Source: Planctomycetia bacterium (GTDB lineage: Bacteria; Planctomycetota; Planctomycetia; Pirellulales; UBA1268). From it: a stretch of DNA of 64,000 nucleotides. Under the pieces are notes generated by a model. It saw only the letters and a program-made list of their open reading frames with translations. It did not search any database and had not been told where the DNA came from. The stretch is taken from positions 1 to 64,000 of the forward strand of contig JAIOPD010000091.1 of NCBI GenBank assembly GCA_021414115.1. Reading direction: 5' to 3'. Shown in pieces: positions 1-64,000 of this stretch (positions are counted from its first letter, which is position 1; each line of letters opens with the position of its first letter). Position numbers and translations under genes: made by a program.

Positions 1-1
1 G

Positions 2-3043
<3,042 letters not shown>

Positions 3044-3045
3044 AG

Positions 3046-3156
3046 GATAGCCCGGTCAATGGCACCTCTTTCAACCTCTTTCCGGCTGATGAGTGACTCG
3101 TGAGCCTCGGGACTAACCCCCTCGGCACTGCAGAGGCGAGGCATTGAAGCCCGCCG
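3046..3156 (+). repeat. 111-bp direct repeat C, left copy (flanks hicBA)
   Basis: This 111-bp stretch recurs at 3748-3858 in the same orientation and with the same length. I count about 9 mismatches (about 92% identity) and no gaps. It starts two bases after the secA stop codon. Together the copies bracket the hicBA promoter and both genes. No open frame or terminal inverted repeat is obvious inside it. Confidence 0.9.
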
Positions 3157-3215
3157 TTCCCCCGCTGCGGTGCGTTCGGTGGGCGGGCCGCGAGCAGGCC
3201 GGAGAAGCCGCCCGG

Positions 3216-3239
3216 TATACTTCGTTCTGGACGAACGAA
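3216..3239 (+). promoter_or_regulatory. hicBA promoter -10 box and overlapping operator palindrome
   Basis: A TATACT -10 hexamer lies at 3216-3221. Sharing its last base is a perfect inverted repeat, TTCGTTC at 3221-3227 and GAACGAA at 3233-3239 with a 5-base centre. HicB-type antitoxins commonly bind palindromes in their own promoter, so this is the obvious candidate autoregulatory operator. I see no convincing -35 hexamer upstream. The hicB start codon is 36 bases further on. Confidence 0.65.
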
Positions 3240-3274
3240 ACCGATCCATCACCTTCACGATCGTAGGCGAGACC

Positions 3275-3499
3275 ATGACAAAGCACCATTTCACCGTCGT
3301 CCTCGAACGCGAGGTTGAGGGCGGCTTTCATGCGTTTTGCCCTGCCCTCAAAGGCTGTCATTCCGAGGGCGACACGATTGAAGAAGCGGTCTCGAACGCA
3401 CGGGAGGCGATCGAAGCCTATCTCGAGAGCCTCACAGCCAGAGGCGAGCCCATTCCTGTCGAGGACCTGCTGATCAAGCCGATCGAGGTTGCCGTATGA
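3275..3499 (+). CDS. hicB: HicB-family antitoxin
   Basis: The product is a 74-residue HicB-type antitoxin, the partial RNase H-like fold that neutralises HicA. The sequence shows the typical opening beta strands, the FCPALKGCHSEGDT segment that follows the family pattern of P-x-L-x-G-C-x-S-x-G-x-T, and the helix EEAVSNAREAIEAYL. The ATG at 3275 is preferred over an earlier in-frame start at 3170, because that extension would run through the promoter and operator. A GGCGAG sequence just upstream can act as ribosome binding site. The stop codon overlaps the hicA start (ATGA), so the two are co-translated. The antitoxin comes first, the reverse of the classic hicAB order. No separate DNA-binding domain follows the HicB core at this length. 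Confidence 0.9.
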   Translation: MTKHHFTVVLEREVEGGFHAFCPALKGCHSEGDTIEEAVSNAREAIEAYLESLTARGEPIPVEDLLIKPIEVAV

Positions 3500-3729
3500 C
3501 ACGCCTGCCGGCCGTGACGGCCCGGCAACTCATCGCAGTGGCAGAAAAGCTCGGATTTACGTTCGATCGGCAGAAGGGAAGCCATGCCGTCTACGTTCGC
3601 ACGACCGATCACGGCCCTGTGACGATCGTGATACCGATTCACAAAGGTCGCACGCTCAAGCGCGGGACCTTGCACGGTCTGATCGACGACATGGGGTTGT
3701 CCGCGAAGGAACTCGTCGATTTGCTCTGA
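3496..3729 (+). CDS. hicA: HicA-family mRNA interferase toxin
   Basis: This 77-residue protein matches the HicA toxin family, small double-stranded-RNA-binding-fold RNases that cleave mRNA and tmRNA and cause growth arrest. The family hallmarks are visible: an N-terminal helix ending in AEKLGF, then RQKGSHAVY carrying the catalytic G-S-H histidine, then the strand VTIVIPIHKG and a C-terminal helix. The catalytic histidine is intact, so the toxin is probably active. It overlaps hicB by four bases and is followed 18 bases later by the right copy of the 111-bp repeat. The sequence is less GC-rich than its neighbours, in keeping with a mobile module. Confidence 0.92.
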   Translation: MTRLPAVTARQLIAVAEKLGFTFDRQKGSHAVYVRTTDHGPVTIVIPIHKGRTLKRGTLHGLIDDMGLSAKELVDLL

Positions 3730-3747
3730 TGGTCGAAACCAAAGACG

Positions 3748-3858
3748 GACAGCCCGGTCGATGGCACTTCTTTCAACCTTGTTCCGGCTGATGAGTAACT
3801 CGTGAGCCTCGGGACGCACCCCCTCGGCACTGCAGAGGCGAGGCATTGAAGCCCACCG
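3748..3858 (+). repeat. 111-bp direct repeat C, right copy (flanks hicBA)
   Basis: This is the second copy of the 3046-3156 repeat, same strand and same length, about 92% identical. It ends 57 bases before the stop codon of the convergent CapA-like gene. Recombination between the copies would remove the entire toxin-antitoxin module cleanly, leaving one repeat. Confidence 0.9.
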
Positions 3859-3915
3859 ACCAGCGCGGCGTGGCATCGAGAACGATGCCGGATGGTGCGC
3901 GAGGGGCAACCTCTC

Positions 3916-4863
3916 TCAGTCGTTCTCGACGGGCTGCGGGATGCCGGCTGGATCGAGGAGGACGGCCCGGGTCTCGAGGTCCACCGGCTGCCCCTTGCGA
4001 AACGTGAGCTTCGCCACCCAGCCCGTCCACTCGGGCGGATCGACCGGATAGTAGTCGAACACGAAGTTGCCGAGGCTGTAGACGATCGGTGCGCCGCGGT
4101 GGGTATCGACGGTCTGCGTGACGTGCGGGTGTCCACCGATCACGGCGGCCGCGCCCGCGTCGATCATGCGGCGGGCGAGCGGCGGCTGCCAGGCCCGTGG
4201 CTGGGGCGTGTTCTCCGGTCCCCAATGAACGAAGGGCACGACGAAATCGGCCCGCTTCCGGGCCGCGGCGATGTCGGCGAGCAGGTCGGCCTCCCGCAGC
4301 GGGTTGACGCCAGCCATGTCGGGCCCCGCCGCATTGGCATCCGCCTGAAACGCGTTGCAGCCGATCACCGCGACGCTGATGCCGTTGTGCTCGAGGATCA
4401 GCGGTGCGCGGGCCTCCTCCGCCGTGCGGCCTCCGCCAAACTGCGGAATCTCCTCGCGGGCAAGCACGGCGAGTGATTCCGCGAATCCCTCGCGGCCAAA
4501 GTCGAGGGAGTGGTTGTTGGCGGTGCCGACCGCGGTGAAGTAGGGCTTCAGGAACCGCTCGGCCCGCGGCGCCGCCCGGAACGCGTAGGGCTTGAGCACC
4601 TGTTTGCCGCCACGGCCGAGCACGCACTCCAGATTGCCGATCGTGAAGTCGCCGTCGAGGAGCAGGCCGGCGCAGGCCGCGAACGGATCGCGGCCCGAGG
4701 CGATCGCATGGCCAGGCCCGTTGTCGAGCATCACGTCTCCCACGAACACGAGAGCCAACGTGTCGGGCGGTGACGCCGTCCGCGCAGGCACGCCGCCAGG
4801 GGCGGCGTGCGCTGCCCCGCAGGCCGCCAGGATCAACGTCAGATGAAAGGTGAACTCGTGCAT
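3916..4863 (-). CDS. CapA-family (PGA_cap) metallophosphoesterase-like secreted protein
   Basis: The 315-residue product matches the CapA/PgsA family (PGA_cap), a calcineurin-like phosphoesterase fold first linked to poly-gamma-glutamate capsule, though most members have no proven substrate. Residues 1-20 form a signal peptide, so the protein should act in the periplasm. The family motifs are present: FVGDVMLDNG at about 40-49, TANNHSLDFG around 114-123, the PFVHWGPE strand, GGHPHV near 247 and LGNFVFDYY near 268. The ATG at 4863 has a GAGGAG ribosome site about 11 bases upstream. The gene is divergent from waaA and convergent with hicBA. No other capsule gene adjoins it. Confidence 0.85.
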   Translation of the reverse strand: MHEFTFHLTLILAACGAAHAAPGGVPARTASPPDTLALVFVGDVMLDNGPGHAIASGRDPFAACAGLLLDGDFTIGNLECVLGRGGKQVLKPYAFRAAPRAERFLKPYFTAVGTANNHSLDFGREGFAESLAVLAREEIPQFGGGRTAEEARAPLILEHNGISVAVIGCNAFQADANAAGPDMAGVNPLREADLLADIAAARKRADFVVPFVHWGPENTPQPRAWQPPLARRMIDAGAAAVIGGHPHVTQTVDTHRGAPIVYSLGNFVFDYYPVDPPEWTGWVAKLTFRKGQPVDLETRAVLLDPAGIPQPVEND

Positions 4864-5023
4864 CGACTCGATGACTCCTCGCGGAACAGGAGCGGTTCGA
4901 ACCGCTCGCCCTACCGGTGACCTCTGGCAAAGAATAGCTCGGTCAACGCCACTTCCTCAAACAGCAGACGGCCGCCGTATTTGCTCTGGTCAGGCTCGGA
5001 CGTCGGACTTACGTTTGGAATCG

Positions 5024-6346
5024 ATGCTGCTCGATGCCATCTACCTGCTCGCGACGATTCTGGCGCTCCCCTGGGTGGCCTGGCGAACACTCTCCGGTGG
5101 CCGGCCGGTGGCAGCGCCCGGGATGCGGTTCACCGGGGGAGTCGCCGTCGCGGCGAAGCCTCCGGGAGCGAGTCGGGTCTGGCTACACGGCGTGAGCGTG
5201 GGGGAGGTGCAGCTGCTCGCCTCGCTCGCGGCCGAACTCCGCCGACAGGCCGATCACGATGGGACGCCGATCGACTGCGTGGTGTCGAGTTCGACGACCA
5301 CCGGTCTCGAGGTGGCGGCGAAGCGGTTCGGCGCAGACCACACGTTTCCCTGCCCGCTCGACTTCACGTGGGCCGTTAACCGGGTGCTCGACCGGGTGCG
5401 GCCCGATCTGCTCGTGCTCGGCGAACTCGAGCTCTGGCCCACCATGCTGGCCCGCACCCGGCGCCGGAGCATCCCGATCGTGGTGGCGAATGCCCGCATG
5501 AGCCCCAGGAGCGCCGCGGGCTACGCGAGGATCCGGCCGCTCGTGCGGCGGATGCTCGGGCATGTCTCGCTCGTGATCGCGCGATCGCAGGCCGATGCAG
5601 ACCGGTTCGCCGCCCTCGGAGCGCGAGACGTCACGGTGACCGGCTCGATGAAGTTCGACGGCGTGCGGGGCGACCGCGACGCCCCGGAGGTCGATCGCCT
5701 CCGACGCCTTGCCGGACTCGCTCCCGATGACGTTGTCTTCCTCGCCGGCAGTACACAGGATCCCGAGGAGCGGCTCGCAGCAGAGACCTACCTCGCGCTC
5801 CGCGGCCGCCATCCTCGACTGCGGCTCGTGATCGTGCCGAGGCACGTGGAACGCGCGGCGGAGATCGGCCGGATGCTCGACGGGCTGGGACTGGCGTGGC
5901 AGCAGCGCAGCCACCTGGCGGAGCCTGCGAAAGCAGCGCAGCCCGAGGTGCTGCTCGTCGATACGACGGGCGAACTCGGTTGGTGGTGGGGCACGGCGGC
6001 GATCGCGTTCGTCGGCGGAAGTCTCGACGGGAAGCGGGGGGGGCAGAACATGCTCGAGCCCGCGGCCTATGGAGCGGCGGTTTCGTTCGGCCCCCAGACG
6101 CGAAACTTCCGTGACGAGGTCCGGCGGCTCCTGGATGCGGGGGCGGCGGTGGTCGTGGCCGACGGCGGCGAACTCACCGCGTTCGTTTCCCGGTGCCTCG
6201 ACGATCCGACGTGGGCCACGGAGCTGGGAAATCGTGCCACACAACTCATCGTCTCCCAGAGGGGTGCCACGACCGCGACCGCACGGCTGATCCTCGACCA
6301 GTTGCCCACCCCCGCAGCGTCCACGGCCCGCCCGCGGATCGCATGA
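5024..6346 (+). CDS. waaA: 3-deoxy-D-manno-octulosonic acid (Kdo) transferase
   Basis: WaaA (KdtA, family GT30) transfers Kdo from CMP-Kdo to lipid A precursor at the inner membrane, the first step of lipopolysaccharide core assembly. The 440-residue protein starts with a hydrophobic anchor ([20 protein letters not shown]). Family landmarks follow: HGVSVGEVQ with the catalytic glutamate, [22 protein letters not shown], a second Rossmann half, and near the C-terminus GQNMLEPA and FGPQTRNF. The frame is open further upstream to 4850, but the extension would cover the intergenic region shared with the divergent CapA-like gene; the start at 5024 puts the membrane anchor at the N-terminus, as in the family. 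The gene implies a Gram-negative-type outer membrane. Confidence 0.95.
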
Positions 6347-6360
6347 CATGGTCCGTGGGT

Positions 6361-6387
6361 TGCCGATCCCGGGCCGTTCCCGATAAT
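6361..6387 (+). promoter_or_regulatory. Possible metK promoter
   Basis: A GATAAT -10-like hexamer at 6382-6387 is preceded by TTGCCG at 6361-6366 with a 15-base spacer, which is short for a sigma-70 promoter. The leader to the metK start would be about 60 bases. No SAM riboswitch fold is recognisable in it. Confidence 0.35.
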
Positions 6388-6453
6388 GAGCGGCTTCGGA
6401 GGCCGATCGCCGGCCCGTCCATCCGCTCCACCCTCAAGCATGAGGATTCTGTC

Positions 6454-7632
<1,179 letters not shown>

Positions 7633-7639
7633 CCGGCTC

Positions 7640-8509
7640 ATGGCGACGACACCGGCGATCAGCGGAGGGCACATGCCTCGCGGTGGCCCGCGACTGGGGC
7701 CGTCCCGTGGCTCGGCGGTTCGTCGATCGCCGAACCACTTGCGATCCTCCGCCGCGCTCCCGCCGCTTGTCGCAGCCCTTCCTTTCGCCGTCGCCGCCCT
7801 CATCGGCGGCGCGGCGGTGGCGTGCGGCGTCGTGCTCGCGGTGCGGCGTCTCTCGGGCGGCTTCGGTGTGGCGGATTCGGCCGTGGCCTGGCTCGTCACC
7901 GGCGCCGGGATCGCGCTCGTGGCAGTCGCGGATCAGTCATCCCGGCGCGGTGGCGGAGTCTTCGGATCGGTGGCGGCCCGCTGCGGGCTCGTGCTCGGCG
8001 TCGTCGCAGTGGCGCTGCCGCCACGCGCGGGCGACTGGGCCTCGATCCTCGCCGTCATGGCGGCCGCGGCCGTGGCGGTGGTACGGATGCCGAGCGGCGT
8101 GACTCCGCGACGAACGGCCGTACCGCCCACCCGCACTGCTCCGCAGACTCATCGAGACCGGCCGCCGCGACTCAGCCCCGCACCCGTGCGCCGCGATGAC
8201 CAGGTGCCCGGTAGGCTGCTGCAACGGCTCGAGCGCTTCGAATCGCCGTCCGGTGCCGACTGCCTCCGCGGCCGACTTCACCTCGCCCTCCCAGCCGGAA
8301 GCCGGGCGGCCCATGCCCACGTCGGCTTCTGCCCCTCCTTCACCGAGACACCGACTGTCCGCGTAACCACCGAGTATGATGGTGTCGAGGCAGTCGTCTC
8401 GGCAGCCGAGGTGCTCCCCTGGGGCATCCGGGTCGAGTGCCGTCTGACGGAGCCGGCGGAGGAGCCGCTGGAGATTCCGATCGATGTGTTCGTGCAGGCT
8501 TCCCGGTGA
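7640..8509 (+). CDS. Membrane protein of unknown function
   Basis: I do not recognise this 289-residue protein. After a short basic N-terminus it has three or four hydrophobic segments (about residues 38-65, 78-97, 110-126 and 130-147), then a proline- and arginine-rich linker, then a soluble C-terminal domain of about 110 residues with alternating polar and hydrophobic strands. An ATG 33 bases further in (MPRGG) is a possible alternative start. Its place between metK and manC, close to both, suggests it is part of the same transcript. The C-terminal part is rich in beta-strand pattern (VRVTTEYDGVEAVVSAAEV) and may be a small sandwich domain. No function can be assigned. Confidence 0.65.
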   Translation: MATTPAISGGHMPRGGPRLGPSRGSAVRRSPNHLRSSAALPPLVAALPFAVAALIGGAAVACGVVLAVRRLSGGFGVADSAVAWLVTGAGIALVAVADQSSRRGGGVFGSVAARCGLVLGVVAVALPPRAGDWASILAVMAAAAVAVVRMPSGVTPRRTAVPPTRTAPQTHRDRPPRLSPAPVRRDDQVPGRLLQRLERFESPSGADCLRGRLHLALPAGSRAAHAHVGFCPSFTETPTVRVTTEYDGVEAVVSAAEVLPWGIRVECRLTEPAEEPLEIPIDVFVQASR

Positions 8510-8516
8510 AATACTG

Positions 8517-8627
8517 ATGGCACGCTGGCCGAGTCGTCTCTGGACGACGCTCTTCACCTACGGCGTGATCTTCGGCGGGTTTCCCCTGCTTTGTTTTCTG
8601 TTTTGGACGTGGGTGCGGGGCCGCTGA
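8517..8627 (+). CDS. Small single-pass membrane protein (36 residues)
   Basis: An open frame of 36 codons begins seven bases after the preceding stop and ends 52 bases before manC. The product is a basic N-terminus (MARWPSRLW), one hydrophobic helix with the core YGVIFGGFPLLCFLFW, and a basic tail. It is short, so it could be chance. The tight spacing and the clean membrane topology argue that it is real. Confidence 0.5.
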   Translation: MARWPSRLWTTLFTYGVIFGGFPLLCFLFWTWVRGR

Positions 8628-8678
8628 CGAGGCCTGCGCCGTGGCCCGGCACCACACCCTGTGGAGGATGACCCGCCG

Positions 8679-9761
8679 ATGTTGCATGCGATCGTGATGG
8701 CCGGCGGATCGGGCACCAGATTCTGGCCCGCCAGCCGCGCCGCGCTGCCAAAGCAGCTGCTGCCGCTCGCCGGCACGAAGACGCTTCTCGAAGACACGGT
8801 CGAGCGGCTCGCTGGCCTCGTGCCCCCGGACCGCACGATGATCGTCACGTCGTCCCGACTCCTCGATACCGTCCGCCGACAGGCGCCTCAGGTGCCCGAG
8901 GCGGGACTCGTCGGCGAGCCCTGCAAGCGCGACACTGCCCCCTGCATCGGCCTCGCCGCCCTGCTCGTGTCGCGACACGACCCCGACGCGGTCATGGCAG
9001 TAATGCCCTCCGATCACGTGATCCGTCCGGCCGCCGAGTTCCGCCGCGCGATCCAAGAGGCGGCGGCGATGGTGGACGCCGCGCCGGGCCGCCTGATCAC
9101 CTTCGGCGTGCGGCCGACCTATCCCGCGGAGAGTTTTGGTTATATCCAGCAGGGCGCCGCGCTTGCCGTCGTTCCAGGTGCGTCGCAGGCCCACGCGGTC
9201 GCCCGGTTTCGCGAGAAGCCTCCCGCCAGCGTGGCTGCGGAATACGTCGCGGCGGGCAGCTATCTCTGGAACGCCGGCATCTTCGTCTGGAAGGCGACCA
9301 CGATCCTCGCGGCACTCGACGAACGACAGCCGGAGTGCATGGCCCACCTGCGACGGATCGCCGCGGCCTGGGACACCTCCGAACGCGAGCGGGTGTTCGC
9401 GGAGGAGTTCGCCGCCATCAAGGGCATCTCCATCGATTACGCCATCCTCGAGCATGCCACGGACGTGGCCGTCATCGAGGCCCCGTTCGGCTGGGACGAT
9501 CTCGGCGGCTGGTCGGCGGTGGCCCGGCAGCGTGGAGCGGACGAGGCAGGCAACACATCGGTGGGGCGGCACCTCGGGATCGATTCTTCGGGCACCATCG
9601 TGCACGCCGACGAGGGCCATCTGGTCGTCACGCTGGGGCTCACGGATATCCTTGTAGTCCACACCCCCGACGCCACGCTGGTCGCCAACCGGGCCCACGA
9701 GGAGGCCGTTCGCAAGGTCGTGGCCGAGATCGAGAAGCGCGGATGGAAAGAGTATCTCTGA
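8679..9761 (+). CDS. manC: Mannose-1-phosphate guanylyltransferase
   Basis: The enzyme makes GDP-mannose from mannose 1-phosphate and GTP, feeding polysaccharide and glycan synthesis. The 360-residue protein has the nucleotidyltransferase opening GGSGTRFWPASR at about 9-20 with the downstream lysine (LPKQLL), then MPSDHVI near 113, RFREKP near 176 and WNAGIFVWK near 195. It lacks the C-terminal isomerase domain of bifunctional enzymes, so it is the short type. The ATG at 8679 is chosen because a GGAGG ribosome site lies 11 bases upstream; a GTG at 8661 would put that site inside the gene. The 3' end overlaps the next gene by 19 bases. Confidence 0.93.
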   Translation: MLHAIVMAGGSGTRFWPASRAALPKQLLPLAGTKTLLEDTVERLAGLVPPDRTMIVTSSRLLDTVRRQAPQVPEAGLVGEPCKRDTAPCIGLAALLVSRHDPDAVMAVMPSDHVIRPAAEFRRAIQEAAAMVDAAPGRLITFGVRPTYPAESFGYIQQGAALAVVPGASQAHAVARFREKPPASVAAEYVAAGSYLWNAGIFVWKATTILAALDERQPECMAHLRRIAAAWDTSERERVFAEEFAAIKGISIDYAILEHATDVAVIEAPFGWDDLGGWSAVARQRGADEAGNTSVGRHLGIDSSGTIVHADEGHLVVTLGLTDILVVHTPDATLVANRAHEEAVRKVVAEIEKRGWKEYL

Positions 9762-10732
9762 TCGCCGTGTCGGCTCTCGCCCTCGTCGTCGCCTGCGCGA
9801 GTCGGGCCGATGAGACCGCGCAGGTGGCGCGGCGAGATACGGAGTGGCTCCAGAAACTCCAGCGGTCGCGGGAGGCGCTCGAGTGGAGCGATCTCGTCGT
9901 CCGCCACGACTGGAGGCTCCAGCGTCGGGCCTCCGACGGCCGCTGCCGGATCCTCGATCCCGGCGAAAGCACCGTCCGCGAGGGAACGGCCGAGGAATGC
10001 CGGGCGGCTCTCGCGCGACTCGAGTCCGAGGGCACGGTTCCACCGGTCGATGGCCCGACCATCCTCGTGCTTCACGGGCTGGGCGAGGGACGGTCATCGA
10101 TGCGCCCGCTTGCGGAACACCTCCGCAGGTCGCTCGATGCGACGGTGCTCCTCTTCGGCTACGCCAGCACCAACGCCGACATCGAGGCCCACGGCCGCTC
10201 GCTCGACGCCGTGATCACCGCGTTGCCAGCCGCGGGCCGCATCAGTTTCGTCGGGCACAGTCTCGGCAACCTCGTCGTCCGCCGCTGGATGACACTTGCC
10301 GACCGCGACGACCTGGCGCGGGTGGACCGCATGGTGATGCTCGGGCCGCCCAACAAGGGCTCGGAACTCGCACGGCACGTGGCGGGCGTCGGCTTTCTCG
10401 CGAGTCTGGCCAAGGGCGCTGCCCGCGATCTCGTGGTCGATTGGCACACGGTGGTGCCGCACCTTGCCGTGCCGCCATGCGAGTTTGGGATCGTGGCCGG
10501 CGGCCGGGGCGACTCCAGCGGCTTCAGTCCGCTCCTCGAGGGCGACGACGACGCCGTAGTTAGCGTCGAGGAGACGCGGCTCGACGGAGCCGACGACTTC
10601 CTGCTTCTGCCGGTCCACCACGCCGCCATGCTCCGCGACCGGAAAGTGCAACAGGCGACGGAATCGTTCCTCAAGTCAGGCCGGTTCGCGCCCGCCGCCC
10701 CTCTCGCGCCCGCCGCCAGGATCGGCGAATGA
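9743..10732 (+). CDS. Secreted alpha/beta-fold lipase-like hydrolase
   Basis: The 329-residue product begins with a signal peptide (about 1-23, ending CASRA) and folds as an alpha/beta hydrolase. The strand ILVLHGLGEGRSSM is the oxyanion loop and VGHSLGN carries the nucleophile serine in a G-x-S-x-G elbow. A histidine pair in PVHHAAM near residue 295 is the likely catalytic base, with an aspartate in DDDAVVS as the likely acid. The arrangement resembles EstA/triacylglycerol lipase-like proteins of the PGAP1 type. The substrate is unknown. It overlaps manC at its start and ruvX at its end (ATGA), so the three are translated from one message. The start at 9743 is set by the signal peptide. Confidence 0.8.
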   Translation: MERVSLIAVSALALVVACASRADETAQVARRDTEWLQKLQRSREALEWSDLVVRHDWRLQRRASDGRCRILDPGESTVREGTAEECRAALARLESEGTVPPVDGPTILVLHGLGEGRSSMRPLAEHLRRSLDATVLLFGYASTNADIEAHGRSLDAVITALPAAGRISFVGHSLGNLVVRRWMTLADRDDLARVDRMVMLGPPNKGSELARHVAGVGFLASLAKGAARDLVVDWHTVVPHLAVPPCEFGIVAGGRGDSSGFSPLLEGDDDAVVSVEETRLDGADDFLLLPVHHAAMLRDRKVQQATESFLKSGRFAPAAPLAPAARIGE

Positions 10733-11205
10733 ACCACACTCCCTCTCCGACGATTCCTGTCGGCCGCGTGGCAGGTGTCGACTACGGCCGCCGCCGCATC
10801 GGTGTGGCGATCTGCGACGCCGAGCGGATCATCTGCAGTCCCCTCTGCGTGCGACAGACGGCGGGCGACCTCGACGCCGACGCCCATTTCTTCCGCACCC
10901 TGGCCACCGAGGAGTCGCTCGCAGGCTTCGTGGTCGGCCTGCCGGTCCACGCCGACGGCACCGACAGCGCGATGTCGGTGGAGGTCGAGCGGTTCGGCGC
11001 GTGGCTCGGACGGATCACCGGCCTGCCAATCGCCTTCCACGACGAGCGGTACAGTTCCCACGAGGCGGCCGGAATGCTGGCGGGCGTGGGGCTGACCCGA
11101 GGCCGCAAGAAGGCCCGGGCCGATGCCGTGGCGGCGCAGGTGGTCTTGCAATCGTGGCTCGACTCGCAGACGCGGGGCGAACGGCCGCAGCCGCTGGATG
11201 GATAA
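10729..11205 (+). CDS. ruvX: RuvX/YqgF-family putative Holliday junction resolvase
   Basis: The 158-residue protein matches the YqgF family, an RNase H-like fold nuclease implicated in pre-16S rRNA 5' end processing and proposed as a Holliday junction resolvase. The N-terminal strand GVDYGRRRIGVAICD carries the first catalytic aspartate, VVGLPVHADGTDS is the second motif, and FHDERYSS is the usual DER motif with Y-S-S in place of the more common L-T-T. A final aspartate (ARADAVAA) completes the site. The start codon overlaps the lipase stop by four bases. Confidence 0.9.
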   Translation: MNHTPSPTIPVGRVAGVDYGRRRIGVAICDAERIICSPLCVRQTAGDLDADAHFFRTLATEESLAGFVVGLPVHADGTDSAMSVEVERFGAWLGRITGLPIAFHDERYSSHEAAGMLAGVGLTRGRKKARADAVAAQVVLQSWLDSQTRGERPQPLDG

Positions 11206-11218
11206 GGCACGTCCCGAC

Positions 11219-12106
11219 ATGCACGCTCACACTCCTCTCCGCCTTGTCGTCGGCTGCGGCTATCTTGGAGAACGCGTCGCGCGGCGTTGGATCGATGCCG
11301 GATCGCGAGTGGTCGGGATCACGCGGCGGGCGACGCGAGCGGCGGAACTGCACTCGCTCGGCATCGAGCCGGCGATCATCGACGTCACGGCAGCCGATCC
11401 GGGCTGGTCGGCCCTGTTCAAGGAAATCGGCCGACCGACGACCGTGTTCTGGAGCGTCGGCTTCGATCGGGCAGCGGGGACGACGCATCGCGACGTGCAT
11501 GTCGCGGGACTCGGAAAACTGCTCGATGCCCTTGCCGTGGCGGGCTCCGCGGAGCCAACGCCCCGGATCATTTTCTCGAGTTCGACCGGCGTGTGGGGTG
11601 ACGAAGGGGGTGGGGTCGTCGACGAGACCACGCCGCCGAATCCGAGCCGCGATGCCGGCCGGGTGCTCGTCGCGGCGGAGTCTCTGCTCGCGGCGCACTC
11701 CCTCGGACCGGGCACGGCGTTGCGGTTCGCCGGCCTCTACGGCCCCGATCGCCTGCCGCGGCTCGACGATCTTCGCGCCGGTCGGCCGATCGCCGCCGAT
11801 CCCGACTCATGGCTCAACCTCGTGCATATCGACGATGCCGCAGCCGTCGTCTGCGCCGTCGCCGACGCAGCATTGCCGCAGCCGCTCTACGTGGTCTCGG
11901 ATGGCACGCCCGTCCGCCGCCGCGACTGGTACGGCCGTCTCGCCGCTCTCTCCGGCAGCCCCGAGCCCCGCTGGGATCCGTCGGCTCCGCGCACCCGCGG
12001 GGCCGACAAGCGGGTCGACCCGTCGCGGCTCTTCGCCGACTTTCCCCGCACCCTTCTTCATCCCGACTCACTCACCGCGCTCGCCCATCTCGTCGGCGGC
12101 CCCTGA
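11219..12106 (+). CDS. NAD(P)-dependent epimerase/dehydratase-like protein (YeeZ-type SDR)
   Basis: This 295-residue protein is an extended short-chain dehydrogenase/reductase with a Rossmann start VVGCGYLGERVARRW, which fits the YeeZ-type G-x-G-Y-L-G pattern. Further on are SSSTGVWGD (the strand and serine preceding the active site) and LRFAGLYGPDR. The usual YxxxK catalytic pair is not obvious: the region shows SRDAGRVLVAAE, so activity may be lost or altered. The ATG at 11219 is chosen over one at 11198 because an AAGG sequence precedes it and the earlier start would lie inside ruvX. The substrate is unknown. It closes the manC-lipase-ruvX gene string. Confidence 0.75.
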   Translation: MHAHTPLRLVVGCGYLGERVARRWIDAGSRVVGITRRATRAAELHSLGIEPAIIDVTAADPGWSALFKEIGRPTTVFWSVGFDRAAGTTHRDVHVAGLGKLLDALAVAGSAEPTPRIIFSSSTGVWGDEGGGVVDETTPPNPSRDAGRVLVAAESLLAAHSLGPGTALRFAGLYGPDRLPRLDDLRAGRPIAADPDSWLNLVHIDDAAAVVCAVADAALPQPLYVVSDGTPVRRRDWYGRLAALSGSPEPRWDPSAPRTRGADKRVDPSRLFADFPRTLLHPDSLTALAHLVGGP

Positions 12107-12112
12107 CCCGCC

Positions 12113-12224
12113 GTCGGGAAGCCCCAAGCGCCAGCGCGGGGAATACGGCCACCACCCCAACCCGCTCCGCGGTGCCTTCACGGAGGTAACCGGCATACCC
12201 GTCGCTCGCGCTCCGGGCTTCCCG
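12113..12224. repeat. Family A REP-like element (paired inverted arms)
   Basis: The left arm at about 12113-12148 reads GGGAAGCCCCAAGCGCCAGC and continues GC-rich. The right arm at about 12195-12224 contains GTCGCTCGCGCTCCGGGCTT. The right arm is an imperfect reverse complement of the left (about 20 of 25 bases), so the pair can fold. It lies between two convergent stop codons (12106 and 12264). Related copies occur at six other places in the window. Confidence 0.8.
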
Positions 12225-12263
12225 ATACCGGACATCGTGGAGAACCCGCGAGGCCAAGGCCGC

Positions 12264-14483
12264 TCAACGGGCCGGCGTCGATTCCTGAACCTTCGCGGTG
12301 TCGGTGAGGCCCGTCGCACCGGAGAGGGCGCGCAGGTAGTCGATCGTGACGTTCATCGCCTCGTCGAAGGAGAAATCGCGGCGGACGACGGGCTTCTTCT
12401 GCATCTCGAGCTCCTCGAGCTTCTTCTCCTCCTCGTCCTCGGCCGCCTTGCCCTCGTTCCATTGCTTCGCGAACTCCGTCTCGACGAGCGAAATCGTCTT
12501 TTCGTCCTTCCGCTTCTCATAGCGGGCGATGTCGTTGGAGAGTTTCTCGAACTCCTTGTTGGTCGCGACCCGCTTGGCCGACTCCTCGCGAAGCTTCGCC
12601 ACCATGCCGTCGGTCACCCGGCCGGTCGACTGGAAGTCGGCCCGCGGCACCTTGTCGAACGTGATCGCATGATCGAGGTCGCATTCGCCGATCGGCAGGT
12701 GCGAGGTGATGCTGGGGATCTCCACGTCGCTCTTCACGCCCTCGAGTTGCGTGCTGTCGCCCGACGGCCGGTAGAACTGCTGGATCGTCACCTTGATCGC
12801 GCCGAGCGACGGCACGTTGTCGAACCGCGGAAACAGCTGCCGGCCCACATCGAGCAGTGTCTGGACGGTGCCTTTCCCGTGCGTCGACTTGTCACCAACG
12901 ATAAGGCCGCGGTGATAATCCTGAATGGCACCAGCGAGGATCTCGCTGGCACTGGCGCTGAACTTGCTCGTGAGCACCACCAGCGGCCCGTCCCAGGCCA
13001 CGCCCTGATCGACGTCGTCGTACGGCCGCACCTGCTTGTCGGCGTCTTTGATCTGCACGACCGGCCCCTTGTCGATGAACAGCCCAGTGAGCTTGATCGA
13101 CTCGGGCAGCGAACCGCCGCCGTTGCTCCGCAGGTCGAGCGCCACGCAGTCGACCCCCTTCTGCCGAAACTCGTCGAGTAGTCGCTTGCAGTCGCGGGTG
13201 CTGCTCTTGAACTCCGCCTGCCCCTGCTGGGCGCCGGCCATGTCCATGTAGAAGCTCGGCAGGTTGATGACGCCGATCCGGTACGGCGAGCCGTCGGCCT
13301 TCTTGCCGTGCTCGATCACCTCGCCGCGGGCCTCGGCGTCTTTGAGTTCGATCTTGGCGCGGGTTATGTCGTAGACCTTGGGCGCGGTCTCGCCGACCGG
13401 AATCACCTTCAGGCGAACGACCGTGCCCCGCTTGCCACGAATCAGCTTCACGACCTCGTTGAGGTTCATGTCGACCACGTCGACGATCTCCCCCTCGCCC
13501 CCCTGCCCGACGCCGACCACACGGTCCTTCGACTTCAACCGCCCGTCGCGGTCGGCCGCACCACCAGGCGTGAGCTCGACGATCGTCGTATAGCCATCCT
13601 CACCTTTGAGCTGGGCGCCGATGCCGTCGAGTTGCAGCCGCATGCCGATCTCGAAGTTTTCGAGCGTGCCGGGCGACATGTAGCTGGTGTGCGGGTCGAA
13701 ACTACTGGTCAACGACGAGAGGTAGGTCTCGAGCAGCTCGTCGGCCGTCATCTGATGCCAGCGCTTGGCAAGGCTCCGGTAGCGGCGGAGCAGTTTGTCC
13801 TTCGCCTCCTCGGAGGGCGTCTTCTCCATCTTCTGCACGAGCAGGTCGTATTTGATCCGGCGCTTCCAGAGATCCTCGGCCTCGGCATCGCTTCGCGCCC
13901 ATTTCGTCTCGTCACGATCGATGACGATCGACTCGGGAGCCGTGAAGTCCTGCGGTCCCTGGATCAGTCGTTCAATGAGCGGCAGTCGCGAGTCGACCCG
14001 CTGCAGAAACCGGTCGAGCACCTCGTAGGCGAACGTCACGTCGCCCCGCTTCACGAGGTCGTCGAGCGAATCCCGCTTCTGCATGAAGCCGTCGACGTCG
14101 CTCTGAAGAAAATAGACCTTCATCGGGTCGAGAGCTTCGAGAAACGCGGCGAACCAGCGCTGGGCCATCTCGTCGTCGATGGGCTTCCGCAGGAAGTGCT
14201 CACGCTCGAGTTGCCGGCGGACGGCCACCGCGATGTGGCGGTCGTTGGTCCCCGGCTTCATTCCGGCCGGGGGGGCAGCGGGCTGGCTGGGAATAGCCGC
14301 CGACGCTGGGGGAGTCGTCGGCGCGGAAGGCGCGGCGATCACCGGCCGATCCGCTGGGGCCACGACGGCCGGAGGCTGGGTGAAGCCCTGCGAGAGCGCC
14401 GGCGAACTTGCCTGCACCAGAAGCACGGCCGTGGTCATCGCGGCCAGTCCGATCATCCGCCCTGATTGAATCATGCCGTTCAC
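12264..14483 (-). CDS. prc: Carboxy-terminal processing protease (S41 family, Tsp/Prc type)
   Basis: The 739-residue enzyme is a periplasmic serine protease of the tail-specific protease type, which trims or degrades exported proteins from their C-terminal ends. Residues 1-32 are a signal peptide, followed by a proline/alanine-rich linker. A long N-terminal helical domain comes next, then a PDZ domain (MSPGTLENFEIGM through the L-T-P-G-G-A-A-D-R region), then the catalytic core with LDLRSNGGGSL, the serine motif KFSASASEILAGA and the lysine motif STHGKGTVQ. A C-terminal DUF3340-like region with charged coiled-coil stretches follows. The GTG start at 14483 has a GGAGG site 9 bases upstream. 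It is divergent-free: genes on both sides are read toward or with it. Confidence is high. Confidence 0.95.
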   Translation of the reverse strand: MNGMIQSGRMIGLAAMTTAVLLVQASSPALSQGFTQPPAVVAPADRPVIAAPSAPTTPPASAAIPSQPAAPPAGMKPGTNDRHIAVAVRRQLEREHFLRKPIDDEMAQRWFAAFLEALDPMKVYFLQSDVDGFMQKRDSLDDLVKRGDVTFAYEVLDRFLQRVDSRLPLIERLIQGPQDFTAPESIVIDRDETKWARSDAEAEDLWKRRIKYDLLVQKMEKTPSEEAKDKLLRRYRSLAKRWHQMTADELLETYLSSLTSSFDPHTSYMSPGTLENFEIGMRLQLDGIGAQLKGEDGYTTIVELTPGGAADRDGRLKSKDRVVGVGQGGEGEIVDVVDMNLNEVVKLIRGKRGTVVRLKVIPVGETAPKVYDITRAKIELKDAEARGEVIEHGKKADGSPYRIGVINLPSFYMDMAGAQQGQAEFKSSTRDCKRLLDEFRQKGVDCVALDLRSNGGGSLPESIKLTGLFIDKGPVVQIKDADKQVRPYDDVDQGVAWDGPLVVLTSKFSASASEILAGAIQDYHRGLIVGDKSTHGKGTVQTLLDVGRQLFPRFDNVPSLGAIKVTIQQFYRPSGDSTQLEGVKSDVEIPSITSHLPIGECDLDHAITFDKVPRADFQSTGRVTDGMVAKLREESAKRVATNKEFEKLSNDIARYEKRKDEKTISLVETEFAKQWNEGKAAEDEEEKKLEELEMQKKPVVRRDFSFDEAMNVTIDYLRALSGATGLTDTAKVQESTPAR

Positions 14484-14553
14484 GCGCTGGATCCTCCGTG
14501 CCTGGCCCCGGAAACCGACAAGGGGCCCAAGTCGTTCATTGTGACGAGTCGCA

Positions 14554-15363
14554 TCATCCTTGGCGAGACAGGCTTTCCGGGCCGATCGCCTCGACCGCCC
14601 GGGCCACCAGTGCCCGGGCCACGAGCGGATCGGCCCCCAAGCGTGCCACCTGCACCCATTCGAGGTCCGGCCGCAGGCTGCGACCCGAGCAGACCGCCGC
14701 CGTCACCTGCTCTTCCACGTGACCGCGAAACAGCAGATGGGGCTGCACGACGATTCTACGCACCTCGCCCCGGACGGGGTCGCAAGCCGCGGCGATCGCC
14801 TCGTCGAGCCGGGGCCGGGCGGCCGCCACGAAGCCGAGTTCGATCCGGCGCGGTCGGCCCCCGGGCTCGTCGGCGAGCGACGCCTCGGTGAACGACCTCA
14901 GTTGCGACACCGCCCCGGGATCGCTCGAACCGCGGCCGACCATCAGCAGGACCGTTTCCGCCGGTGCCACCGGCCGCAGGTCGGCGACCGCCTCGTGACG
15001 CCGCTGCCGCGACAGTTCCACGATCTCCCGCTGGCAGCCGAAGGGCTCCGTCTGACGAACTCGCAAGCCAAGCGTGGCCGCGGGCCCGGCGATCGCCTCG
15101 GGCACGTCCCGCTTGGCGTGTCCGGCGGCGAAGAGCAGGAGCGGCGCCGCCACGATCTCCCGGCATCCCCGCTCGGCCAGCCGCTCGAGCGCGGCGGCGA
15201 TCGTTGGACCGATCACCTCGAGAAACCCGAGCTCCACCGCGACGCCGGGAAGCCGTTCCGCAACGGCGTCCGCGATAGCCCTCGTTTCGGCGGCCCCCAC
15301 CGGATCAGCCGTGCCGTGGCCGACGACGAGCAGGCCAACGTTCGGAGGAAACGGCCCGTCCAT
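14554..15363 (-). CDS. cbiX: Sirohydrochlorin chelatase, two-domain CbiX type
   Basis: The 269-residue protein matches CbiX/SirB chelatases, which insert cobalt or ferrous iron into sirohydrochlorin for cobalamin or siroheme synthesis. It has two related halves. The first shows VVGHGTADPVG and FAAGHAKRDVPEA, the two histidine motifs that bind metal. The second starts with MVGRGSSDPGA, where arginine replaces the first histidine, and has PHLLFRGHVEEQV later, so it keeps the second histidine only. The first half is therefore the likely active site. The start codon overlaps the stop of the MFS gene (TGATG), so they are co-translated. Which metal is used cannot be told from the sequence. Confidence 0.85.
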   Translation of the reverse strand: MDGPFPPNVGLLVVGHGTADPVGAAETRAIADAVAERLPGVAVELGFLEVIGPTIAAALERLAERGCREIVAAPLLLFAAGHAKRDVPEAIAGPAATLGLRVRQTEPFGCQREIVELSRQRRHEAVADLRPVAPAETVLLMVGRGSSDPGAVSQLRSFTEASLADEPGGRPRRIELGFVAAARPRLDEAIAAACDPVRGEVRRIVVQPHLLFRGHVEEQVTAAVCSGRSLRPDLEWVQVARLGADPLVARALVARAVEAIGPESLSRQG

Positions 15364-16694
15364 CAGCGTGTCGCCCCCGCCCCCGCGATCCGCGGGAGGA
15401 GCAACGACACCGCGATCAACACGACCACCGCGGCCGCGAACGGCAGCGCGTGCGACGGATGCAGGCCGAACAGGAATGATCCCACGAACGGCCCGATGAT
15501 GCGGCCGAGCGACGCGAACGATTGGTTGACTCCGAGCACCTCGCCCTGCCGCGCCGGATCGGCCCGCTTGGAGATCAGTGCCGACACAGACGGATTGACG
15601 CAGGCGAAGCCGGCCACAGCCACGGCCGCGGCAACATAGAAGACGGCCCTCAGGCCCGCCGTCCCGCCCGCCGCCGGGTCCCGGAACACCCACCAGGCGA
15701 CGCCGCCGAGCAGACCGAGGCCGACGAGCATGAGCGTCACACCCGCGGACAGCATCCGGTTTTCCGGGAAGCGCTTGGCGAGCGGCCGGTAGGCGCCTCC
15801 CGCGATCAGCAGCATCAGCCCGATGAAGGCGAAGACCAGGAAGTTGTCGTTGTCCGTCATTCTGAAGGCCGAACTCGTGAGCCGCGCGAGCGTGGCCTCG
15901 AAGTTGGCGAAGGCGACGATCGACAGAAAGTAGACGAGCACGAGCACGCCGACCGTCGGCATCCGCAGCACGGCGGCCGTCCGCGAGAGCCCCGAGTGTT
16001 GACGCGGCGGAACGCCTCCCGCCGGCCGTGTCTCCTTGAACACGAAGATCGCGATCAACAGCGCGATCAAGGACAGCGCCGACGCGATCGCCCCAACGCC
16101 CCACGGCTGCTGCTTGAAGAGCGCCAGACCGAAGTAGGCGATCAGCGGTCCCAGCGTGAAGCCGCCGCCAAACGCGATCCCGATCAGAGCCATGCCGCGA
16201 GCCCGATTTTCGGGCGTCGTGCAATCGGCGATCACGGCCGCCGCCGTGCCGACGCTGGCCCCCGCGATGCCGGCGCCGATCCGCGACAGCAGGATCAGCC
16301 CGAGCGCCACGGTCGCCATTTCGCGGGACGGCAGCGGATCGGTCGGAACCGTCACGGCCCAGCCATACACCGCGTAGAAGACGACCGAGCCGGCGAGGCT
16401 GAGGAGCAGCAGCGGCCGCCGACCGACGCGATCCGAGAGTCGGCCCCAGATTGGGCTGAACAGAAACTGCATCAGCGAAAACACGGAAAACAGCACGCCG
16501 ATCGCGGCTCCGGTGGCGGCGTCGGACAGCCCGAGGGCCTGAAGGTAAGGCTCGGCCTGTCGCGGCATCACCGGCAGGACGATGCCGAAGCCCAGCAGGT
16601 CGATGAACACGGTCAGGAAGACGACGAGCAACGCCCCCCGCGACGCGGCAGCGCCGGTCGAACCGGAGTCGGTGGTGTCCGATCGCGTTTGCAT
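15363..16694 (-). CDS. MFS transporter of the tetracycline-resistance (TCR/Tet) subfamily
   Basis: The 443-residue protein has about twelve hydrophobic helices and the drug:H+ antiporter signature. Landmarks are GFGIVLPVMP in helix 1, the loop motif GRLSDRVGRRP between helices 2 and 3, and the helix-4 motif RIGAGIAGAS. The family covers tetracycline exporters and many uncharacterised efflux pumps, so no drug can be named. The start at 16694 puts 23 polar residues before helix 1; an upstream open frame to 16910 would overlap xseA. The gene is co-translated with the chelatase downstream. Transport of a tetrapyrrole or metal is only a possibility. Confidence 0.88.
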   Translation of the reverse strand: MQTRSDTTDSGSTGAAASRGALLVVFLTVFIDLLGFGIVLPVMPRQAEPYLQALGLSDAATGAAIGVLFSVFSLMQFLFSPIWGRLSDRVGRRPLLLLSLAGSVVFYAVYGWAVTVPTDPLPSREMATVALGLILLSRIGAGIAGASVGTAAAVIADCTTPENRARGMALIGIAFGGGFTLGPLIAYFGLALFKQQPWGVGAIASALSLIALLIAIFVFKETRPAGGVPPRQHSGLSRTAAVLRMPTVGVLVLVYFLSIVAFANFEATLARLTSSAFRMTDNDNFLVFAFIGLMLLIAGGAYRPLAKRFPENRMLSAGVTLMLVGLGLLGGVAWWVFRDPAAGGTAGLRAVFYVAAAVAVAGFACVNPSVSALISKRADPARQGEVLGVNQSFASLGRIIGPFVGSFLFGLHPSHALPFAAAVVVLIAVSLLLPRIAGAGATR

Positions 16695-16770
16695 GCCCGG
16701 TCCGATTGCCTCGCGGTTTCGCCTCGCGCTCCGGAGAGCGCCCGATGCACGACTGCTACACTGGCGGCCC

Positions 16771-18021
16771 ATGGCCACCCGCGTCGCCGCAGACAGCAAG
16801 AGCCCGCCCGACGACGCCCAGAGCGTGTCGGAGCTGACCGCCCGCGTCAAGGAGCAGCTCGAGACGCGGTTCGCCGACGTCTGGGTGACGGGCGAGGTAA
16901 GCAATCTCACCCGGGCCTCGAGCGGCCACGTCTACCTCTCGCTCAAGGACGATGCAGCGGTGCTGCGGGCGGTGATCTGGCGGGGCGCCATGCAGGGGCT
17001 GGCCCTCGAGCCGACCGACGGCCTCGAGGTCATCTGTCACGGACGGCTCGAGGTCTACGCGCCCCGCGGCACCTACCAGCTCACGATCGACAGGCTGCAC
17101 GCCGTCGGCACCGGGGCACTCGAGGCGCAGCTGCGGCGGCTGCACGCAAAACTCGAAGCCGAGGGCGCCTTCGCGGCGGCACGAAAGCGGCCGCTGCCGC
17201 CATTTCCGCAACGGATCGCCGTGGTCACGAGCCCCACGGGCGCCGCCATTGCCGACTTTCTCAAGACACTCCTCTCCCGCTGGCAGGCCAGCGAGGTGAT
17301 CGTGGTGCCCTCCAGGGTGCAGGGGGCGGGCGCGGCCGAGGAACTCGCCGCGGCCCTCGGGGTCGCCGCCCGGCTGCGTCCGGCCGTGGACGTGATCGCG
17401 CTGGTGCGAGGAGGCGGCAGCCTCGAGGACCTCTGGTCGTTCAACGAGGAGGTGCTCGTCCGCGCGGTGGCGACGTCGCCTGTCCCGGTCGTGTCGGGCG
17501 TCGGGCACGAGATCGACGTCTCGCTCTGCGACCTCGCCGCGGACGTTCGCGCCCTCACGCCGACCGACGCGGCGGTGAAGATCGTGCCCGACGGGCGGCA
17601 GGTGGCCGCGACGGTGGGCACGCTCGGCCTGCGACTCGACGCGGGCCTCTCCCGCCGCCTGGAGATGGCGCGGGAGCGGGTGGTGTCGCTGGCCCGGTCG
17701 CGGATCTTCGCCGACCCGAACCGGCTCGTCCGCGATCGTCGCGACGCCCTCGACCAGCATGCCCGTCGCCTGCGACGGCTCGCCGGACTCGCCGTCGATC
17801 GTGGTCGCGAGCGGCTCGCCGCGGCGGCCGCGCGACTGGAGGCGGGCAGCCCCCTCCATCTACTGGCCCGCGGCTGGTCGTTGACGTCGACGGAGCGTGA
17901 CGCGGCAACGCTGCGGAGCGTCGTGGGGCTAGCACCGGGCGACACCCTCGTCACGCAACTTGCCGACGGGCGAATCTGGAGCACCGTGGAAAGGATCTCG
18001 AACGATGATGTCAGAACCTGA
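16771..18021 (+). CDS. xseA: Exodeoxyribonuclease VII large subunit
   Basis: XseA is the catalytic subunit of exonuclease VII, which degrades single-stranded DNA in repair. The 416-residue protein begins with an OB-fold (VWVTGEVSNLTRASSGHVYLSLKD), followed by the nuclease domain with AVVTSPTGAAIADF, ALVRGGGSLEDLWSFN and VVSGVGHEIDVSLCDL. A long coiled-coil region rich in Arg and Leu comes next, and a short strand-rich tail ends it. The start at 16771 gives the usual short N-terminus. A TACACT sequence at 16757-16762 would put a transcript start almost at the ATG, so the message might be leaderless. The gene heads a tight plus-strand operon. Confidence 0.96.
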   Translation: MATRVAADSKSPPDDAQSVSELTARVKEQLETRFADVWVTGEVSNLTRASSGHVYLSLKDDAAVLRAVIWRGAMQGLALEPTDGLEVICHGRLEVYAPRGTYQLTIDRLHAVGTGALEAQLRRLHAKLEAEGAFAAARKRPLPPFPQRIAVVTSPTGAAIADFLKTLLSRWQASEVIVVPSRVQGAGAAEELAAALGVAARLRPAVDVIALVRGGGSLEDLWSFNEEVLVRAVATSPVPVVSGVGHEIDVSLCDLAADVRALTPTDAAVKIVPDGRQVAATVGTLGLRLDAGLSRRLEMARERVVSLARSRIFADPNRLVRDRRDALDQHARRLRRLAGLAVDRGRERLAAAAARLEAGSPLHLLARGWSLTSTERDAATLRSVVGLAPGDTLVTQLADGRIWSTVERISNDDVRT

Positions 18022-18373
18022 CGACGCGGCCGCAAACTCCGGCCAGACCTCCTCCTTTGAAACGGCACTCGCCGACCTCGGCGGACTCGTCTCGAAGCTC
18101 GAATCGGGAAGCCTCGGACTCTCGGACTCGATCGCCGCCTACGAGCGTGGCGTGTCCCTGCTGCACCGCCTGCACGAGGAACTGGCCGCTGCCGAGAAGA
18201 AGGTCGGCGTGCTGGTCCGCATTGACGAGGAGGGCCGCCCGATCCTGACGCCGCACGAGACGGCGACCGTGGCTGAAGCGGCCGCGACGGCGGCGGTGTC
18301 CACGCGCGGCGGAGCCAGGAAGCCGCGGTCGAAAACGCTTCCCGGGATGGACGATGCGGCCGACGCCGTCTAG
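18005..18373 (+). CDS. xseB: Exodeoxyribonuclease VII small subunit
   Basis: XseB forms many copies per large subunit and controls exonuclease VII assembly. The 122-residue product contains the conserved helix pair FETALADLGGLVSKLESG and SDSIAAYERGVSLLHRL, which is the whole family domain, at about residues 19-70. The C-terminal 50 residues are an alanine-rich extension ending in a basic segment, longer than the usual 70-80 residues. The start overlaps the xseA stop by 17 bases and has an AAAGGA site upstream. A second ATG follows immediately. Confidence 0.93.
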   Translation: MMSEPDDAAANSGQTSSFETALADLGGLVSKLESGSLGLSDSIAAYERGVSLLHRLHEELAAAEKKVGVLVRIDEEGRPILTPHETATVAEAAATAAVSTRGGARKPRSKTLPGMDDAADAV

Positions 18374-18452
18374 ACTTCTCCCCGGGTGACACACACGTCA
18401 GGGCGGCACGATCGTCCTCCCTCCGAGCCTCGCACCACCTGCAGGCCCCCGT

Positions 18453-19442
18453 ATGGCAAGCTGCCCGGTGACCAGCAGAGATTCCACGTCCGCCGCGCCG
18501 TCGCTCGACGCTCATGACGAGCAGGTCGGTCGTTCGCTGGATCGCGTGCGGCAGTTCATCGAGCCGCGGCTCGAGGCGGCATTCCGGCTGCCGGACGACG
18601 CTCCCGAACGGCTCGCCGACGCGATGCGGTATGCGACCCTGGCGCCCGGCAAGCGGCTGCGTCCGGCACTGGCCCTCTGGGCTGCGCAGGCCTGTGGCCG
18701 GCCAGAAACCGATGCAACGAGCCTGTGGACGGCCGCCGCGCCCGCGGCGATCGCCGTGGAGATGATCCACGCCTACTCGCTCGTGCACGACGACCTCCCT
18801 GCGATGGACGACGACGACCTCCGCCGTGGCCGTCCCACCTGTCACCGCGCCTACGACGAGGCGACCGCCATCCTCTGCGGCGACGCGCTCCAGGCATTGG
18901 CCTTCGAGGTGCTCGCGGCGGGCATGCCCGCCGCGGCGGCCGGCCGGGCCTGTCTCGTGCTGGCCCGCGCCGCCGGCGCCGAAGCGCTCGTCGGCGGCCA
19001 GGTGGACGATCTCGCCGCTGAGCGAGGCTGGATGTCGCTGCGGCCCACGACGGCCGACGACCAGATCGCGTGGATGGACCGCATCAACCGCCGCAAGACC
19101 GGCGCACTGTTTCTCGCGGCGCTCGAGCTCGGCGGACTCGCGGCGGCCGCCGACACGGCACAGCAGGCCGCCTTGGCATCGTTTGGCAGGGCATTCGGAA
19201 TCGCGTTTCAAATCGCCGACGACGTGCTCGATGCCGAGGGCACCGAGGCCGCGATGGGCAAGCGTGTCGGCAAGGACGCCGACCGCGGCAAGATCACCTA
19301 TCCCACGGTCGCCGGCATCGCCGCCGCACGGGAGCGGGCCCGCGATCTGGCCGCTCAGGCGGTCGCCGCGGTCGAACCACTGGGCAAACCCGCCGCGGAA
19401 CTGGCGGCCCTCGCCCGCTGGATCGTCGCCCGCGATCATTAA
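18453..19442 (+). CDS. ispA: Polyprenyl synthetase, geranyl/farnesyl diphosphate synthase type
   Basis: The 329-residue enzyme condenses isopentenyl diphosphate with allylic diphosphates, giving C10-C20 prenyl diphosphates for quinones, carotenoids and carrier lipids. Both aspartate-rich motifs are plain: the first as DDLPAMDDDDLRRG (FARM) and the second as DDVLDAEGT (SARM). The GKRLRP motif and the KTGALF strand are also present. The residues before the first motif (EMIHAYSLVHD) suggest a short-chain product such as farnesyl diphosphate, which would fit ispA. It lies directly before dxs, so the operon supplies both the precursor and the elongation step. Confidence 0.93.
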   Translation: MASCPVTSRDSTSAAPSLDAHDEQVGRSLDRVRQFIEPRLEAAFRLPDDAPERLADAMRYATLAPGKRLRPALALWAAQACGRPETDATSLWTAAAPAAIAVEMIHAYSLVHDDLPAMDDDDLRRGRPTCHRAYDEATAILCGDALQALAFEVLAAGMPAAAAGRACLVLARAAGAEALVGGQVDDLAAERGWMSLRPTTADDQIAWMDRINRRKTGALFLAALELGGLAAAADTAQQAALASFGRAFGIAFQIADDVLDAEGTEAAMGKRVGKDADRGKITYPTVAGIAAARERARDLAAQAVAAVEPLGKPAAELAALARWIVARDH

Positions 19443-19470
19443 GAGGACCCGCACGGAGCACTTCCACGCC

Positions 19471-21393
19471 ATGGCCGACATCCTGCCCAGCATCCTCTCG
19501 CCGCGCGACCTCCAAGGCCTCTCCATGGAGCAGCTCGAGCAGCTCGCCGCCGAGATGCGGCGGGCGCTCTGCGAGGTCGTCACGTCGCGAACGGCCCACT
19601 TCGCGTCGAACCTCGGCGTGGTGGAACTCTGCCTGGCGCTGCATCGCGTGTTCGACTTCAGCCGCGACCGGCTGATCTGGGACACCGGCCACCAGATCTA
19701 TCCCCACAAGCTGATCACCGGCCGGTTCGCCCGATTCGGCACGATCCGCACCAAGGGCGGGCTGATGGGCTATCCCAATCCGGAGGAGAGCCCCTACGAC
19801 CTGTTCATGACGGGCCACGCCGGGTGCAGCGTGTCGACGGCGCTCGGTCTCGCCAGCGGCGACAGCCTGCGGGGCGAAGACGATCGCCGCAGCGTGGCCG
19901 TGATCGGCGACGGGGCCCTCCCGTCCGGCATCGTCTTCGAGGCGCTCAACAACGCCGGCTTCCTCAAGAAACGGCTGCTCGTGATCCTCAACGACAACAA
20001 GATGTCGATCTGCCCACGGGTCGGAGCGCTGGCCGAATACCTCGACACCGTGCGGACCAACCCCTGGTATCGCGGCATCAAGCACCAGGCCGGCGAGCTC
20101 ATCAAGGGCGTGCCGATGGTCGGCGAACAGGTCGAGCGGATGCTGACCAACGTCAAGGACTCGCTCAAGGCGACGCTCCACGGCGGCATGCTCTTCGAGG
20201 CGATGGGCGTTCGCTACTTCGGACCTGTCGAAGGGCATTCGCTCCCCAACCTCATCCGCTACCTCGAACTCGTCAAGGACGAGGAGGGGCCGATCCTGCT
20301 CCACGTGCTCACCGAGAAGGGGCACGGCTTCAAGCCGGCCGAGGCCGATCCCGTCTTCTTCCATACCCCGGCCCCGTTCGAGTGTGACGACGACGATTGC
20401 ATCGTCTCGATCAAGAAGTCGTCGTCGCGGGCCTACACCGACACGGCATCGGCAGCGATCGGAGCGGCCCTGCGGCGCGACAAGCGGGTGACGGTGATGA
20501 CCGCCGCGATGTGCCAGGGCAACAAGCTCGAGCCGGTTCGCGAGGAGTTTCCCGACCGCTTCTTCGACGTCGGCATCTGCGAATCGCACGCCGTCGCCTT
20601 CGCGGCCGGACAGGCCAAGGCCGGCTGCCTGCCGATCGTCGACATCTACAGCACGTTCCTCCAACGGTCGTTCGACCAGATCTTCCAGGAGGTCTGCCTG
20701 CAGAACCTGCCGGTCGTGTTCATGCTCGACCGGGCCGGCCTGACGGGCCCCGACGGCCCCACCCACCACGGCAGTTACGACCTCGGCTACCTGCGGTTGT
20801 TTCCCAACATGGTGGTGCTCGCCCCCGGCGACGAGCACGACCTCGCCGCGATGCTCGACTGGGCGCTCGCCCACGGCGGACCGGTCGCGATCCGCTACCC
20901 CAAGGCGGTCGTGGAAACCCACGCCGGCCCGCGGATGCCGCTCGAGCTCGGCAGGTCGGAAGTGCTCGCCGAGGGTAACGATGGCCTCGTGATCGCCTGC
21001 GGCACGCTCCTCGGCGAGGCGCTCAAGGCGGCGCAGCAACTGCACCGGGAGGGGCTCGAGATCGGGGTGATCAACGCCCGGTTCGTGAAGCCGCTCGACG
21101 GCGGCATCGTGGAACGGCTCGAGACGGTGCCCTGGGCCGTGACGCTCGAGGAAAACGCCCTGCCCACCGGCTTCGGCAGCGGAGTACTCGAGGCCGTCAA
21201 CGACGCGGGCATCCACACCGGCCCGATCGTGAGGCTGGGACTGCCCGACCGGTTCGTGGAGCACGGGGAGCGGGCCGAACTGCTCGCCGATCTCGGGCTC
21301 GACGCCGCCGGGATCGCCGCCACCTGCCGTCGGCTCGCCGGTCGCGAGCCGTTGACTGCCGATGCCTCCGCACATGCCGCGGCCGATCGCTGA
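19471..21393 (+). CDS. dxs: 1-deoxy-D-xylulose-5-phosphate synthase
   Basis: Dxs joins pyruvate and glyceraldehyde 3-phosphate with thiamine diphosphate, the first step of the non-mevalonate isoprenoid route. The 640-residue protein has the expected order: WDTGHQIYPHKLITGR, the thiamine motif GDGALPSGIVFEALNNAG ending LNDNKMSI, GICESHAVAFAAG with the catalytic glutamate, and DRAGLTGPDGPTHHG. Some motifs differ from E. coli Dxs: GHAGCSVSTALG stands where GHSSTSI is usual. It is closer to the divergent Dxs-like sequences found in several phyla, but the catalytic residues are present. The ATG at 19471 follows a GGAG 12 bases earlier. It lies 28 bases after ispA. Confidence 0.92.
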   Translation: MADILPSILSPRDLQGLSMEQLEQLAAEMRRALCEVVTSRTAHFASNLGVVELCLALHRVFDFSRDRLIWDTGHQIYPHKLITGRFARFGTIRTKGGLMGYPNPEESPYDLFMTGHAGCSVSTALGLASGDSLRGEDDRRSVAVIGDGALPSGIVFEALNNAGFLKKRLLVILNDNKMSICPRVGALAEYLDTVRTNPWYRGIKHQAGELIKGVPMVGEQVERMLTNVKDSLKATLHGGMLFEAMGVRYFGPVEGHSLPNLIRYLELVKDEEGPILLHVLTEKGHGFKPAEADPVFFHTPAPFECDDDDCIVSIKKSSSRAYTDTASAAIGAALRRDKRVTVMTAAMCQGNKLEPVREEFPDRFFDVGICESHAVAFAAGQAKAGCLPIVDIYSTFLQRSFDQIFQEVCLQNLPVVFMLDRAGLTGPDGPTHHGSYDLGYLRLFPNMVVLAPGDEHDLAAMLDWALAHGGPVAIRYPKAVVETHAGPRMPLELGRSEVLAEGNDGLVIACGTLLGEALKAAQQLHREGLEIGVINARFVKPLDGGIVERLETVPWAVTLEENALPTGFGSGVLEAVNDAGIHTGPIVRLGLPDRFVEHGERAELLADLGLDAAGIAATCRRLAGREPLTADASAHAAADR

Positions 21394-21413
21394 ATCCTCG
21401 CGGAGCGAGCGCC

Positions 21414-22334
21414 ATGTCGCGTGGGTCCCGACTGCGTCCTGAGCATGCCATGCCCACGCCCCTGCGGGTGGTGATCGTCGGCCCCGCCGACATTGGCGAC
21501 GTCGCCGCGGAGGCGGATCGGCTCTCGGCGAGCCTGGCATCGGCCGGCCACCACGTCACCTGCCTGCTCACGCCCCGGTCCGAAGCGGCCGACGCGGAGT
21601 GCCCCACTGACACCGATCTGGTGGTGGTGCTCGGCGGCGACGGCTCCATCCTGCGTGCTGCCCGCTGGATGGGCTACGGGCAGGTGCCGGTGCTGGGAGT
21701 GAATCTCGGCAGGCTCGGGTTCCTCGCCGACGTGCCCCGACACGACGCGTCGGAGGCCCTCCGGGAGATCGCCGCCGGACGATTCCGGCTCGTGGACCAT
21801 TTGATGTTCGAGGCGGAGGTGCTGCGGGGCGAGGTGGCCGTGCAACGGGAACTCGGCCTCAACGAGACCTCGATCCTCGCCGGCCCGCCGTTCTCGATGA
21901 TCGAGATCCGGCTGCTTGTCGACGGGGAACTGGCGACGACCTACCGGGCCGACGGCTTGATCGTCTCGACGCCCGTCGGCTCCACCGCCTACAACCTCTC
22001 GGCAGGCGGGCCGATCGTTCGCAAGGACCTCGACGCGTTCGTATTCACTCCGCTCAATCCCCACACGCTCACCAATCGGACGGTCGTGGACTCCGCCTCA
22101 CGTGCCTACGAGATCGTCGTTCCCGAGCCCAACGCGGGCTCCGCCTGCGTCGTTGACGGCCGCGTGGTGACGAGCCTCGTCGCCGGCGACCGCATCCGCG
22201 TCCGCCGCGCGGCCCCGCGGTTCACGCTGGTCGAAACGGGCCGGCACGGCTACTACCGCACACTCCGCGAGAAACTCGCCTGGGGAGGCGGGCCGCGGGC
22301 CGCCGAGCCTCCGGCGCCGCGGGGTGGCGCATGA
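21414..22334 (+). CDS. nadK: NAD kinase
   Basis: NadK phosphorylates NAD to NADP in the cytoplasm. The 306-residue protein shows the family core: VVLGGDGSILRAARWM with the GGDG motif, GVNLGRLGFLADV, LNETSI and the DGLIVSTPVGSTAYNLSAGGPIV strand (in two stretches of the sequence). The start at 21414 has GGAG 8 bases upstream; an internal ATG at 21450 would also keep the Rossmann start. The stop overlaps the start of the next gene (ATGA). It provides cofactor for the reductive steps of isoprenoid synthesis, though it is a general gene and its operon position may be incidental. Confidence 0.95.
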   Translation: MSRGSRLRPEHAMPTPLRVVIVGPADIGDVAAEADRLSASLASAGHHVTCLLTPRSEAADAECPTDTDLVVVLGGDGSILRAARWMGYGQVPVLGVNLGRLGFLADVPRHDASEALREIAAGRFRLVDHLMFEAEVLRGEVAVQRELGLNETSILAGPPFSMIEIRLLVDGELATTYRADGLIVSTPVGSTAYNLSAGGPIVRKDLDAFVFTPLNPHTLTNRTVVDSASRAYEIVVPEPNAGSACVVDGRVVTSLVAGDRIRVRRAAPRFTLVETGRHGYYRTLREKLAWGGGPRAAEPPAPRGGA

Positions 22335-23200
22335 TCCCAGTCCATGCTCGGCTGCCGCCGCTGGCGACGCGGTTCCTGGTCGCGGCGTGCCTGGCGGCCT
22401 GCCTCCCGTGCAGCCTCGGCCAGGCCGCCGAGGAGCCGGTGACGCTCCGCTACCGATTCGAGCCCGCCGACCGGATTGCCACGCAGGTCGCCCATCGGGC
22501 CCTCACCGAGACCACGATGAATGGCACGACCCAGTCCGTGGAGACCATGACCGACTCGACCAAGACGTGGACGGTGATCGACGTCGCGGCGGATGGCAGG
22601 GCCACGCTCGAACACTCCGTGGACGACGTCACGATGACGTCGCGCACCAGCGACCGGGGCGAAATCCGTTGGACGAGCTCCGGTACCGACGAGCCGCCGC
22701 CAGGGTATGAACTGGTGCGGCACAGCCTCGGCGTGCCGCTGGTGCGGATGGTGGTCGCCACCGACGGCCGCGTGATCGATCGCCGCGAACTCCGCCCCTG
22801 CCCGCCGGCGGCGACCGGCGACCTCGTCGTCGTGCCGCTTCCCGAGGAGCCCGTGCGGGTCGGTGCGGAGTGGACGGTGCCGCAGGAGGTGGTCGTAGAG
22901 GTTCCCAACGGCCCCCGGAAGGCGGTCCGCACCCGGCTCCGCTACCGCCTCGACTCGATCAAAGACGGGATCGCCACGATCTCGGTCGACACGACCGTGC
23001 TCACGCCGATCGACGATCCGCGGCTCGAGGCGCGGCTTCTCGAGCGCATCTGGGACGGCGAGATTCGCTTCGACATCGCCCAGGGGCGAGTGGTCTCACG
23101 CCGCACGGGCATCGACCGCCGCGTCGTCGGCTTTGGCGGCCCGCAGTCGAGCGTGCGCTACAAGGCGAGCCTCGAAGAAACGGTCGCGTCACCGCGCTGA
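22331..23200 (+). CDS. Secreted protein of unknown function (DUF6263-like)
   Basis: The 289-residue protein has a signal peptide (about 1-32, cleavage after GQAA). The rest is beta-strand-rich with no catalytic motif that I can see. It resembles DUF6263-type planctomycete secreted proteins in its order: strands with threonine-rich repeats (ETTMNGTTQSVETMT), a central VVPLPEEPVRVGAEWTVPQ segment, and a C-terminal strand pair. Its start overlaps the nadK stop by four bases, so it is the last gene of the xseA operon. The family assignment is by pattern and not firm. Confidence 0.7.
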   Translation: MIPVHARLPPLATRFLVAACLAACLPCSLGQAAEEPVTLRYRFEPADRIATQVAHRALTETTMNGTTQSVETMTDSTKTWTVIDVAADGRATLEHSVDDVTMTSRTSDRGEIRWTSSGTDEPPPGYELVRHSLGVPLVRMVVATDGRVIDRRELRPCPPAATGDLVVVPLPEEPVRVGAEWTVPQEVVVEVPNGPRKAVRTRLRYRLDSIKDGIATISVDTTVLTPIDDPRLEARLLERIWDGEIRFDIAQGRVVSRRTGIDRRVVGFGGPQSSVRYKASLEETVASPR

Positions 23201-23201
23201 T

Positions 23202-23239
23202 CGCCACGCGGCCACGTGGCCCCATCCCTCGCCGTGGCG
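23202..23239. terminator. Possible hairpin between convergent genes
   Basis: CGCCACG at 23202-23208 pairs with CGTGGCG at 23233-23239, with a perfect 12-base palindrome (GGCCACGTGGCC) nested at 23210-23221. It fills the 43-base gap between the ends of the secreted-protein gene and dnaA. There is no T tract, so it is only a candidate bidirectional terminator. Confidence 0.3.
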
Positions 23240-23243
23240 GGCA

Positions 23244-24779
23244 TCATCCGGCGCGGAGCACGTCCTCGACGCGGCGAATCGCCTCTTCGACGTCCCAGGC
23301 GGCATCGGCCAGCACGATCTGTGAACGCTTCGCCACCCATTCGCCCACCGCCTTCTGTGCGGCGATGACCGTCGAGTGGCTCCTGCGACCGAAGAAGCTG
23401 CCGATCTCGACGAGCGCGGCGTGGGTGTGCTTCCGGGCGAGGAACATCGCCAGCATTCGTGGATGACTCGTCGTCCGGGCCCGCCGCGCCGATTGCAGGC
23501 TGCCGCTGTCGATGCCAAAAGCCTTGCACACGGCCCGCTCGATGTCGGCGAGCCGAACGCTTCGCGCACTCGATCGCACGAGATCGGAAAGGGCTTCCAC
23601 CGCCATGTCCTGCGCGATCGGCAGGCCGAGCATCTGGCTCGTCGCCTCCAGGCGGTTGACCGCCCCGAAGAGTTCGCGGGCGTGCCGCGTCATGTGGGTG
23701 GCGACGTATTGCACGACGTCGTCGGGTGCCGCCAGGCCCCGCTTGGCGCAGACTGCCGCCACGATCCCCCGGCGCACGTCAAAGTCGGGGGGCAGGATCC
23801 GTGCGGTCATCCCGCCGCGGAGCCGCGTCAGCAGATCGGGGCCGAGGTCGGGCAACGCATCGAGTTCGCGATCGCAGCCGAGGATCACCTGTCGCCCCTG
23901 CCGCTGCAGAAAGTCGAGCGTGTGCTGCAGTTCGAGGATCGTGGCCTTTTTGCCGACGAAGAACTGCAGATCGTCGATCACGAGCAGGTCGGCGGTGCGG
24001 CACGTGCGGCGAAAGCCGGGCAGGCCGCCGCCACCGTGGAGGGCATGCAGAAAGGCGGTGGTGAACTGTTCGGCCGAGAGGCACACCGCATTGACGCCCG
24101 GATGAACTTCACGGGCCCGTTCGCACGCCCCTTCGAGGAGGTGCGTCTTGCCCACGCCACTGGGGCCGTGGATCACGAGCGGCGAGATTTCGCCGGGACG
24201 GGCGACCGCCATTTCGACGGCCCCGCAGGCCATGCGGTTGCTCGGCCCGACGACGAAGTCCGCCAGCCGCAGACCGGGCCGACGGCCCGGGGAAGCTATT
24301 CCTTTGGCCTGCTGGGCCACGACAGTGAGCCCGCGGGACAGCGGCTGCGGGCCGCGGGCACCGCTTGGCGTGGTCGCAGCCGCAGAACGACCGCCACGGC
24401 GGCCGACAGAGGGCCGGCGTCGGGGAGGAGCAGCGGGCTCTGCGGGCGGACTTGGGGGCACCGCCACCGCGTCCGCTGCGGCCGGCTCCCAGCCCACCTC
24501 CGCGGAAGGTCCGCAGGCATCTCGGGCCGCCGCGGCCATTTCCGCGCTGAACGTACGGCACAGCCAATCGTACGTGAAGCCGCTGCCCACAGTGACGATC
24601 ACCCGCGGGCCGGGACCGCTGCCGCCATGTGCCTCGACCGCGAGCCGAACCGCGTCTCCGAACCAGACCGCAAACCGGTCATCTCCGATGCGTGAACGAA
24701 AGGCCCGCAGGACGCGCTCCGCAATCGCCTCGCCGTCGGACGGTTCGGCGTTTTCGACGGCGTCGCGTGCGTTCCCCAT
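23244..24779 (-). CDS. dnaA: Chromosomal replication initiator protein DnaA
   Basis: The 511-residue protein matches DnaA, the AAA+ ATPase that opens the replication origin. Domain I is present near the N-terminus (FRSRIGDDRFAVWF), then a long proline- and alanine-rich domain II linker (about 90-165). Domain III follows with Walker A GPSGVGKTH near 203 and Walker B LLVIDDLQFF near 260. Domain IV ends the protein with the DNA-binding pattern HTHAALVEIGSFFGRRSHST, recognisably the DnaA signature though not the usual A-L-S-x-P-E-I-G wording. An AAGGA site precedes the ATG. It stands alone: dnaN, recF and gyrB are not next to it. The upstream region holds a strong promoter overlapped by a palindrome. 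Confidence 0.93.
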   Translation of the reverse strand: MGNARDAVENAEPSDGEAIAERVLRAFRSRIGDDRFAVWFGDAVRLAVEAHGGSGPGPRVIVTVGSGFTYDWLCRTFSAEMAAAARDACGPSAEVGWEPAAADAVAVPPSPPAEPAAPPRRRPSVGRRGGRSAAATTPSGARGPQPLSRGLTVVAQQAKGIASPGRRPGLRLADFVVGPSNRMACGAVEMAVARPGEISPLVIHGPSGVGKTHLLEGACERAREVHPGVNAVCLSAEQFTTAFLHALHGGGGLPGFRRTCRTADLLVIDDLQFFVGKKATILELQHTLDFLQRQGRQVILGCDRELDALPDLGPDLLTRLRGGMTARILPPDFDVRRGIVAAVCAKRGLAAPDDVVQYVATHMTRHARELFGAVNRLEATSQMLGLPIAQDMAVEALSDLVRSSARSVRLADIERAVCKAFGIDSGSLQSARRARTTSHPRMLAMFLARKHTHAALVEIGSFFGRRSHSTVIAAQKAVGEWVAKRSQIVLADAAWDVEEAIRRVEDVLRAG

Positions 24780-24871
24780 GGGTCCTTCCCGTGCCAGATT
24801 CCTCGCGGATTCCGACGATTTTCATCCGTGTTTTCGCATCCCGATTCGCACTGAATCAAAGAAGCGGCGCG

Positions 24872-24899
24872 AGTATAGGAGTGCATGCAGTGCTGTCAA
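24872..24899 (-). promoter_or_regulatory. dnaA promoter (consensus sigma-70 type)
   Basis: Read on the minus strand, TTGACA (24899-24894) is followed after a 16-base spacer by TATACT (24877-24872). The -35 is a perfect match to consensus and the -10 differs at one position. Transcription would start near 24865 and give a leader of about 85 bases to the dnaA ATG at 24779. The -35 hexamer overlaps the left arm of the palindrome at 24884-24918. Confidence 0.75.
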
Positions 24900-24918
24900 A
24901 CCATGACAGCACTGCATG
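24884..24918. promoter_or_regulatory. 35-bp perfect palindrome over the dnaA promoter
   Basis: The arm CATGCAGTGCTGTCA (24884-24898) is repeated in exact reverse complement at 24904-24918, with a 5-base centre. The chance of a 15-base perfect arm pair at this spacing is negligible. It covers the -35 and most of the spacer of the dnaA promoter, the position expected for a repressor site. It could equally be bound by a dimeric activator or form a cruciform. Confidence 0.85.
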
Positions 24919-25017
24919 GGAAAGAACGATCAAATGCCGCGCGTCGAAACGCGAAACCACGGCGATGCTGCGCTGCGCCGGCGCGAACGAATCATTTCAC
25001 CGCGGTATTCGCGTCGT

Positions 25018-25032
25018 GCACAAGTTGTGCAT
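25018..25032. promoter_or_regulatory. 15-bp palindrome TGCACAA-G-TTGTGCA
   Basis: A perfect 7-base arm pair around one central G, about 100 bases from the larger palindrome in the same intergenic region. Each arm resembles part of a DnaA box (TTATNCACA) but is not a match at the usual stringency. It may be a second regulator site. Confidence 0.5.
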
Positions 25033-25159
25033 GGCCGCGGCGGGATCGGCGGCATCGCGTTGCCGCCCGACGAATCGTGCTCGAATGCGCTGAAACCGCT
25101 GATTTTTCCGCGGCCGAACGCGGATGTGGGGCATGGCTCCCGACGCCTCCGGCATCCCT

Positions 25160-25165
25160 TATACT
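25160..25165 (+). promoter_or_regulatory. Possible -10 box (TATACT) of the PDZ gene
   Basis: TATACT lies 49 bases before the ATG at 25215. No good -35 hexamer lies at the right distance. The hexamer is the same as the dnaA one on the other strand. Confidence 0.4.
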
Positions 25166-25214
25166 GCTCCCGTCATCAACGACACCTGACGTTCCACGGA
25201 CGGGTTTACGAATC

Positions 25215-26603
25215 ATGTTGCTTGCGTGCGACCTCGAGAGCGTCTGTTCGCCGGATCGCGTCGATGCCAGGGCTGCGAGGCGGCGCGCCCGAGGCTCCCT
25301 TCGGTGGGTGGCATGGGCGCTCGCGGTGGCGTGCCTTCGATTCTCACCGGTCCGCGCCGCGGACGAGCCTCCACGTCCGCCGGCGAGTTTCGAGCCCGGC
25401 GACATTTCGATCGGCGAGCCCATCGCCCTGCCCTTCGCAGCGCCCGCGCCCGCTCGCGAAGGCACTGCGGCGACGCCCGCCCCGGCTTCGCTCCCCACCA
25501 CCCCGCTCGCCGCGAACACGGCGACCGCCCCAAACGGCTGGCTGGGAATGGCGGTCGCGGAATCGACCGTCGCGGGCCGCTGGTCCATCGTGGAAGTGGT
25601 CCTGAACGGTCCCGCAGCCGCGGCGGGAATCCGCACCGGGGATGAACTCCGCGCCATCGACGGTGTGGCGCTGACGAACGCCGACGAAGTGGCCCAGGCG
25701 ATGACGGCGATCGCCTCTGGACAGAACGTCCGCCTCTCCGTCGCGCGGGCGGATCAGGTCGGTGACGTCGCTCTGGTGGCCGTGCCCCGCCCCGTCGCGT
25801 CGGCATCCCGCGAATGGCAGGCCGCACCGCAGCAGCAACTGTCGCCGATCGAGACTCGCCCGCCCGTGGTCGCGGTCCCGCCGGTAGCCCCGCCGGCCGC
25901 CAACGCCGCGCCGACGGCGTCGGTGCTGGTGCAGCCTCGAACCCCCGTTCCCCCGTCGGCTCCCATCGCAAATCCTCCGGTCCCGGTCGTTCTCCCGGCG
26001 AGTTCTGCGGCGGTGCCTCCCCCAGCGTTCGTGACTCCTCAGACAGCGGCTGTCGCCGTCGCACCGATGACCACCGCTGTGTCCGCAGCGCGAGGCCGCA
26101 CCGCTCTCGGTGTCCGCACGGTGCCGATCGATCCCGACATCCAGGCGCGGTTCCGCCTGCCCGAGGCCGCGGGCGCCTACGTCATCGGCGTGGTGGGCGA
26201 TCTGCCCGCATCGAAGGCCGGTGTCCCGCCCGGCAGCGTGATCGTGAAACTGGGCGATCGCCCCGTGCGGTCGCCCCAGGAACTCACGCAACTCGTTGCC
26301 GCCGGACCGGTGGACCGTCCCGTGGCGCTCGAATACATACTCCCCGGAGGCGCCGAGAAACGCGCCGACGTGGTGCTCCAATCGCTGGAGCAACCGCTCG
26401 AGCAGGCGCTCGTGGGCGATGCCTCGATGCAGCCGACGGCGGCCCCCACGCTCGAGCCCGGTCCCGCTCCGCGCACGAGCCGTCGCCCCGTGACACCCGC
26501 CGAAGCGGAAGCCGGCGAACTCCGCCGCGAGGTCGGCCTCGTCCGCGCCTGGCTTGACGTGCTCGAGCGGCGGCTCGAGCGACTCACGCGCAACGGTCGC
26601 TAG
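25215..26603 (+). CDS. Secreted or membrane-anchored protein with two PDZ domains
   Basis: The 462-residue protein has an N-terminal signal sequence or anchor at about 31-48 (WVAWALAVACLRFSPVRAA). The first PDZ domain runs from about 111 to 190 (GWLGMAVAES through GIRTGDELRAIDGVAL). A proline-, alanine- and valine-rich linker of some 100 residues follows. The second PDZ domain is at about 298-390 (LGVRTVPIDPDIQ, then GVPPGSVIVKLGDRPV). The C-terminal 40 residues form a charged coiled coil (GELRREVGLVRAWLDVLERRLERL). There is no protease domain, so it is probably a scaffold or adaptor. The partner is unknown. It is divergent from dnaA. Confidence 0.8.
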   Translation: MLLACDLESVCSPDRVDARAARRRARGSLRWVAWALAVACLRFSPVRAADEPPRPPASFEPGDISIGEPIALPFAAPAPAREGTAATPAPASLPTTPLAANTATAPNGWLGMAVAESTVAGRWSIVEVVLNGPAAAAGIRTGDELRAIDGVALTNADEVAQAMTAIASGQNVRLSVARADQVGDVALVAVPRPVASASREWQAAPQQQLSPIETRPPVVAVPPVAPPAANAAPTASVLVQPRTPVPPSAPIANPPVPVVLPASSAAVPPPAFVTPQTAAVAVAPMTTAVSAARGRTALGVRTVPIDPDIQARFRLPEAAGAYVIGVVGDLPASKAGVPPGSVIVKLGDRPVRSPQELTQLVAAGPVDRPVALEYILPGGAEKRADVVLQSLEQPLEQALVGDASMQPTAAPTLEPGPAPRTSRRPVTPAEAEAGELRREVGLVRAWLDVLERRLERLTRNGR

Positions 26604-26676
26604 ACCGCATCCGACTTTGGTGCGTTGATGCCTGGGGTTCAGGGCCGCCCCTCGCGGGTTCTCGTTTGGGTCCGAT

Positions 26677-26794
26677 GCCGGGAAAGCCCGGAGCGCGAGC
26701 GACGGGTATACGGGTGGCGACCTGGTTGGCAGCGCTGAGCCGCACGATGCGGCGGGCCGTATTCCCCGCGCTGGCGCTTGGGGCTTCCTGACGG
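26677..26794. repeat. Family A REP-like element (paired inverted arms)
   Basis: The left arm around 26677-26715 reads GGAAAGCCCGGAGCGCGAGC and continues GACGGG. The right arm around 26759-26794 reads CCCCGCGCTGGCGCTTGGGG then CTTCC. The copy is turned relative to the one at 12113. It lies between convergent stop codons (26603 and 26837). Confidence 0.8.
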
Positions 26795-26836
26795 CAGGCG
26801 TGCGGCTGCTCGTGGACCGGGAGCCGGTAAGCCAGG

Positions 26837-27673
26837 TCACGCCGCCGGTCGGCCCGCCTGCGGATCGGACGATTCCGCGTCTCGTGATGGTGACAGTCCT
26901 ACTCGCTCCATCTCGGCATCGAGGCTCATGCCGGCCGGCCCCTTGCACGCCGCCATCCGGGTCGCCACGCGCGACGGCTCTTTGCGCACGGGCCGCTGGC
27001 CGTCTCGGCGAGTGCCGGCCACGGCCCATGCCTCGGCCTCGTTCGAGAGATGCGTCAGGAGCCGCTCGATGCCTGCCCGATGCCTTTCGATACCGTCGCG
27101 GTCGAGATCGGGCGGTACGCTGATCGCGCGGCTGACGATGCCCCGGGCCCTCGACCATGGTCGGGGGATCGCGAACCGGTCCCAGGTGCCCACTCGCCAC
27201 GGACGGTCATACCCCATGCCCATCGCCACGATCGGAATCCCGAGCGTGCTCGCGAGGAACACGCACCCGGGTGCCAGACGCCGCCGTGGCCCGCGAGGAC
27301 CGTCGGGGGTGATCGTGAGGTTTTCCTCCGTTGCTCGTTCCGCGAGTTCGCGCAGGGCCGACGAACCGCCGTGGAACGTGCTGCCCCGTACGACGCCGAA
27401 GCCCATCATCCGGGCGACCCGATCGAGGATGTTGGCGTCCCAGTGCCGAGACAGCAGCATCGAGATGTTGCTGTGCCCGCGAAGGTACAGCGGCATCAGG
27501 ATGTTCTCGTGCCAGAAGACGTAGATCTTCGCGCCCCGGTAGCCGGGGTTCACGGGATCGGCCTCGGGATCTCCGAAGACGACCTGGTAGTCGAGCGTGC
27601 CCATCCACTGTCGGACGGCAGCGGTCGAAGCGAGCGACCAGGCTCCGATCGCGAATGTCGATTTCAACTTCAC
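26837..27673 (-). CDS. DUF374 lysophospholipid acyltransferase-like protein
   Basis: The 278-residue protein belongs to the DUF374 family, distant relatives of the PlsC-type acyltransferases that act on membrane lipids. Visible motifs are VFWHENILMPLY near 52, where the histidine replaces the HX4D of classical enzymes, and TPDGPRGPRRRL near 122, the family's P-D-G-P-R-G-P. It probably sits at the inner membrane face through its hydrophobic N-terminal segments. The acyl acceptor is unknown; a role in lipid A or another envelope lipid is suggested by the neighbours only. The GTG start has an AAGGA site upstream. It follows dapF after 37 bases. Confidence 0.85.
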   Translation of the reverse strand: MKLKSTFAIGAWSLASTAAVRQWMGTLDYQVVFGDPEADPVNPGYRGAKIYVFWHENILMPLYLRGHSNISMLLSRHWDANILDRVARMMGFGVVRGSTFHGGSSALRELAERATEENLTITPDGPRGPRRRLAPGCVFLASTLGIPIVAMGMGYDRPWRVGTWDRFAIPRPWSRARGIVSRAISVPPDLDRDGIERHRAGIERLLTHLSNEAEAWAVAGTRRDGQRPVRKEPSRVATRMAACKGPAGMSLDAEMERVGLSPSRDAESSDPQAGRPAA

Positions 27674-27710
27674 GGATCACTGTCCTTCTTGTGATTCGAC
27701 GGGCCGACGG

Positions 27711-28580
27711 TCAGCCACCCCACCACGTGCCTTCGAAGACTTCCTCGGCCGGCCCCGTCATGAAGACATGGCCTCCGGAGGCCCACTCGAGTTCCAGCCG
27801 GCCGCCCGGCAGATCGGCTGCAATCGCACGATCGGTCCGACCGGTGAGCACGCCGGCGACGCAGACCGCCGACGCGCCGGTGCCGCAGGCCATCGTGATC
27901 CCGCTGCCCCGCTCCCAGGTCCGCATCCTGACGTGGTCTCGGGAGACAACCTCGACGAAGTGCACGTTCACCCTCCGGGGGAACGTCGCGTGTTTCTCGA
28001 TGCGCGGCCCGATCGAATCCAGCGGCACGCGAGCGACGTCGCGGCAATAGAGCACGACGTGGGGATTGCCCATCGACACGCAGGTCATCCGCGGGTCGAG
28101 TCCGCATTCCCGCCACCACGGCTCCTCGACGCCGAGCGCCGCGCAGGCCGCATCGACCACGTGGCCCATGTCGGCTCCCGTCACGGGAATGTCGGCGGCG
28201 TCGAGCAGCGGTTCGCCCATGTCCACCCGCACTCGCGACGTCCGCGGCCCCGTGCGAGCGACGTCGAGCGTGAGCACGCCCCGGCCCGTCTCGATCGTCA
28301 CCGGTCCTTCCGGAGCCCGCCCGCGCGAGACCACCAGATGGGCCACGCAACGGACGCCGTTGCCGCACATCTCCGATTCACTGCCATCGGCGTTGAACAT
28401 CCGCATCCGGGCAGTCGCCTTTTCGGAAGGCAGCACCAGCACGAGTCCGTCACCCCCCACGCCCCGATGCCGATCCGCGATCAACGCCGCCACCGCAGGC
28501 GGGTCGGTCGGCGCCGGCTCGACGAAGCAGTCGACGTAGACGTAGTCGTTGGCGGCACCATGCATCTTCACAAACTTCAT
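27711..28580 (-). CDS. dapF: Diaminopimelate epimerase
   Basis: DapF converts LL- to meso-diaminopimelate for lysine and peptidoglycan synthesis. The 289-residue enzyme shows the paired catalytic cysteines in two conserved blocks, MCGNGVRCVAHL near 71-82 and MACGTGASAVCVAG near 227-240, and the N-terminal KMHGAANDYVYVD start. An AAGGAAG site precedes the ATG. It supports a cell wall containing meso-diaminopimelate or at least lysine synthesis by this route. It lies between the AsmA-like gene (96-base gap) and the acyltransferase, and may share their transcript. Confidence 0.96.
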   Translation of the reverse strand: MKFVKMHGAANDYVYVDCFVEPAPTDPPAVAALIADRHRGVGGDGLVLVLPSEKATARMRMFNADGSESEMCGNGVRCVAHLVVSRGRAPEGPVTIETGRGVLTLDVARTGPRTSRVRVDMGEPLLDAADIPVTGADMGHVVDAACAALGVEEPWWRECGLDPRMTCVSMGNPHVVLYCRDVARVPLDSIGPRIEKHATFPRRVNVHFVEVVSRDHVRMRTWERGSGITMACGTGASAVCVAGVLTGRTDRAIAADLPGGRLELEWASGGHVFMTGPAEEVFEGTWWGG

Positions 28581-28676
28581 CGGTCGCTTCCTTGGTTCAT
28601 GCCCGGCCGCCGTTCGCTGGCGTCGCGCGTCCTGCCCACTCTACCAATCCGGCCTGTTCTGCCCCGCCTCCACGCC

Positions 28677-31600
28677 TCACCGCGGCACCTGATCATCCCG
28701 CCGCGCGGCACGCCCTCCCTCGCCCCGGCGCTGCGACTGGAGCCGCTGCACAGCGGCCGCCAGCGTCGGAAACGCCTCCGTCGTCGTGATCGGATCGGCG
28801 ATCGTGCCGTCGACCCTGACGAGCACGAACTGCCCGCTGGCGCCGCCGAGCATGCGTTTCATCGCTGGCAACTGCGTCTGCGCCTCCCCCATGATCGGCC
28901 GGAGCATGAGGTTGATGTTGGAGTCGAAGTCGAGATCGCCGTTCCCCACGAGGCTGATGGCGTCGCCTGAGAGTTCGATGGTATCGAGATAGGCGTGCGG
29001 ACCTTCGATACGGAAATCGACCTGGCTGCTCGTGAACGCCTTGCGGTCGGGGATCTTCACCCGCAGGATTTTCAGCAGCGAGACCATCACGGGAAGCTCG
29101 TAGATGTCGGCATCGCTCAGCCGGACCTGGCCTCGGCCTGCGAGCGAGTGGGTGCCGGCCCGCGAGCCGCGAACCTCGACGCCGCCATGAACTCGGCCCT
29201 TGTAGTGATGGGATCCGCCGCACAGGTCGCCCGCCAGACGCTCGAGGTCGGCTTCGGCGAGCGCGGCGGTGACCGTGAAGCCCCCCGCGTCGCCTGCGGC
29301 GACGCTCCCGTCGACGGTGAGCGTGCCGTCGGCCACCCGCGCCGTCAGCTGTCGGGTGGCTGCCTGCGGATCGCTCCCCGCCGCTGAACCAAACACGGCC
29401 CCGGTCGGGTCCATCACCAGCGGTCCGCGGACGGCCGTCATCTGCACGTCGTTCCACATGGCGCTGTCGATGGCGATGTCTCCGGCCGTGCGCCAGGTCC
29501 GACCATCGCTCTGCCCTCGCAGGCGGATGCCACCATGCACGTGCGCGAGCGGCACGCCGACGTCGAGCGCGGCCTGCTCCATGTCGAGCTGCATGTCCCA
29601 CGCGGCAGCGGCCGGACCGGGCACGGTCTCGCTGCGTCCGCCCGGTCGGGCGACGACCGTGGGCGCGGTCGAGTAGATCTCGAGCGCCCCATCGACGGAG
29701 AGCATGCCGCGGAGCCGCACCCCGGCGACGGCCTGCTCAAGTCCGGCGGGCAGCGCCTGGAGCACTTCGTGATCGGCGCGGAAACGGTCGGCGGACAGCC
29801 GTTCGAACGAGACATGCCAGCCACCGTCGGGTGTGAACCGGCAGACGCCCTCGGCGGAGACCGTCGTGCGGGCGTGGGCACCGCGCACGTCTTCGAAGCG
29901 GAGCCGGCCGTCCTTCCACTGGAGACGTCCCCGCAGCCGCTCGAGCCGGTAGGGAAACCAGGTCGGCTCGATCGAGACGGTGTCGCCCTGCGGCGCGGCC
30001 TCGAGCTCGACCTCCGTGCGGCGCAGCTTGACGCGATGCCGCACCTCCGCCGTGAACTGGGCGTTGCCGCGCGGACCGACGTCGTCCCAGATGCGCCGCA
30101 TGCCCGAGGGGAGCGCATCGCGGAGCTCCCGTTCGAGCACGACGTTGGTGCCCACGAGGTGAAGCTTCAGCTCGCCGTCGTCGTCACCGATCCGCGTGAG
30201 CGTACCGGTGCACCGCACGACGCCGGTGTCGTTTGATCCGGTGATTTCCCCGATCTTCCAGTTGCCCCGGTCCATGGAGATGCTGCCCGACACGTTGCCG
30301 AGCGGATACGGAAAGCCCGCATAGGCCATGCTGCACTGCGTGAGCCGAATGCCCAAGGAGTTGGCAAACCCGCCGGCGAACTCCGGCGACCGGTTGTGCC
30401 GAAAGACGAAGTCGAATGCGCCGCTCCCCCGCAGCGACCGCACGATGTCAGCGCTCTTGGTCGGCATGGCCGCGAGGAGCGCGTCGTCGATCCGCATGCC
30501 GTCACCACGCACCTCGACGAAGCCGCGACCTCCGGCGACCGTGCCGACCGCAGCCTCGACGTGCACGGGATGGCCACCGGCCTCGCCGGTGAGGTGCATG
30601 GACAGCAGATCGTCCTTGAGCGTCACCGTGCCGACCGTGCGATCGACCCGGTAGGGAAACCGGTAGTAGGTGAGCGAGACGTTGCGGCAGCGTAGGGAGA
30701 CGTCGGGCGTCACGATCCCCCGGCGGCGGACGAGGTGAGCCCGCAGGTCGACCTCGCCGGCCGGCAGGAGCTTGCTCCAGTGCGCCGCAATCTGCTGCGG
30801 CAGCAGGCCCTCCCAGTGGCGGCCCACGAGCATCCGGTCCGACTCGACGAGAAAGTCGAAGTCGGCATCCTGGTTCCAGCCCGCAAGTCGACCAGAACCA
30901 CGGACCAGCGTCGAACCGGAATGGGCCTCGAGCCGATCGCACGACAGCCCGCTGCGATCGGCGGTGAACGCCGCCGACACGTCGCTGATCGCGAACGGGA
31001 GGGATGCATGCTCGAAACGACCTGATTGAAGCTGGCCGACGACCGCGAAGGACGCCGCGTCGAGCGCGTCGAGTCCGCCCGACGTCCGCCATTCGAGATC
31101 GAGTCGCCCCTGCAGGCCGGTGAGCCACTTGGGCGCGCCGGCCGCGGCGGGAAGCAGCGACTGCAGGCGGGGCGAAATGTCGAGCGCCTGGAGGTGTCCG
31201 GTAAGTTCGAAGCCACCGGCCGCGGACAGCTTCCCTTCGAAGCCGGCGCGATCGAAAAGATCGGCCGCAACCGTCCCACGGATCACCGTGCCCTTGCCAC
31301 CCCCACTGTCGGCGAGAGGCCGGAGATCGACGCCGATACTCCGCAAGGTGAGCCGCGTGCCCAGCCCAGCTCCATCGACGAGCACGGTCGCGTCCTCGAC
31401 CGTCACCGGCACCGGCAGCCCGCCCTGACCGCCCCGCGTCAGCTTCGACAGGCTCCAGCGACCATCGGCGCCGCGGCAGGCATGCACGACGGGCCTGCAC
31501 ACTCGGACGGCGGTGACCCGCGGTTCACCCGCAACGAGATCCTTGAGTGTCGCCGCGCAGGCGATGCGGACTTCATCGACCACGAGGAGACGCCGGTGTT

Positions 31601-31847
31601 CCGCCGGCAGCGTCGGATCGACGAAGGTCACGCCGCGAACCACGATCCCCTCGCCGTCGATCAGGCTTGCGGCACCGACCCGCACCGTCAGGTCCGGAAA
31701 GCGTTCCTGAAGCCGCGACTCGATCCGCCGCCGCACCTCCTCGCCAATCCGATTCGACCCCAGGGCGATCGCCACCACGACCGCCGCTACTGAGAGCGGC
31801 AGCGTCCAGCGGACCAGCATCCAGAGAAAGTCGGCAAGCGATTTCAT
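28677..31847 (-). CDS. Large AsmA/YhdP-like envelope protein
   Basis: The 1056-residue protein has one N-terminal membrane helix (about 9-29) and a long beta-rich body, the layout of AsmA-like proteins. These span the periplasm and are linked to phospholipid movement to the outer membrane. The C-terminal region around 900-1010 resembles an AsmA-like C-terminal domain (VSLLKILRVKIPDRKAF, then DLDFDSNINLMLRPI). Repeated strand-turn units such as GSISMDRGNWKIGEITG occur through the middle. There is no cleavage site after the helix, so it is likely inner-membrane anchored. The assignment is to the superfamily only. It is divergent from an MFS transporter and upstream of dapF. Confidence 0.78.
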   Translation of the reverse strand: MKSLADFLWMLVRWTLPLSVAAVVVAIALGSNRIGEEVRRRIESRLQERFPDLTVRVGAASLIDGEGIVVRGVTFVDPTLPAEHRRLLVVDEVRIACAATLKDLVAGEPRVTAVRVCRPVVHACRGADGRWSLSKLTRGGQGGLPVPVTVEDATVLVDGAGLGTRLTLRSIGVDLRPLADSGGGKGTVIRGTVAADLFDRAGFEGKLSAAGGFELTGHLQALDISPRLQSLLPAAAGAPKWLTGLQGRLDLEWRTSGGLDALDAASFAVVGQLQSGRFEHASLPFAISDVSAAFTADRSGLSCDRLEAHSGSTLVRGSGRLAGWNQDADFDFLVESDRMLVGRHWEGLLPQQIAAHWSKLLPAGEVDLRAHLVRRRGIVTPDVSLRCRNVSLTYYRFPYRVDRTVGTVTLKDDLLSMHLTGEAGGHPVHVEAAVGTVAGGRGFVEVRGDGMRIDDALLAAMPTKSADIVRSLRGSGAFDFVFRHNRSPEFAGGFANSLGIRLTQCSMAYAGFPYPLGNVSGSISMDRGNWKIGEITGSNDTGVVRCTGTLTRIGDDDGELKLHLVGTNVVLERELRDALPSGMRRIWDDVGPRGNAQFTAEVRHRVKLRRTEVELEAAPQGDTVSIEPTWFPYRLERLRGRLQWKDGRLRFEDVRGAHARTTVSAEGVCRFTPDGGWHVSFERLSADRFRADHEVLQALPAGLEQAVAGVRLRGMLSVDGALEIYSTAPTVVARPGGRSETVPGPAAAAWDMQLDMEQAALDVGVPLAHVHGGIRLRGQSDGRTWRTAGDIAIDSAMWNDVQMTAVRGPLVMDPTGAVFGSAAGSDPQAATRQLTARVADGTLTVDGSVAAGDAGGFTVTAALAEADLERLAGDLCGGSHHYKGRVHGGVEVRGSRAGTHSLAGRGQVRLSDADIYELPVMVSLLKILRVKIPDRKAFTSSQVDFRIEGPHAYLDTIELSGDAISLVGNGDLDFDSNINLMLRPIMGEAQTQLPAMKRMLGGASGQFVLVRVDGTIADPITTTEAFPTLAAAVQRLQSQRRGEGGRAARRDDQVPR

Positions 31848-31980
31848 GCAGGCGAACGACGGCCGTGAACGCGAGCCGCGGGGCGGCGGATTCCTTGAAA
31901 AGCGGGGCGGGAGGGTACGCGGCCGCCCGAGGGGTGGTCAAGCCACGGCGGGAGCCGCCGCCCGCCCCGAAAACCCGCCA

Positions 31981-32009
31981 TTCCGCCAGCCTGCCCCGCT
32001 TGCTATAGT
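31981..32009 (+). promoter_or_regulatory. Possible promoter of the MFS gene
   Basis: TATAGT at 32004-32009 is preceded by TTCCGC at 31981-31986 with 17 bases between. The -10 is good and the -35 weak. It lies about 90 bases before the ATG at 32100. Confidence 0.4.
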
Positions 32010-32099
32010 GCCCCCTTTTCCGGACTTCCAGGGGGATCGTGGCGACCGACTTCTGGTGTAGCACGCTCCCATTTCACCCCACGACCGAGGCTTTTCCGC

Positions 32100-33797
32100 A
32101 TGGCCGCGACCCGCTCCCACTCTCATGACGACCGTGTCGGCGCCGTTCCCAACTCGCAGCGCCTGCTGTGGGCCGGCTTCATGGCGATTCTCGCCGCCGG
32201 CGTGGGCTTCTCGATCCGTGCCGGCATCCTCGGTCAGTGGGCCGAGCAGTACGGCTTCACCCAGACGGAACTGGGCACGATCACGGGCGGCGGTCTGACC
32301 GGCTTCGGGATCATCATTCTGCTGTCGAGCCTGATCGCCGATCGCATCGGCTTCGGCCCGCTGATGTTCTCCGCGTTCGTGATGCATGTCATCTCTGCCG
32401 GCCTCACGCTCGCCACCGGTGCCGCCTTCGCGGCCGGCGGCAAGCCGCTCGCCTTTCAGTGCCTGTTTTGGGGCATGTTCCTTTTTGCCATCGGCAACGG
32501 CATCGCCGAGGCGGTCGTCAACCCGCTGGTCGCTACGCTCTTCCCCAAGAACAAGACGCACTATCTCAACATCCTCCATGCCGGCTGGCCGGGCGGTCTG
32601 ATCGCCGGCGGCCTGGCGAGCTACTTCATGGCCGGCAACGATGCCACCAAGCCCGTGGCGTGGCAGATCCAGATCTCGCTGTTCATGATCCCGGTCGTGC
32701 TCTACGGTCTGATGATGATCGGCCAGCGGTTCCCGAAGAGCGAGGCAAGCAGTTCGGGCGTCTCCTATCGCGATATGCTCGGCGAACTCGGGCTCTTGGG
32801 TGCCGCGGTGATCTGCGGTCTGCTCGCGCTGTTCTTCAAGAACGACCTCGGGCTCTCGCCGATCGTTTCCGGGTCGATCGCCGCCGGCCTGCTCGTCGCG
32901 TTCGGTGCCGCCACCGGCTTCCGCTTCGGCCACTTCCTGCTCGCCTTTCTCCTCCTCGTGCATGCGATGGTGGGCTACGTCGAGCTCGGCACCGACTCGT
33001 GGATCTCGAAGATCACCGGCACGATCATGGCCAGCAAGGCGAACGGGCTGCTGCTCTTCGTCTACACCTCGGCCCTGATGTTCATCCTGCGGTTCTTCGC
33101 GGGGCCGATCGTAGAGCGGATCTCCCCGCTCGGACTGTTGGCCGCTTCGGCCGCGTTCGGCGCCACGGGGCTGACGCTCCTCGGCAACGCCGAAGGCGCG
33201 GTGATGTGCATCGTCGCGGCCACCGTCTACGGCATCGGCAAGACGTTCCTCTGGCCGACGATGCTGGCGGTGGTGAGCGAGCAGTTTCCGAAGGGCGGGG
33301 CCATCACGATCGGCGCGGCTGGTGGCGTCGGCATGCTCGCCGCCGGCCTGCTCGGTGGCCCCGGGATCGGCTTCCTCCAGGATCAGAACGCCTCCGCCGA
33401 TCTCCGCAAGGCGGATCAGGCTGTCTACGAACGCTACAAGGCGCCCAAGGAAAACGAGTTTCTCTGGCTCAAGACCGTCGGGCTCGACGGCTCGAAGGTG
33501 GGCGTGCTCGAGGATGGCGGCAAGGAGGCCCAGCGGGCCCTCGAACTGCTGCAGAAGGAGAACGCCAAGCCGGAGACGATCGAGGCACAGAAGTCGCTCG
33601 TGTCGTGGTGGAACGACACCGCAAGCACGTCGGCTGCAGCGGACAAGCCCCTCGTCGAACAGGCCGGCCTGTTCGGAGGTCGCCAGGCCCTGAAGCTCAC
33701 GGCCTTCGTACCCGCCGCGATGTTCGTCTGCTACCTGTTGCTGCTCGGCTGGTTCCGCACCCGCGGCGGCTATCAAGCCAAGGGAATGCACCACTAA
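32100..33797 (+). CDS. MFS transporter with a large loop before the last helix
   Basis: The 565-residue protein has about twelve hydrophobic helices of the major facilitator superfamily. Helix 1 follows a 24-residue polar head, and the region GNGIAEAVVNPLVATLFPKNKTHYLN resembles the FucP-type sugar transporter pattern. Between the last two helices (about 443-535) there is a charged, non-membrane insertion of some 90 residues rich in Lys, Glu and Ala, which is unusual. The substrate is unknown; a sugar is a guess. The ATG at 32100 has a GAGG ribosome site. The nearest genes are a divergent AsmA-like gene and, after repeats, tilS, which give no functional hint. Confidence 0.8.
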   Translation: MAATRSHSHDDRVGAVPNSQRLLWAGFMAILAAGVGFSIRAGILGQWAEQYGFTQTELGTITGGGLTGFGIIILLSSLIADRIGFGPLMFSAFVMHVISAGLTLATGAAFAAGGKPLAFQCLFWGMFLFAIGNGIAEAVVNPLVATLFPKNKTHYLNILHAGWPGGLIAGGLASYFMAGNDATKPVAWQIQISLFMIPVVLYGLMMIGQRFPKSEASSSGVSYRDMLGELGLLGAAVICGLLALFFKNDLGLSPIVSGSIAAGLLVAFGAATGFRFGHFLLAFLLLVHAMVGYVELGTDSWISKITGTIMASKANGLLLFVYTSALMFILRFFAGPIVERISPLGLLAASAAFGATGLTLLGNAEGAVMCIVAATVYGIGKTFLWPTMLAVVSEQFPKGGAITIGAAGGVGMLAAGLLGGPGIGFLQDQNASADLRKADQAVYERYKAPKENEFLWLKTVGLDGSKVGVLEDGGKEAQRALELLQKENAKPETIEAQKSLVSWWNDTASTSAAADKPLVEQAGLFGGRQALKLTAFVPAAMFVCYLLLLGWFRTRGGYQAKGMHH

Positions 33798-33860
33798 ATC
33801 GCCTGCGACTCGTGGGGCATCTGTAGGTCGTAGAGACGCTTGAATAATCACGTCATGCCG

Positions 33861-33893
33861 ATCCCGTCGCTTCCGCTCCGGGCTTCCTGACGG
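33861..33893. repeat. Family A arm, single copy
   Basis: A lone right-type arm (CCCGTCGCTTCCGCTCCGGG, then CTTCC). It is followed 25 bases later by a family B arm. Confidence 0.65.
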
Positions 33894-33918
33894 GCTTGCC
33901 CTTTCTGATCGACGAGAA

Positions 33919-33950
33919 AGCGAGGGGCTGCCCGTGCCCCGAGAGCCGGG
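33919..33950. repeat. Family B left arm, half copy
   Basis: Carries GGGGCTGCCCGTGCCCCGAG followed by AGCCGG, identical in these 26 bases to the half copy at about 36319. The matching right arm is absent. Confidence 0.75.
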
Positions 33951-34007
33951 AAGGCGTGCGTGTGGAATGCGGAGCGGCGATCCGCCCGTCGTGGCATGGG
34001 GTGCCGA

Positions 34008-34125
34008 GGAAGCCCGGAGCGCGAGCGACGGGTAGACGGGCCGCCTCAAGGCAACGTCACACGGCTCCGCACATGTCGGCCTCGAGGCCATCCGTTTACC
34101 CCGCGCTTGCGCTTGGGGCTTCCCA
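34008..34125. repeat. Family A REP-like element (paired inverted arms)
   Basis: Left arm at 34008-34040 (GGAAGCCCGGAGCGCGAGCG) and right arm at about 34094-34125 (ACCCCGCGCTTGCGCTTGGG). It sits 13 bases before a full family B element. Confidence 0.8.
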
Positions 34126-34138
34126 AAGCACGAACTCA

Positions 34139-34280
34139 GCGAGGGGCTGCCCATGCCCCGGGAGCCGGGCTATGGAAGCAAGCGCAGCCAGGATGGCGAA
34201 GCGCAGCGGACATGCAGTGAGCGGCGGGCAGGATGCCCGACGCGAACGTCCGGCTCTCGGGGCACGGGCAACCCCGAGCC
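34139..34280. repeat. Family B element, full 142-bp copy
   Basis: The 26-bp ends are inverted repeats (23 of 26 paired), starting GGGGCTGCCCATGCCCCGGG and ending in CACGGGCAACCCC. The second full copy at 45753-45894 has exactly the same length and is roughly 80% identical, also in the middle. That shows it is a defined unit and not just two arms. It contains no gene. Confidence 0.85.
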
Positions 34281-34330
34281 ACGCCACAGGTCCTGCGCGA
34301 GCCGTACCAAGCTGTTCGCCCGCCTCCCCG

Positions 34331-35386
34331 TCAGGCGTTGCGGGCGACGGTGAGCTGCCCGTCCGAGAGTCGCCGCACCGCCACCCGACCCGGTGCGTCG
34401 AAGGCGGTCGGCGTGGGTTTTTCCGCCGTGACCATTTCGGCCAGAGCCGTGTAGTGCTTTGCCGTCATGTCGCGTTGCGGCCAGCCCTCCCGGCGCCAGA
34501 GTGCCACGAAGACCTCGGCGACAAGATGGGCGTCGAGACGGGCCAGGTCGTTGATCCGCAGGACGATGCTCCCGTCCGCGTGCCGGCAGGAACACGACTC
34601 GAGCAGGTGCTCGGCCGCGCTGCGGATCGCGGCCGTCACAACCGCCGCCTGGTGGCCCAATCGCACGAGTGACGCCGTGGCGGCCGGAAACGGGCCGGCC
34701 TCGCAGCGCGGAAACACCTCGTGACGGAGGAAGTTTCGTGCATGCCGCGGATCGGCGTTGCTCGGATCCTCACGCCATTCCTGGCCGATCGTCGAGAGAA
34801 ACGCCCGCGCGTCGGCACGCGACAGGCCCAGCATCGGTCGCAGCAGCGACACGCCCGGACTGAGGGCCCGCGCCGCCGCCATGCCGCCCAGGCCCGCAAG
34901 GCCTGTACCCCGGAGCATGCGGTGCAGGATGGTTTCCGCCTGATCGTCAGCCGTATGCGCCACCAGCACGTGCCTCGCGCCGACATCGGCGGCGACCTCC
35001 GCCAGAAAACCGTAGCGGAGCCGGCGGGCCCGGGCTTCGATCCCCTCGCCGTGATCATCGGCGTCATGAACGCCCAGCCGCCGCCAGATCATCGCCAGGC
35101 CGAGCCGATCCGCGAGCCGCTCCACGAACGCCCGGTCGTCGGCCGCCGTCAGCCGCAGGTCGTGTTCGGCATGCACCACGATCAATCGTCTCTCGACGGC
35201 GGATGGCACGATCTGCCGCAGTGCCATCAGGAGTGCCACGCTGTCGGCCCCTCCCGACACGGCGGCGACGACGGGCATCGTCCACAAGCCATCGGCCGGG
35301 AGCGATGCCTGCAACAAAGCCACGAAGTTCGGGCGGCCGTCGACCGCTGACTCCGTCTGCCTGTTCGCGTGTCTCGTGGATCCCAT
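34331..35386 (-). CDS. tilS: tRNA(Ile)-lysidine synthase
   Basis: TilS attaches lysine to C34 of tRNA-Ile(CAU) so that it reads AUA codons. The 351-residue protein has the PP-loop AVSGGADSVALLMAL near 38-52, VVHAEHDLR, the ARRLRYGFL segment, and VAHTADDQAETILHRMLRGTG in two parts, all standard for the N-terminal ATP-binding domain. A C-terminal domain follows. The start at 35386 is chosen because an AGGAG site lies 6 bases upstream; the open frame continues to 35434 but lacks such a site. It is divergent from the lipoprotein gene. Confidence 0.93.
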   Translation of the reverse strand: MGSTRHANRQTESAVDGRPNFVALLQASLPADGLWTMPVVAAVSGGADSVALLMALRQIVPSAVERRLIVVHAEHDLRLTAADDRAFVERLADRLGLAMIWRRLGVHDADDHGEGIEARARRLRYGFLAEVAADVGARHVLVAHTADDQAETILHRMLRGTGLAGLGGMAAARALSPGVSLLRPMLGLSRADARAFLSTIGQEWREDPSNADPRHARNFLRHEVFPRCEAGPFPAATASLVRLGHQAAVVTAAIRSAAEHLLESCSCRHADGSIVLRINDLARLDAHLVAEVFVALWRREGWPQRDMTAKHYTALAEMVTAEKPTPTAFDAPGRVAVRRLSDGQLTVARNA

Positions 35387-35507
35387 GGCTCGCTCCTTGC
35401 CCATTCTGCCAGATGACGCCGGAGGAAGCGGCATTGAGCGGCCAGGATGGCAGGGCTACCCTCCCCGCCCCGGCTCTCGTCTGGCCTCGATCACCCAGGA
35501 AACGATC

Positions 35508-36152
35508 ATGTTCGCCTCCACGTCCCGCGGCGTCCGACTCGCGACCCTGTTGCTGCTCATGCTTCCGGCCTTCTGCGGCTGCTCGACGCTCCTGACGGCC
35601 GCCTACCTGCTCCAGCCGGCCGACGTGCCTGCGGAGTTCAAGGGACTCAGAGGCAAGCACGTGGCCGTGGTCTGTCGCCCGATCGTGGAACTCGAGTTCA
35701 GCGACGCCGGCTCCGCCAAGGAACTCGCCTCGCTCGTCGGCACCCAGCTCGATGGCAAGGTCCGCCGGGCGCGACTCATCGGTCAGCAGGAAGTGGCCCG
35801 CTGGATCGACGAAAACTCATGGGTCGACTACCCGACGCTCGGCAAGTCGCTCGATGCCGATCTCGTCGTCGGCATCGACCTCGAGGAGTTTCGCATGCAC
35901 GAGGGCTCGACGCTCTACCGTGGCCGGGCGACGGCACACGTCCGTGTCTTCGAGGTCTCGTCGAAGAAGGTCCTCTTCGATAAACGAATCGACGACTTTA
36001 CGTTCCCATCCAACACCGCGATCCCGGCGACTGACCGCACGGAGGCGGAGTTTCGTGGCATGTTTCTCCAGATTCTCTCGCAGAAAATCGCCCGCTGCTT
36101 TCACGCCTACGAGAGCCGCGAAGTCTTCGCCGAAGACAGCCTGACGTTCTAG
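35508..36152 (+). CDS. Predicted lipoprotein of unknown function
   Basis: The 214-residue protein has an N-terminal signal with a hydrophobic core (LATLLLLMLPAFCGC) that ends at a cysteine near residue 23-24, a plausible lipobox. The mature part is a mixed alpha/beta domain with GKHVAVVCRPIVELEF, then DADLVVGIDLEEFRMHEGST and a strand-rich stretch (TAHVRVFEVSSKKVLFDKRI). It is similar in outline to planctomycete lipoproteins that resemble TPR/GNA1162-type envelope proteins, but I cannot place it. The ATG at 35508 has an AGGAAA site. It is divergent from tilS. Confidence 0.7.
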   Translation: MFASTSRGVRLATLLLLMLPAFCGCSTLLTAAYLLQPADVPAEFKGLRGKHVAVVCRPIVELEFSDAGSAKELASLVGTQLDGKVRRARLIGQQEVARWIDENSWVDYPTLGKSLDADLVVGIDLEEFRMHEGSTLYRGRATAHVRVFEVSSKKVLFDKRIDDFTFPSNTAIPATDRTEAEFRGMFLQILSQKIARCFHAYESREVFAEDSLTF

Positions 36153-36258
36153 AACGCATGCCAGGCATGGGGAGCGGCATGTTGCTTCCGTGAAGCGATC
36201 GAGGAGTTGTCTGAAGCAACCTCGACCGGCTCCCCACCGCTCGCGCGTGTCGCGCCCC

Positions 36259-36290
36259 GGATACCCGTCGCTCGCGTTCCGGGCTTCCCT
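36259..36290. repeat. Family A arm, single copy
   Basis: Reads CCCGTCGCTCGCGTTCCGGG then CTTCC. A family B half copy starts 23 bases later. It lies between the convergent stops at 36152 and 36377. Confidence 0.65.
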
Positions 36291-36313
36291 GGCAACGGCC
36301 ACAACCGCGAACC

Positions 36314-36352
36314 CGCGAGGGGCTGCCCGTGCCCCGAGAGCCGGGCTATGGG
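36314..36352. repeat. Family B left arm, half copy
   Basis: Starts CGCGAGGGGCTGCCCGTGCC and continues to GGGCTATGG, the same inner sequence that follows the left arm in the full copy at 34139. It stops before the middle of the element. Confidence 0.75.
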
Positions 36353-36376
36353 TCAGGCATTCCGCCATCGGCTGCG

Positions 36377-38350
36377 CTAGAGATTTTTCAGCGGCCGCTT
36401 CGGCTTCGGCGGGGCCAGCATCCTCTTTTTGTCGTCGGCCGGATTGGCGTTGCCGCCGCCCCCGTCCATCTTCGGGGTATTGACGCCGGTATGGTGCTCT
36501 TCCCAGCGATAGCCAAGCGGCTGCCGCAATTCCTCGGCCGCCATCTGGGCCCATGGCGTGCCCGGGTGATCGCCGACGACCCGCTTCAGAAACGTGAGCG
36601 ATTGGGCGGCGAGTTTCTCGGTCTGCGACCCAACCGCCGAGATGTCGTCGTCGGGCACCAGCCTCCACGTGTCGTTCTTCGGATTCTTGAACTTCATCCC
36701 CGTCTTGGCCTGCGCCAGCATGATGTTGTACGAATCGGTCCTGACCTTGACCGCCATCACGCGGCCCATGGCCAGGTCATATCCGGCTTGCCAGCGCTTT
36801 TCAGTGACCTTGTCGCGGTCGGGAAGCCCTGCGGTGAGGATGCCGTACAGGGCGTCGATTTTTGGCTGGAGCACCGCCGCCTTCTTCTGGGCCTCTCCGA
36901 GCAGGAGCGCCAAGGCGCCGTCGTCCTGCCTCGGGAACTCGAGCGTCGGCGAATCCATCGGAGCCACCTGCGAACTCCGAGCGGCATCGACGAGCGACTT
37001 CATGGCACGGTTGGACGCGAGCATGCTCTCGATCTTGGCGGCCGGCTGGTAGTCGGGGCGATAGCTCCGCATCACGGCTGGATCGAAGAAATACCTCAGC
37101 CGCGAGGCCATGTCGGCGACCTCACCGTCATTCACGCGGCCGCTTGCATTGCGGTTGGCATGCACGCAAAAGTAGATGCCGCCCGTCTCGGCGCAGAGTT
37201 TCGAGAGGCTGAAGGGGCCGAATCCGGAGTCGATCGGCTCGTCGGTATCCCGCCCGGAACGCACTCGAACCACCTCGGGATGAAGCGTCTCGGGCCCCTG
37301 CTCGACGACCGCCCACTGCACGTCGTCGGCATAGCGGGGATCGAACTCCGTGAACTTTATTTTCACTTCGCGGGTGCCGAAGGGTGCGGGCACCCCGACG
37401 ACGTAGACCCGCATCGCCTGGGAACGACAAAAGGCGGCGACCTGGTCGGCATACTGCTGGTCGTTGCCCACCTCGTCGGTGAACGCGATGATCATGACAT
37501 TGCGTTTCGTGGGTGAGACCCGCACCTGCTTCGCCTTCTTGGCCGCCTCGGCGATCGCCGTGAACGTCATCTCGACGCCCGACTCATCGATGGGGATCGA
37601 CTCGATCGCCTTGACCACCTCGCCGGTTTCCCGCGAGGGATCCTTGACGAGCGGCGTCACTTTCTGGCCGTAGGCGAATACGAGGTTGAGGAGTTCGTGG
37701 TCTTTGTGCTCGGCTCCGGAGAGCCCGAGTTCGTCGAAGACGCGATCCAGCCGTCCGGCGATCTCCTTTCGCTGCCCTGCGAGACTCACCGATTGATCGA
37801 ACACCCAGCAAACCACGGTGGTCCGCTGCTGAAGCGACGCGGCGATCTCCATCGTCAGACGGTCGACGGCCCCGCCTGTGCCGGCTGTTCCCACGCCCGT
37901 GTCACCGTTTCCGACGCGACCGACCTGCAGCGAATCGCCGAGTTCGGCGCCGGAGGGGGGGAGATCGATCGGCGAGATCGCCAGTTCACCGTCGAGGGCC
38001 TCGGCCACGTCGACGTTCACCAGCGGGTCGTCCGACACCACCGACGCGACGGCGGTGGAGACCTCGAGATTCTCGGCATCCGACGAGGAGGCCGCCGACT
38101 CCTCTTCGACCGCCACGGTCATCTCCGGCGCCAGAAGCACGTCTTCCTCGACGACCTGCGTCGGGGCGAGGATCGTGATGGAGTTCTGCTTCGGGGCAAT
38201 CGCCGGAAGGCCGATGAGCGCCATGGAGAGAAGCACGACGACGTGCAGGACCAGACTCATGGCCCAGGCCGGAGTGTCGCCATCCAGCGGCGTTTCCTCT
38301 TCGCCCGTGAACTCCTGCCACCACCGCCGCGCGGGCTCGAGCCAAGACAT
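36377..38350 (-). CDS. Membrane-anchored von Willebrand factor A protein
   Basis: The 657-residue protein has one membrane helix at about 30-52 (MSLVLHVVVLLSMALIGLPA) after a basic, tryptophan-rich N-terminus. An acidic linker of some 120 residues follows. A von Willebrand A domain starts near 180 with CWVFDQSVSLAGQ, whose D-x-S-x-S is the metal-ion (MIDAS) motif. The strand NVMIIAFTDEVGN carries the second aspartate. The C-terminal 250 residues contain several helices, and the end is basic (PPKPKRPLKNL). A TonB/ExbD-like single anchor with a periplasmic body is one reading. The binding partner is unknown. The ATG at 38350 has an AGGG site 8 bases upstream. Confidence 0.75.
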   Translation of the reverse strand: MSWLEPARRWWQEFTGEEETPLDGDTPAWAMSLVLHVVVLLSMALIGLPAIAPKQNSITILAPTQVVEEDVLLAPEMTVAVEEESAASSSDAENLEVSTAVASVVSDDPLVNVDVAEALDGELAISPIDLPPSGAELGDSLQVGRVGNGDTGVGTAGTGGAVDRLTMEIAASLQQRTTVVCWVFDQSVSLAGQRKEIAGRLDRVFDELGLSGAEHKDHELLNLVFAYGQKVTPLVKDPSRETGEVVKAIESIPIDESGVEMTFTAIAEAAKKAKQVRVSPTKRNVMIIAFTDEVGNDQQYADQVAAFCRSQAMRVYVVGVPAPFGTREVKIKFTEFDPRYADDVQWAVVEQGPETLHPEVVRVRSGRDTDEPIDSGFGPFSLSKLCAETGGIYFCVHANRNASGRVNDGEVADMASRLRYFFDPAVMRSYRPDYQPAAKIESMLASNRAMKSLVDAARSSQVAPMDSPTLEFPRQDDGALALLLGEAQKKAAVLQPKIDALYGILTAGLPDRDKVTEKRWQAGYDLAMGRVMAVKVRTDSYNIMLAQAKTGMKFKNPKNDTWRLVPDDDISAVGSQTEKLAAQSLTFLKRVVGDHPGTPWAQMAAEELRQPLGYRWEEHHTGVNTPKMDGGGGNANPADDKKRMLAPPKPKRPLKNL

Positions 38351-38524
38351 TGTGATCCCTCGTAGTAGGGCTTCGCGGCGCCGGCGGCGACCAGAAAGCC
38401 CATGTCAGCCGCCAGCGGGCGTCGGACCGCCATGGCAGAGTTCGTGAAAACCTCGGTATTCTATTCCGGACGGGTGATTTCCGCCCTGCACCTCCCGGAC
38501 GAGCGATTTTCGCCTGCAAAATCC

Positions 38525-39538
38525 ATGAAACGTTGTTTCTTCCGCAGGTCCGCCACGGCCGCCTGCCTGACTGCCTTCCTGACCGTGGGCTGGCCCGTGT
38601 CTGGCCAGCCCGGAGCTGCTCCCCCCGCGGCCGGCCAGGCCCAGAAACCCAAGGACACGACGGAGGAACTGCAGCTCGAAACCAGCGACGGCGCAGAGGT
38701 CGTCGCCTGGTACTACCCCGTGGAGGAAGAGACGTCGCCCCTGGGCACCGTCATTCTCGTCCACGACCTCGGCGGCTCGCACCTCACGGTCGAGCCGCTC
38801 GCCAAATCCCTGCAGGCCTCCGGCTACGCTGTCGTGGCTCCCGACCTGCGTGGCCATGGGAAGTCCGTGCTCAAGAACCTGCCGGCGGCGCAGGAAGACC
38901 AGTCGAAGCTTCTGAAGAAGCCCGACTTCGACATGATCGCCGCCAGTCGAGGCGGCCAGAAACGAGACCAGTCGGGCGTGCGCGGTGACATCGAAAGCGT
39001 GCGCAACTGGATCAAGCAGCAGGCCGACGAGAACAAGTTTCCCGTGAAGCCGTTCTTCGTGGTGGGCTCTGGCCTGGGTGCCTCTCTCGCCGCGACCTGG
39101 ACGGCCGCCGATTTCCTCTGGCCGGAACTCGCCACGGGCCCCCAAGGTCGTTCGGTCACAGGACTGATCATGGTGAGCCCGACCTTCACCACCAAGGGCT
39201 ATTCGATCGCCCCCGCATTAATGAGCGAGGCTGTGAGGCGTGCCGTCCCCCTGCTGGTCATCGCGGGCGCCGAGGATCGCGATGCGGTGAAGGTTTTCGA
39301 CCAACTCAAGCGGCAGCGTCCCAAGGCCTGGTTCGACAGCCGACATCCTTTCGGTGACGAAAAGGATGCCTCTCCGGTGAACGCGGCCGACGCGTCCCTG
39401 CTCCTCATCGTCAACCCGGCGAGCCGGAGTGGCGATGCCCTGGCCGCTCAACGCTCTCCCGATCCGCGAGCCCGCGGTGGCGACCCTGCGGCCCTGATCA
39501 TCGGCTTCATGAAGATCGCCGCCACCATGCAGCGGTAA
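38525..39538 (+). CDS. Secreted alpha/beta-hydrolase-like protein lacking the nucleophile serine
   Basis: The 337-residue protein has a signal peptide (about 1-27) and an alpha/beta hydrolase fold: VILVHDLGGSHLT, APDLRGHGKSV, and VVGSGLGASLA. The last is the nucleophile elbow, which normally reads G-x-S-x-G; here the five positions are G-S-G-L-G, so glycine stands where serine should be. A candidate acid (IAGAEDRDAV) remains. It may have no hydrolase activity, or use another residue. The ATG at 38525 is chosen because the signal peptide follows it. It is divergent from the von Willebrand A gene. Confidence 0.75.
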   Translation: MKRCFFRRSATAACLTAFLTVGWPVSGQPGAAPPAAGQAQKPKDTTEELQLETSDGAEVVAWYYPVEEETSPLGTVILVHDLGGSHLTVEPLAKSLQASGYAVVAPDLRGHGKSVLKNLPAAQEDQSKLLKKPDFDMIAASRGGQKRDQSGVRGDIESVRNWIKQQADENKFPVKPFFVVGSGLGASLAATWTAADFLWPELATGPQGRSVTGLIMVSPTFTTKGYSIAPALMSEAVRRAVPLLVIAGAEDRDAVKVFDQLKRQRPKAWFDSRHPFGDEKDASPVNAADASLLLIVNPASRSGDALAAQRSPDPRARGGDPAALIIGFMKIAATMQR

Positions 39539-39562
39539 AACGCATCCGACCGGCGTTTTTAC
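39535..39562. terminator. Bidirectional terminator-like hairpin
   Basis: GTAAAACGC (39535-39543) pairs with GCGTTTTTAC (39553-39562) around a 9-base loop with one bulged T. Flanking A and T runs give a possible U tract on either strand. It fills the gap between the convergent ends of the hydrolase-like and LysM genes. Confidence 0.5.
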
Positions 39563-40527
39563 GGGAGCCGCAGTTCCATGCCGGCGACGGCGAGGTCCGG
39601 ACTCCGCAACCGATCGCGGTTGGCCTCCCAGATTCGTTGGGCGGCGTTCCGATCGCCATAGAATCGCACCGCCAATGACTCGAGCGTCTCGCCGGCCGCC
39701 AGGCGGACCGTGCCGCCGCTCACGGGCGGGCTGGTGATGGCCACCCCGGCCTGAGGAACGGCATGAGTGCCGAGCCAGACCGGCGGACCTCCCGCGGCCC
39801 CCGTTGCCGGCGACATCATCCGCGGTGCAGGAGGCCCCGCGGGCGGCTCGATCGACCGTCCGCCCCCCACCACCGTGCGCTGCGGCCCAGCCACCGACCA
39901 CGACGGGGGCAGCCGGAGTTCGGCTCCGATGGGAAGCAGGTTGGGATCCGGAATAACGTCGCGATTCGCCTGCCAGACGGCGGCGGCCGCGCCGGGATGA
40001 CCGTAAAACCTCGTCGAGATGCTGGTCAGGTCGTCCCCGTCCCGCACGCTGTAGGTCGCCGGCACGAGATCGGCGGCAATCCCGGTGGACGGCGCCGGCA
40101 TGCGGGGTGACTCAGGCGCCGCCCATGCGGCGACCGGCGGCGGCGGGGCTTGGGCGTCCAAGAGCGGCGGGGGCGGAACTTCCAGCGTGGAGCGGTACAT
40201 CCCGTTCATTGCCGGGCTGCTCGCCGTCAGTGCCGGATTCACGGGGGGCAGCATGTCCGGTGCCGGCGGCGGCACGTAATCACCACGCACGACCACCGGG
40301 CCGGGCTGCATGTCGTCCGGCACCATCCACGGGGTCGAGACGTTGGCCGCCGGCGCGGCCATGGGGCCCGCCACGACCGGCGCCGCGATCGCCGAAGCGT
40401 CTGCGGCCCCGGGGGTGCGGTTCCAGCCGTCCGCCACGAGGCGACCAAACGGCACGGCCATTGAGACGCCCGCCGTCACCATCGCCAGCCCGACGATGTA
40501 TCGAATGCCGCTTGCAATGCTGCCCAC
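39559..40527 (-). CDS. LysM-domain protein (two LysM repeats)
   Basis: The 322-residue protein has a hydrophobic helix at about 10-28 (YIVGLAMVTAGVSMAVPF), a long proline/alanine-rich linker, and two LysM-type domains, the first at about 160-210 (YSVRDGDDLTSISTRFYG) and the second at the C-terminus. LysM repeats bind peptidoglycan or chitin-like polymers. The GTG at 40527 is preferred, with GGAG upstream at the right distance; a TTG at 40578 is less likely. The protein is anchored in the inner membrane or secreted. It follows secDF on the same strand after about 200 bases. Confidence 0.78.
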   Translation of the reverse strand: MGSIASGIRYIVGLAMVTAGVSMAVPFGRLVADGWNRTPGAADASAIAAPVVAGPMAAPAANVSTPWMVPDDMQPGPVVVRGDYVPPPAPDMLPPVNPALTASSPAMNGMYRSTLEVPPPPLLDAQAPPPPVAAWAAPESPRMPAPSTGIAADLVPATYSVRDGDDLTSISTRFYGHPGAAAAVWQANRDVIPDPNLLPIGAELRLPPSWSVAGPQRTVVGGGRSIEPPAGPPAPRMMSPATGAAGGPPVWLGTHAVPQAGVAITSPPVSGGTVRLAAGETLESLAVRFYGDRNAAQRIWEANRDRLRSPDLAVAGMELRLP

Positions 40528-40730
40528 GGGTGTCTCGCTCCAGATAGCGGCTGCCGGCCAGCAACCGCCTCGAAGCAATCATGCCCCACCGCCGGCGGCC
40601 GCACGGGCATTCGGTCCATCGCGAGATGCCCTGCGTCAAACTGCGATGCTGCGCGATCGTCATGAGCCGCCGGGTTTGCCCAGCCGGCACCGCCAGAACG
40701 CCTCGTTCAGCCCGAGCCGAACCGGGAGGC

Positions 40731-43700
40731 TCAGGCCCGTTGCATCGATCTCGACCCGTGGGCGGCCTGCTCACCCCCCGCGAACGCATGCTGAAGCCAG
40801 AGCACGATCGGCGACGCGATGTAGATCGTGCTGTAGGAGCCGACGATGATGCCGACGAGCATGGTGAAGGCGAAGGCATGGATTCCCTGCCCGCCGAAGG
40901 CGTAGAGAATGAAGGTTGCGAGCAGTGCCGTGCCCGAGGTGAGGATCGTGCGACTCAACGTCTGATTGACCGCCCGATCCACCATGTCGGACGTCACAAA
41001 CCGTCCCTTGCCACGGAGTTCCCGCAACCGGTCGAAGATCACGATCGTGTCGTTGATGGAAAACCCGATGATCGTGAGCAGTCCCGCCACCACGTCGAGG
41101 CTGATCTTGAAGTCGTCCACCAGGGCCCAGCCCAGGAAGGGCGCGACATACTTGCTCAAGGCCAGGCAGGCGACCGCGACCAGCACGTCGTGCGCCAGTG
41201 CGATGACCGCCGCCAGCCCGAAGGCCACGTTCTGGAATCGGATCCAGACGTAGAGCACGATCATCAGCAGGCTCGCCAGGAGCGCGTAAACGGCCGTCAC
41301 CTTGGTGTTGCCCGCCACCTTGCCGCCGATGGTGTTCGCGGCCAGATAAACCGGCGTCTCGGCGAGCTTCGCCTTGACACCCTCGAGAATCCCGCGGGTC
41401 GATGCCGGGTCGAGCGTGGTCGTCAGGGTCCAGTCGCGGCACGGCCGCCCGGCAAACGCGCCGGCGTCGGTCGATGCGATATCGAAGTCGGCATCGCCAA
41501 TCTTCTCGGCCTCGAGCCCCGCCCTCACGGTGGCCCGCAGCGTGGACCGGCTGATTTTCTGCGGGAATCGCAGCGTTGCCGTGGTCACGGCCGCCGGCGG
41601 CGACTCGTTCTCTTTCTCGTCGGCTGCCGGCTTCTCGGCCGTGGTCTCAGGGGGGGCCGCGGTCGCCACGTCGATGATCTCCATGCCGTAGGTGGCCAGA
41701 CGGTCGGGGAAGAGGTCGCGGATCTTCGCCTCCACGTCGTTCGCGTCATCACCACGAAGCGACGTGTCGATCTTGTACCGCAGGTCGGCATCGCCGGCCG
41801 AGGTCGACACGGCGCTCACGGCTGCGTCGGGGAGGGATCCGACAGCCGCACGAACGGCGCCGATGTCGAGGGGCTTGTCCTGCTTGAACTCGACCTGCAC
41901 GCTCGTGCCGCCCGTGAAGTCGATGTCGAAGAGCCCCTGCCCACGCTGCCAGGCCGCCACCAGGCCGGCAGCGATGACCAGCAGCGAGCCGACGATCGCC
42001 GGCTTCATCCACTGGACGAAGCGGAAGTCGGTCTGGCCGAACAGCCTGGCCATCGACAGCGTCTTGATCCAGCGGTTGCGCTCCGCCAGATCGAAGACCA
42101 CGCGGGAGCAGAACACCGCCGTGAAGAGATTGAGCAGCAGGCCGAAGAACAGCGTTACGGCGAAACCCTTCAGCTGGTCCGTGCCGATCGCGAACAGCAC
42201 GATCGCCGTGATCAGCGTCGTGAGGTTCGAGTCGACGATCGTCGAGAATGCCCGCTGAAAGCCGTTGCGGATCGCCATCCGTACCGCGGCGCCGCGGTCG
42301 ATCTCCTCGCGCATGCGCTCGTAGATGAGCACGTTGGCGTCGACGGCCATGCCCACCGAGAGCACGAGGCCGGCGAGGCCGGCGAGCGTGAAGGCAGCCT
42401 TGAAGGAGATCATCACCGCCATGACGAGGACGATGTTGAGCAGCACCGCGAGATCGGCCACGAGCCCGGAGAACCGGTAGTAGGCCAGCATGAACGTCAG
42501 CACGAGGAGCGTGGCCAGCAGCATCGCCATCCTGGCCGACTTGATCGTGTCGTCGCCCAACTGCGAGCTGATCCGCTGTTCGCTGATCGGTTCGCTGCGC
42601 AGGGCGGCCGGCAGGCTGCCGGCGTTGAGCACCTCGACGAGGAAATCGACCTCGGGCTGCTTGAAGTTGCCCGTGATCTGACCGGACGAGGTGATCGTGC
42701 TGCGGATCGACGGCGCCGACTGCAGCACGTCGTCGAGCAGGATGCCGAGACGGCTCTGCAGCCCGTTGGCGGGATCGGGGAGATTCCGGCCGGTGAGCAG
42801 GCCGAACCGGGCCGCGCCGCTGGAGTTGAGCGTGAAGTTCACGCACGGGCTGAGGTTTTCGTCCAGGCTGGGGCTGACGCGGCCGAGATCACCGCCGGTG
42901 ACGTTGAAGGGATCGGCCATCACGAGCACCTCGAAGCCGCCGTCGGGCGTCGGCCTCGTGACGAGCCGCCGGTCGTCGGCGGGGTCCATCTTGGCGGGGT
43001 CGAGTTGCACCCAACGGGCGAGCACCTCCTCCTTTTGACGCACGGTCGCCCCGGCCGTCTTGCCGGCGAGCAGCACCGCGGCCTGGTGCCGCGGGTCCTC
43101 ACGGTTGGCGAGAATCCGGAACTCGAGCACGCCGGCACTGGAAACGATCCGCTTGATGAGATCGACCTCCGACTGCTCCACCTCGGGAATGATCACCTCG
43201 ATCTGGTCGAGGCCGTACTGCCGAACCGTGACCTCCTTCTGACCACCCGGATTGACACGGCGGCTGACGGCGGCGACGAGTTTGTCCATCGCGATCGGCG
43301 CCGCTTCCGGCACGACGTCGAAGTCGACTTCGAGAGCGTCGGCGGACGACCTCCGCCCCGACTCCCGGACGGATACGCGGTCAAACTCGGCCGCGGCCAC
43401 CGCGGCCAGAAAAGCCTCCCGAGCCTTGGCATCGCCGGCGGCGAGCCGCACGGTCACGCCGCCGCCGGGCCTGCGGCTCAGCCGCCCCTGATCGCCTTCC
43501 TGGGTCGCCAGCATGCCTTCGAGCCGCCGGACGGTGTCGTCGACACGGGCTGCCGCCTGCTTCGAGGTGTCGACCTCGTAGACGAGGATCAGGCCTCCCT
43601 TGAGATCGATGCCCAGCCGCGGCGGCCATCCCATCCAGCAGATCACGAGCCCGGCCGTCAATGCGACGAGCACCGTGGCGATCCGTCCCCACATGTCGGC

Positions 43701-43877
43701 GGCGCGGAGGCGGCCGGCGATCAACCAGGCGACGAACGTCGGGACGGCGAGCGTGAGCAGCGTGATGCCCCAGAGGGCCCAACTCTCCCGCCACCACGGC
43801 ACGGGCACGGCCGGTGCCGCGGGGATGGCGGCTGCCGCCTGCGCCAGAAGACCGAATGCGATGTTCGAGGTATTCAT
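40731..43877 (-). CDS. secDF: Fused SecD-SecF protein export membrane protein
   Basis: The 1048-residue protein fuses SecD and SecF, membrane partners of SecYEG that use the proton motive force to finish export. The SecD half has an N-terminal helix, the GIDLKGGLILVYEV motif, the large periplasmic part with FTLNSSGAARFG, then the six-helix core including GMAVDANVLIYERMREE (D519-like residues). The SecF half follows with FDIDFTGGTSVQVEF, a periplasmic region and the helices with GFSINDTIVIFDRLRE. An acidic, alanine-rich linker (about 745-770) separates the two. This fused form also occurs in B. subtilis. The gene comes after yajC on the same strand. Confidence 0.96.
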   Translation of the reverse strand: MNTSNIAFGLLAQAAAAIPAAPAVPVPWWRESWALWGITLLTLAVPTFVAWLIAGRLRAADMWGRIATVLVALTAGLVICWMGWPPRLGIDLKGGLILVYEVDTSKQAAARVDDTVRRLEGMLATQEGDQGRLSRRPGGGVTVRLAAGDAKAREAFLAAVAAAEFDRVSVRESGRRSSADALEVDFDVVPEAAPIAMDKLVAAVSRRVNPGGQKEVTVRQYGLDQIEVIIPEVEQSEVDLIKRIVSSAGVLEFRILANREDPRHQAAVLLAGKTAGATVRQKEEVLARWVQLDPAKMDPADDRRLVTRPTPDGGFEVLVMADPFNVTGGDLGRVSPSLDENLSPCVNFTLNSSGAARFGLLTGRNLPDPANGLQSRLGILLDDVLQSAPSIRSTITSSGQITGNFKQPEVDFLVEVLNAGSLPAALRSEPISEQRISSQLGDDTIKSARMAMLLATLLVLTFMLAYYRFSGLVADLAVLLNIVLVMAVMISFKAAFTLAGLAGLVLSVGMAVDANVLIYERMREEIDRGAAVRMAIRNGFQRAFSTIVDSNLTTLITAIVLFAIGTDQLKGFAVTLFFGLLLNLFTAVFCSRVVFDLAERNRWIKTLSMARLFGQTDFRFVQWMKPAIVGSLLVIAAGLVAAWQRGQGLFDIDFTGGTSVQVEFKQDKPLDIGAVRAAVGSLPDAAVSAVSTSAGDADLRYKIDTSLRGDDANDVEAKIRDLFPDRLATYGMEIIDVATAAPPETTAEKPAADEKENESPPAAVTTATLRFPQKISRSTLRATVRAGLEAEKIGDADFDIASTDAGAFAGRPCRDWTLTTTLDPASTRGILEGVKAKLAETPVYLAANTIGGKVAGNTKVTAVYALLASLLMIVLYVWIRFQNVAFGLAAVIALAHDVLVAVACLALSKYVAPFLGWALVDDFKISLDVVAGLLTIIGFSINDTIVIFDRLRELRGKGRFVTSDMVDRAVNQTLSRTILTSGTALLATFILYAFGGQGIHAFAFTMLVGIIVGSYSTIYIASPIVLWLQHAFAGGEQAAHGSRSMQRA

Positions 43878-43957
43878 GCCTGACCTTGTTCCTGCAATGT
43901 CGTTCGTTGGACGATTCTGCCGCCGGCCGATGAAACAGTCGGCCCACGCAGCGGGGC

Positions 43958-44368
43958 TCAGGAGCCTCCGCCGCCGTCACCCGCACCGCCACCTGCGTCC
44001 CCATCGCGGAGCACCCGGGCGACGCTCGAAAGCGTGACCACGATCTTCACGTTGGACGCGTCATCCACCTTGAGGGTCACCCTGTCGGCATCACGCTCGA
44101 CGTTGGCGACCGTCCCGTAGATGCCGGACGAGGTGACCACACGGTCGTTCTTCTTGAGGCCGCCGAGCAGTTCCTGCTGTTTCTTCATCCGCTCCCGCTC
44201 CGGCCGAAAGAGCAGCAGATACGCTGCGGCCGCGATCGCCAGCAGCGGGAGGTATTGGAGGGCGATCGGCACCTCGGGTCGCCCCCCGGCGGCATCCCCG
44301 GCCTGGGCGAGACACCACGCCGCGGCCACGAGCGGCGAGATCAGGGCGTTCGAGGGCAGGGTCATCAT
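43958..44368 (-). CDS. yajC: YajC-type preprotein translocase accessory protein
   Basis: YajC is a small membrane partner of SecDF. The 136-residue product has an N-terminal hydrophobic segment, a membrane helix near 38-54 (LPLLAIAAAAYLLLF), then the family pattern RPERERMKKQQELLGGLKKND and the beta-strand stretch VVTSSGIYGTVANV. The C-terminus is glycine-rich. Two ATG codons at 44366 and 44368 start it. It stands between tgt and secDF, the order seen in many bacteria, which supports the assignment. Confidence 0.92.
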   Translation of the reverse strand: MMTLPSNALISPLVAAAWCLAQAGDAAGGRPEVPIALQYLPLLAIAAAAYLLLFRPERERMKKQQELLGGLKKNDRVVTSSGIYGTVANVERDADRVTLKVDDASNVKIVVTLSSVARVLRDGDAGGGAGDGGGGS

Positions 44369-44495
44369 GGGCCAACCGGGTGTGGAATGGGGCGGCCGGG
44401 CCGAGGAGCCCGGAAACGCAAGACCCGCAAATGTAGTGGCCGCCGCGCGCGAGCGACAAGAGCGATGCGTGGCGGGCGGACGCCACGCACGGCGT

Positions 44496-45626
44496 TCACG
44501 AGGCGGCTTCGTCCTGCTCCGGCGTGGCCATTGCCGAGAGGAGCTCCCCGGCGGTCGCAGCCAGACGCCCCGCGACGATCGCCTCCCGGAGCCGAGCGAC
44601 GAGCCGTTGATAGAAGGTGAGGTTATGAATCGAGGCCAGGATCGGCCCGAGCATCTCGCCGGCGAGGAACAGGTGCCTGATGTACCCGCGGCTGTGGCGG
44701 CAGGCGACGCACGGGCAGCCCTCCTCGAGCGGCCGATCGACGGCGGCGTGACGTGCGTTGCGCAGCCGCACCTGTCCACCGAACGTATAGACCAGCGAGT
44801 TGCGTCCGCACCGCGTGGGAAGCACGCAGTCGAACATGTCGATGCCGGCGGCGACCGCGGCGATGATATCGCCGGGCTGTCCCACGCCCATCAGGTAGCG
44901 GGGACGGTCGCCAGGGAGGTGAGGCACCGTGGCCGCGAGCGCCGTCACCATCGCCTCGGGGCCCTCGCCCACGGAGAGCCCGCCCACGGCATATCCCGCA
45001 AACCCGATCGCCTGCAGCCGCTCGGCGCTCTCGTGCCGCAGTTCCGGATCGAGCCCTCCCTGCACGATCCCGAAGAGCGCCTGATCGGGCCGTCTGTGAG
45101 CCTCACGACAGCGTTCCGCCCACCGGAGCGACCGCCGCATCGCGTCCGCGACGACGGTCCGCTCACCCGGCAGGGCGACGACGTGGTCCATCTGCATGGC
45201 GACGTCGGCCCCGATCCGCTGCTGGATGCGCATCGAGTTCTCGGGGGTGAAGTCGACCGGGCTGCCGTCGATGTGCGATCGGAAAAACGCCCCTTCCTCC
45301 GTCACCTTCACCTGTCGCGCGAGGCTGAAGACCTGGAATCCGCCCGAGTCGGTGAGCGTCGGCCCGCTCCAGCCCATGAACTTCGCCACGCCCCCGGCCG
45401 CCTCGACGAGCGCCTCGCCCGGCCGCAGGTGGAGGTGATAGGCGTTGGAGAGCACCATCCCCGCACCGGTCTCGCGCACGCGGCCGATGTCGACCCCCTT
45501 CACGCTCGCGAGCGTGGCCACCGGCATGAAAAGCGGCGTCGGCACGCTGCCATGCGGCGTCGTGAGCGTGCCCGCCCGTGCCGCCTTGTCCGTGGCCTCG
45601 AGAGTAAACGCAAATCCGGGCTGCAT
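44496..45626 (-). CDS. tgt: tRNA-guanine transglycosylase
   Basis: Tgt swaps guanine-34 for the queuosine precursor in tRNAs for Asp, Asn, His and Tyr. The 376-residue protein has [22 protein letters not shown] with the catalytic aspartate region, [20 protein letters not shown] with the nucleophile aspartate, and the zinc site [17 protein letters not shown]. No other queuosine gene is seen here. It is the first gene of the tgt-yajC-secDF set and has an ATG without a strong ribosome site. Confidence 0.95.
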
Positions 45627-45688
45627 AAGGTCAGACTACCTCAGTCCCAGATCGTGAGGAGCCGGGGAGCACCGTCGACGTGCGAGCC

Positions 45689-45721
45689 GTATACCCCGCG
45701 CTCGCGCTTGGGGCTTCCTGA
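45689..45721. repeat. Family A arm, single copy
   Basis: Reads CCCCGCGCTCGCGCTTGGGG then CTTCC. A full family B element begins 31 bases later. Confidence 0.7.
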
Positions 45722-45752
45722 ACCGGGTGTGGAGCGACGCCGAAACGAGGAT

Positions 45753-45894
45753 GCGAGGGGCTGCCCGTGCCCCGGAAGCCGGCGTTGGCGGCCAGCGAAG
45801 ACAGGATGTCGAAGCGCAGCCGGCATCGAGTGAGCGAAGGGCACGGATGCCCGCAGCGAACGTCCGGCTCCCGGGGCACGGGCAGCCCCGAACC
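45753..45894. repeat. Family B element, full 142-bp copy
   Basis: The ends are a near-perfect 26-bp inverted repeat (25 of 26), starting GGGGCTGCCCGTGCCCCGGA and ending CACGGGCAGCCCC. Length equals the copy at 34139-34280, with roughly 80% identity including the middle. Both full copies carry an inner GGATG-CGAAGCGCAGC segment. Confidence 0.87.
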
Positions 45895-45935
45895 AGCGCC
45901 AGCCGGCGCTCCCGGCCAGCGTCGAAGGGCGACCC

Positions 45936-45972
45936 GCATTCCCCGCGCTCGCGCTTGGGGCTTCCTGACGGG
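45936..45972. repeat. Family A arm, single copy
   Basis: Reads CCCCGCGCTCGCGCTTGGGG then CTTCCTGACGG, just before the hppA stop codon. It lies on the far side of the family B element from the arm at 45689. Confidence 0.7.
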
Positions 45973-45982
45973 AGGCACTGAA

Positions 45983-48574
<2,592 letters not shown>

Positions 48575-48774
48575 TCCATGAGGAGAGAAAAAGTTCCCAA
48601 AGACTGGCGGGCGACATCGGCTGCCGCGGAATCCGCACGAGGATGAAGATTGAATCCGACGGCGCAGGGGCTGTCAAACGGCCCTCCCCGGCATGGTCGG
48701 GGGCGTGGCGGAGACCTCTCACGCCTCTGAAGAAAGGGCTCCGCCGTCGTCCCGGCCGGCTGGCTGCCGGTGCG

Positions 48775-50082
48775 TCAGACCGGCGCCTTACCGATCGAGT
48801 GATAGACGAATCCCCGGGCATGCATCTCGCCGGGAGGATAGAGGTTGCGGCCGTCGAAGATCACCCGCGACTTCATCCGGGCGGCCATCGCGTCGAAATC
48901 GGGCCGCCGGAAGTCGCCCCACTCGGTGACGATCGCCAGGCAATCGGCGCCGTCGAGCGTCTCGATGCCGCCAGACGCATACGTCAGCCGGTCGCCGTAG
49001 ATCGCGCGGACGTTATCCATCGCCTCCGGATCGTACACGCTCACACGGGCGCCGCCGGCGAGCAGCCGGTCGATGAGGTCGATCGCCGGGGCATCGCGGA
49101 CATCGTCCGTCCGCGGCTTGAAGGCCAGGCCCCAGACGGCCACGTGCCGGCCCCGCAGATCACCGGCGAAGTGGGCGACGATCTTCTCGCCGAGCACCTG
49201 CTTCTGCGCCAGATTGGTCTCGTGCACCGCCGTGAGGATCCGCGGCGCCACTCCCCTGCTCCGCGCCATGGCGGCGAGCGCCTGCACGTCCTTGGGGAAG
49301 CAGCTCCCGCCGTAGCCCGCGCCCGGAAACAAGAAGGCGAAACCGATTCGGCTGTCATGGCCGATACCCCGCCGCACGTCGTCGATGTCGGCCTCCATCC
49401 GTTCGCAGAGGTTCGCCACCTCGTTGATGAAGCTGATCTTGGTCGCGAGCAGCGCGTTGGCGACGTACTTCGTCATCTCCGAACTCTCTGGCGACATCAC
49501 CAGAAACGGGTTCTCCGTCCGCAGGAACGGTCCGTAGAGCGACCGCATGATCTCGCCGACGTCCGCCGACCGGACCCCCACCACGACGCGGTCCGGCTTC
49601 TGGAAATCCTCGATCGCCGCCCCTTCCTTCAGGAACTCGGGATTGCTGGCGACGCGGCACTCCCGGCCGAGCACGGCCTGCAGCCGCTGCTCGATGCCGG
49701 CGCACGTGCCCACCGGCACCGTGCTCTTCGTGACCACGACCGCCCGGGGGGCGAGGTGCGGCGCGATCGACTCGACGACCCTCCAGAGCGCCGACAGATC
49801 GGCCGATCCATCGGCCGCAGGCGGCGTGCCCACCGCGAGAAACACCACCTCCGCGTCGCGAATCGCCTCGGCGGTGTCCGTCGTAAACCGCAGCCGGCCG
49901 ACGCGGGCATTTCGCTCGACGAGCTCCTCGAGCCCGGGCTCGTAGATCGGCAGTTCCCCGCGCTTGAGCCGGGCGACCTTGGCGGCATCGATGTCGAGAC
50001 AGGTCACTGAGTTGCCGCTGTCGGCAAAGCACGTTCCCGTCACCAGTCCGACATACCCTGTTCCGACGACGGCGATCCGCAT
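48775..50082 (-). CDS. ugd: UDP-glucose 6-dehydrogenase
   Basis: Ugd oxidises UDP-glucose twice with NAD to UDP-glucuronate, a precursor for capsule, exopolysaccharide and lipid A modifications. The 435-residue protein starts with the Rossmann motif [16 protein letters not shown], and has NPEFLKEG, the catalytic cysteine in [10 protein letters not shown] near residue 260, and [16 protein letters not shown]. The ATG at 50082 has GGAGG about 8 bases upstream; a further 27 bases of open frame lack such a site. It starts 63 bases after gyrA on the same strand, and so may be co-transcribed with it. Confidence 0.95.
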
Positions 50083-50145
50083 CGTTCCCCCTCCGGTGTC
50101 ACCGCACAAGTTTCTTCCGAGCGATCGTTCGCCGCGGTCGACCGT

Positions 50146-52932
50146 TCAGGTCGACTCGCCGGGCGCGTCGGGCGTGTCGGAGCCGACCGGAGCGTCGGCC
50201 TCCTCCTGCTCGCTGGGCGGCACGGGCACGACCGCGGCGAGCCCGTCGCCCTCGTCGACCCTCATGATTCGGACGCCCTGCGTGTTGCGGCCCATCGGCC
50301 GGATCTCGCGGACATTCACCCGCTGAATCTTGCCGCGGGCCGTCATCATCAGCACCTGGTCCTCGTCGCCCACCGACACGATCGACACCACGCGGCCGTT
50401 TCGGGACGTGGCCTTGATGTCGCGAATCCCCTTGCCGCCGCGACGCTGCGTGCGATACCGCATGCCGCTCGAGCCGCCGTCGCCCTCGCCGTCGCCCTCT
50501 TCTCCGGCGGCATCGGCCTCCGTCGGCTCCTCGGCCGCGACCTCGTCTCCTGCGGCTTCACCGTCGGGGGCGGGGCCCGACACGGGCGTGCCGGTGCCAA
50601 AGGGCGTGCGTTTGCCGTAGCCGTTTTCACAGACGGTCAGCAGCGTGGCGGCGGGATCGGCCACGACCATGCCCACGAGGTGATCCCCCGCCCCGAGCTT
50701 GATGCCGCGGACGCCGCTCGTGTCGCGGCCCATCGGCCGAGCATCCGATTCGGGAAACCGGATCGCCATCCCCTTCGCCGTCGCCAGCACGAGTTCGTCT
50801 CCCGGCTTCGTGATCACGGCGTCGATCAGCTCGTCACCTTCGCGGAGTTTGACGGCGATCAGTCCCTTGGTACGCCGCCGCCGGTATTGCTCGAGGGCCG
50901 TCTTCTTCACGATCCCGCTCCGAGTCGCGAGCATGAGGTATTGATTCGGATCCTCGAAGCCACCCACGGCACGGCAGTCGGCGACCTTCTCCCCGGCCTC
51001 GAACTCCAGCAGGTTGACGAGGGCCCGCCCCTTGGCGTCGCGGGCGAGTTCGGGCAGTTCGAACACCCGCATCGAAAACACCTTGCCGAGCGTCGTGAAG
51101 AAGAGCAGCCAGTCGTGCGTGCTCGCCACGAACAGGTGTTCGATCGGATCTTCTTCGTCGGTACGGGCGCCCGTCAGGCCCTTGCCGCCCCGCCGCTGCG
51201 CCCGGTAGACGTCGGCCGGCGTCCGCTTGACGTACCCGGCACGGCTGATCGTGACCACCATCGTGGCCTCGGTGATCAGCTCCGCCATGTCGCGGATGTC
51301 GCCCGCCTCGCCGCTGATCTCGGTCCGCCGCTCGTCTCCGTGCTTCGACTCGAGGTCGAGCAGTTCCTGGCGAATGAGGGCCTTGATGTTGGCCTCGCTG
51401 GAGAGGAGGCGGCGATACTCGCCGATCTTCGCCAGCAGTTCGCTGTGCTCGCCGCCGAGCTTCTCCTGTTCCAGATTGACGAGCTGGCCAAGCGTGAGCC
51501 TCAGGATCGCGTCGGCCTGCACGGGCGAGAGCCCATAGGTGTCGCTCGCACCCCGCTCCTCCTGGAGCACGGCGAAGCCCTCGTCACCGAGCGCCCGCTC
51601 CAAGAGGGCGGCCGGCGCCTGGAGCTGGCAGAGCCGCTCCTTGGCCTCCGCCTGCGACTTGGAGCTACGGATGATCTTGATCACCTCGTCGATGTTGGCC
51701 AGCGCGACGAGCAGGCCCTCGAGCGTGTGCTTGCGGCTGCGGGCCTTCGCGAGCATGTGCTGCGTGCGGCGGCGGATCACCGCCAGGCGGTGCCGGAGGA
51801 ACTCCTCCAGCATGTTCTTGAACGAGAGGATCCGCGGCTTGCCGTCGACCAGCGCGAGGAAGATGAGCGAGAAGGTCGTCTGCAGCGGCGAGAACTGATA
51901 GAGCTGGTTGAGCACGACGTCGGGGTCGGCGTCGCGCTTGAGCTCGAGAATCAGCCGGACCGGATCCTTCAGATCGCTCTCGTTGCGGATCGCGGAGATG
52001 CCCTTGATGCGGTCGTCGTTGACGAGCTCCGCGATCTTTTCCTCGATCGCGTCGCGGGTCTGCTGGTACGGGATCTCGGTGACGACGATCCGATTGCGGT
52101 TCTTGCCGAACTCCTCGACGTGGGCCCGGGCACGGAGCGTGATCGTGCTACGACCGGTGAGGTAGCCGCGCATCAGGGCTTCGCGGCCCATCACGATTCC
52201 GCCCGTCGGGAAGTCGGGCCCGGGCACGATGTCGAGCAGTTCCGCAATCGACACGGCCGGGTTGTCGATCAACGCGACGAGCGCGCGGCAGACCTCGCCG
52301 AGGTTATGCGGCGGGATGCTCGTGGCCATGCCGACCGCGATGCCACCGGCACCGTTGACGAGCAGGTTGGGAAACCGGCTCGGCAGCACCACCGGCTCGG
52401 TGTTGCGTTCGTCGTACGACGGCACGTAGTCGACCGTGTCGAGATCGAGATCGGCGAGCATGAGCGCGGCGATCGGCGAGAGGCGGGCCTCCGTGTATCG
52501 CATCGCGGCGGCGGGCAGACCGGCGATCGAGCCGAAGTTGCCCTGCTTGTCGACCAGCACGTGCCGCATGTTCCATTCCTGGGCCATACGGACGAGGGTC
52601 GGGTAGATCACGCTTTCGCCGTGCGGATGGTAGTTGCCGCTCGTGTCGCCGGAAATCTTCGCGCACTTCACCCGGGAAGCACCCGGCGAGAGATTGAGGT
52701 CGTTCATCGCGACGAGGATGCGTCGCTGCGACGGCTTGAGCCCGTCGCGGACGTCGGGCAGTGCCCGGGCCACGATCACGCTCATCGCGTAGGTCAGGTA
52801 GCTGTCCTTCAGCTCCTGCTCGATCGGCAGCTCGATGAGCCGCCCCCCGGAGATGTCGCGCAATCCATCCGCTGCGGGGAGTTCGTCGGGCCGTTCCTCG
52901 CCATTTGCCGCGGGGTTCTGTTCGTCTGCCAA
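50146..52932 (-). CDS. gyrA: DNA gyrase subunit A
   Basis: GyrA cuts and rejoins DNA to introduce negative supercoils with GyrB. The 928-residue protein starts at a TTG at 52932, backed by a GGAGG site 8 bases upstream; the longer open frame to 53313 is not coding. The catalytic tyrosine is in [11 protein letters not shown]. In the quinolone-determining region [17 protein letters not shown], serine is kept at the E. coli 83 position but proline takes the place of Asp87. The C-terminal DNA-wrapping domain has two exact GyrA boxes (QRRGGKG), in [13 protein letters not shown] and [13 protein letters not shown], with an acidic insertion of about 40 residues just before the second. gyrB is elsewhere. 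Confidence 0.96.
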
Positions 52933-53181
52933 GAAACGTGCCTCCGGCCGCGTTCGGACCCTAACCCCTGGCCAACCTGGGGCGCCTCCGGCGTTGCTTG
53001 AACATACCCGTCCCCCGGGGTCGGTCAACCGGCCCGGAACGCGGGCAAATCGGCTGATTTCGCGGCTCGGCTCACGGCTTGACCCGCGCGTGGGCCGCCT
53101 CCTACTCTCCCGCCCCCGTCCAGCCGCCCCCGTACGGGCACGTTCCGCAGGTTCGCACCCCCAGGCATTCGGGCCTTCGCC

Positions 53182-54948
53182 ATGTCGATCACGAACCGTT
53201 CGGGCCTGACCGTCGCCATCGTGGCGGCCCTCGTGCTCCTGCCGAATCTTGGCGGCCCCCCGCTCTGGGATGACGACGAACCGCGAAACGCGGCTTGCTC
53301 GCTCGCCATGCACACAACCGGCGACTGGGTCGTGCCGACCTTTAACGGCCGGCTACGGGTCGAGAAGCCGGTGCTCGTCAACTGGCTCCACCTCGCCGGC
53401 TTCGCCGTGGCCGGCGTCAACGAGACGGGTGCCCGCCTCGCATCGGCCTTGCTCACGATCGGAACCTGCCTGCTCACCCTGCGCATCGGCCAGGCCCTCT
53501 TCCGCCCCGACGCCGGGCTCTGGGCCGGGCTGGCGATGGCCACGTGCCTGTCGACAGGAGTGGGCGGTCGCGCCGCAACGCCCGACGCGCCGCTCGTGTT
53601 CTGCACGACGCTGGCCCTGTGGCTCTTCATCCGCGGGGCCCGCATCTCCACAGCGGACGGGACCGGCTGGCGAGACGCCGCAGTGCAACTCCCGGCCGGG
53701 GCGGCCATCGGCGTCGGCGTCGCCTGTGGTCTGGCCGTGCTCGCCAAAGGGCCGGTCGGCCTGATCCTTCCGCTCGTGGGGTTGGGGGGTTTCTGCTGGT
53801 GGCAGGCAGCCGTCGACCCGGGCCGCGAAGGCGGCCGGCTCCTCCGACTCGCGACTGCGTTCATCGCCGCCTGCCACGGCCTGCGGCTGCACGTCATCCT
53901 GGCGACCGCGGCGGCGGTGTCGCTGCCGTGGTACGTGCTGGTCACGATCCGCACCGGGGGCGCTTGGCTGCACGACTTCCTGCTCGTCCACAACGTGGGC
54001 CGCTTCGCGACGCCGATGGAGGGACACTCCGGCTCGGTGATTCTCTACTACCCCATCGTCGTGCTGATCGGGATGTTTCCCTGGTCGATGGCTTCGGCCC
54101 TGATCGCCGCGCACGCCAGGCGGACCGTCCGCTCCGACGCCGACTCATCCGACACGGTCGGCATGCGGCTGACCGTCTGCTGGATCGCCGCCTGGGTCGT
54201 GCCCTTGTCACTCGCCGGCACCAAACTGCCGGGCTACGTCTGGCCGGCCTATCCCGCGATCGCCGCCGCGGTCGGGCTGTTCGTCGCCGACTGGATCCGC
54301 CGCCCGAGTGTGGCGACCGACGGCTGGATGCGGTGGGCGTGGTCCTTCCTCGCGGCGTCGGGCATCGCGATCGGCGTGGGCGTGCCGCTCGTCACGCATC
54401 GCTTCGCCCCGGGGGCCGAGTGGCTGGGGCTCGTCGGACTCGCGCCCGTGATCGGAGCCGCGGTCGCCTGGATCTGCCAAGCGGCGTCTTCGCGGCGGGC
54501 CGCCGCCACGGCCTGGGCGGCCACCGCCTGCTGCACCGTCGGCATCCTGCTGTCCGTCGGCCCCGCCTGCGTGGGCCATGTCGGCGGCACGCGACAACTG
54601 CTCGCCGCGATCCCTGTCGACCGCACGGCAACCCTGCCGATCGCATCGTTCGGGGCACCGGCCAGCGCCGTCTTCTATGCGGGCCGCGTCACTCCCCTCG
54701 GCACGGTCCCGCAGTTGGACCACCCGACCGAGGCGGCCGCCTTCGTCGCGGCCCATCCGAACGGCCACCTCGTGGTCCACGCCCAGTTCGCGGACCAGGT
54801 CACCGCGGTGTTGCCCGACTCCTACGGCGTGCTCCGCTCCGCGAACTCATTCCCCACGTTTCATGAGGTGCTCCTCATCGGCCCGAAGTCAGCCGCCAGG
54901 CCGACCCGGCTCGCCCTCGAGGACGCCGGACGCCCGCCGCGTCGCTGA
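53182..54948 (+). CDS. ArnT-like glycosyltransferase (GT39/GT83 type)
   Basis: The 588-residue membrane protein belongs to the PMT/ArnT superfamily, which moves a sugar from a polyprenyl-phosphate carrier onto a periplasmic acceptor. Near the N-terminus it has PPLWDDDEPRNAACSL, the usual D-E-P-R catalytic loop, and later GDWVVPTFNG, KPVLVNW and AKGPVGL. About ten or eleven hydrophobic helices follow, and a soluble C-terminal part of about 100 residues. It is a tandem paralogue of the next gene. The sugar and acceptor are unknown. The start at 53182 has no strong ribosome site. Confidence 0.85.
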   Translation: MSITNRSGLTVAIVAALVLLPNLGGPPLWDDDEPRNAACSLAMHTTGDWVVPTFNGRLRVEKPVLVNWLHLAGFAVAGVNETGARLASALLTIGTCLLTLRIGQALFRPDAGLWAGLAMATCLSTGVGGRAATPDAPLVFCTTLALWLFIRGARISTADGTGWRDAAVQLPAGAAIGVGVACGLAVLAKGPVGLILPLVGLGGFCWWQAAVDPGREGGRLLRLATAFIAACHGLRLHVILATAAAVSLPWYVLVTIRTGGAWLHDFLLVHNVGRFATPMEGHSGSVILYYPIVVLIGMFPWSMASALIAAHARRTVRSDADSSDTVGMRLTVCWIAAWVVPLSLAGTKLPGYVWPAYPAIAAAVGLFVADWIRRPSVATDGWMRWAWSFLAASGIAIGVGVPLVTHRFAPGAEWLGLVGLAPVIGAAVAWICQAASSRRAAATAWAATACCTVGILLSVGPACVGHVGGTRQLLAAIPVDRTATLPIASFGAPASAVFYAGRVTPLGTVPQLDHPTEAAAFVAAHPNGHLVVHAQFADQVTAVLPDSYGVLRSANSFPTFHEVLLIGPKSAARPTRLALEDAGRPPRR

Positions 54949-54980
54949 CCGATTCGCTCCTTCATCCAGGAAGACCCGAC

Positions 54981-56741
54981 ATGCCTTGGAATCGCCCCGT
55001 GATCGTCGTCCTGCTCGCTTCGATCGCGACACTCGCGATCAGTACGGCCCCCACGCCCCTCTGGGACGAGGATGAGGCGCGATTCGCGGCCGTCGCCCGC
55101 ACGATGGTCGAGACGGGCGACTGGGTCGTGCCCACCTTCAACGGCACGCTCGCCGTGGACAAGCCGGTGCTCATGCACTGGTGCATGGCCGCCTGCATGC
55201 AGGTGTTCGGCGTCAACGAGTTCGCGGCCCGGCTGCCTTCGGTGATCGCCACGCTGCTCACGGCGCTGGCCCTGCTACGGGCGGGCCGGCGCTGGTTCGA
55301 CGACACGACGGGCGTGGTGGCGGCGCTGGCCTACGTCGGCTGCCTCCTGGTGTCGATCGAGGCCCATGCCGCGACCCCCGACGCGATCCTCACGGCGCTC
55401 ACCGCGTGGTCCACGCTCCTGGCCGCCGAGGCGCTGATGCCGGGCCGGGATGGCCGCCTCTCGCGGCTCGACGTGCCCCGGGCCTTGGGCATCGGCCTGC
55501 TGCTGGGCCTGGCCGTGGTCTGCAAGGGACCGATCGGCTTCGTCGGCCCGCTTGCCGTGCTGGGCCCCTGGGCCTGGTGGCTCGCCGTCGAGCGGCGGCT
55601 CGGCGACGGTGCGTCGGGGACGACGACGGTCGCTCGAATCGCCCGCGTGACGCTGCCGGCCATCGGCGACGTGCTCGCCAGCATCCGGCCGCTCACGATC
55701 ACCGCCGGTGCGATCGCCGCGGCCGCCCCCTGGTACGTGGCCGTCACGCTCCGCACCGACGGCGCCTGGACCACGGGCTTCTTCTTCGTCCACAACGTCG
55801 GCCGCTTCATGGCGCCGATGGAGAAGCACGGCGGCAGCGCGTTCTTTCATCCGCTGGCGATGCTCGTCGGCTTCTATCCATGGTCGTGCTTCCTGCCCTT
55901 TGCCATCGTCGTGGCCGCCTGGCGGGCCTGGAAGCGCGCGGACGGCGGGGGAGTCGTGCACCACGCCGTGCTGCTCTTGCTGGCCTGGCTCGCCGTCTGG
56001 GTCGGCGCGTTCTCGGCCGCCGCCACCAAGCTTCCCAACTACGTCCTGCCGGCCTATCCCGCCGCCGCATTCCTCGTGGCGGTGATCGGCGTCGATGCGG
56101 CCCGCCGCGCGGCGGCCGGCTCGTGGCCGCATCCGCGCTGGATGGCGACGGGCCTGGCGGCGCTCGCCTTCGGGGGCATCGCGACCGCGGCGACGATCTG
56201 CATCGCGGCACAGTATGGCCTGCCGGGCGGCGAGCCGGCGGCGATCGTGGGGCTCGTGCCGGTGCTGGGAGTCGTCGCCTGCGGCCTGCTCGCGATCCGG
56301 CAGCCGATGGCCGCCGTCGGCGCGTTCGCGGTCACGGGCCTCGTCTACGCGGCGCTCGCGGTCGGGCCCGCCCAGACGCGGCTGGCCCAGGCCAACACGC
56401 TGCCCCCGTTCGTCAGGCAGTTGCATGCCCGCTCCGATGCCGCGCCGCGGCTGGGCACCTACCTGCTGGCGAGCCCCAACGTCGTCTTCTATGCCGACCA
56501 GCGGGTAACGCAGATCGGCGACAGCCAAGCGGCCGCGGCGGCCAGGTTCCTCGGGTCCGACCCGGAGGCGGTGCTGCTCGTTCCGGAACAGCACTTTGGC
56601 GACCTCGAACAACTGCTGCCGGAGGGCTACGGCGTGGTGGCCCGCACGAGGCCCGTCTTCCGCCGGCACGACGTGCTCGCGATCGGCCGCACGCCGCCGG
56701 ATGTTCCGCGAACGGCCAGCGCCACGGAGGTGACCCGATGA
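54981..56741 (+). CDS. ArnT-like glycosyltransferase, tandem paralogue
   Basis: The 586-residue protein has the same plan as the preceding gene: PLWDEDEARFAAVARTM, GDWVVPTFNG, KPVLMHW, CKGPIGF and the WY..V.L.TDGAW / VHNVGRF blocks in the same order. The acidic loop reads D-E-D-E-A-R in place of D-D-D-E-P-R. About 33 bases separate the two genes. Its stop overlaps the start of the GT2 gene (ATGA), so the donor-maker and the transferase are co-translated. A tandem duplication of the ancestor is the simplest origin. A pair of transferases may add two sugars, or one sugar to two acceptors. Confidence 0.85.
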   Translation: MPWNRPVIVVLLASIATLAISTAPTPLWDEDEARFAAVARTMVETGDWVVPTFNGTLAVDKPVLMHWCMAACMQVFGVNEFAARLPSVIATLLTALALLRAGRRWFDDTTGVVAALAYVGCLLVSIEAHAATPDAILTALTAWSTLLAAEALMPGRDGRLSRLDVPRALGIGLLLGLAVVCKGPIGFVGPLAVLGPWAWWLAVERRLGDGASGTTTVARIARVTLPAIGDVLASIRPLTITAGAIAAAAPWYVAVTLRTDGAWTTGFFFVHNVGRFMAPMEKHGGSAFFHPLAMLVGFYPWSCFLPFAIVVAAWRAWKRADGGGVVHHAVLLLLAWLAVWVGAFSAAATKLPNYVLPAYPAAAFLVAVIGVDAARRAAAGSWPHPRWMATGLAALAFGGIATAATICIAAQYGLPGGEPAAIVGLVPVLGVVACGLLAIRQPMAAVGAFAVTGLVYAALAVGPAQTRLAQANTLPPFVRQLHARSDAAPRLGTYLLASPNVVFYADQRVTQIGDSQAAAAARFLGSDPEAVLLVPEQHFGDLEQLLPEGYGVVARTRPVFRRHDVLAIGRTPPDVPRTASATEVTR

Positions 56742-57736
56742 CCGACATTCATTCCGCGAGGATGGGCCACGGCCTGCTCTCGATCGTCATTCCCTGCCAC
56801 AACGAAGTCGAAGTCATCGACGACACGCATGCCCGTCTCGTAGGCGTGCTGCCCTCCACCGGCATGGACTTCGAGATCGTCTACGTCGACGATGGCAGCC
56901 GCGACGCGACGCTCCAGCGACTGGAGGCGATCGCCGCCCGCGACGCCCGCGTGCAGGTGATCGAACTGGCCCGCAACTTCGGCCAACAGGCGGCCATGTC
57001 GGCCGGTCTGGCCGCGGCCCGCGGCGACGCGATCGTGATCACCGATGCCGACCTCCAGGACCCGCCCGAAGTCATCACCGAGATGGTGCGGATGTGGCGT
57101 GCGGGCGTGGACGTCGCCTACGGGCGCCGCCGCACCCGCGACGGCGAGACACGCTTCAAACTCGTCACCGCCAGCCTCTTTCACCGGTTCTTCGCCCGGC
57201 TCATCCCCTACCCCATGCCGGTCGACACGGGCGACTTCAAACTCATCGACCGGGCCGTGGCCAACGCCGTGATCGCGCTGCCGGAGAAGCGCCGCTACCT
57301 GCGGAGCCTCGTGCCCTGGGCGGGCTTCCGTCACGAGCCGGTCTGGTATGACCGCCACGCCCGGGTGGCCGGCGTCACAAAGTACTCGCCGTGGAAGCTC
57401 CTCAAACTCGCCGGCGATGCGCTCGTGCTCTCGTCCGACGCACCGGTACGGTTCACCTGGCTGGCCACCGCGGCGCTCGGCATGGTCGGCGTCACGGCCA
57501 CCGCGGTGGCGACGATCTCATCGCTCACCGCGGCCGACCGGCAGCCGGGCGTGTCGCTCGCGGCGATCACCGCAGTCGCCACACTCGTGGCCGGCGTGCA
57601 GACGGCGGCCGTGGCGATCGTCGGCGAATACGTCGTCAGGGCCTACCGCGAGGCGCAGGGCCGTCCGACCTGGGTGGTGCGCCGCACGATCGGCCCCGGC
57701 CGCGCCCAGACCAGGCCCTCGTCGAAGGCCGCCTGA
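56738..57736 (+). CDS. Polyprenyl-phosphate sugar transferase (GT2, DPM/GtrB/ArnC type)
   Basis: The 332-residue enzyme makes a polyprenyl-phosphate-linked sugar from a nucleotide sugar on the inner face of the membrane, the donor used by ArnT-like enzymes. The GT2 domain has SIVIPCHNEVEVI, VDDGSRDAT, DADLQDPPEV and VTASLFHRFFARLIPYPMP, and the C-terminal part has two membrane helices (about 240-262 and 275-300), the GtrB pattern. The ATG at 56738 has a strong GGAGGTGA site. It overlaps the preceding gene, so the cluster encodes donor synthesis and transfer together. A flippase for the carrier is not seen here. Confidence 0.9.
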   Translation: MTDIHSARMGHGLLSIVIPCHNEVEVIDDTHARLVGVLPSTGMDFEIVYVDDGSRDATLQRLEAIAARDARVQVIELARNFGQQAAMSAGLAAARGDAIVITDADLQDPPEVITEMVRMWRAGVDVAYGRRRTRDGETRFKLVTASLFHRFFARLIPYPMPVDTGDFKLIDRAVANAVIALPEKRRYLRSLVPWAGFRHEPVWYDRHARVAGVTKYSPWKLLKLAGDALVLSSDAPVRFTWLATAALGMVGVTATAVATISSLTAADRQPGVSLAAITAVATLVAGVQTAAVAIVGEYVVRAYREAQGRPTWVVRRTIGPGRAQTRPSSKAA

Positions 57737-57764
57737 TGCGCCGCGGCAGTCCACGAGCGACGGC

Positions 57765-58319
57765 CTACTTTGCGAGCGCCGCTTCGACGGCGGCGACGAA
57801 CGCCGCGTCGTCGGGCCCGACGCCCGACTTGTAGCGGCCGATGATCGTGCCGTCCTTGCCGATGAGGAACTTCTCGAAGTTCCACTTCACGTCGCCGGCG
57901 GGAGTGGCCGATTCGGTGAGTGTCTTGTAGAGCGGGGCGATGCCCGCTCCCTTGACCACGATCTTCGAAAACATCGGGAAGGTCACGCCATACTTCGACG
58001 AGCAGAACTGGGCGATCTCGGCATCGCTGCCTGGCTCCTGTGCTCCAAACTCATTGGCCGGAAAGCCGAGCACGACGAGGCCCTTGTCCTTGTAGGAATC
58101 GTAGAGCTTCTGCAGTCCGGCATACTGCCCGGTGTAGCCGCACCTGCTGGCGACGTTCACGATCACCACCACCTTGCCCTTGTACGACGCGAGATCGACG
58201 GCCTTGCCGTCGATCGTCTTCATCTCGCCGGTCAGCGGCGACTCGGCCCGCGCCACGGACGCGAACACATTCCCCAGCGCGATGACCGCGAACAGCATGC
58301 ATACCTTGTCGAGCGACAT
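57765..58319 (-). CDS. Exported glutathione peroxidase-like thiol peroxidase
   Basis: The 184-residue protein has a signal peptide (about 1-27, cleavage after ARA) and the thioredoxin-like peroxidase fold. The active-site motif NVASRCGYTGQY has cysteine rather than selenocysteine, and FPANEFGAQEPG plus WNFEKFLI complete the conserved tetrad with Gln and Trp. A second cysteine in FCSSKYGVTFP marks the atypical two-cysteine type, which usually relies on thioredoxin. It should remove peroxides in the periplasm. The ATG at 58319 has GGAGG upstream; a longer open frame to 58388 is not supported. Confidence 0.9.
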   Translation of the reverse strand: MSLDKVCMLFAVIALGNVFASVARAESPLTGEMKTIDGKAVDLASYKGKVVVIVNVASRCGYTGQYAGLQKLYDSYKDKGLVVLGFPANEFGAQEPGSDAEIAQFCSSKYGVTFPMFSKIVVKGAGIAPLYKTLTESATPAGDVKWNFEKFLIGKDGTIIGRYKSGVGPDDAAFVAAVEAALAK

Positions 58320-58369
58320 CGAAAAACCTCCAGGAAGCGGGCGAACGAAACCAGCGCCATTAAAGGCGG

Positions 58370-58900
58370 TCAGCCCAGGGGTGTCCACTTGTCGAACGTG
58401 GCCGCCTGGCCCCGATGGATTTCCCGGGCATCGGTGAGATTCCAGACGACGGCCCGCTCAATGCGAAACCGCCGGCCCGTGCGCGAGATGCGCACGCCGG
58501 TGTAGTCATCGACAAACCCGTCGCTGCGGGTCCGTTCGAGGAGTCGGGCCCGTTCGCCGCGGTGCATGGGCTCGGCGGTCAGCCGCGACGGCGTCCGCGT
58601 CAGCAGATCCGCATCCATTTCCCAGAGGGCGAGGGCGGCGGCATTGCCGTAGCTGAGAAGGGGGTCATCGTCCGTGCCGTGCGAGACGACGACAAACGGG
58701 GCTCGGTAGAGCCGTTCCGCCTGGGCCACGGCCGACCCCTCGCGAGCGACGAGCTCCCGACCGAGCCGCTGCGAAAACGAGTCGAGGAGCAGCCCGGCAT
58801 GGGCGACCCAGTCAGGCCGGCTCCAAGGTTCTGGGCTGGTCGCCACGTGAATCTCTCCGAGTACGTCGCCACAGTCTAGCGATTCCCCCGTCGGTGACAT
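58370..58900 (-). CDS. MEKHLA-domain protein (PAS-like)
   Basis: The 176-residue protein matches the MEKHLA domain, a PAS-like fold of unknown ligand first noted at the end of plant HD-ZIP III proteins and common as a free bacterial protein. The conserved run is APFVVVSHGTDDDPLLSYGN, then ALWEMDADLL, RTPSRLTAEP, and the C-terminal GVRISRTGRRFRIE with AVVWNL. The start at 58900 is chosen because the open frame beyond it (to 58972) runs into the family A repeat. The gene is 50 bases before the glutathione peroxidase on the same strand; a redox or stress role is only an inference. Confidence 0.8.
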   Translation of the reverse strand: MSPTGESLDCGDVLGEIHVATSPEPWSRPDWVAHAGLLLDSFSQRLGRELVAREGSAVAQAERLYRAPFVVVSHGTDDDPLLSYGNAAALALWEMDADLLTRTPSRLTAEPMHRGERARLLERTRSDGFVDDYTGVRISRTGRRFRIERAVVWNLTDAREIHRGQAATFDKWTPLG

Positions 58901-58908
58901 GCTGTCCT

Positions 58909-59023
58909 CGTCGGGAAGCCCCAAGCGCCAGCGCGGGGAAGACGTCCTCCAGCCCGCCCCGCTCAGCAACACCCGCTCGCGAAGCCACCCCGATCCCCGT
59001 CGCTCGCGCTCCGGGCTTCCTGA
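58909..59023. repeat. Family A REP-like element (paired arms)
   Basis: Left arm from about 58909 (GGGAAGCCCCAAGCGCCAGC) and right arm at about 58993-59023 (CCCGTCGCTCGCGCTCCGGG). The start codon of the MEKHLA gene at 58900 is only 8 bases away. Confidence 0.78.
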
Positions 59024-59061
59024 GCATCCGAGATCACCCCCTCATGAAACGCCCGCCTCCT

Positions 59062-59119
59062 CGTCGGGAAGCCCCAAGCGCCAGCGCGGGGAAGACGTCC
59101 TCCACCTCGCCCCGCTCAG
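59062..59119. repeat. Family A left arm, extended second copy
   Basis: Nearly identical to 58909-58967 over about 58 bases (GGGAAGCCCCAAGCGCCAGC plus the following GAAGACGTCCTCCA region), in the same orientation. It overlaps the last codon of the next gene and supplies its stop codon at 59116-59118. Confidence 0.8.
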
Positions 59120-59724
59120 CGGGTCGCCAGCCAGATGGCAACGGCCGCAATCGTGAGGCCGAGGCCGGCGAATACGGCCGCCCACGGGCTCGAACGCACC
59201 TGGAGCAAGCGAATGGACCGCCGCAGCCTGCGGCTGAACTCCGACCAGGCCTCGGCCGATGTTCGGCCGCCGACGGCGATGATGCTCACCGTCCGCGCAG
59301 GCCCACGGTCGTCGAGATGCAGTTGGAGCCCGCGGGCCGGAAGGGCGGCCGTCTCGCCCGCCCATCTGGCCGACGCATCGAGGCCCGCCACGAGTTCCGC
59401 TACGACCGGCCGCAACTGGTCGATGCCGATGTTGTAGACGACGAGCCGGGGACGGACGGCGAGCATCCCGAAGGCGACCGCGAGCACAAAGCCGACGAGG
59501 AGCGCGACGGTCGTCCACGGCGACGTGCCGACCGCGGGCTGCAGAATCGCCAAGGGCCCCGCGACCACCAGCCCACACACGGCCGCCGCGAGGAGCGCCG
59601 CGTCAAGCGGGCCCGACAGGGCCACGGGCCTACGGCGGGCATGCAGCGCCGCCAGCGCGATCAGGTAGGCCGCCAGCGGCAGGAGGGCCATCCACAGGGG
59701 AATCTGCGTCAGGGCGCTGCTCAT
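59116..59724 (-). CDS. Membrane protein of unknown function
   Basis: The 203-residue protein has three N-terminal hydrophobic helices (about 10-29, 36-58 and 70-92), a soluble middle part with a beta-strand pattern (LQLHLDDRGPARTVSIIAVGG) and a final hydrophobic helix (about 182-200). I do not recognise a family. The start at 59724 is preferred because the longer frame runs through the small upstream gene. The last bases lie within a family A repeat, which also provides the stop codon. It follows the 38-residue membrane protein gene on the same strand, 52 bases away. Confidence 0.65.
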   Translation of the reverse strand: MSSALTQIPLWMALLPLAAYLIALAALHARRRPVALSGPLDAALLAAAVCGLVVAGPLAILQPAVGTSPWTTVALLVGFVLAVAFGMLAVRPRLVVYNIGIDQLRPVVAELVAGLDASARWAGETAALPARGLQLHLDDRGPARTVSIIAVGGRTSAEAWSEFSRRLRRSIRLLQVRSSPWAAVFAGLGLTIAAVAIWLATR

Positions 59725-59776
59725 GGAAAACCAGCCGGTGCGGCCCTCACTCCGACGATTCAGATCCACCGACCCA

Positions 59777-59893
59777 TCAACGCCACGCCATCCACGCCAG
59801 GAGTGCCAGCCAGGCCGCCTCCACAACCACCGCGATGGCGAACCACCGTCGCGGCATGAGGGCCTCGTCGGACGTCCGCCTCAGCTGCTCCAT
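59777..59893 (-). CDS. Small single-pass membrane protein (38 residues)
   Basis: A 38-codon frame begins 11 bases after the stop of the Minf_1886 gene, with a GGGGAG ribosome site 5 bases before the ATG. The product has a charged head (MEQLRRTSDEALMPRR) and one hydrophobic helix with WFAIAVVVEAAWLALLAW at its core. It is short, but the spacing, site and helix together make it likely to be a real gene of the operon. Confidence 0.6.
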   Translation of the reverse strand: MEQLRRTSDEALMPRRWFAIAVVVEAAWLALLAWMAWR

Positions 59894-59904
59894 CGGACTC
59901 CCCG

Positions 59905-60393
59905 TCAGATCGGGTCGGGCACCACGAACGACAGGTCGCGGGAAAATGCCTCGTCGAACCCATACACGTCGCGAAAGTCTTCGCGCTTGTCGGCGCGGGT
60001 CTTGCGCATCTGTCCGATGTCGATCATGTTGAACACGATCTCACCGATATCGTCTGTCCGACGAAGTCCCCAGGTCGCAAGGACGGTGGGGGCGAGATAG
60101 CCGTACTGCTGCAGTCCGTAGAGGCGAGCCGCTTCGCAGAGTTGCTGCCCGGAGACGTGCCGCTCGACCCCCCGGCGGCGGCGTCGGCCGGGGCGGGCTC
60201 GGGGCTCCCCGGATGATTCGCTCTCTCCTCTCGGGAGCGGCTCCAACTCCTCGGCCGCCGGCTCCTGCCCCATCCCGAGCGACTCCTGCGCGAACGAGAG
60301 TGACTCGAGCACGAACAGGTAAGCATCGAGCGTGTACCGCTGATCTCGTTGCAGCAACTGGAAGAGCGGATGGGCGGGATCGACGAGCGGCAT
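59905..60393 (-). CDS. Minf_1886-family protein of unknown function
   Basis: The 162-residue protein matches the Minf_1886 family, found mainly in planctomycetes and verrucomicrobia. Its recognisable segments are the N-terminal helix YTLDAYLFVLESLSFAQESLG, the HVSGQQLCEAARLYGLQQYG helix, the TWGLRRTDDIGEIVFNMID stretch and the KREDFRDVYGFDEAF ending. A basic low-complexity run (RPGRRRRRGVE) interrupts the middle. No catalytic residues are evident. The ATG at 60393 has an AAGGA site. No function is known for the family. Confidence 0.85.
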   Translation of the reverse strand: MPLVDPAHPLFQLLQRDQRYTLDAYLFVLESLSFAQESLGMGQEPAAEELEPLPRGESESSGEPRARPGRRRRRGVERHVSGQQLCEAARLYGLQQYGYLAPTVLATWGLRRTDDIGEIVFNMIDIGQMRKTRADKREDFRDVYGFDEAFSRDLSFVVPDPI

Positions 60394-60499
60394 CGCGGGT
60401 CCTTCGAGGGGCCGGAAGGACGCAAGTATATCGCGAAGAGCCGCACCGACGAGCCGACAACGCGGAACGCGAGCGCCGGGGATGCCCCGCCTGATTCGA

Positions 60500-61459
60500 T
60501 CAGCGAAGCTGTGCCGCCGGGGCGGCCGGCGCGGGGGGCGGGGCCTGTGCCGTCAGGTCGTCGAGCACGTACTTGTAACCGAAGGGGGTCATCGGCTTGG
60601 CGAAGTCGCGAATCATGTCGAGTCCCTTGTCGATCAGGTTCGTGCGGGGGTCGAACTGGTAGACGTCGCGGTCCTGCCCGCCGGGCTTGTAGATCTGGAT
60701 CGCGAAGGGCATCAGGTCACTGGCCTGGAGAATCAGTTCCACCTTGGAGAAGTTGGAGGCGTCCGCCTGAAATCGCGGCAACGACTCCAGCCAGATCTGA
60801 TCGCGGACGCCCGGAGGCGTGACCAGCCGCATCCAATACCTCTTCTTCAACGTGTCGGCCTTCGCACCGAAGACGAACGGAAGTGGCCCGTCGCTGATCG
60901 CCTTCCCACGCATCTCCGGAGGCAACTTCGTCTCGCGCAGCTGCCTTTCAGAGTGCCGAAACTCGTAGATGCTCTCGCCGTTGCACACCCAGTGTTCCCC
61001 GGTATCGCCACCACGGACCTCGTACCGCCGGACCTCCGGGCTCCACTGCTTGGTTTCCTTGACGCGAAACAGTCCCTTGTCGGGGGCCGCGTATTTCAGC
61101 TCTCCGCTGCTCTCGGCGAACGCCAGCCGCTCGCCAGCCGCATCGACGGGGCTCCACGCGTTGTATTCCCACTTGTGAAATGTGCACGACCAGGTGCGGA
61201 CGGCGGCATTGCGGGTCTCCCAGGCCGCGAGCAGTTGATCGAGCGCGGCCTGCTGCTCGGGCGTGAGCGCGGCGGGCTGCTGCGGCGCCGCGGGGGGAGC
61301 GACGGCCGCGACCCGCTGCGGCGCCGGCTGCTGAGTCTGCGGGGCCGCGGCTGGAGGCACCGCCACCTGGGCCCATGCCGTGCCGCCAGAGGAGAGCGTG
61401 GCGAGAACGGCGGCCATGGCCGCAGCGCGGCGAAACGTCATCGGCAGGCGACGGGTCAT
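60500..61459 (-). CDS. Secreted TIGR03009-type planctomycete protein
   Basis: The 319-residue protein has a signal peptide (about 1-31, cleavage after AWA), a proline/glutamine-rich linker of about 50 residues, and a beta-rich body. The pattern (LLAAWETRNAAVRTWSCTF, then WSPVDAAGERLAFAESSGELKY and ELILQASDLMPFAIQIYKP) matches the planctomycete family TIGR03009, which looks like a LolA-type lipoprotein carrier fold. The function is not known. The C-terminus is a proline-alanine tail. A GGAG site lies 7 bases before the ATG. Confidence 0.8.
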   Translation of the reverse strand: MTRRLPMTFRRAAAMAAVLATLSSGGTAWAQVAVPPAAAPQTQQPAPQRVAAVAPPAAPQQPAALTPEQQAALDQLLAAWETRNAAVRTWSCTFHKWEYNAWSPVDAAGERLAFAESSGELKYAAPDKGLFRVKETKQWSPEVRRYEVRGGDTGEHWVCNGESIYEFRHSERQLRETKLPPEMRGKAISDGPLPFVFGAKADTLKKRYWMRLVTPPGVRDQIWLESLPRFQADASNFSKVELILQASDLMPFAIQIYKPGGQDRDVYQFDPRTNLIDKGLDMIRDFAKPMTPFGYKYVLDDLTAQAPPPAPAAPAAQLR

Positions 61460-61607
61460 GGAACAACTCCGCGTGGCAGTCCGGGCAGGCGGCGGACTCT
61501 AGCAGGCTTGTTTCAGCCCGGCGAGGCCGTTTTCACCGCTCCTTTCCCAGCTCGATTGCACCCGTTTTCAGAGCCTTGCCGGCGTGGGGGCGGCAAAAGT
61601 CTCCTCA

Positions 61608-61630
61608 CATGGGGCCGCGGCGGCCCCATG
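61608..61630. repeat. 23-bp perfect palindrome (hairpin)
   Basis: CATGGGGCCGC, one G, then GCGGCCCCATG: two 11-base arms in perfect reverse complement. No T run follows on either strand, so it is not an obvious terminator. Confidence 0.7.
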
Positions 61631-61670
61631 TTCGTCGAGCGTTCGCCGACCCCCGCGCCTCGTCCGTCGA

Positions 61671-61808
61671 CGTGCGATGCTCCCGCCGGCAGGCGACGGA
61701 GGCTGACGAGCGTTGAAGATTTCGCTCGCTCGAGGTCGCGGTCCACCCAGGCACCGCGCGAAATATTCCCGCGAAGGAAGCCTCCGTCGCCTGCCGGCGT
61801 CTCGCACG
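61671..61808. repeat. Long inverted repeat with about 20-bp perfect arms
   Basis: The core arm GCCGGCAGGCGACGGAGGCT at 61685-61704 is matched exactly in reverse complement at 61779-61798. The match extends outward to CGTGCGA (61671) and TCGCACG (61802) with small gaps. The centre is 74 bases. It begins 10 bases from the nadE stop. It may be a small mobile-element remnant or a terminator-like structure. Confidence 0.75.
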
Positions 61809-61817
61809 CGCGGAGCG

Positions 61818-63815
61818 TCACGACTCCGACGCGACCGCCGCGCGGAGCTCCGCGAGTTCGCGGGCGAAGCCCCCCGAGAGGATCGGAAACCGGCACCAGG
61901 TCTTGGGATCGAGGTTCTGGTCGTCGAGATGGAAGGACGGCGCATAGCGCTCACGCTTCCACTGGTTGCGGCTCCAGAGCGTGAAAAATCGCTGCGTCCA
62001 GACGGCGAGTTGCCGCGAGTCATGCCCCGGAAACTCCCGTCGCAGCCGGTGCCAGGCCTCGAGCGGCGTCTGCTTGTCGCGAATGGCGGCCCGTTCGATC
62101 GCGTCGAGCACGTCGTAGGGCATCAGGTCGGCCTCGTCGGTCTGACCTTGTGCTGCGGGCCGCAGTTCGGCCGTCGGGGCTTGCACGTTGACCGCGGCAA
62201 GGGCGGGGATCGGGCCGACGCCCTCGGGTCCCGTCCGCTCCAGCCATCGCAGCCACCGTCGCAGGTAGGCCTTGTCGATCCCGGCGATCGGCGCGATGCC
62301 GCCAGAGGTGTCGCCGTCCATGGTGGCGTAGCCGACCGCCGCTTCGGAGCGATTGCTCGTCGATACCAAGAGCGCACCGGTGATGTTGGCGAGCATCCAC
62401 ACGCCCGGAGAGCGGGCCCGGGCCTGGATGTTCTGCAGGGCGACGTCATCCTGCTGCCACGTGAGCGGCCGGCCCACGGCGCCGGCGACGATCGTCTCGT
62501 AGCCGCGAACGAGCGGCTCCACGTCAAACTCATGAAAGACCGCGCCGAGGGCCGCCGCCAGGCTCTGGGCCGCGTGTCGCGTGACGGCGCCCGAGTTGGC
62601 CGTCGACTGGTACACGCATGTCAGCGCCGTTCCCACGAGCGATCGCGCGGCGGCGGCTCCTGCTGGCGACGGCAGGCCGAGGCGGGCGGCCGCGGCCGGC
62701 GGCGACAGCTCGGCGACGGCCAGTCGGACGGCGATCGCCACCAGGCAGGCCACGGCGGAGGAGTCCGCACCCCCGCTCGCCGAGACGACGAACCCCCGGG
62801 AGCGGCTTTTCCTCATGTAGTCAAAGAGCCCGAGCGACACGGCCCGGGCAAACTCCTCCTCCTTGAAGTGCTCGCCCCGCTCCCAGGCGTCCCGGGCGTC
62901 GTGCCCTTCGGCACCGGCGTGGCCGGGGACCGCAGGGGGCGTGAACGGCACCGCGATCCGGTCGCCCTCGATCGCGTCCGGCACCGGCTCCACCGCGAGC
63001 CGCGCCTGCGCGAGCCGCAGGCCGTCGAGATCGACGACCGCCGTGGTCAACGCATGGTCGGCAAAGGAGAACCGACGGCCCGAGGCGAGCATCCTGCCCG
63101 CCGCCGCGACCATCACACCGCCGTCGTAGACGGCCCGGCCGGCCTCATTGCCCACGAGATTCGCATAGACGTAGGCCGAGGCGAAGGCTCGCGAGCCGTC
63201 CACGACGAATCGGCGACGGATCTCGTCCTTGCCGAAGGCGAAGTGGCTCGCGGAGGGATTCAGGATCAGGTCGATCCCGCGGGCCGTGAGCATGGCCCCC
63301 GGTCGATCCGCCACCCAGGCATCCTCGCAGATTTCGAAGCCGATGCGGACTCCTCCGCAGTCGAATCGCAGGTCGCCGATGGGCACGTCGCGGCCCCCGA
63401 GAGAGAGCGTGCCGCGGCGACCGCGGTGCCAGGGCCGAAACCATCGCGGTTCATAATGGATGCCGTCGCCGGCGAGATTCTGCTTGCAGGCGATGCCGGC
63501 GATTCGGCCGTCGGCCACGACGGCCGCGGCATCGTAGAGACCGCTCTCGAACCGCACCGGCAGTCCCAGTGCCACGACCATGCCGGCCGTGTGCGGCACG
63601 ATTTCCCCGAGCACGTCGATCGCAAGCCGCTGCACGCCGGGAGATTGAAACGCATCCTCGCAGCCGTAGCCGGTGATGCAGAGCTCGGGCAGGCAGAGCA
63701 CCGATACGCCGACGTCCCGCGCGGCCCTGATCGCGGCGATGATCCGGTCGCGGTTGCCGTCCCAGTCGAGCGGCGTCTGATTGAGGGCCGAGCCGCCGAC
63801 GCGGATCAGATGCAT
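61818..63815 (-). CDS. nadE: Glutamine-dependent NAD+ synthetase
   Basis: NadE makes NAD from nicotinate adenine dinucleotide, taking ammonia from glutamine. The 665-residue protein has an N-terminal nitrilase-type amidase domain with the catalytic Glu, Lys and Cys in VLCLPELCITGYG, IACKQNLAG and GFEICEDAW. The C-terminal synthetase domain carries the PP-loop VVSASGGADSSAV and STSNRSEAAVGYATMDGD. A tail segment ends near FSRNQWKRERYAP-like RNQWKRERYAPSFHLD. The start at 63815 gives the conserved N-terminus; it lies 13 bases after the stop of the upstream gene. The enzyme is complementary to NadK, which lies about 40 kb away. Confidence 0.95.
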   Translation of the reverse strand: MHLIRVGGSALNQTPLDWDGNRDRIIAAIRAARDVGVSVLCLPELCITGYGCEDAFQSPGVQRLAIDVLGEIVPHTAGMVVALGLPVRFESGLYDAAAVVADGRIAGIACKQNLAGDGIHYEPRWFRPWHRGRRGTLSLGGRDVPIGDLRFDCGGVRIGFEICEDAWVADRPGAMLTARGIDLILNPSASHFAFGKDEIRRRFVVDGSRAFASAYVYANLVGNEAGRAVYDGGVMVAAAGRMLASGRRFSFADHALTTAVVDLDGLRLAQARLAVEPVPDAIEGDRIAVPFTPPAVPGHAGAEGHDARDAWERGEHFKEEEFARAVSLGLFDYMRKSRSRGFVVSASGGADSSAVACLVAIAVRLAVAELSPPAAAARLGLPSPAGAAAARSLVGTALTCVYQSTANSGAVTRHAAQSLAAALGAVFHEFDVEPLVRGYETIVAGAVGRPLTWQQDDVALQNIQARARSPGVWMLANITGALLVSTSNRSEAAVGYATMDGDTSGGIAPIAGIDKAYLRRWLRWLERTGPEGVGPIPALAAVNVQAPTAELRPAAQGQTDEADLMPYDVLDAIERAAIRDKQTPLEAWHRLRREFPGHDSRQLAVWTQRFFTLWSRNQWKRERYAPSFHLDDQNLDPKTWCRFPILSGGFARELAELRAAVASES

Positions 63816-63828
63816 GGGAGTTGGGCCG

Positions 63829-64000
63829 TCACCCCTGCGACGGTTCCTCGAGGTAGGTGTAGCCCCCCAGCCCTTCCTCGTAGAACTTGAGAAACCGGCC
63901 CGCCTGGCTGTCGCAGATGCGGCCTTCACGGACCGCCTGCTCGATCGAGTCGCGGAGCCGCTGGACGAGCTGGTTGGAGTCGAACTCGACGTAGTCGAGC
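63829..64000 (-). CDS. speA: C-terminal end of probable biosynthetic arginine decarboxylase (cut by window)
   Basis: Only the last 56 codons lie inside the window. The residues include LDYVEFDSNQLVQRLRDSI, and the end is FLKFYEEGLGGYTYLEE. The helix pattern and the G-Y-T-Y-L-E ending resemble the C-terminal domain of biosynthetic arginine decarboxylase (SpeA), which makes agmatine for putrescine synthesis. No catalytic part is visible, so the call is tentative. It is followed by nadE 13 bases later and is probably co-transcribed with it. Confidence 0.5.
   Translation of the reverse strand, partial: LDYVEFDSNQLVQRLRDSIEQAVREGRICDSQAGRFLKFYEEGLGGYTYLEEPSQG

Follow-up and report, generated by a model that had tools for sequence, protein, structure and literature searches.

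A conserved, nearly single-copy promoter element and a phased DnaA box upstream of a stand-alone dnaA paralog in Pirellulales, with a perfect palindrome in one lineage

The window, here meaning the whole 64 kb stretch of DNA that was analyzed, carries on its minus strand a gene for a full-length DnaA protein, denoted DnaA-A. The features of this gene and of the region upstream of it are as follows:

23247–24779, minus strand: full-length DnaA paralog (DnaA-A, 511 aa), identified by Pfam domains, structure matches, and motif inspection
24780–24865, minus strand: 5' untranslated leader, its start inferred from the position of the -10 hexamer
24872–24877, minus strand: -10 hexamer TATACT (order consensus TAnAATC), from promoter scan and conservation
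24882–24889, minus strand: putative spacer operator TGCATGCA (TGCnnGCA in the family, TGCTAGCA in the order), in the middle of the 16-bp spacer (N4-8-N4)
24884–24918, no strand: interrupted palindrome with 15-nt arms and a 5-nt loop, perfect only in the window genome (G000)
24891–24911, no strand: core inverted repeat TGCTGTCA-N5-TGACAGCA, common to a subset of relatives
24894–24899, minus strand: -35 hexamer TTGACA, from promoter scan and conservation
24904–24911: outer half-site, the lineage-specific left arm, within the core inverted repeat
25016–25023, minus strand: DnaA-box-like TTGTGCAC, 124 bp upstream of the -35, at a position phased as in related promoters
25025–25032, plus strand: second, inverted box-like TTGTGCAT facing the first (TGCACAA-G-TTGTGCA), read directly from the sequence

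The product of the gene is a real DnaA, as originally predicted, but the gene is not that of the dnaA-dnaN-gyrB locus. It scored as DnaA in Pfam (PF00308, 109.6 bits; PF08299, 72.2 bits) and matched solved DnaA structures over long stretches, and it has a domain I-like N terminus, an AAA+ module with intact Walker A (GPSGVGKT) and Walker B motifs, and the helix-turn-helix of domain IV; its recognition motif is GRRSHSTV rather than the GGRDHTTV seen in most DnaA proteins. The classical location is occupied by a second paralog, DnaA-B, which is short (about 290–420 aa), lacks domain I, and precedes dnaN in the window genome, G041, and G042, with gyrB also present in the latter two. Two DnaA paralogs were found in relatives within the order and in a majority of the genomes sampled from the class Planctomycetia as a whole, and the premise that the level of dnaA sets replication timing is therefore not simply transferable to this group. 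DnaA-B carried GGRDHTTV in nearly all genomes, with GGRQHTTV in the window genome and its sister (G017). Walker A was missing from every DnaA-B examined in the window's genus and present in nearly all DnaA-B proteins from other families of the order. Since DnaA-B is short and, in this genus, without Walker A, the stand-alone DnaA-A would be the likelier working initiator here. Sampled GC skew in G052 and G041 was weak or irregular and did not place the origin. The DnaA adjoining dnaN in the window genome (L118:3230-4096 on G000:C101, outside the window) was short and without domain I or Walker A, and retained a clear DnaA helix-turn-helix. In the class-wide sample the short DnaA measured about 330–450 aa and lay at base 1 in several closed assemblies, so that origins assigned automatically may rest on the wrong gene.

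A near-consensus promoter reading toward dnaA was confirmed. The minus-strand arrangement TTGACA-16-TATACT (24899–24872) reads into the DnaA-A gene with 11/12 consensus matches; one promoter of this grade was found, as compared to 0.1 expected in shuffled sequence. The perfect 35-bp palindrome reported at this site is also present, with the qualification that it is interrupted (2 × 15 + 5 nt): the arms at 24884–24898 and 24904–24918 are 100% complementary over 15 nt and flank a 5-nt loop (CATGCAGTGCTGTCA-AACCA-TGACAGCACTGCATG). The -35 hexamer, said to lie within the palindrome, has five of its six bases in an arm and its first T in the loop. The palindrome is real and above chance. It was the longest inverted repeat of the window (loops up to 20 considered), 60 first-order Markov simulations of the window reached a maximum arm of 14 and never 15, and inverted repeats with arms of at least 12 were expected about 0.3 times per window. 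The runner-up, at 61607–61631, has 12-nt arms and a 1-nt loop.

Conservation of the palindrome in close relatives was partial. Arms of 15 bp occurred only in the window genome, with 12 bp in the sister G017 and 8–9 bp or none in others; the core TGCTGTCA-N5-TGACAGCA was present in about eight relatives and missing from many more. The left arm read TGCTGTCATGG in G000, G017, G005, G014, G016, G021, G009, and G028 (one base shifted in G028) and was TGCTGGCA-like in G002, G013, G024, and G032; it was not found in the remaining family promoters, that is, in most of the family, and the palindrome was missing in most of the order. What close relatives share is thus a partial arm or core, in a subset of them, and not the perfect form. 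The conserved unit is not the 35-bp palindrome, and in our best reading the perfect palindrome is a local, lineage-specific elaboration with an extra half-site. It is possible, if rather doubtful, that the palindrome arose chiefly as a by-product when template switching perfected an imperfect inverted repeat, and that it is either functionless beyond its conserved right half or acts via cruciform extrusion. The gradation of arm lengths toward a single perfect example is consistent with such an origin, as is the folding energy of one strand (-18.5 kcal/mol, z = -7.1). However, all members of the eight-genome clade that surrounds the window in the DnaA-A tree retained the left arm, whole or partial, and the left half-site was likewise kept in genomes of four further genera, which is beyond what drift would keep. 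A by-product origin concerns the palindrome alone and is compatible with the explanation of the promoter that we favor below.

Conservation across the Pirellulales was observed in the promoter, as an asymmetric core, TTTGACA-gcNN-TGCTAGCA-N4-TAnAAT(C), in which the window has TGCATGCA. Sequence resembling GTTTGACAGCA-(C/G)TGC-nn-GCAC-nnCTATACTC was found in 28/30 loci of the window's family, the other two stopping at a contig edge; all family loci that extend far enough upstream (28/30) carried TTTGACAGCA...GCAC...CTATACTC-like sequence, and TTTGACAGCA was invariant in 31 of 31 distinct family promoters. The columns of TGCTAGCA held at 82–100% and the flanking N4 positions varied (approximately 0–0.5 bit) in a set that was partly fetched with the motif itself. 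Because of this partial retrieval by motif, 36 loci of the order from outside the family, fetched by protein or HMM, were used for an unbiased count. Exact TGCTAGCA lay upstream of dnaA in 20 of these (0.45 expected), and the exact arrangement TTGAC-N5-TGCTAGCA-N3-5-TAnnAT in 17. At the dnaA-A promoter of Blastopirellula marina DSM 3645 (locus L181) the site reads TTGACACCAGTGCTAGCA; no recognisable element was seen in the order members G038, G041, L183, L186, L192, and L221. A contig titled Candidatus Kuenenia stuttgartiensis (L177, CAMBSN010000009.1) also carried a window-family DnaA-A and promoter; its length and coordinates match G016:C9, and its title appears to be taxonomically wrong.

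The arrangement of TGACAGC(A) half-sites varied while TGACAGC itself stayed: an inverted copy lies upstream (the left arm) in the window clade, a tandem duplication in G027 and G036, and an inverted copy downstream, TGACAGCA-N-TGCTGTCA, in G026, G035, and G052. A dyad in mid-spacer with variable N4 on both sides looks like a protein site. Other orders of the class practically lacked the promoter element. Because 20 upstream regions from those orders contained only other TTGAC promoters, without TGCTAGCA and with just one DnaA box, in reverse orientation, the module looks restricted to Pirellulales. Other orders (e.g. L339, L342, L347) had a conserved dnaA-A promoter of their own, TTGACTCTnnnnnAATTnAAGCTAGTAT-like and likewise with a 16-bp spacer.

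Near-uniqueness within each genome was observed directly. The promoter element occurred about once per genome, at the dnaA-A gene, in the window genome and the relatives searched, and the exact palindrome and its arm were single copy in the genome. Neither the arm nor the core palindrome nor the promoter element, searched in the window genome and its relatives, turned up at a recurring second site, whether upstream of other replication or cell-cycle genes or elsewhere. The proposal that the site marks a regulon was rejected on these grounds, as was a LexA-like or other autoregulated multi-target repressor; an operator of the SOS/LexA type serves several promoters, including that of its own regulator. 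Single copy also sets the palindrome apart from REP or mobile-element repeat families, which have many genomic copies. A resemblance of TAGCACTC to CIRCE, the HrcA element, did not hold up: the TC that matches is not conserved beyond the family, and no GAGTGCTAA partner accompanies it. An RNA element was rejected for want of an Rfam match above threshold (the best, P4, was at chance level, E 0.23) and is further disfavored because the site lies upstream of the inferred transcription start. The site lacks the T-run of a terminator and its flanking genes diverge, and this candidate was rejected as well. No helix-turn-helix gene was found beside dnaA within the window.

Simple autoregulation had been set aside on the grounds that the palindrome does not resemble DnaA boxes. 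The resemblance is indeed lacking at the spacer and -35 site itself (TGCTAGCA, TGACAGC), but the exclusion is not safe, because a phased DnaA box lies upstream of the same promoters. The E. coli box consensus is TTWTNCACA (PMC5835720), and such a box in the dnaA promoter region, the mark of a DnaA-autoregulated promoter, was found in 63/76 related promoters of the order as TTTTCCAC (mostly TTnTGCAC in the window's genus), in the direction of transcription and 70–139 bp upstream. In the window, TTGTGCAC differs from the consensus at the third position (one deviation). The distances from box to -35 cluster near 70, 80, 91, 104, 115, 125, and 136 bp, with a best period of 11.1–11.2 bp and R of 0.70 for all distances, 0.63 for the 28 distinct distances, and 0.81 for distances under 130. 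With the period scanned, 0/5000 random sets were as phased, and the result was the same with distinct distances only, a restriction that handles phylogenetic non-independence only in part. Permuted motifs gave a box-like match in 0.9 loci on average, and only seven permutations had enough matches for their phasing to be compared, all of them falling below the observed value. A second, weak box was also overrepresented, 11 bp farther upstream than the first (z 5.1).

We lean, modestly, toward an explanation with two components: a putative dedicated, single-target operator over the -35 and spacer, and DnaA autoregulation from the phased box. The strong sigma-70-type promoter with its 16-bp spacer would serve the full-length DnaA paralog of Pirellulales. 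The dyad TGACAGC-N3-GCnnGCA over the spacer and -35, with its order-wide core TGCTAGCA, would be bound by a dedicated dimeric regulator that probably blocks or remodels RNA polymerase binding, at the dnaA-A promoter only. The box 70–139 bp upstream, set on its 11-bp lattice, would provide DnaA feedback, with DnaA on the box making contact with either RNA polymerase or the protein on the operator along a shared face of the helix. The window's lineage also carries a further inverted half-site, TGCTGTCA, 5 bp upstream of the one at the -35; the perfect form would have arisen when this half-site was extended to 15 bp, possibly as template switching corrected an imperfect palindrome, and should strengthen or extend protein binding. 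Protein binding, the dimeric state, repression, looping, and occupancy of the phased box by DnaA are all steps that we infer from the sequence. The original prediction of an operator for a new regulator fits insofar as a conserved, dyad-like site that is not a DnaA box occupies the spacer and -35 across the order; it does not fit insofar as it made the palindrome the conserved unit. A new regulator of DnaA-A would likely act at this site. A bolder version, which we hold only tentatively and think doubtful, is that a Pirellulales regulator on TGCTAGCA (TGCnnGCA) cooperates by phase-dependent looping with DnaA bound 70–139 bp upstream, the initiator role having moved from the short, decaying DnaA of the dnaN locus to the stand-alone DnaA.

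A serious rival is constraint intrinsic to the promoter. The spacer and TTTGACAGC might be fixed to tune RNA polymerase binding or promoter strength at an essential gene, leaving DnaA autoregulation from the phased box as the only regulation. A strong, near-consensus promoter with a phased DnaA box agrees with this, and a promoter-intrinsic optimum might also occur once per genome. We nevertheless judge it unlikely: sigma-70 spacers are normally without sequence conservation, whereas here an 8-bp spacer dyad is kept while its flanks drift, no other promoter in the genome uses the element, and half-sites have been duplicated or inverted in several lineages. Still less probable is a circuit of DnaA proteins alone, in which DnaA-A or the short DnaA-B binds the upstream boxes and also occupies the promoter region as an oligomer, with DnaA-B repressing or titrating the gene for DnaA-A. 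The phased boxes, tandem at an 11-bp pitch, would suit it, as would the retention of GGRDHTTV by nearly all DnaA-B proteins while the ATPase was lost in the window's genus; against it, TGCTAGCA and TGACAGC are unlike DnaA boxes. Co-variation between the DnaA-B recognition residue and the box was not supported, since the D-to-Q substitution in G000 and G017 does not follow the switch of the box from TTTTCCAC to TTnTGCAC.

The favored arrangement, an operator combined with DnaA feedback, has partial parallels. In MerR promoters the spacer is long (19–20 bp) and requires remodelling. The Pirellulales site resembles a MerR-type operator as a dyad between -35 and -10, but its spacer of 16 bp is near optimal, which by this comparison would fit repression better than MerR-type activation. 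The autoregulated dnaA promoter of E. coli (PMC5835720) is alike in having a DnaA box in the promoter region, a strong promoter, and a gene whose level matters for initiation; its box lies between two promoters, whereas Pirellulales have one box or a tandem pair 70–139 bp upstream on the 11-bp lattice and an additional non-DnaA dyad in the spacer. Mycobacterial dnaA promoters are reported to be under non-DnaA regulators, PrpR (PMC3982210) and MtrA (PMC2945938). The likeness lies in a non-DnaA protein at a dnaA promoter, putative in Pirellulales; PrpR and MtrA have further targets and different sites, unlike the Pirellulales site with its one promoter per genome. Among the papers searched, none dealt with paired DnaA proteins in Planctomycetes, with their dnaA promoters, or with the motif.

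Of more interest than the palindrome are the promoter module shared across the order and the presence of two DnaA paralogs. Little is known of how planctomycetes initiate replication or set its timing. An operator that is conserved order-wide and occurs in single copy, at the promoter of the initiator, provides a bait for its regulator, and the phased DnaA box allows a simple test of looping feedback. With two paralogs, of which the one at the classical locus is shortened and, in the window's genus, without Walker A, the annotation of 'dnaA' and the placement of origins in Planctomycetia may mislead.
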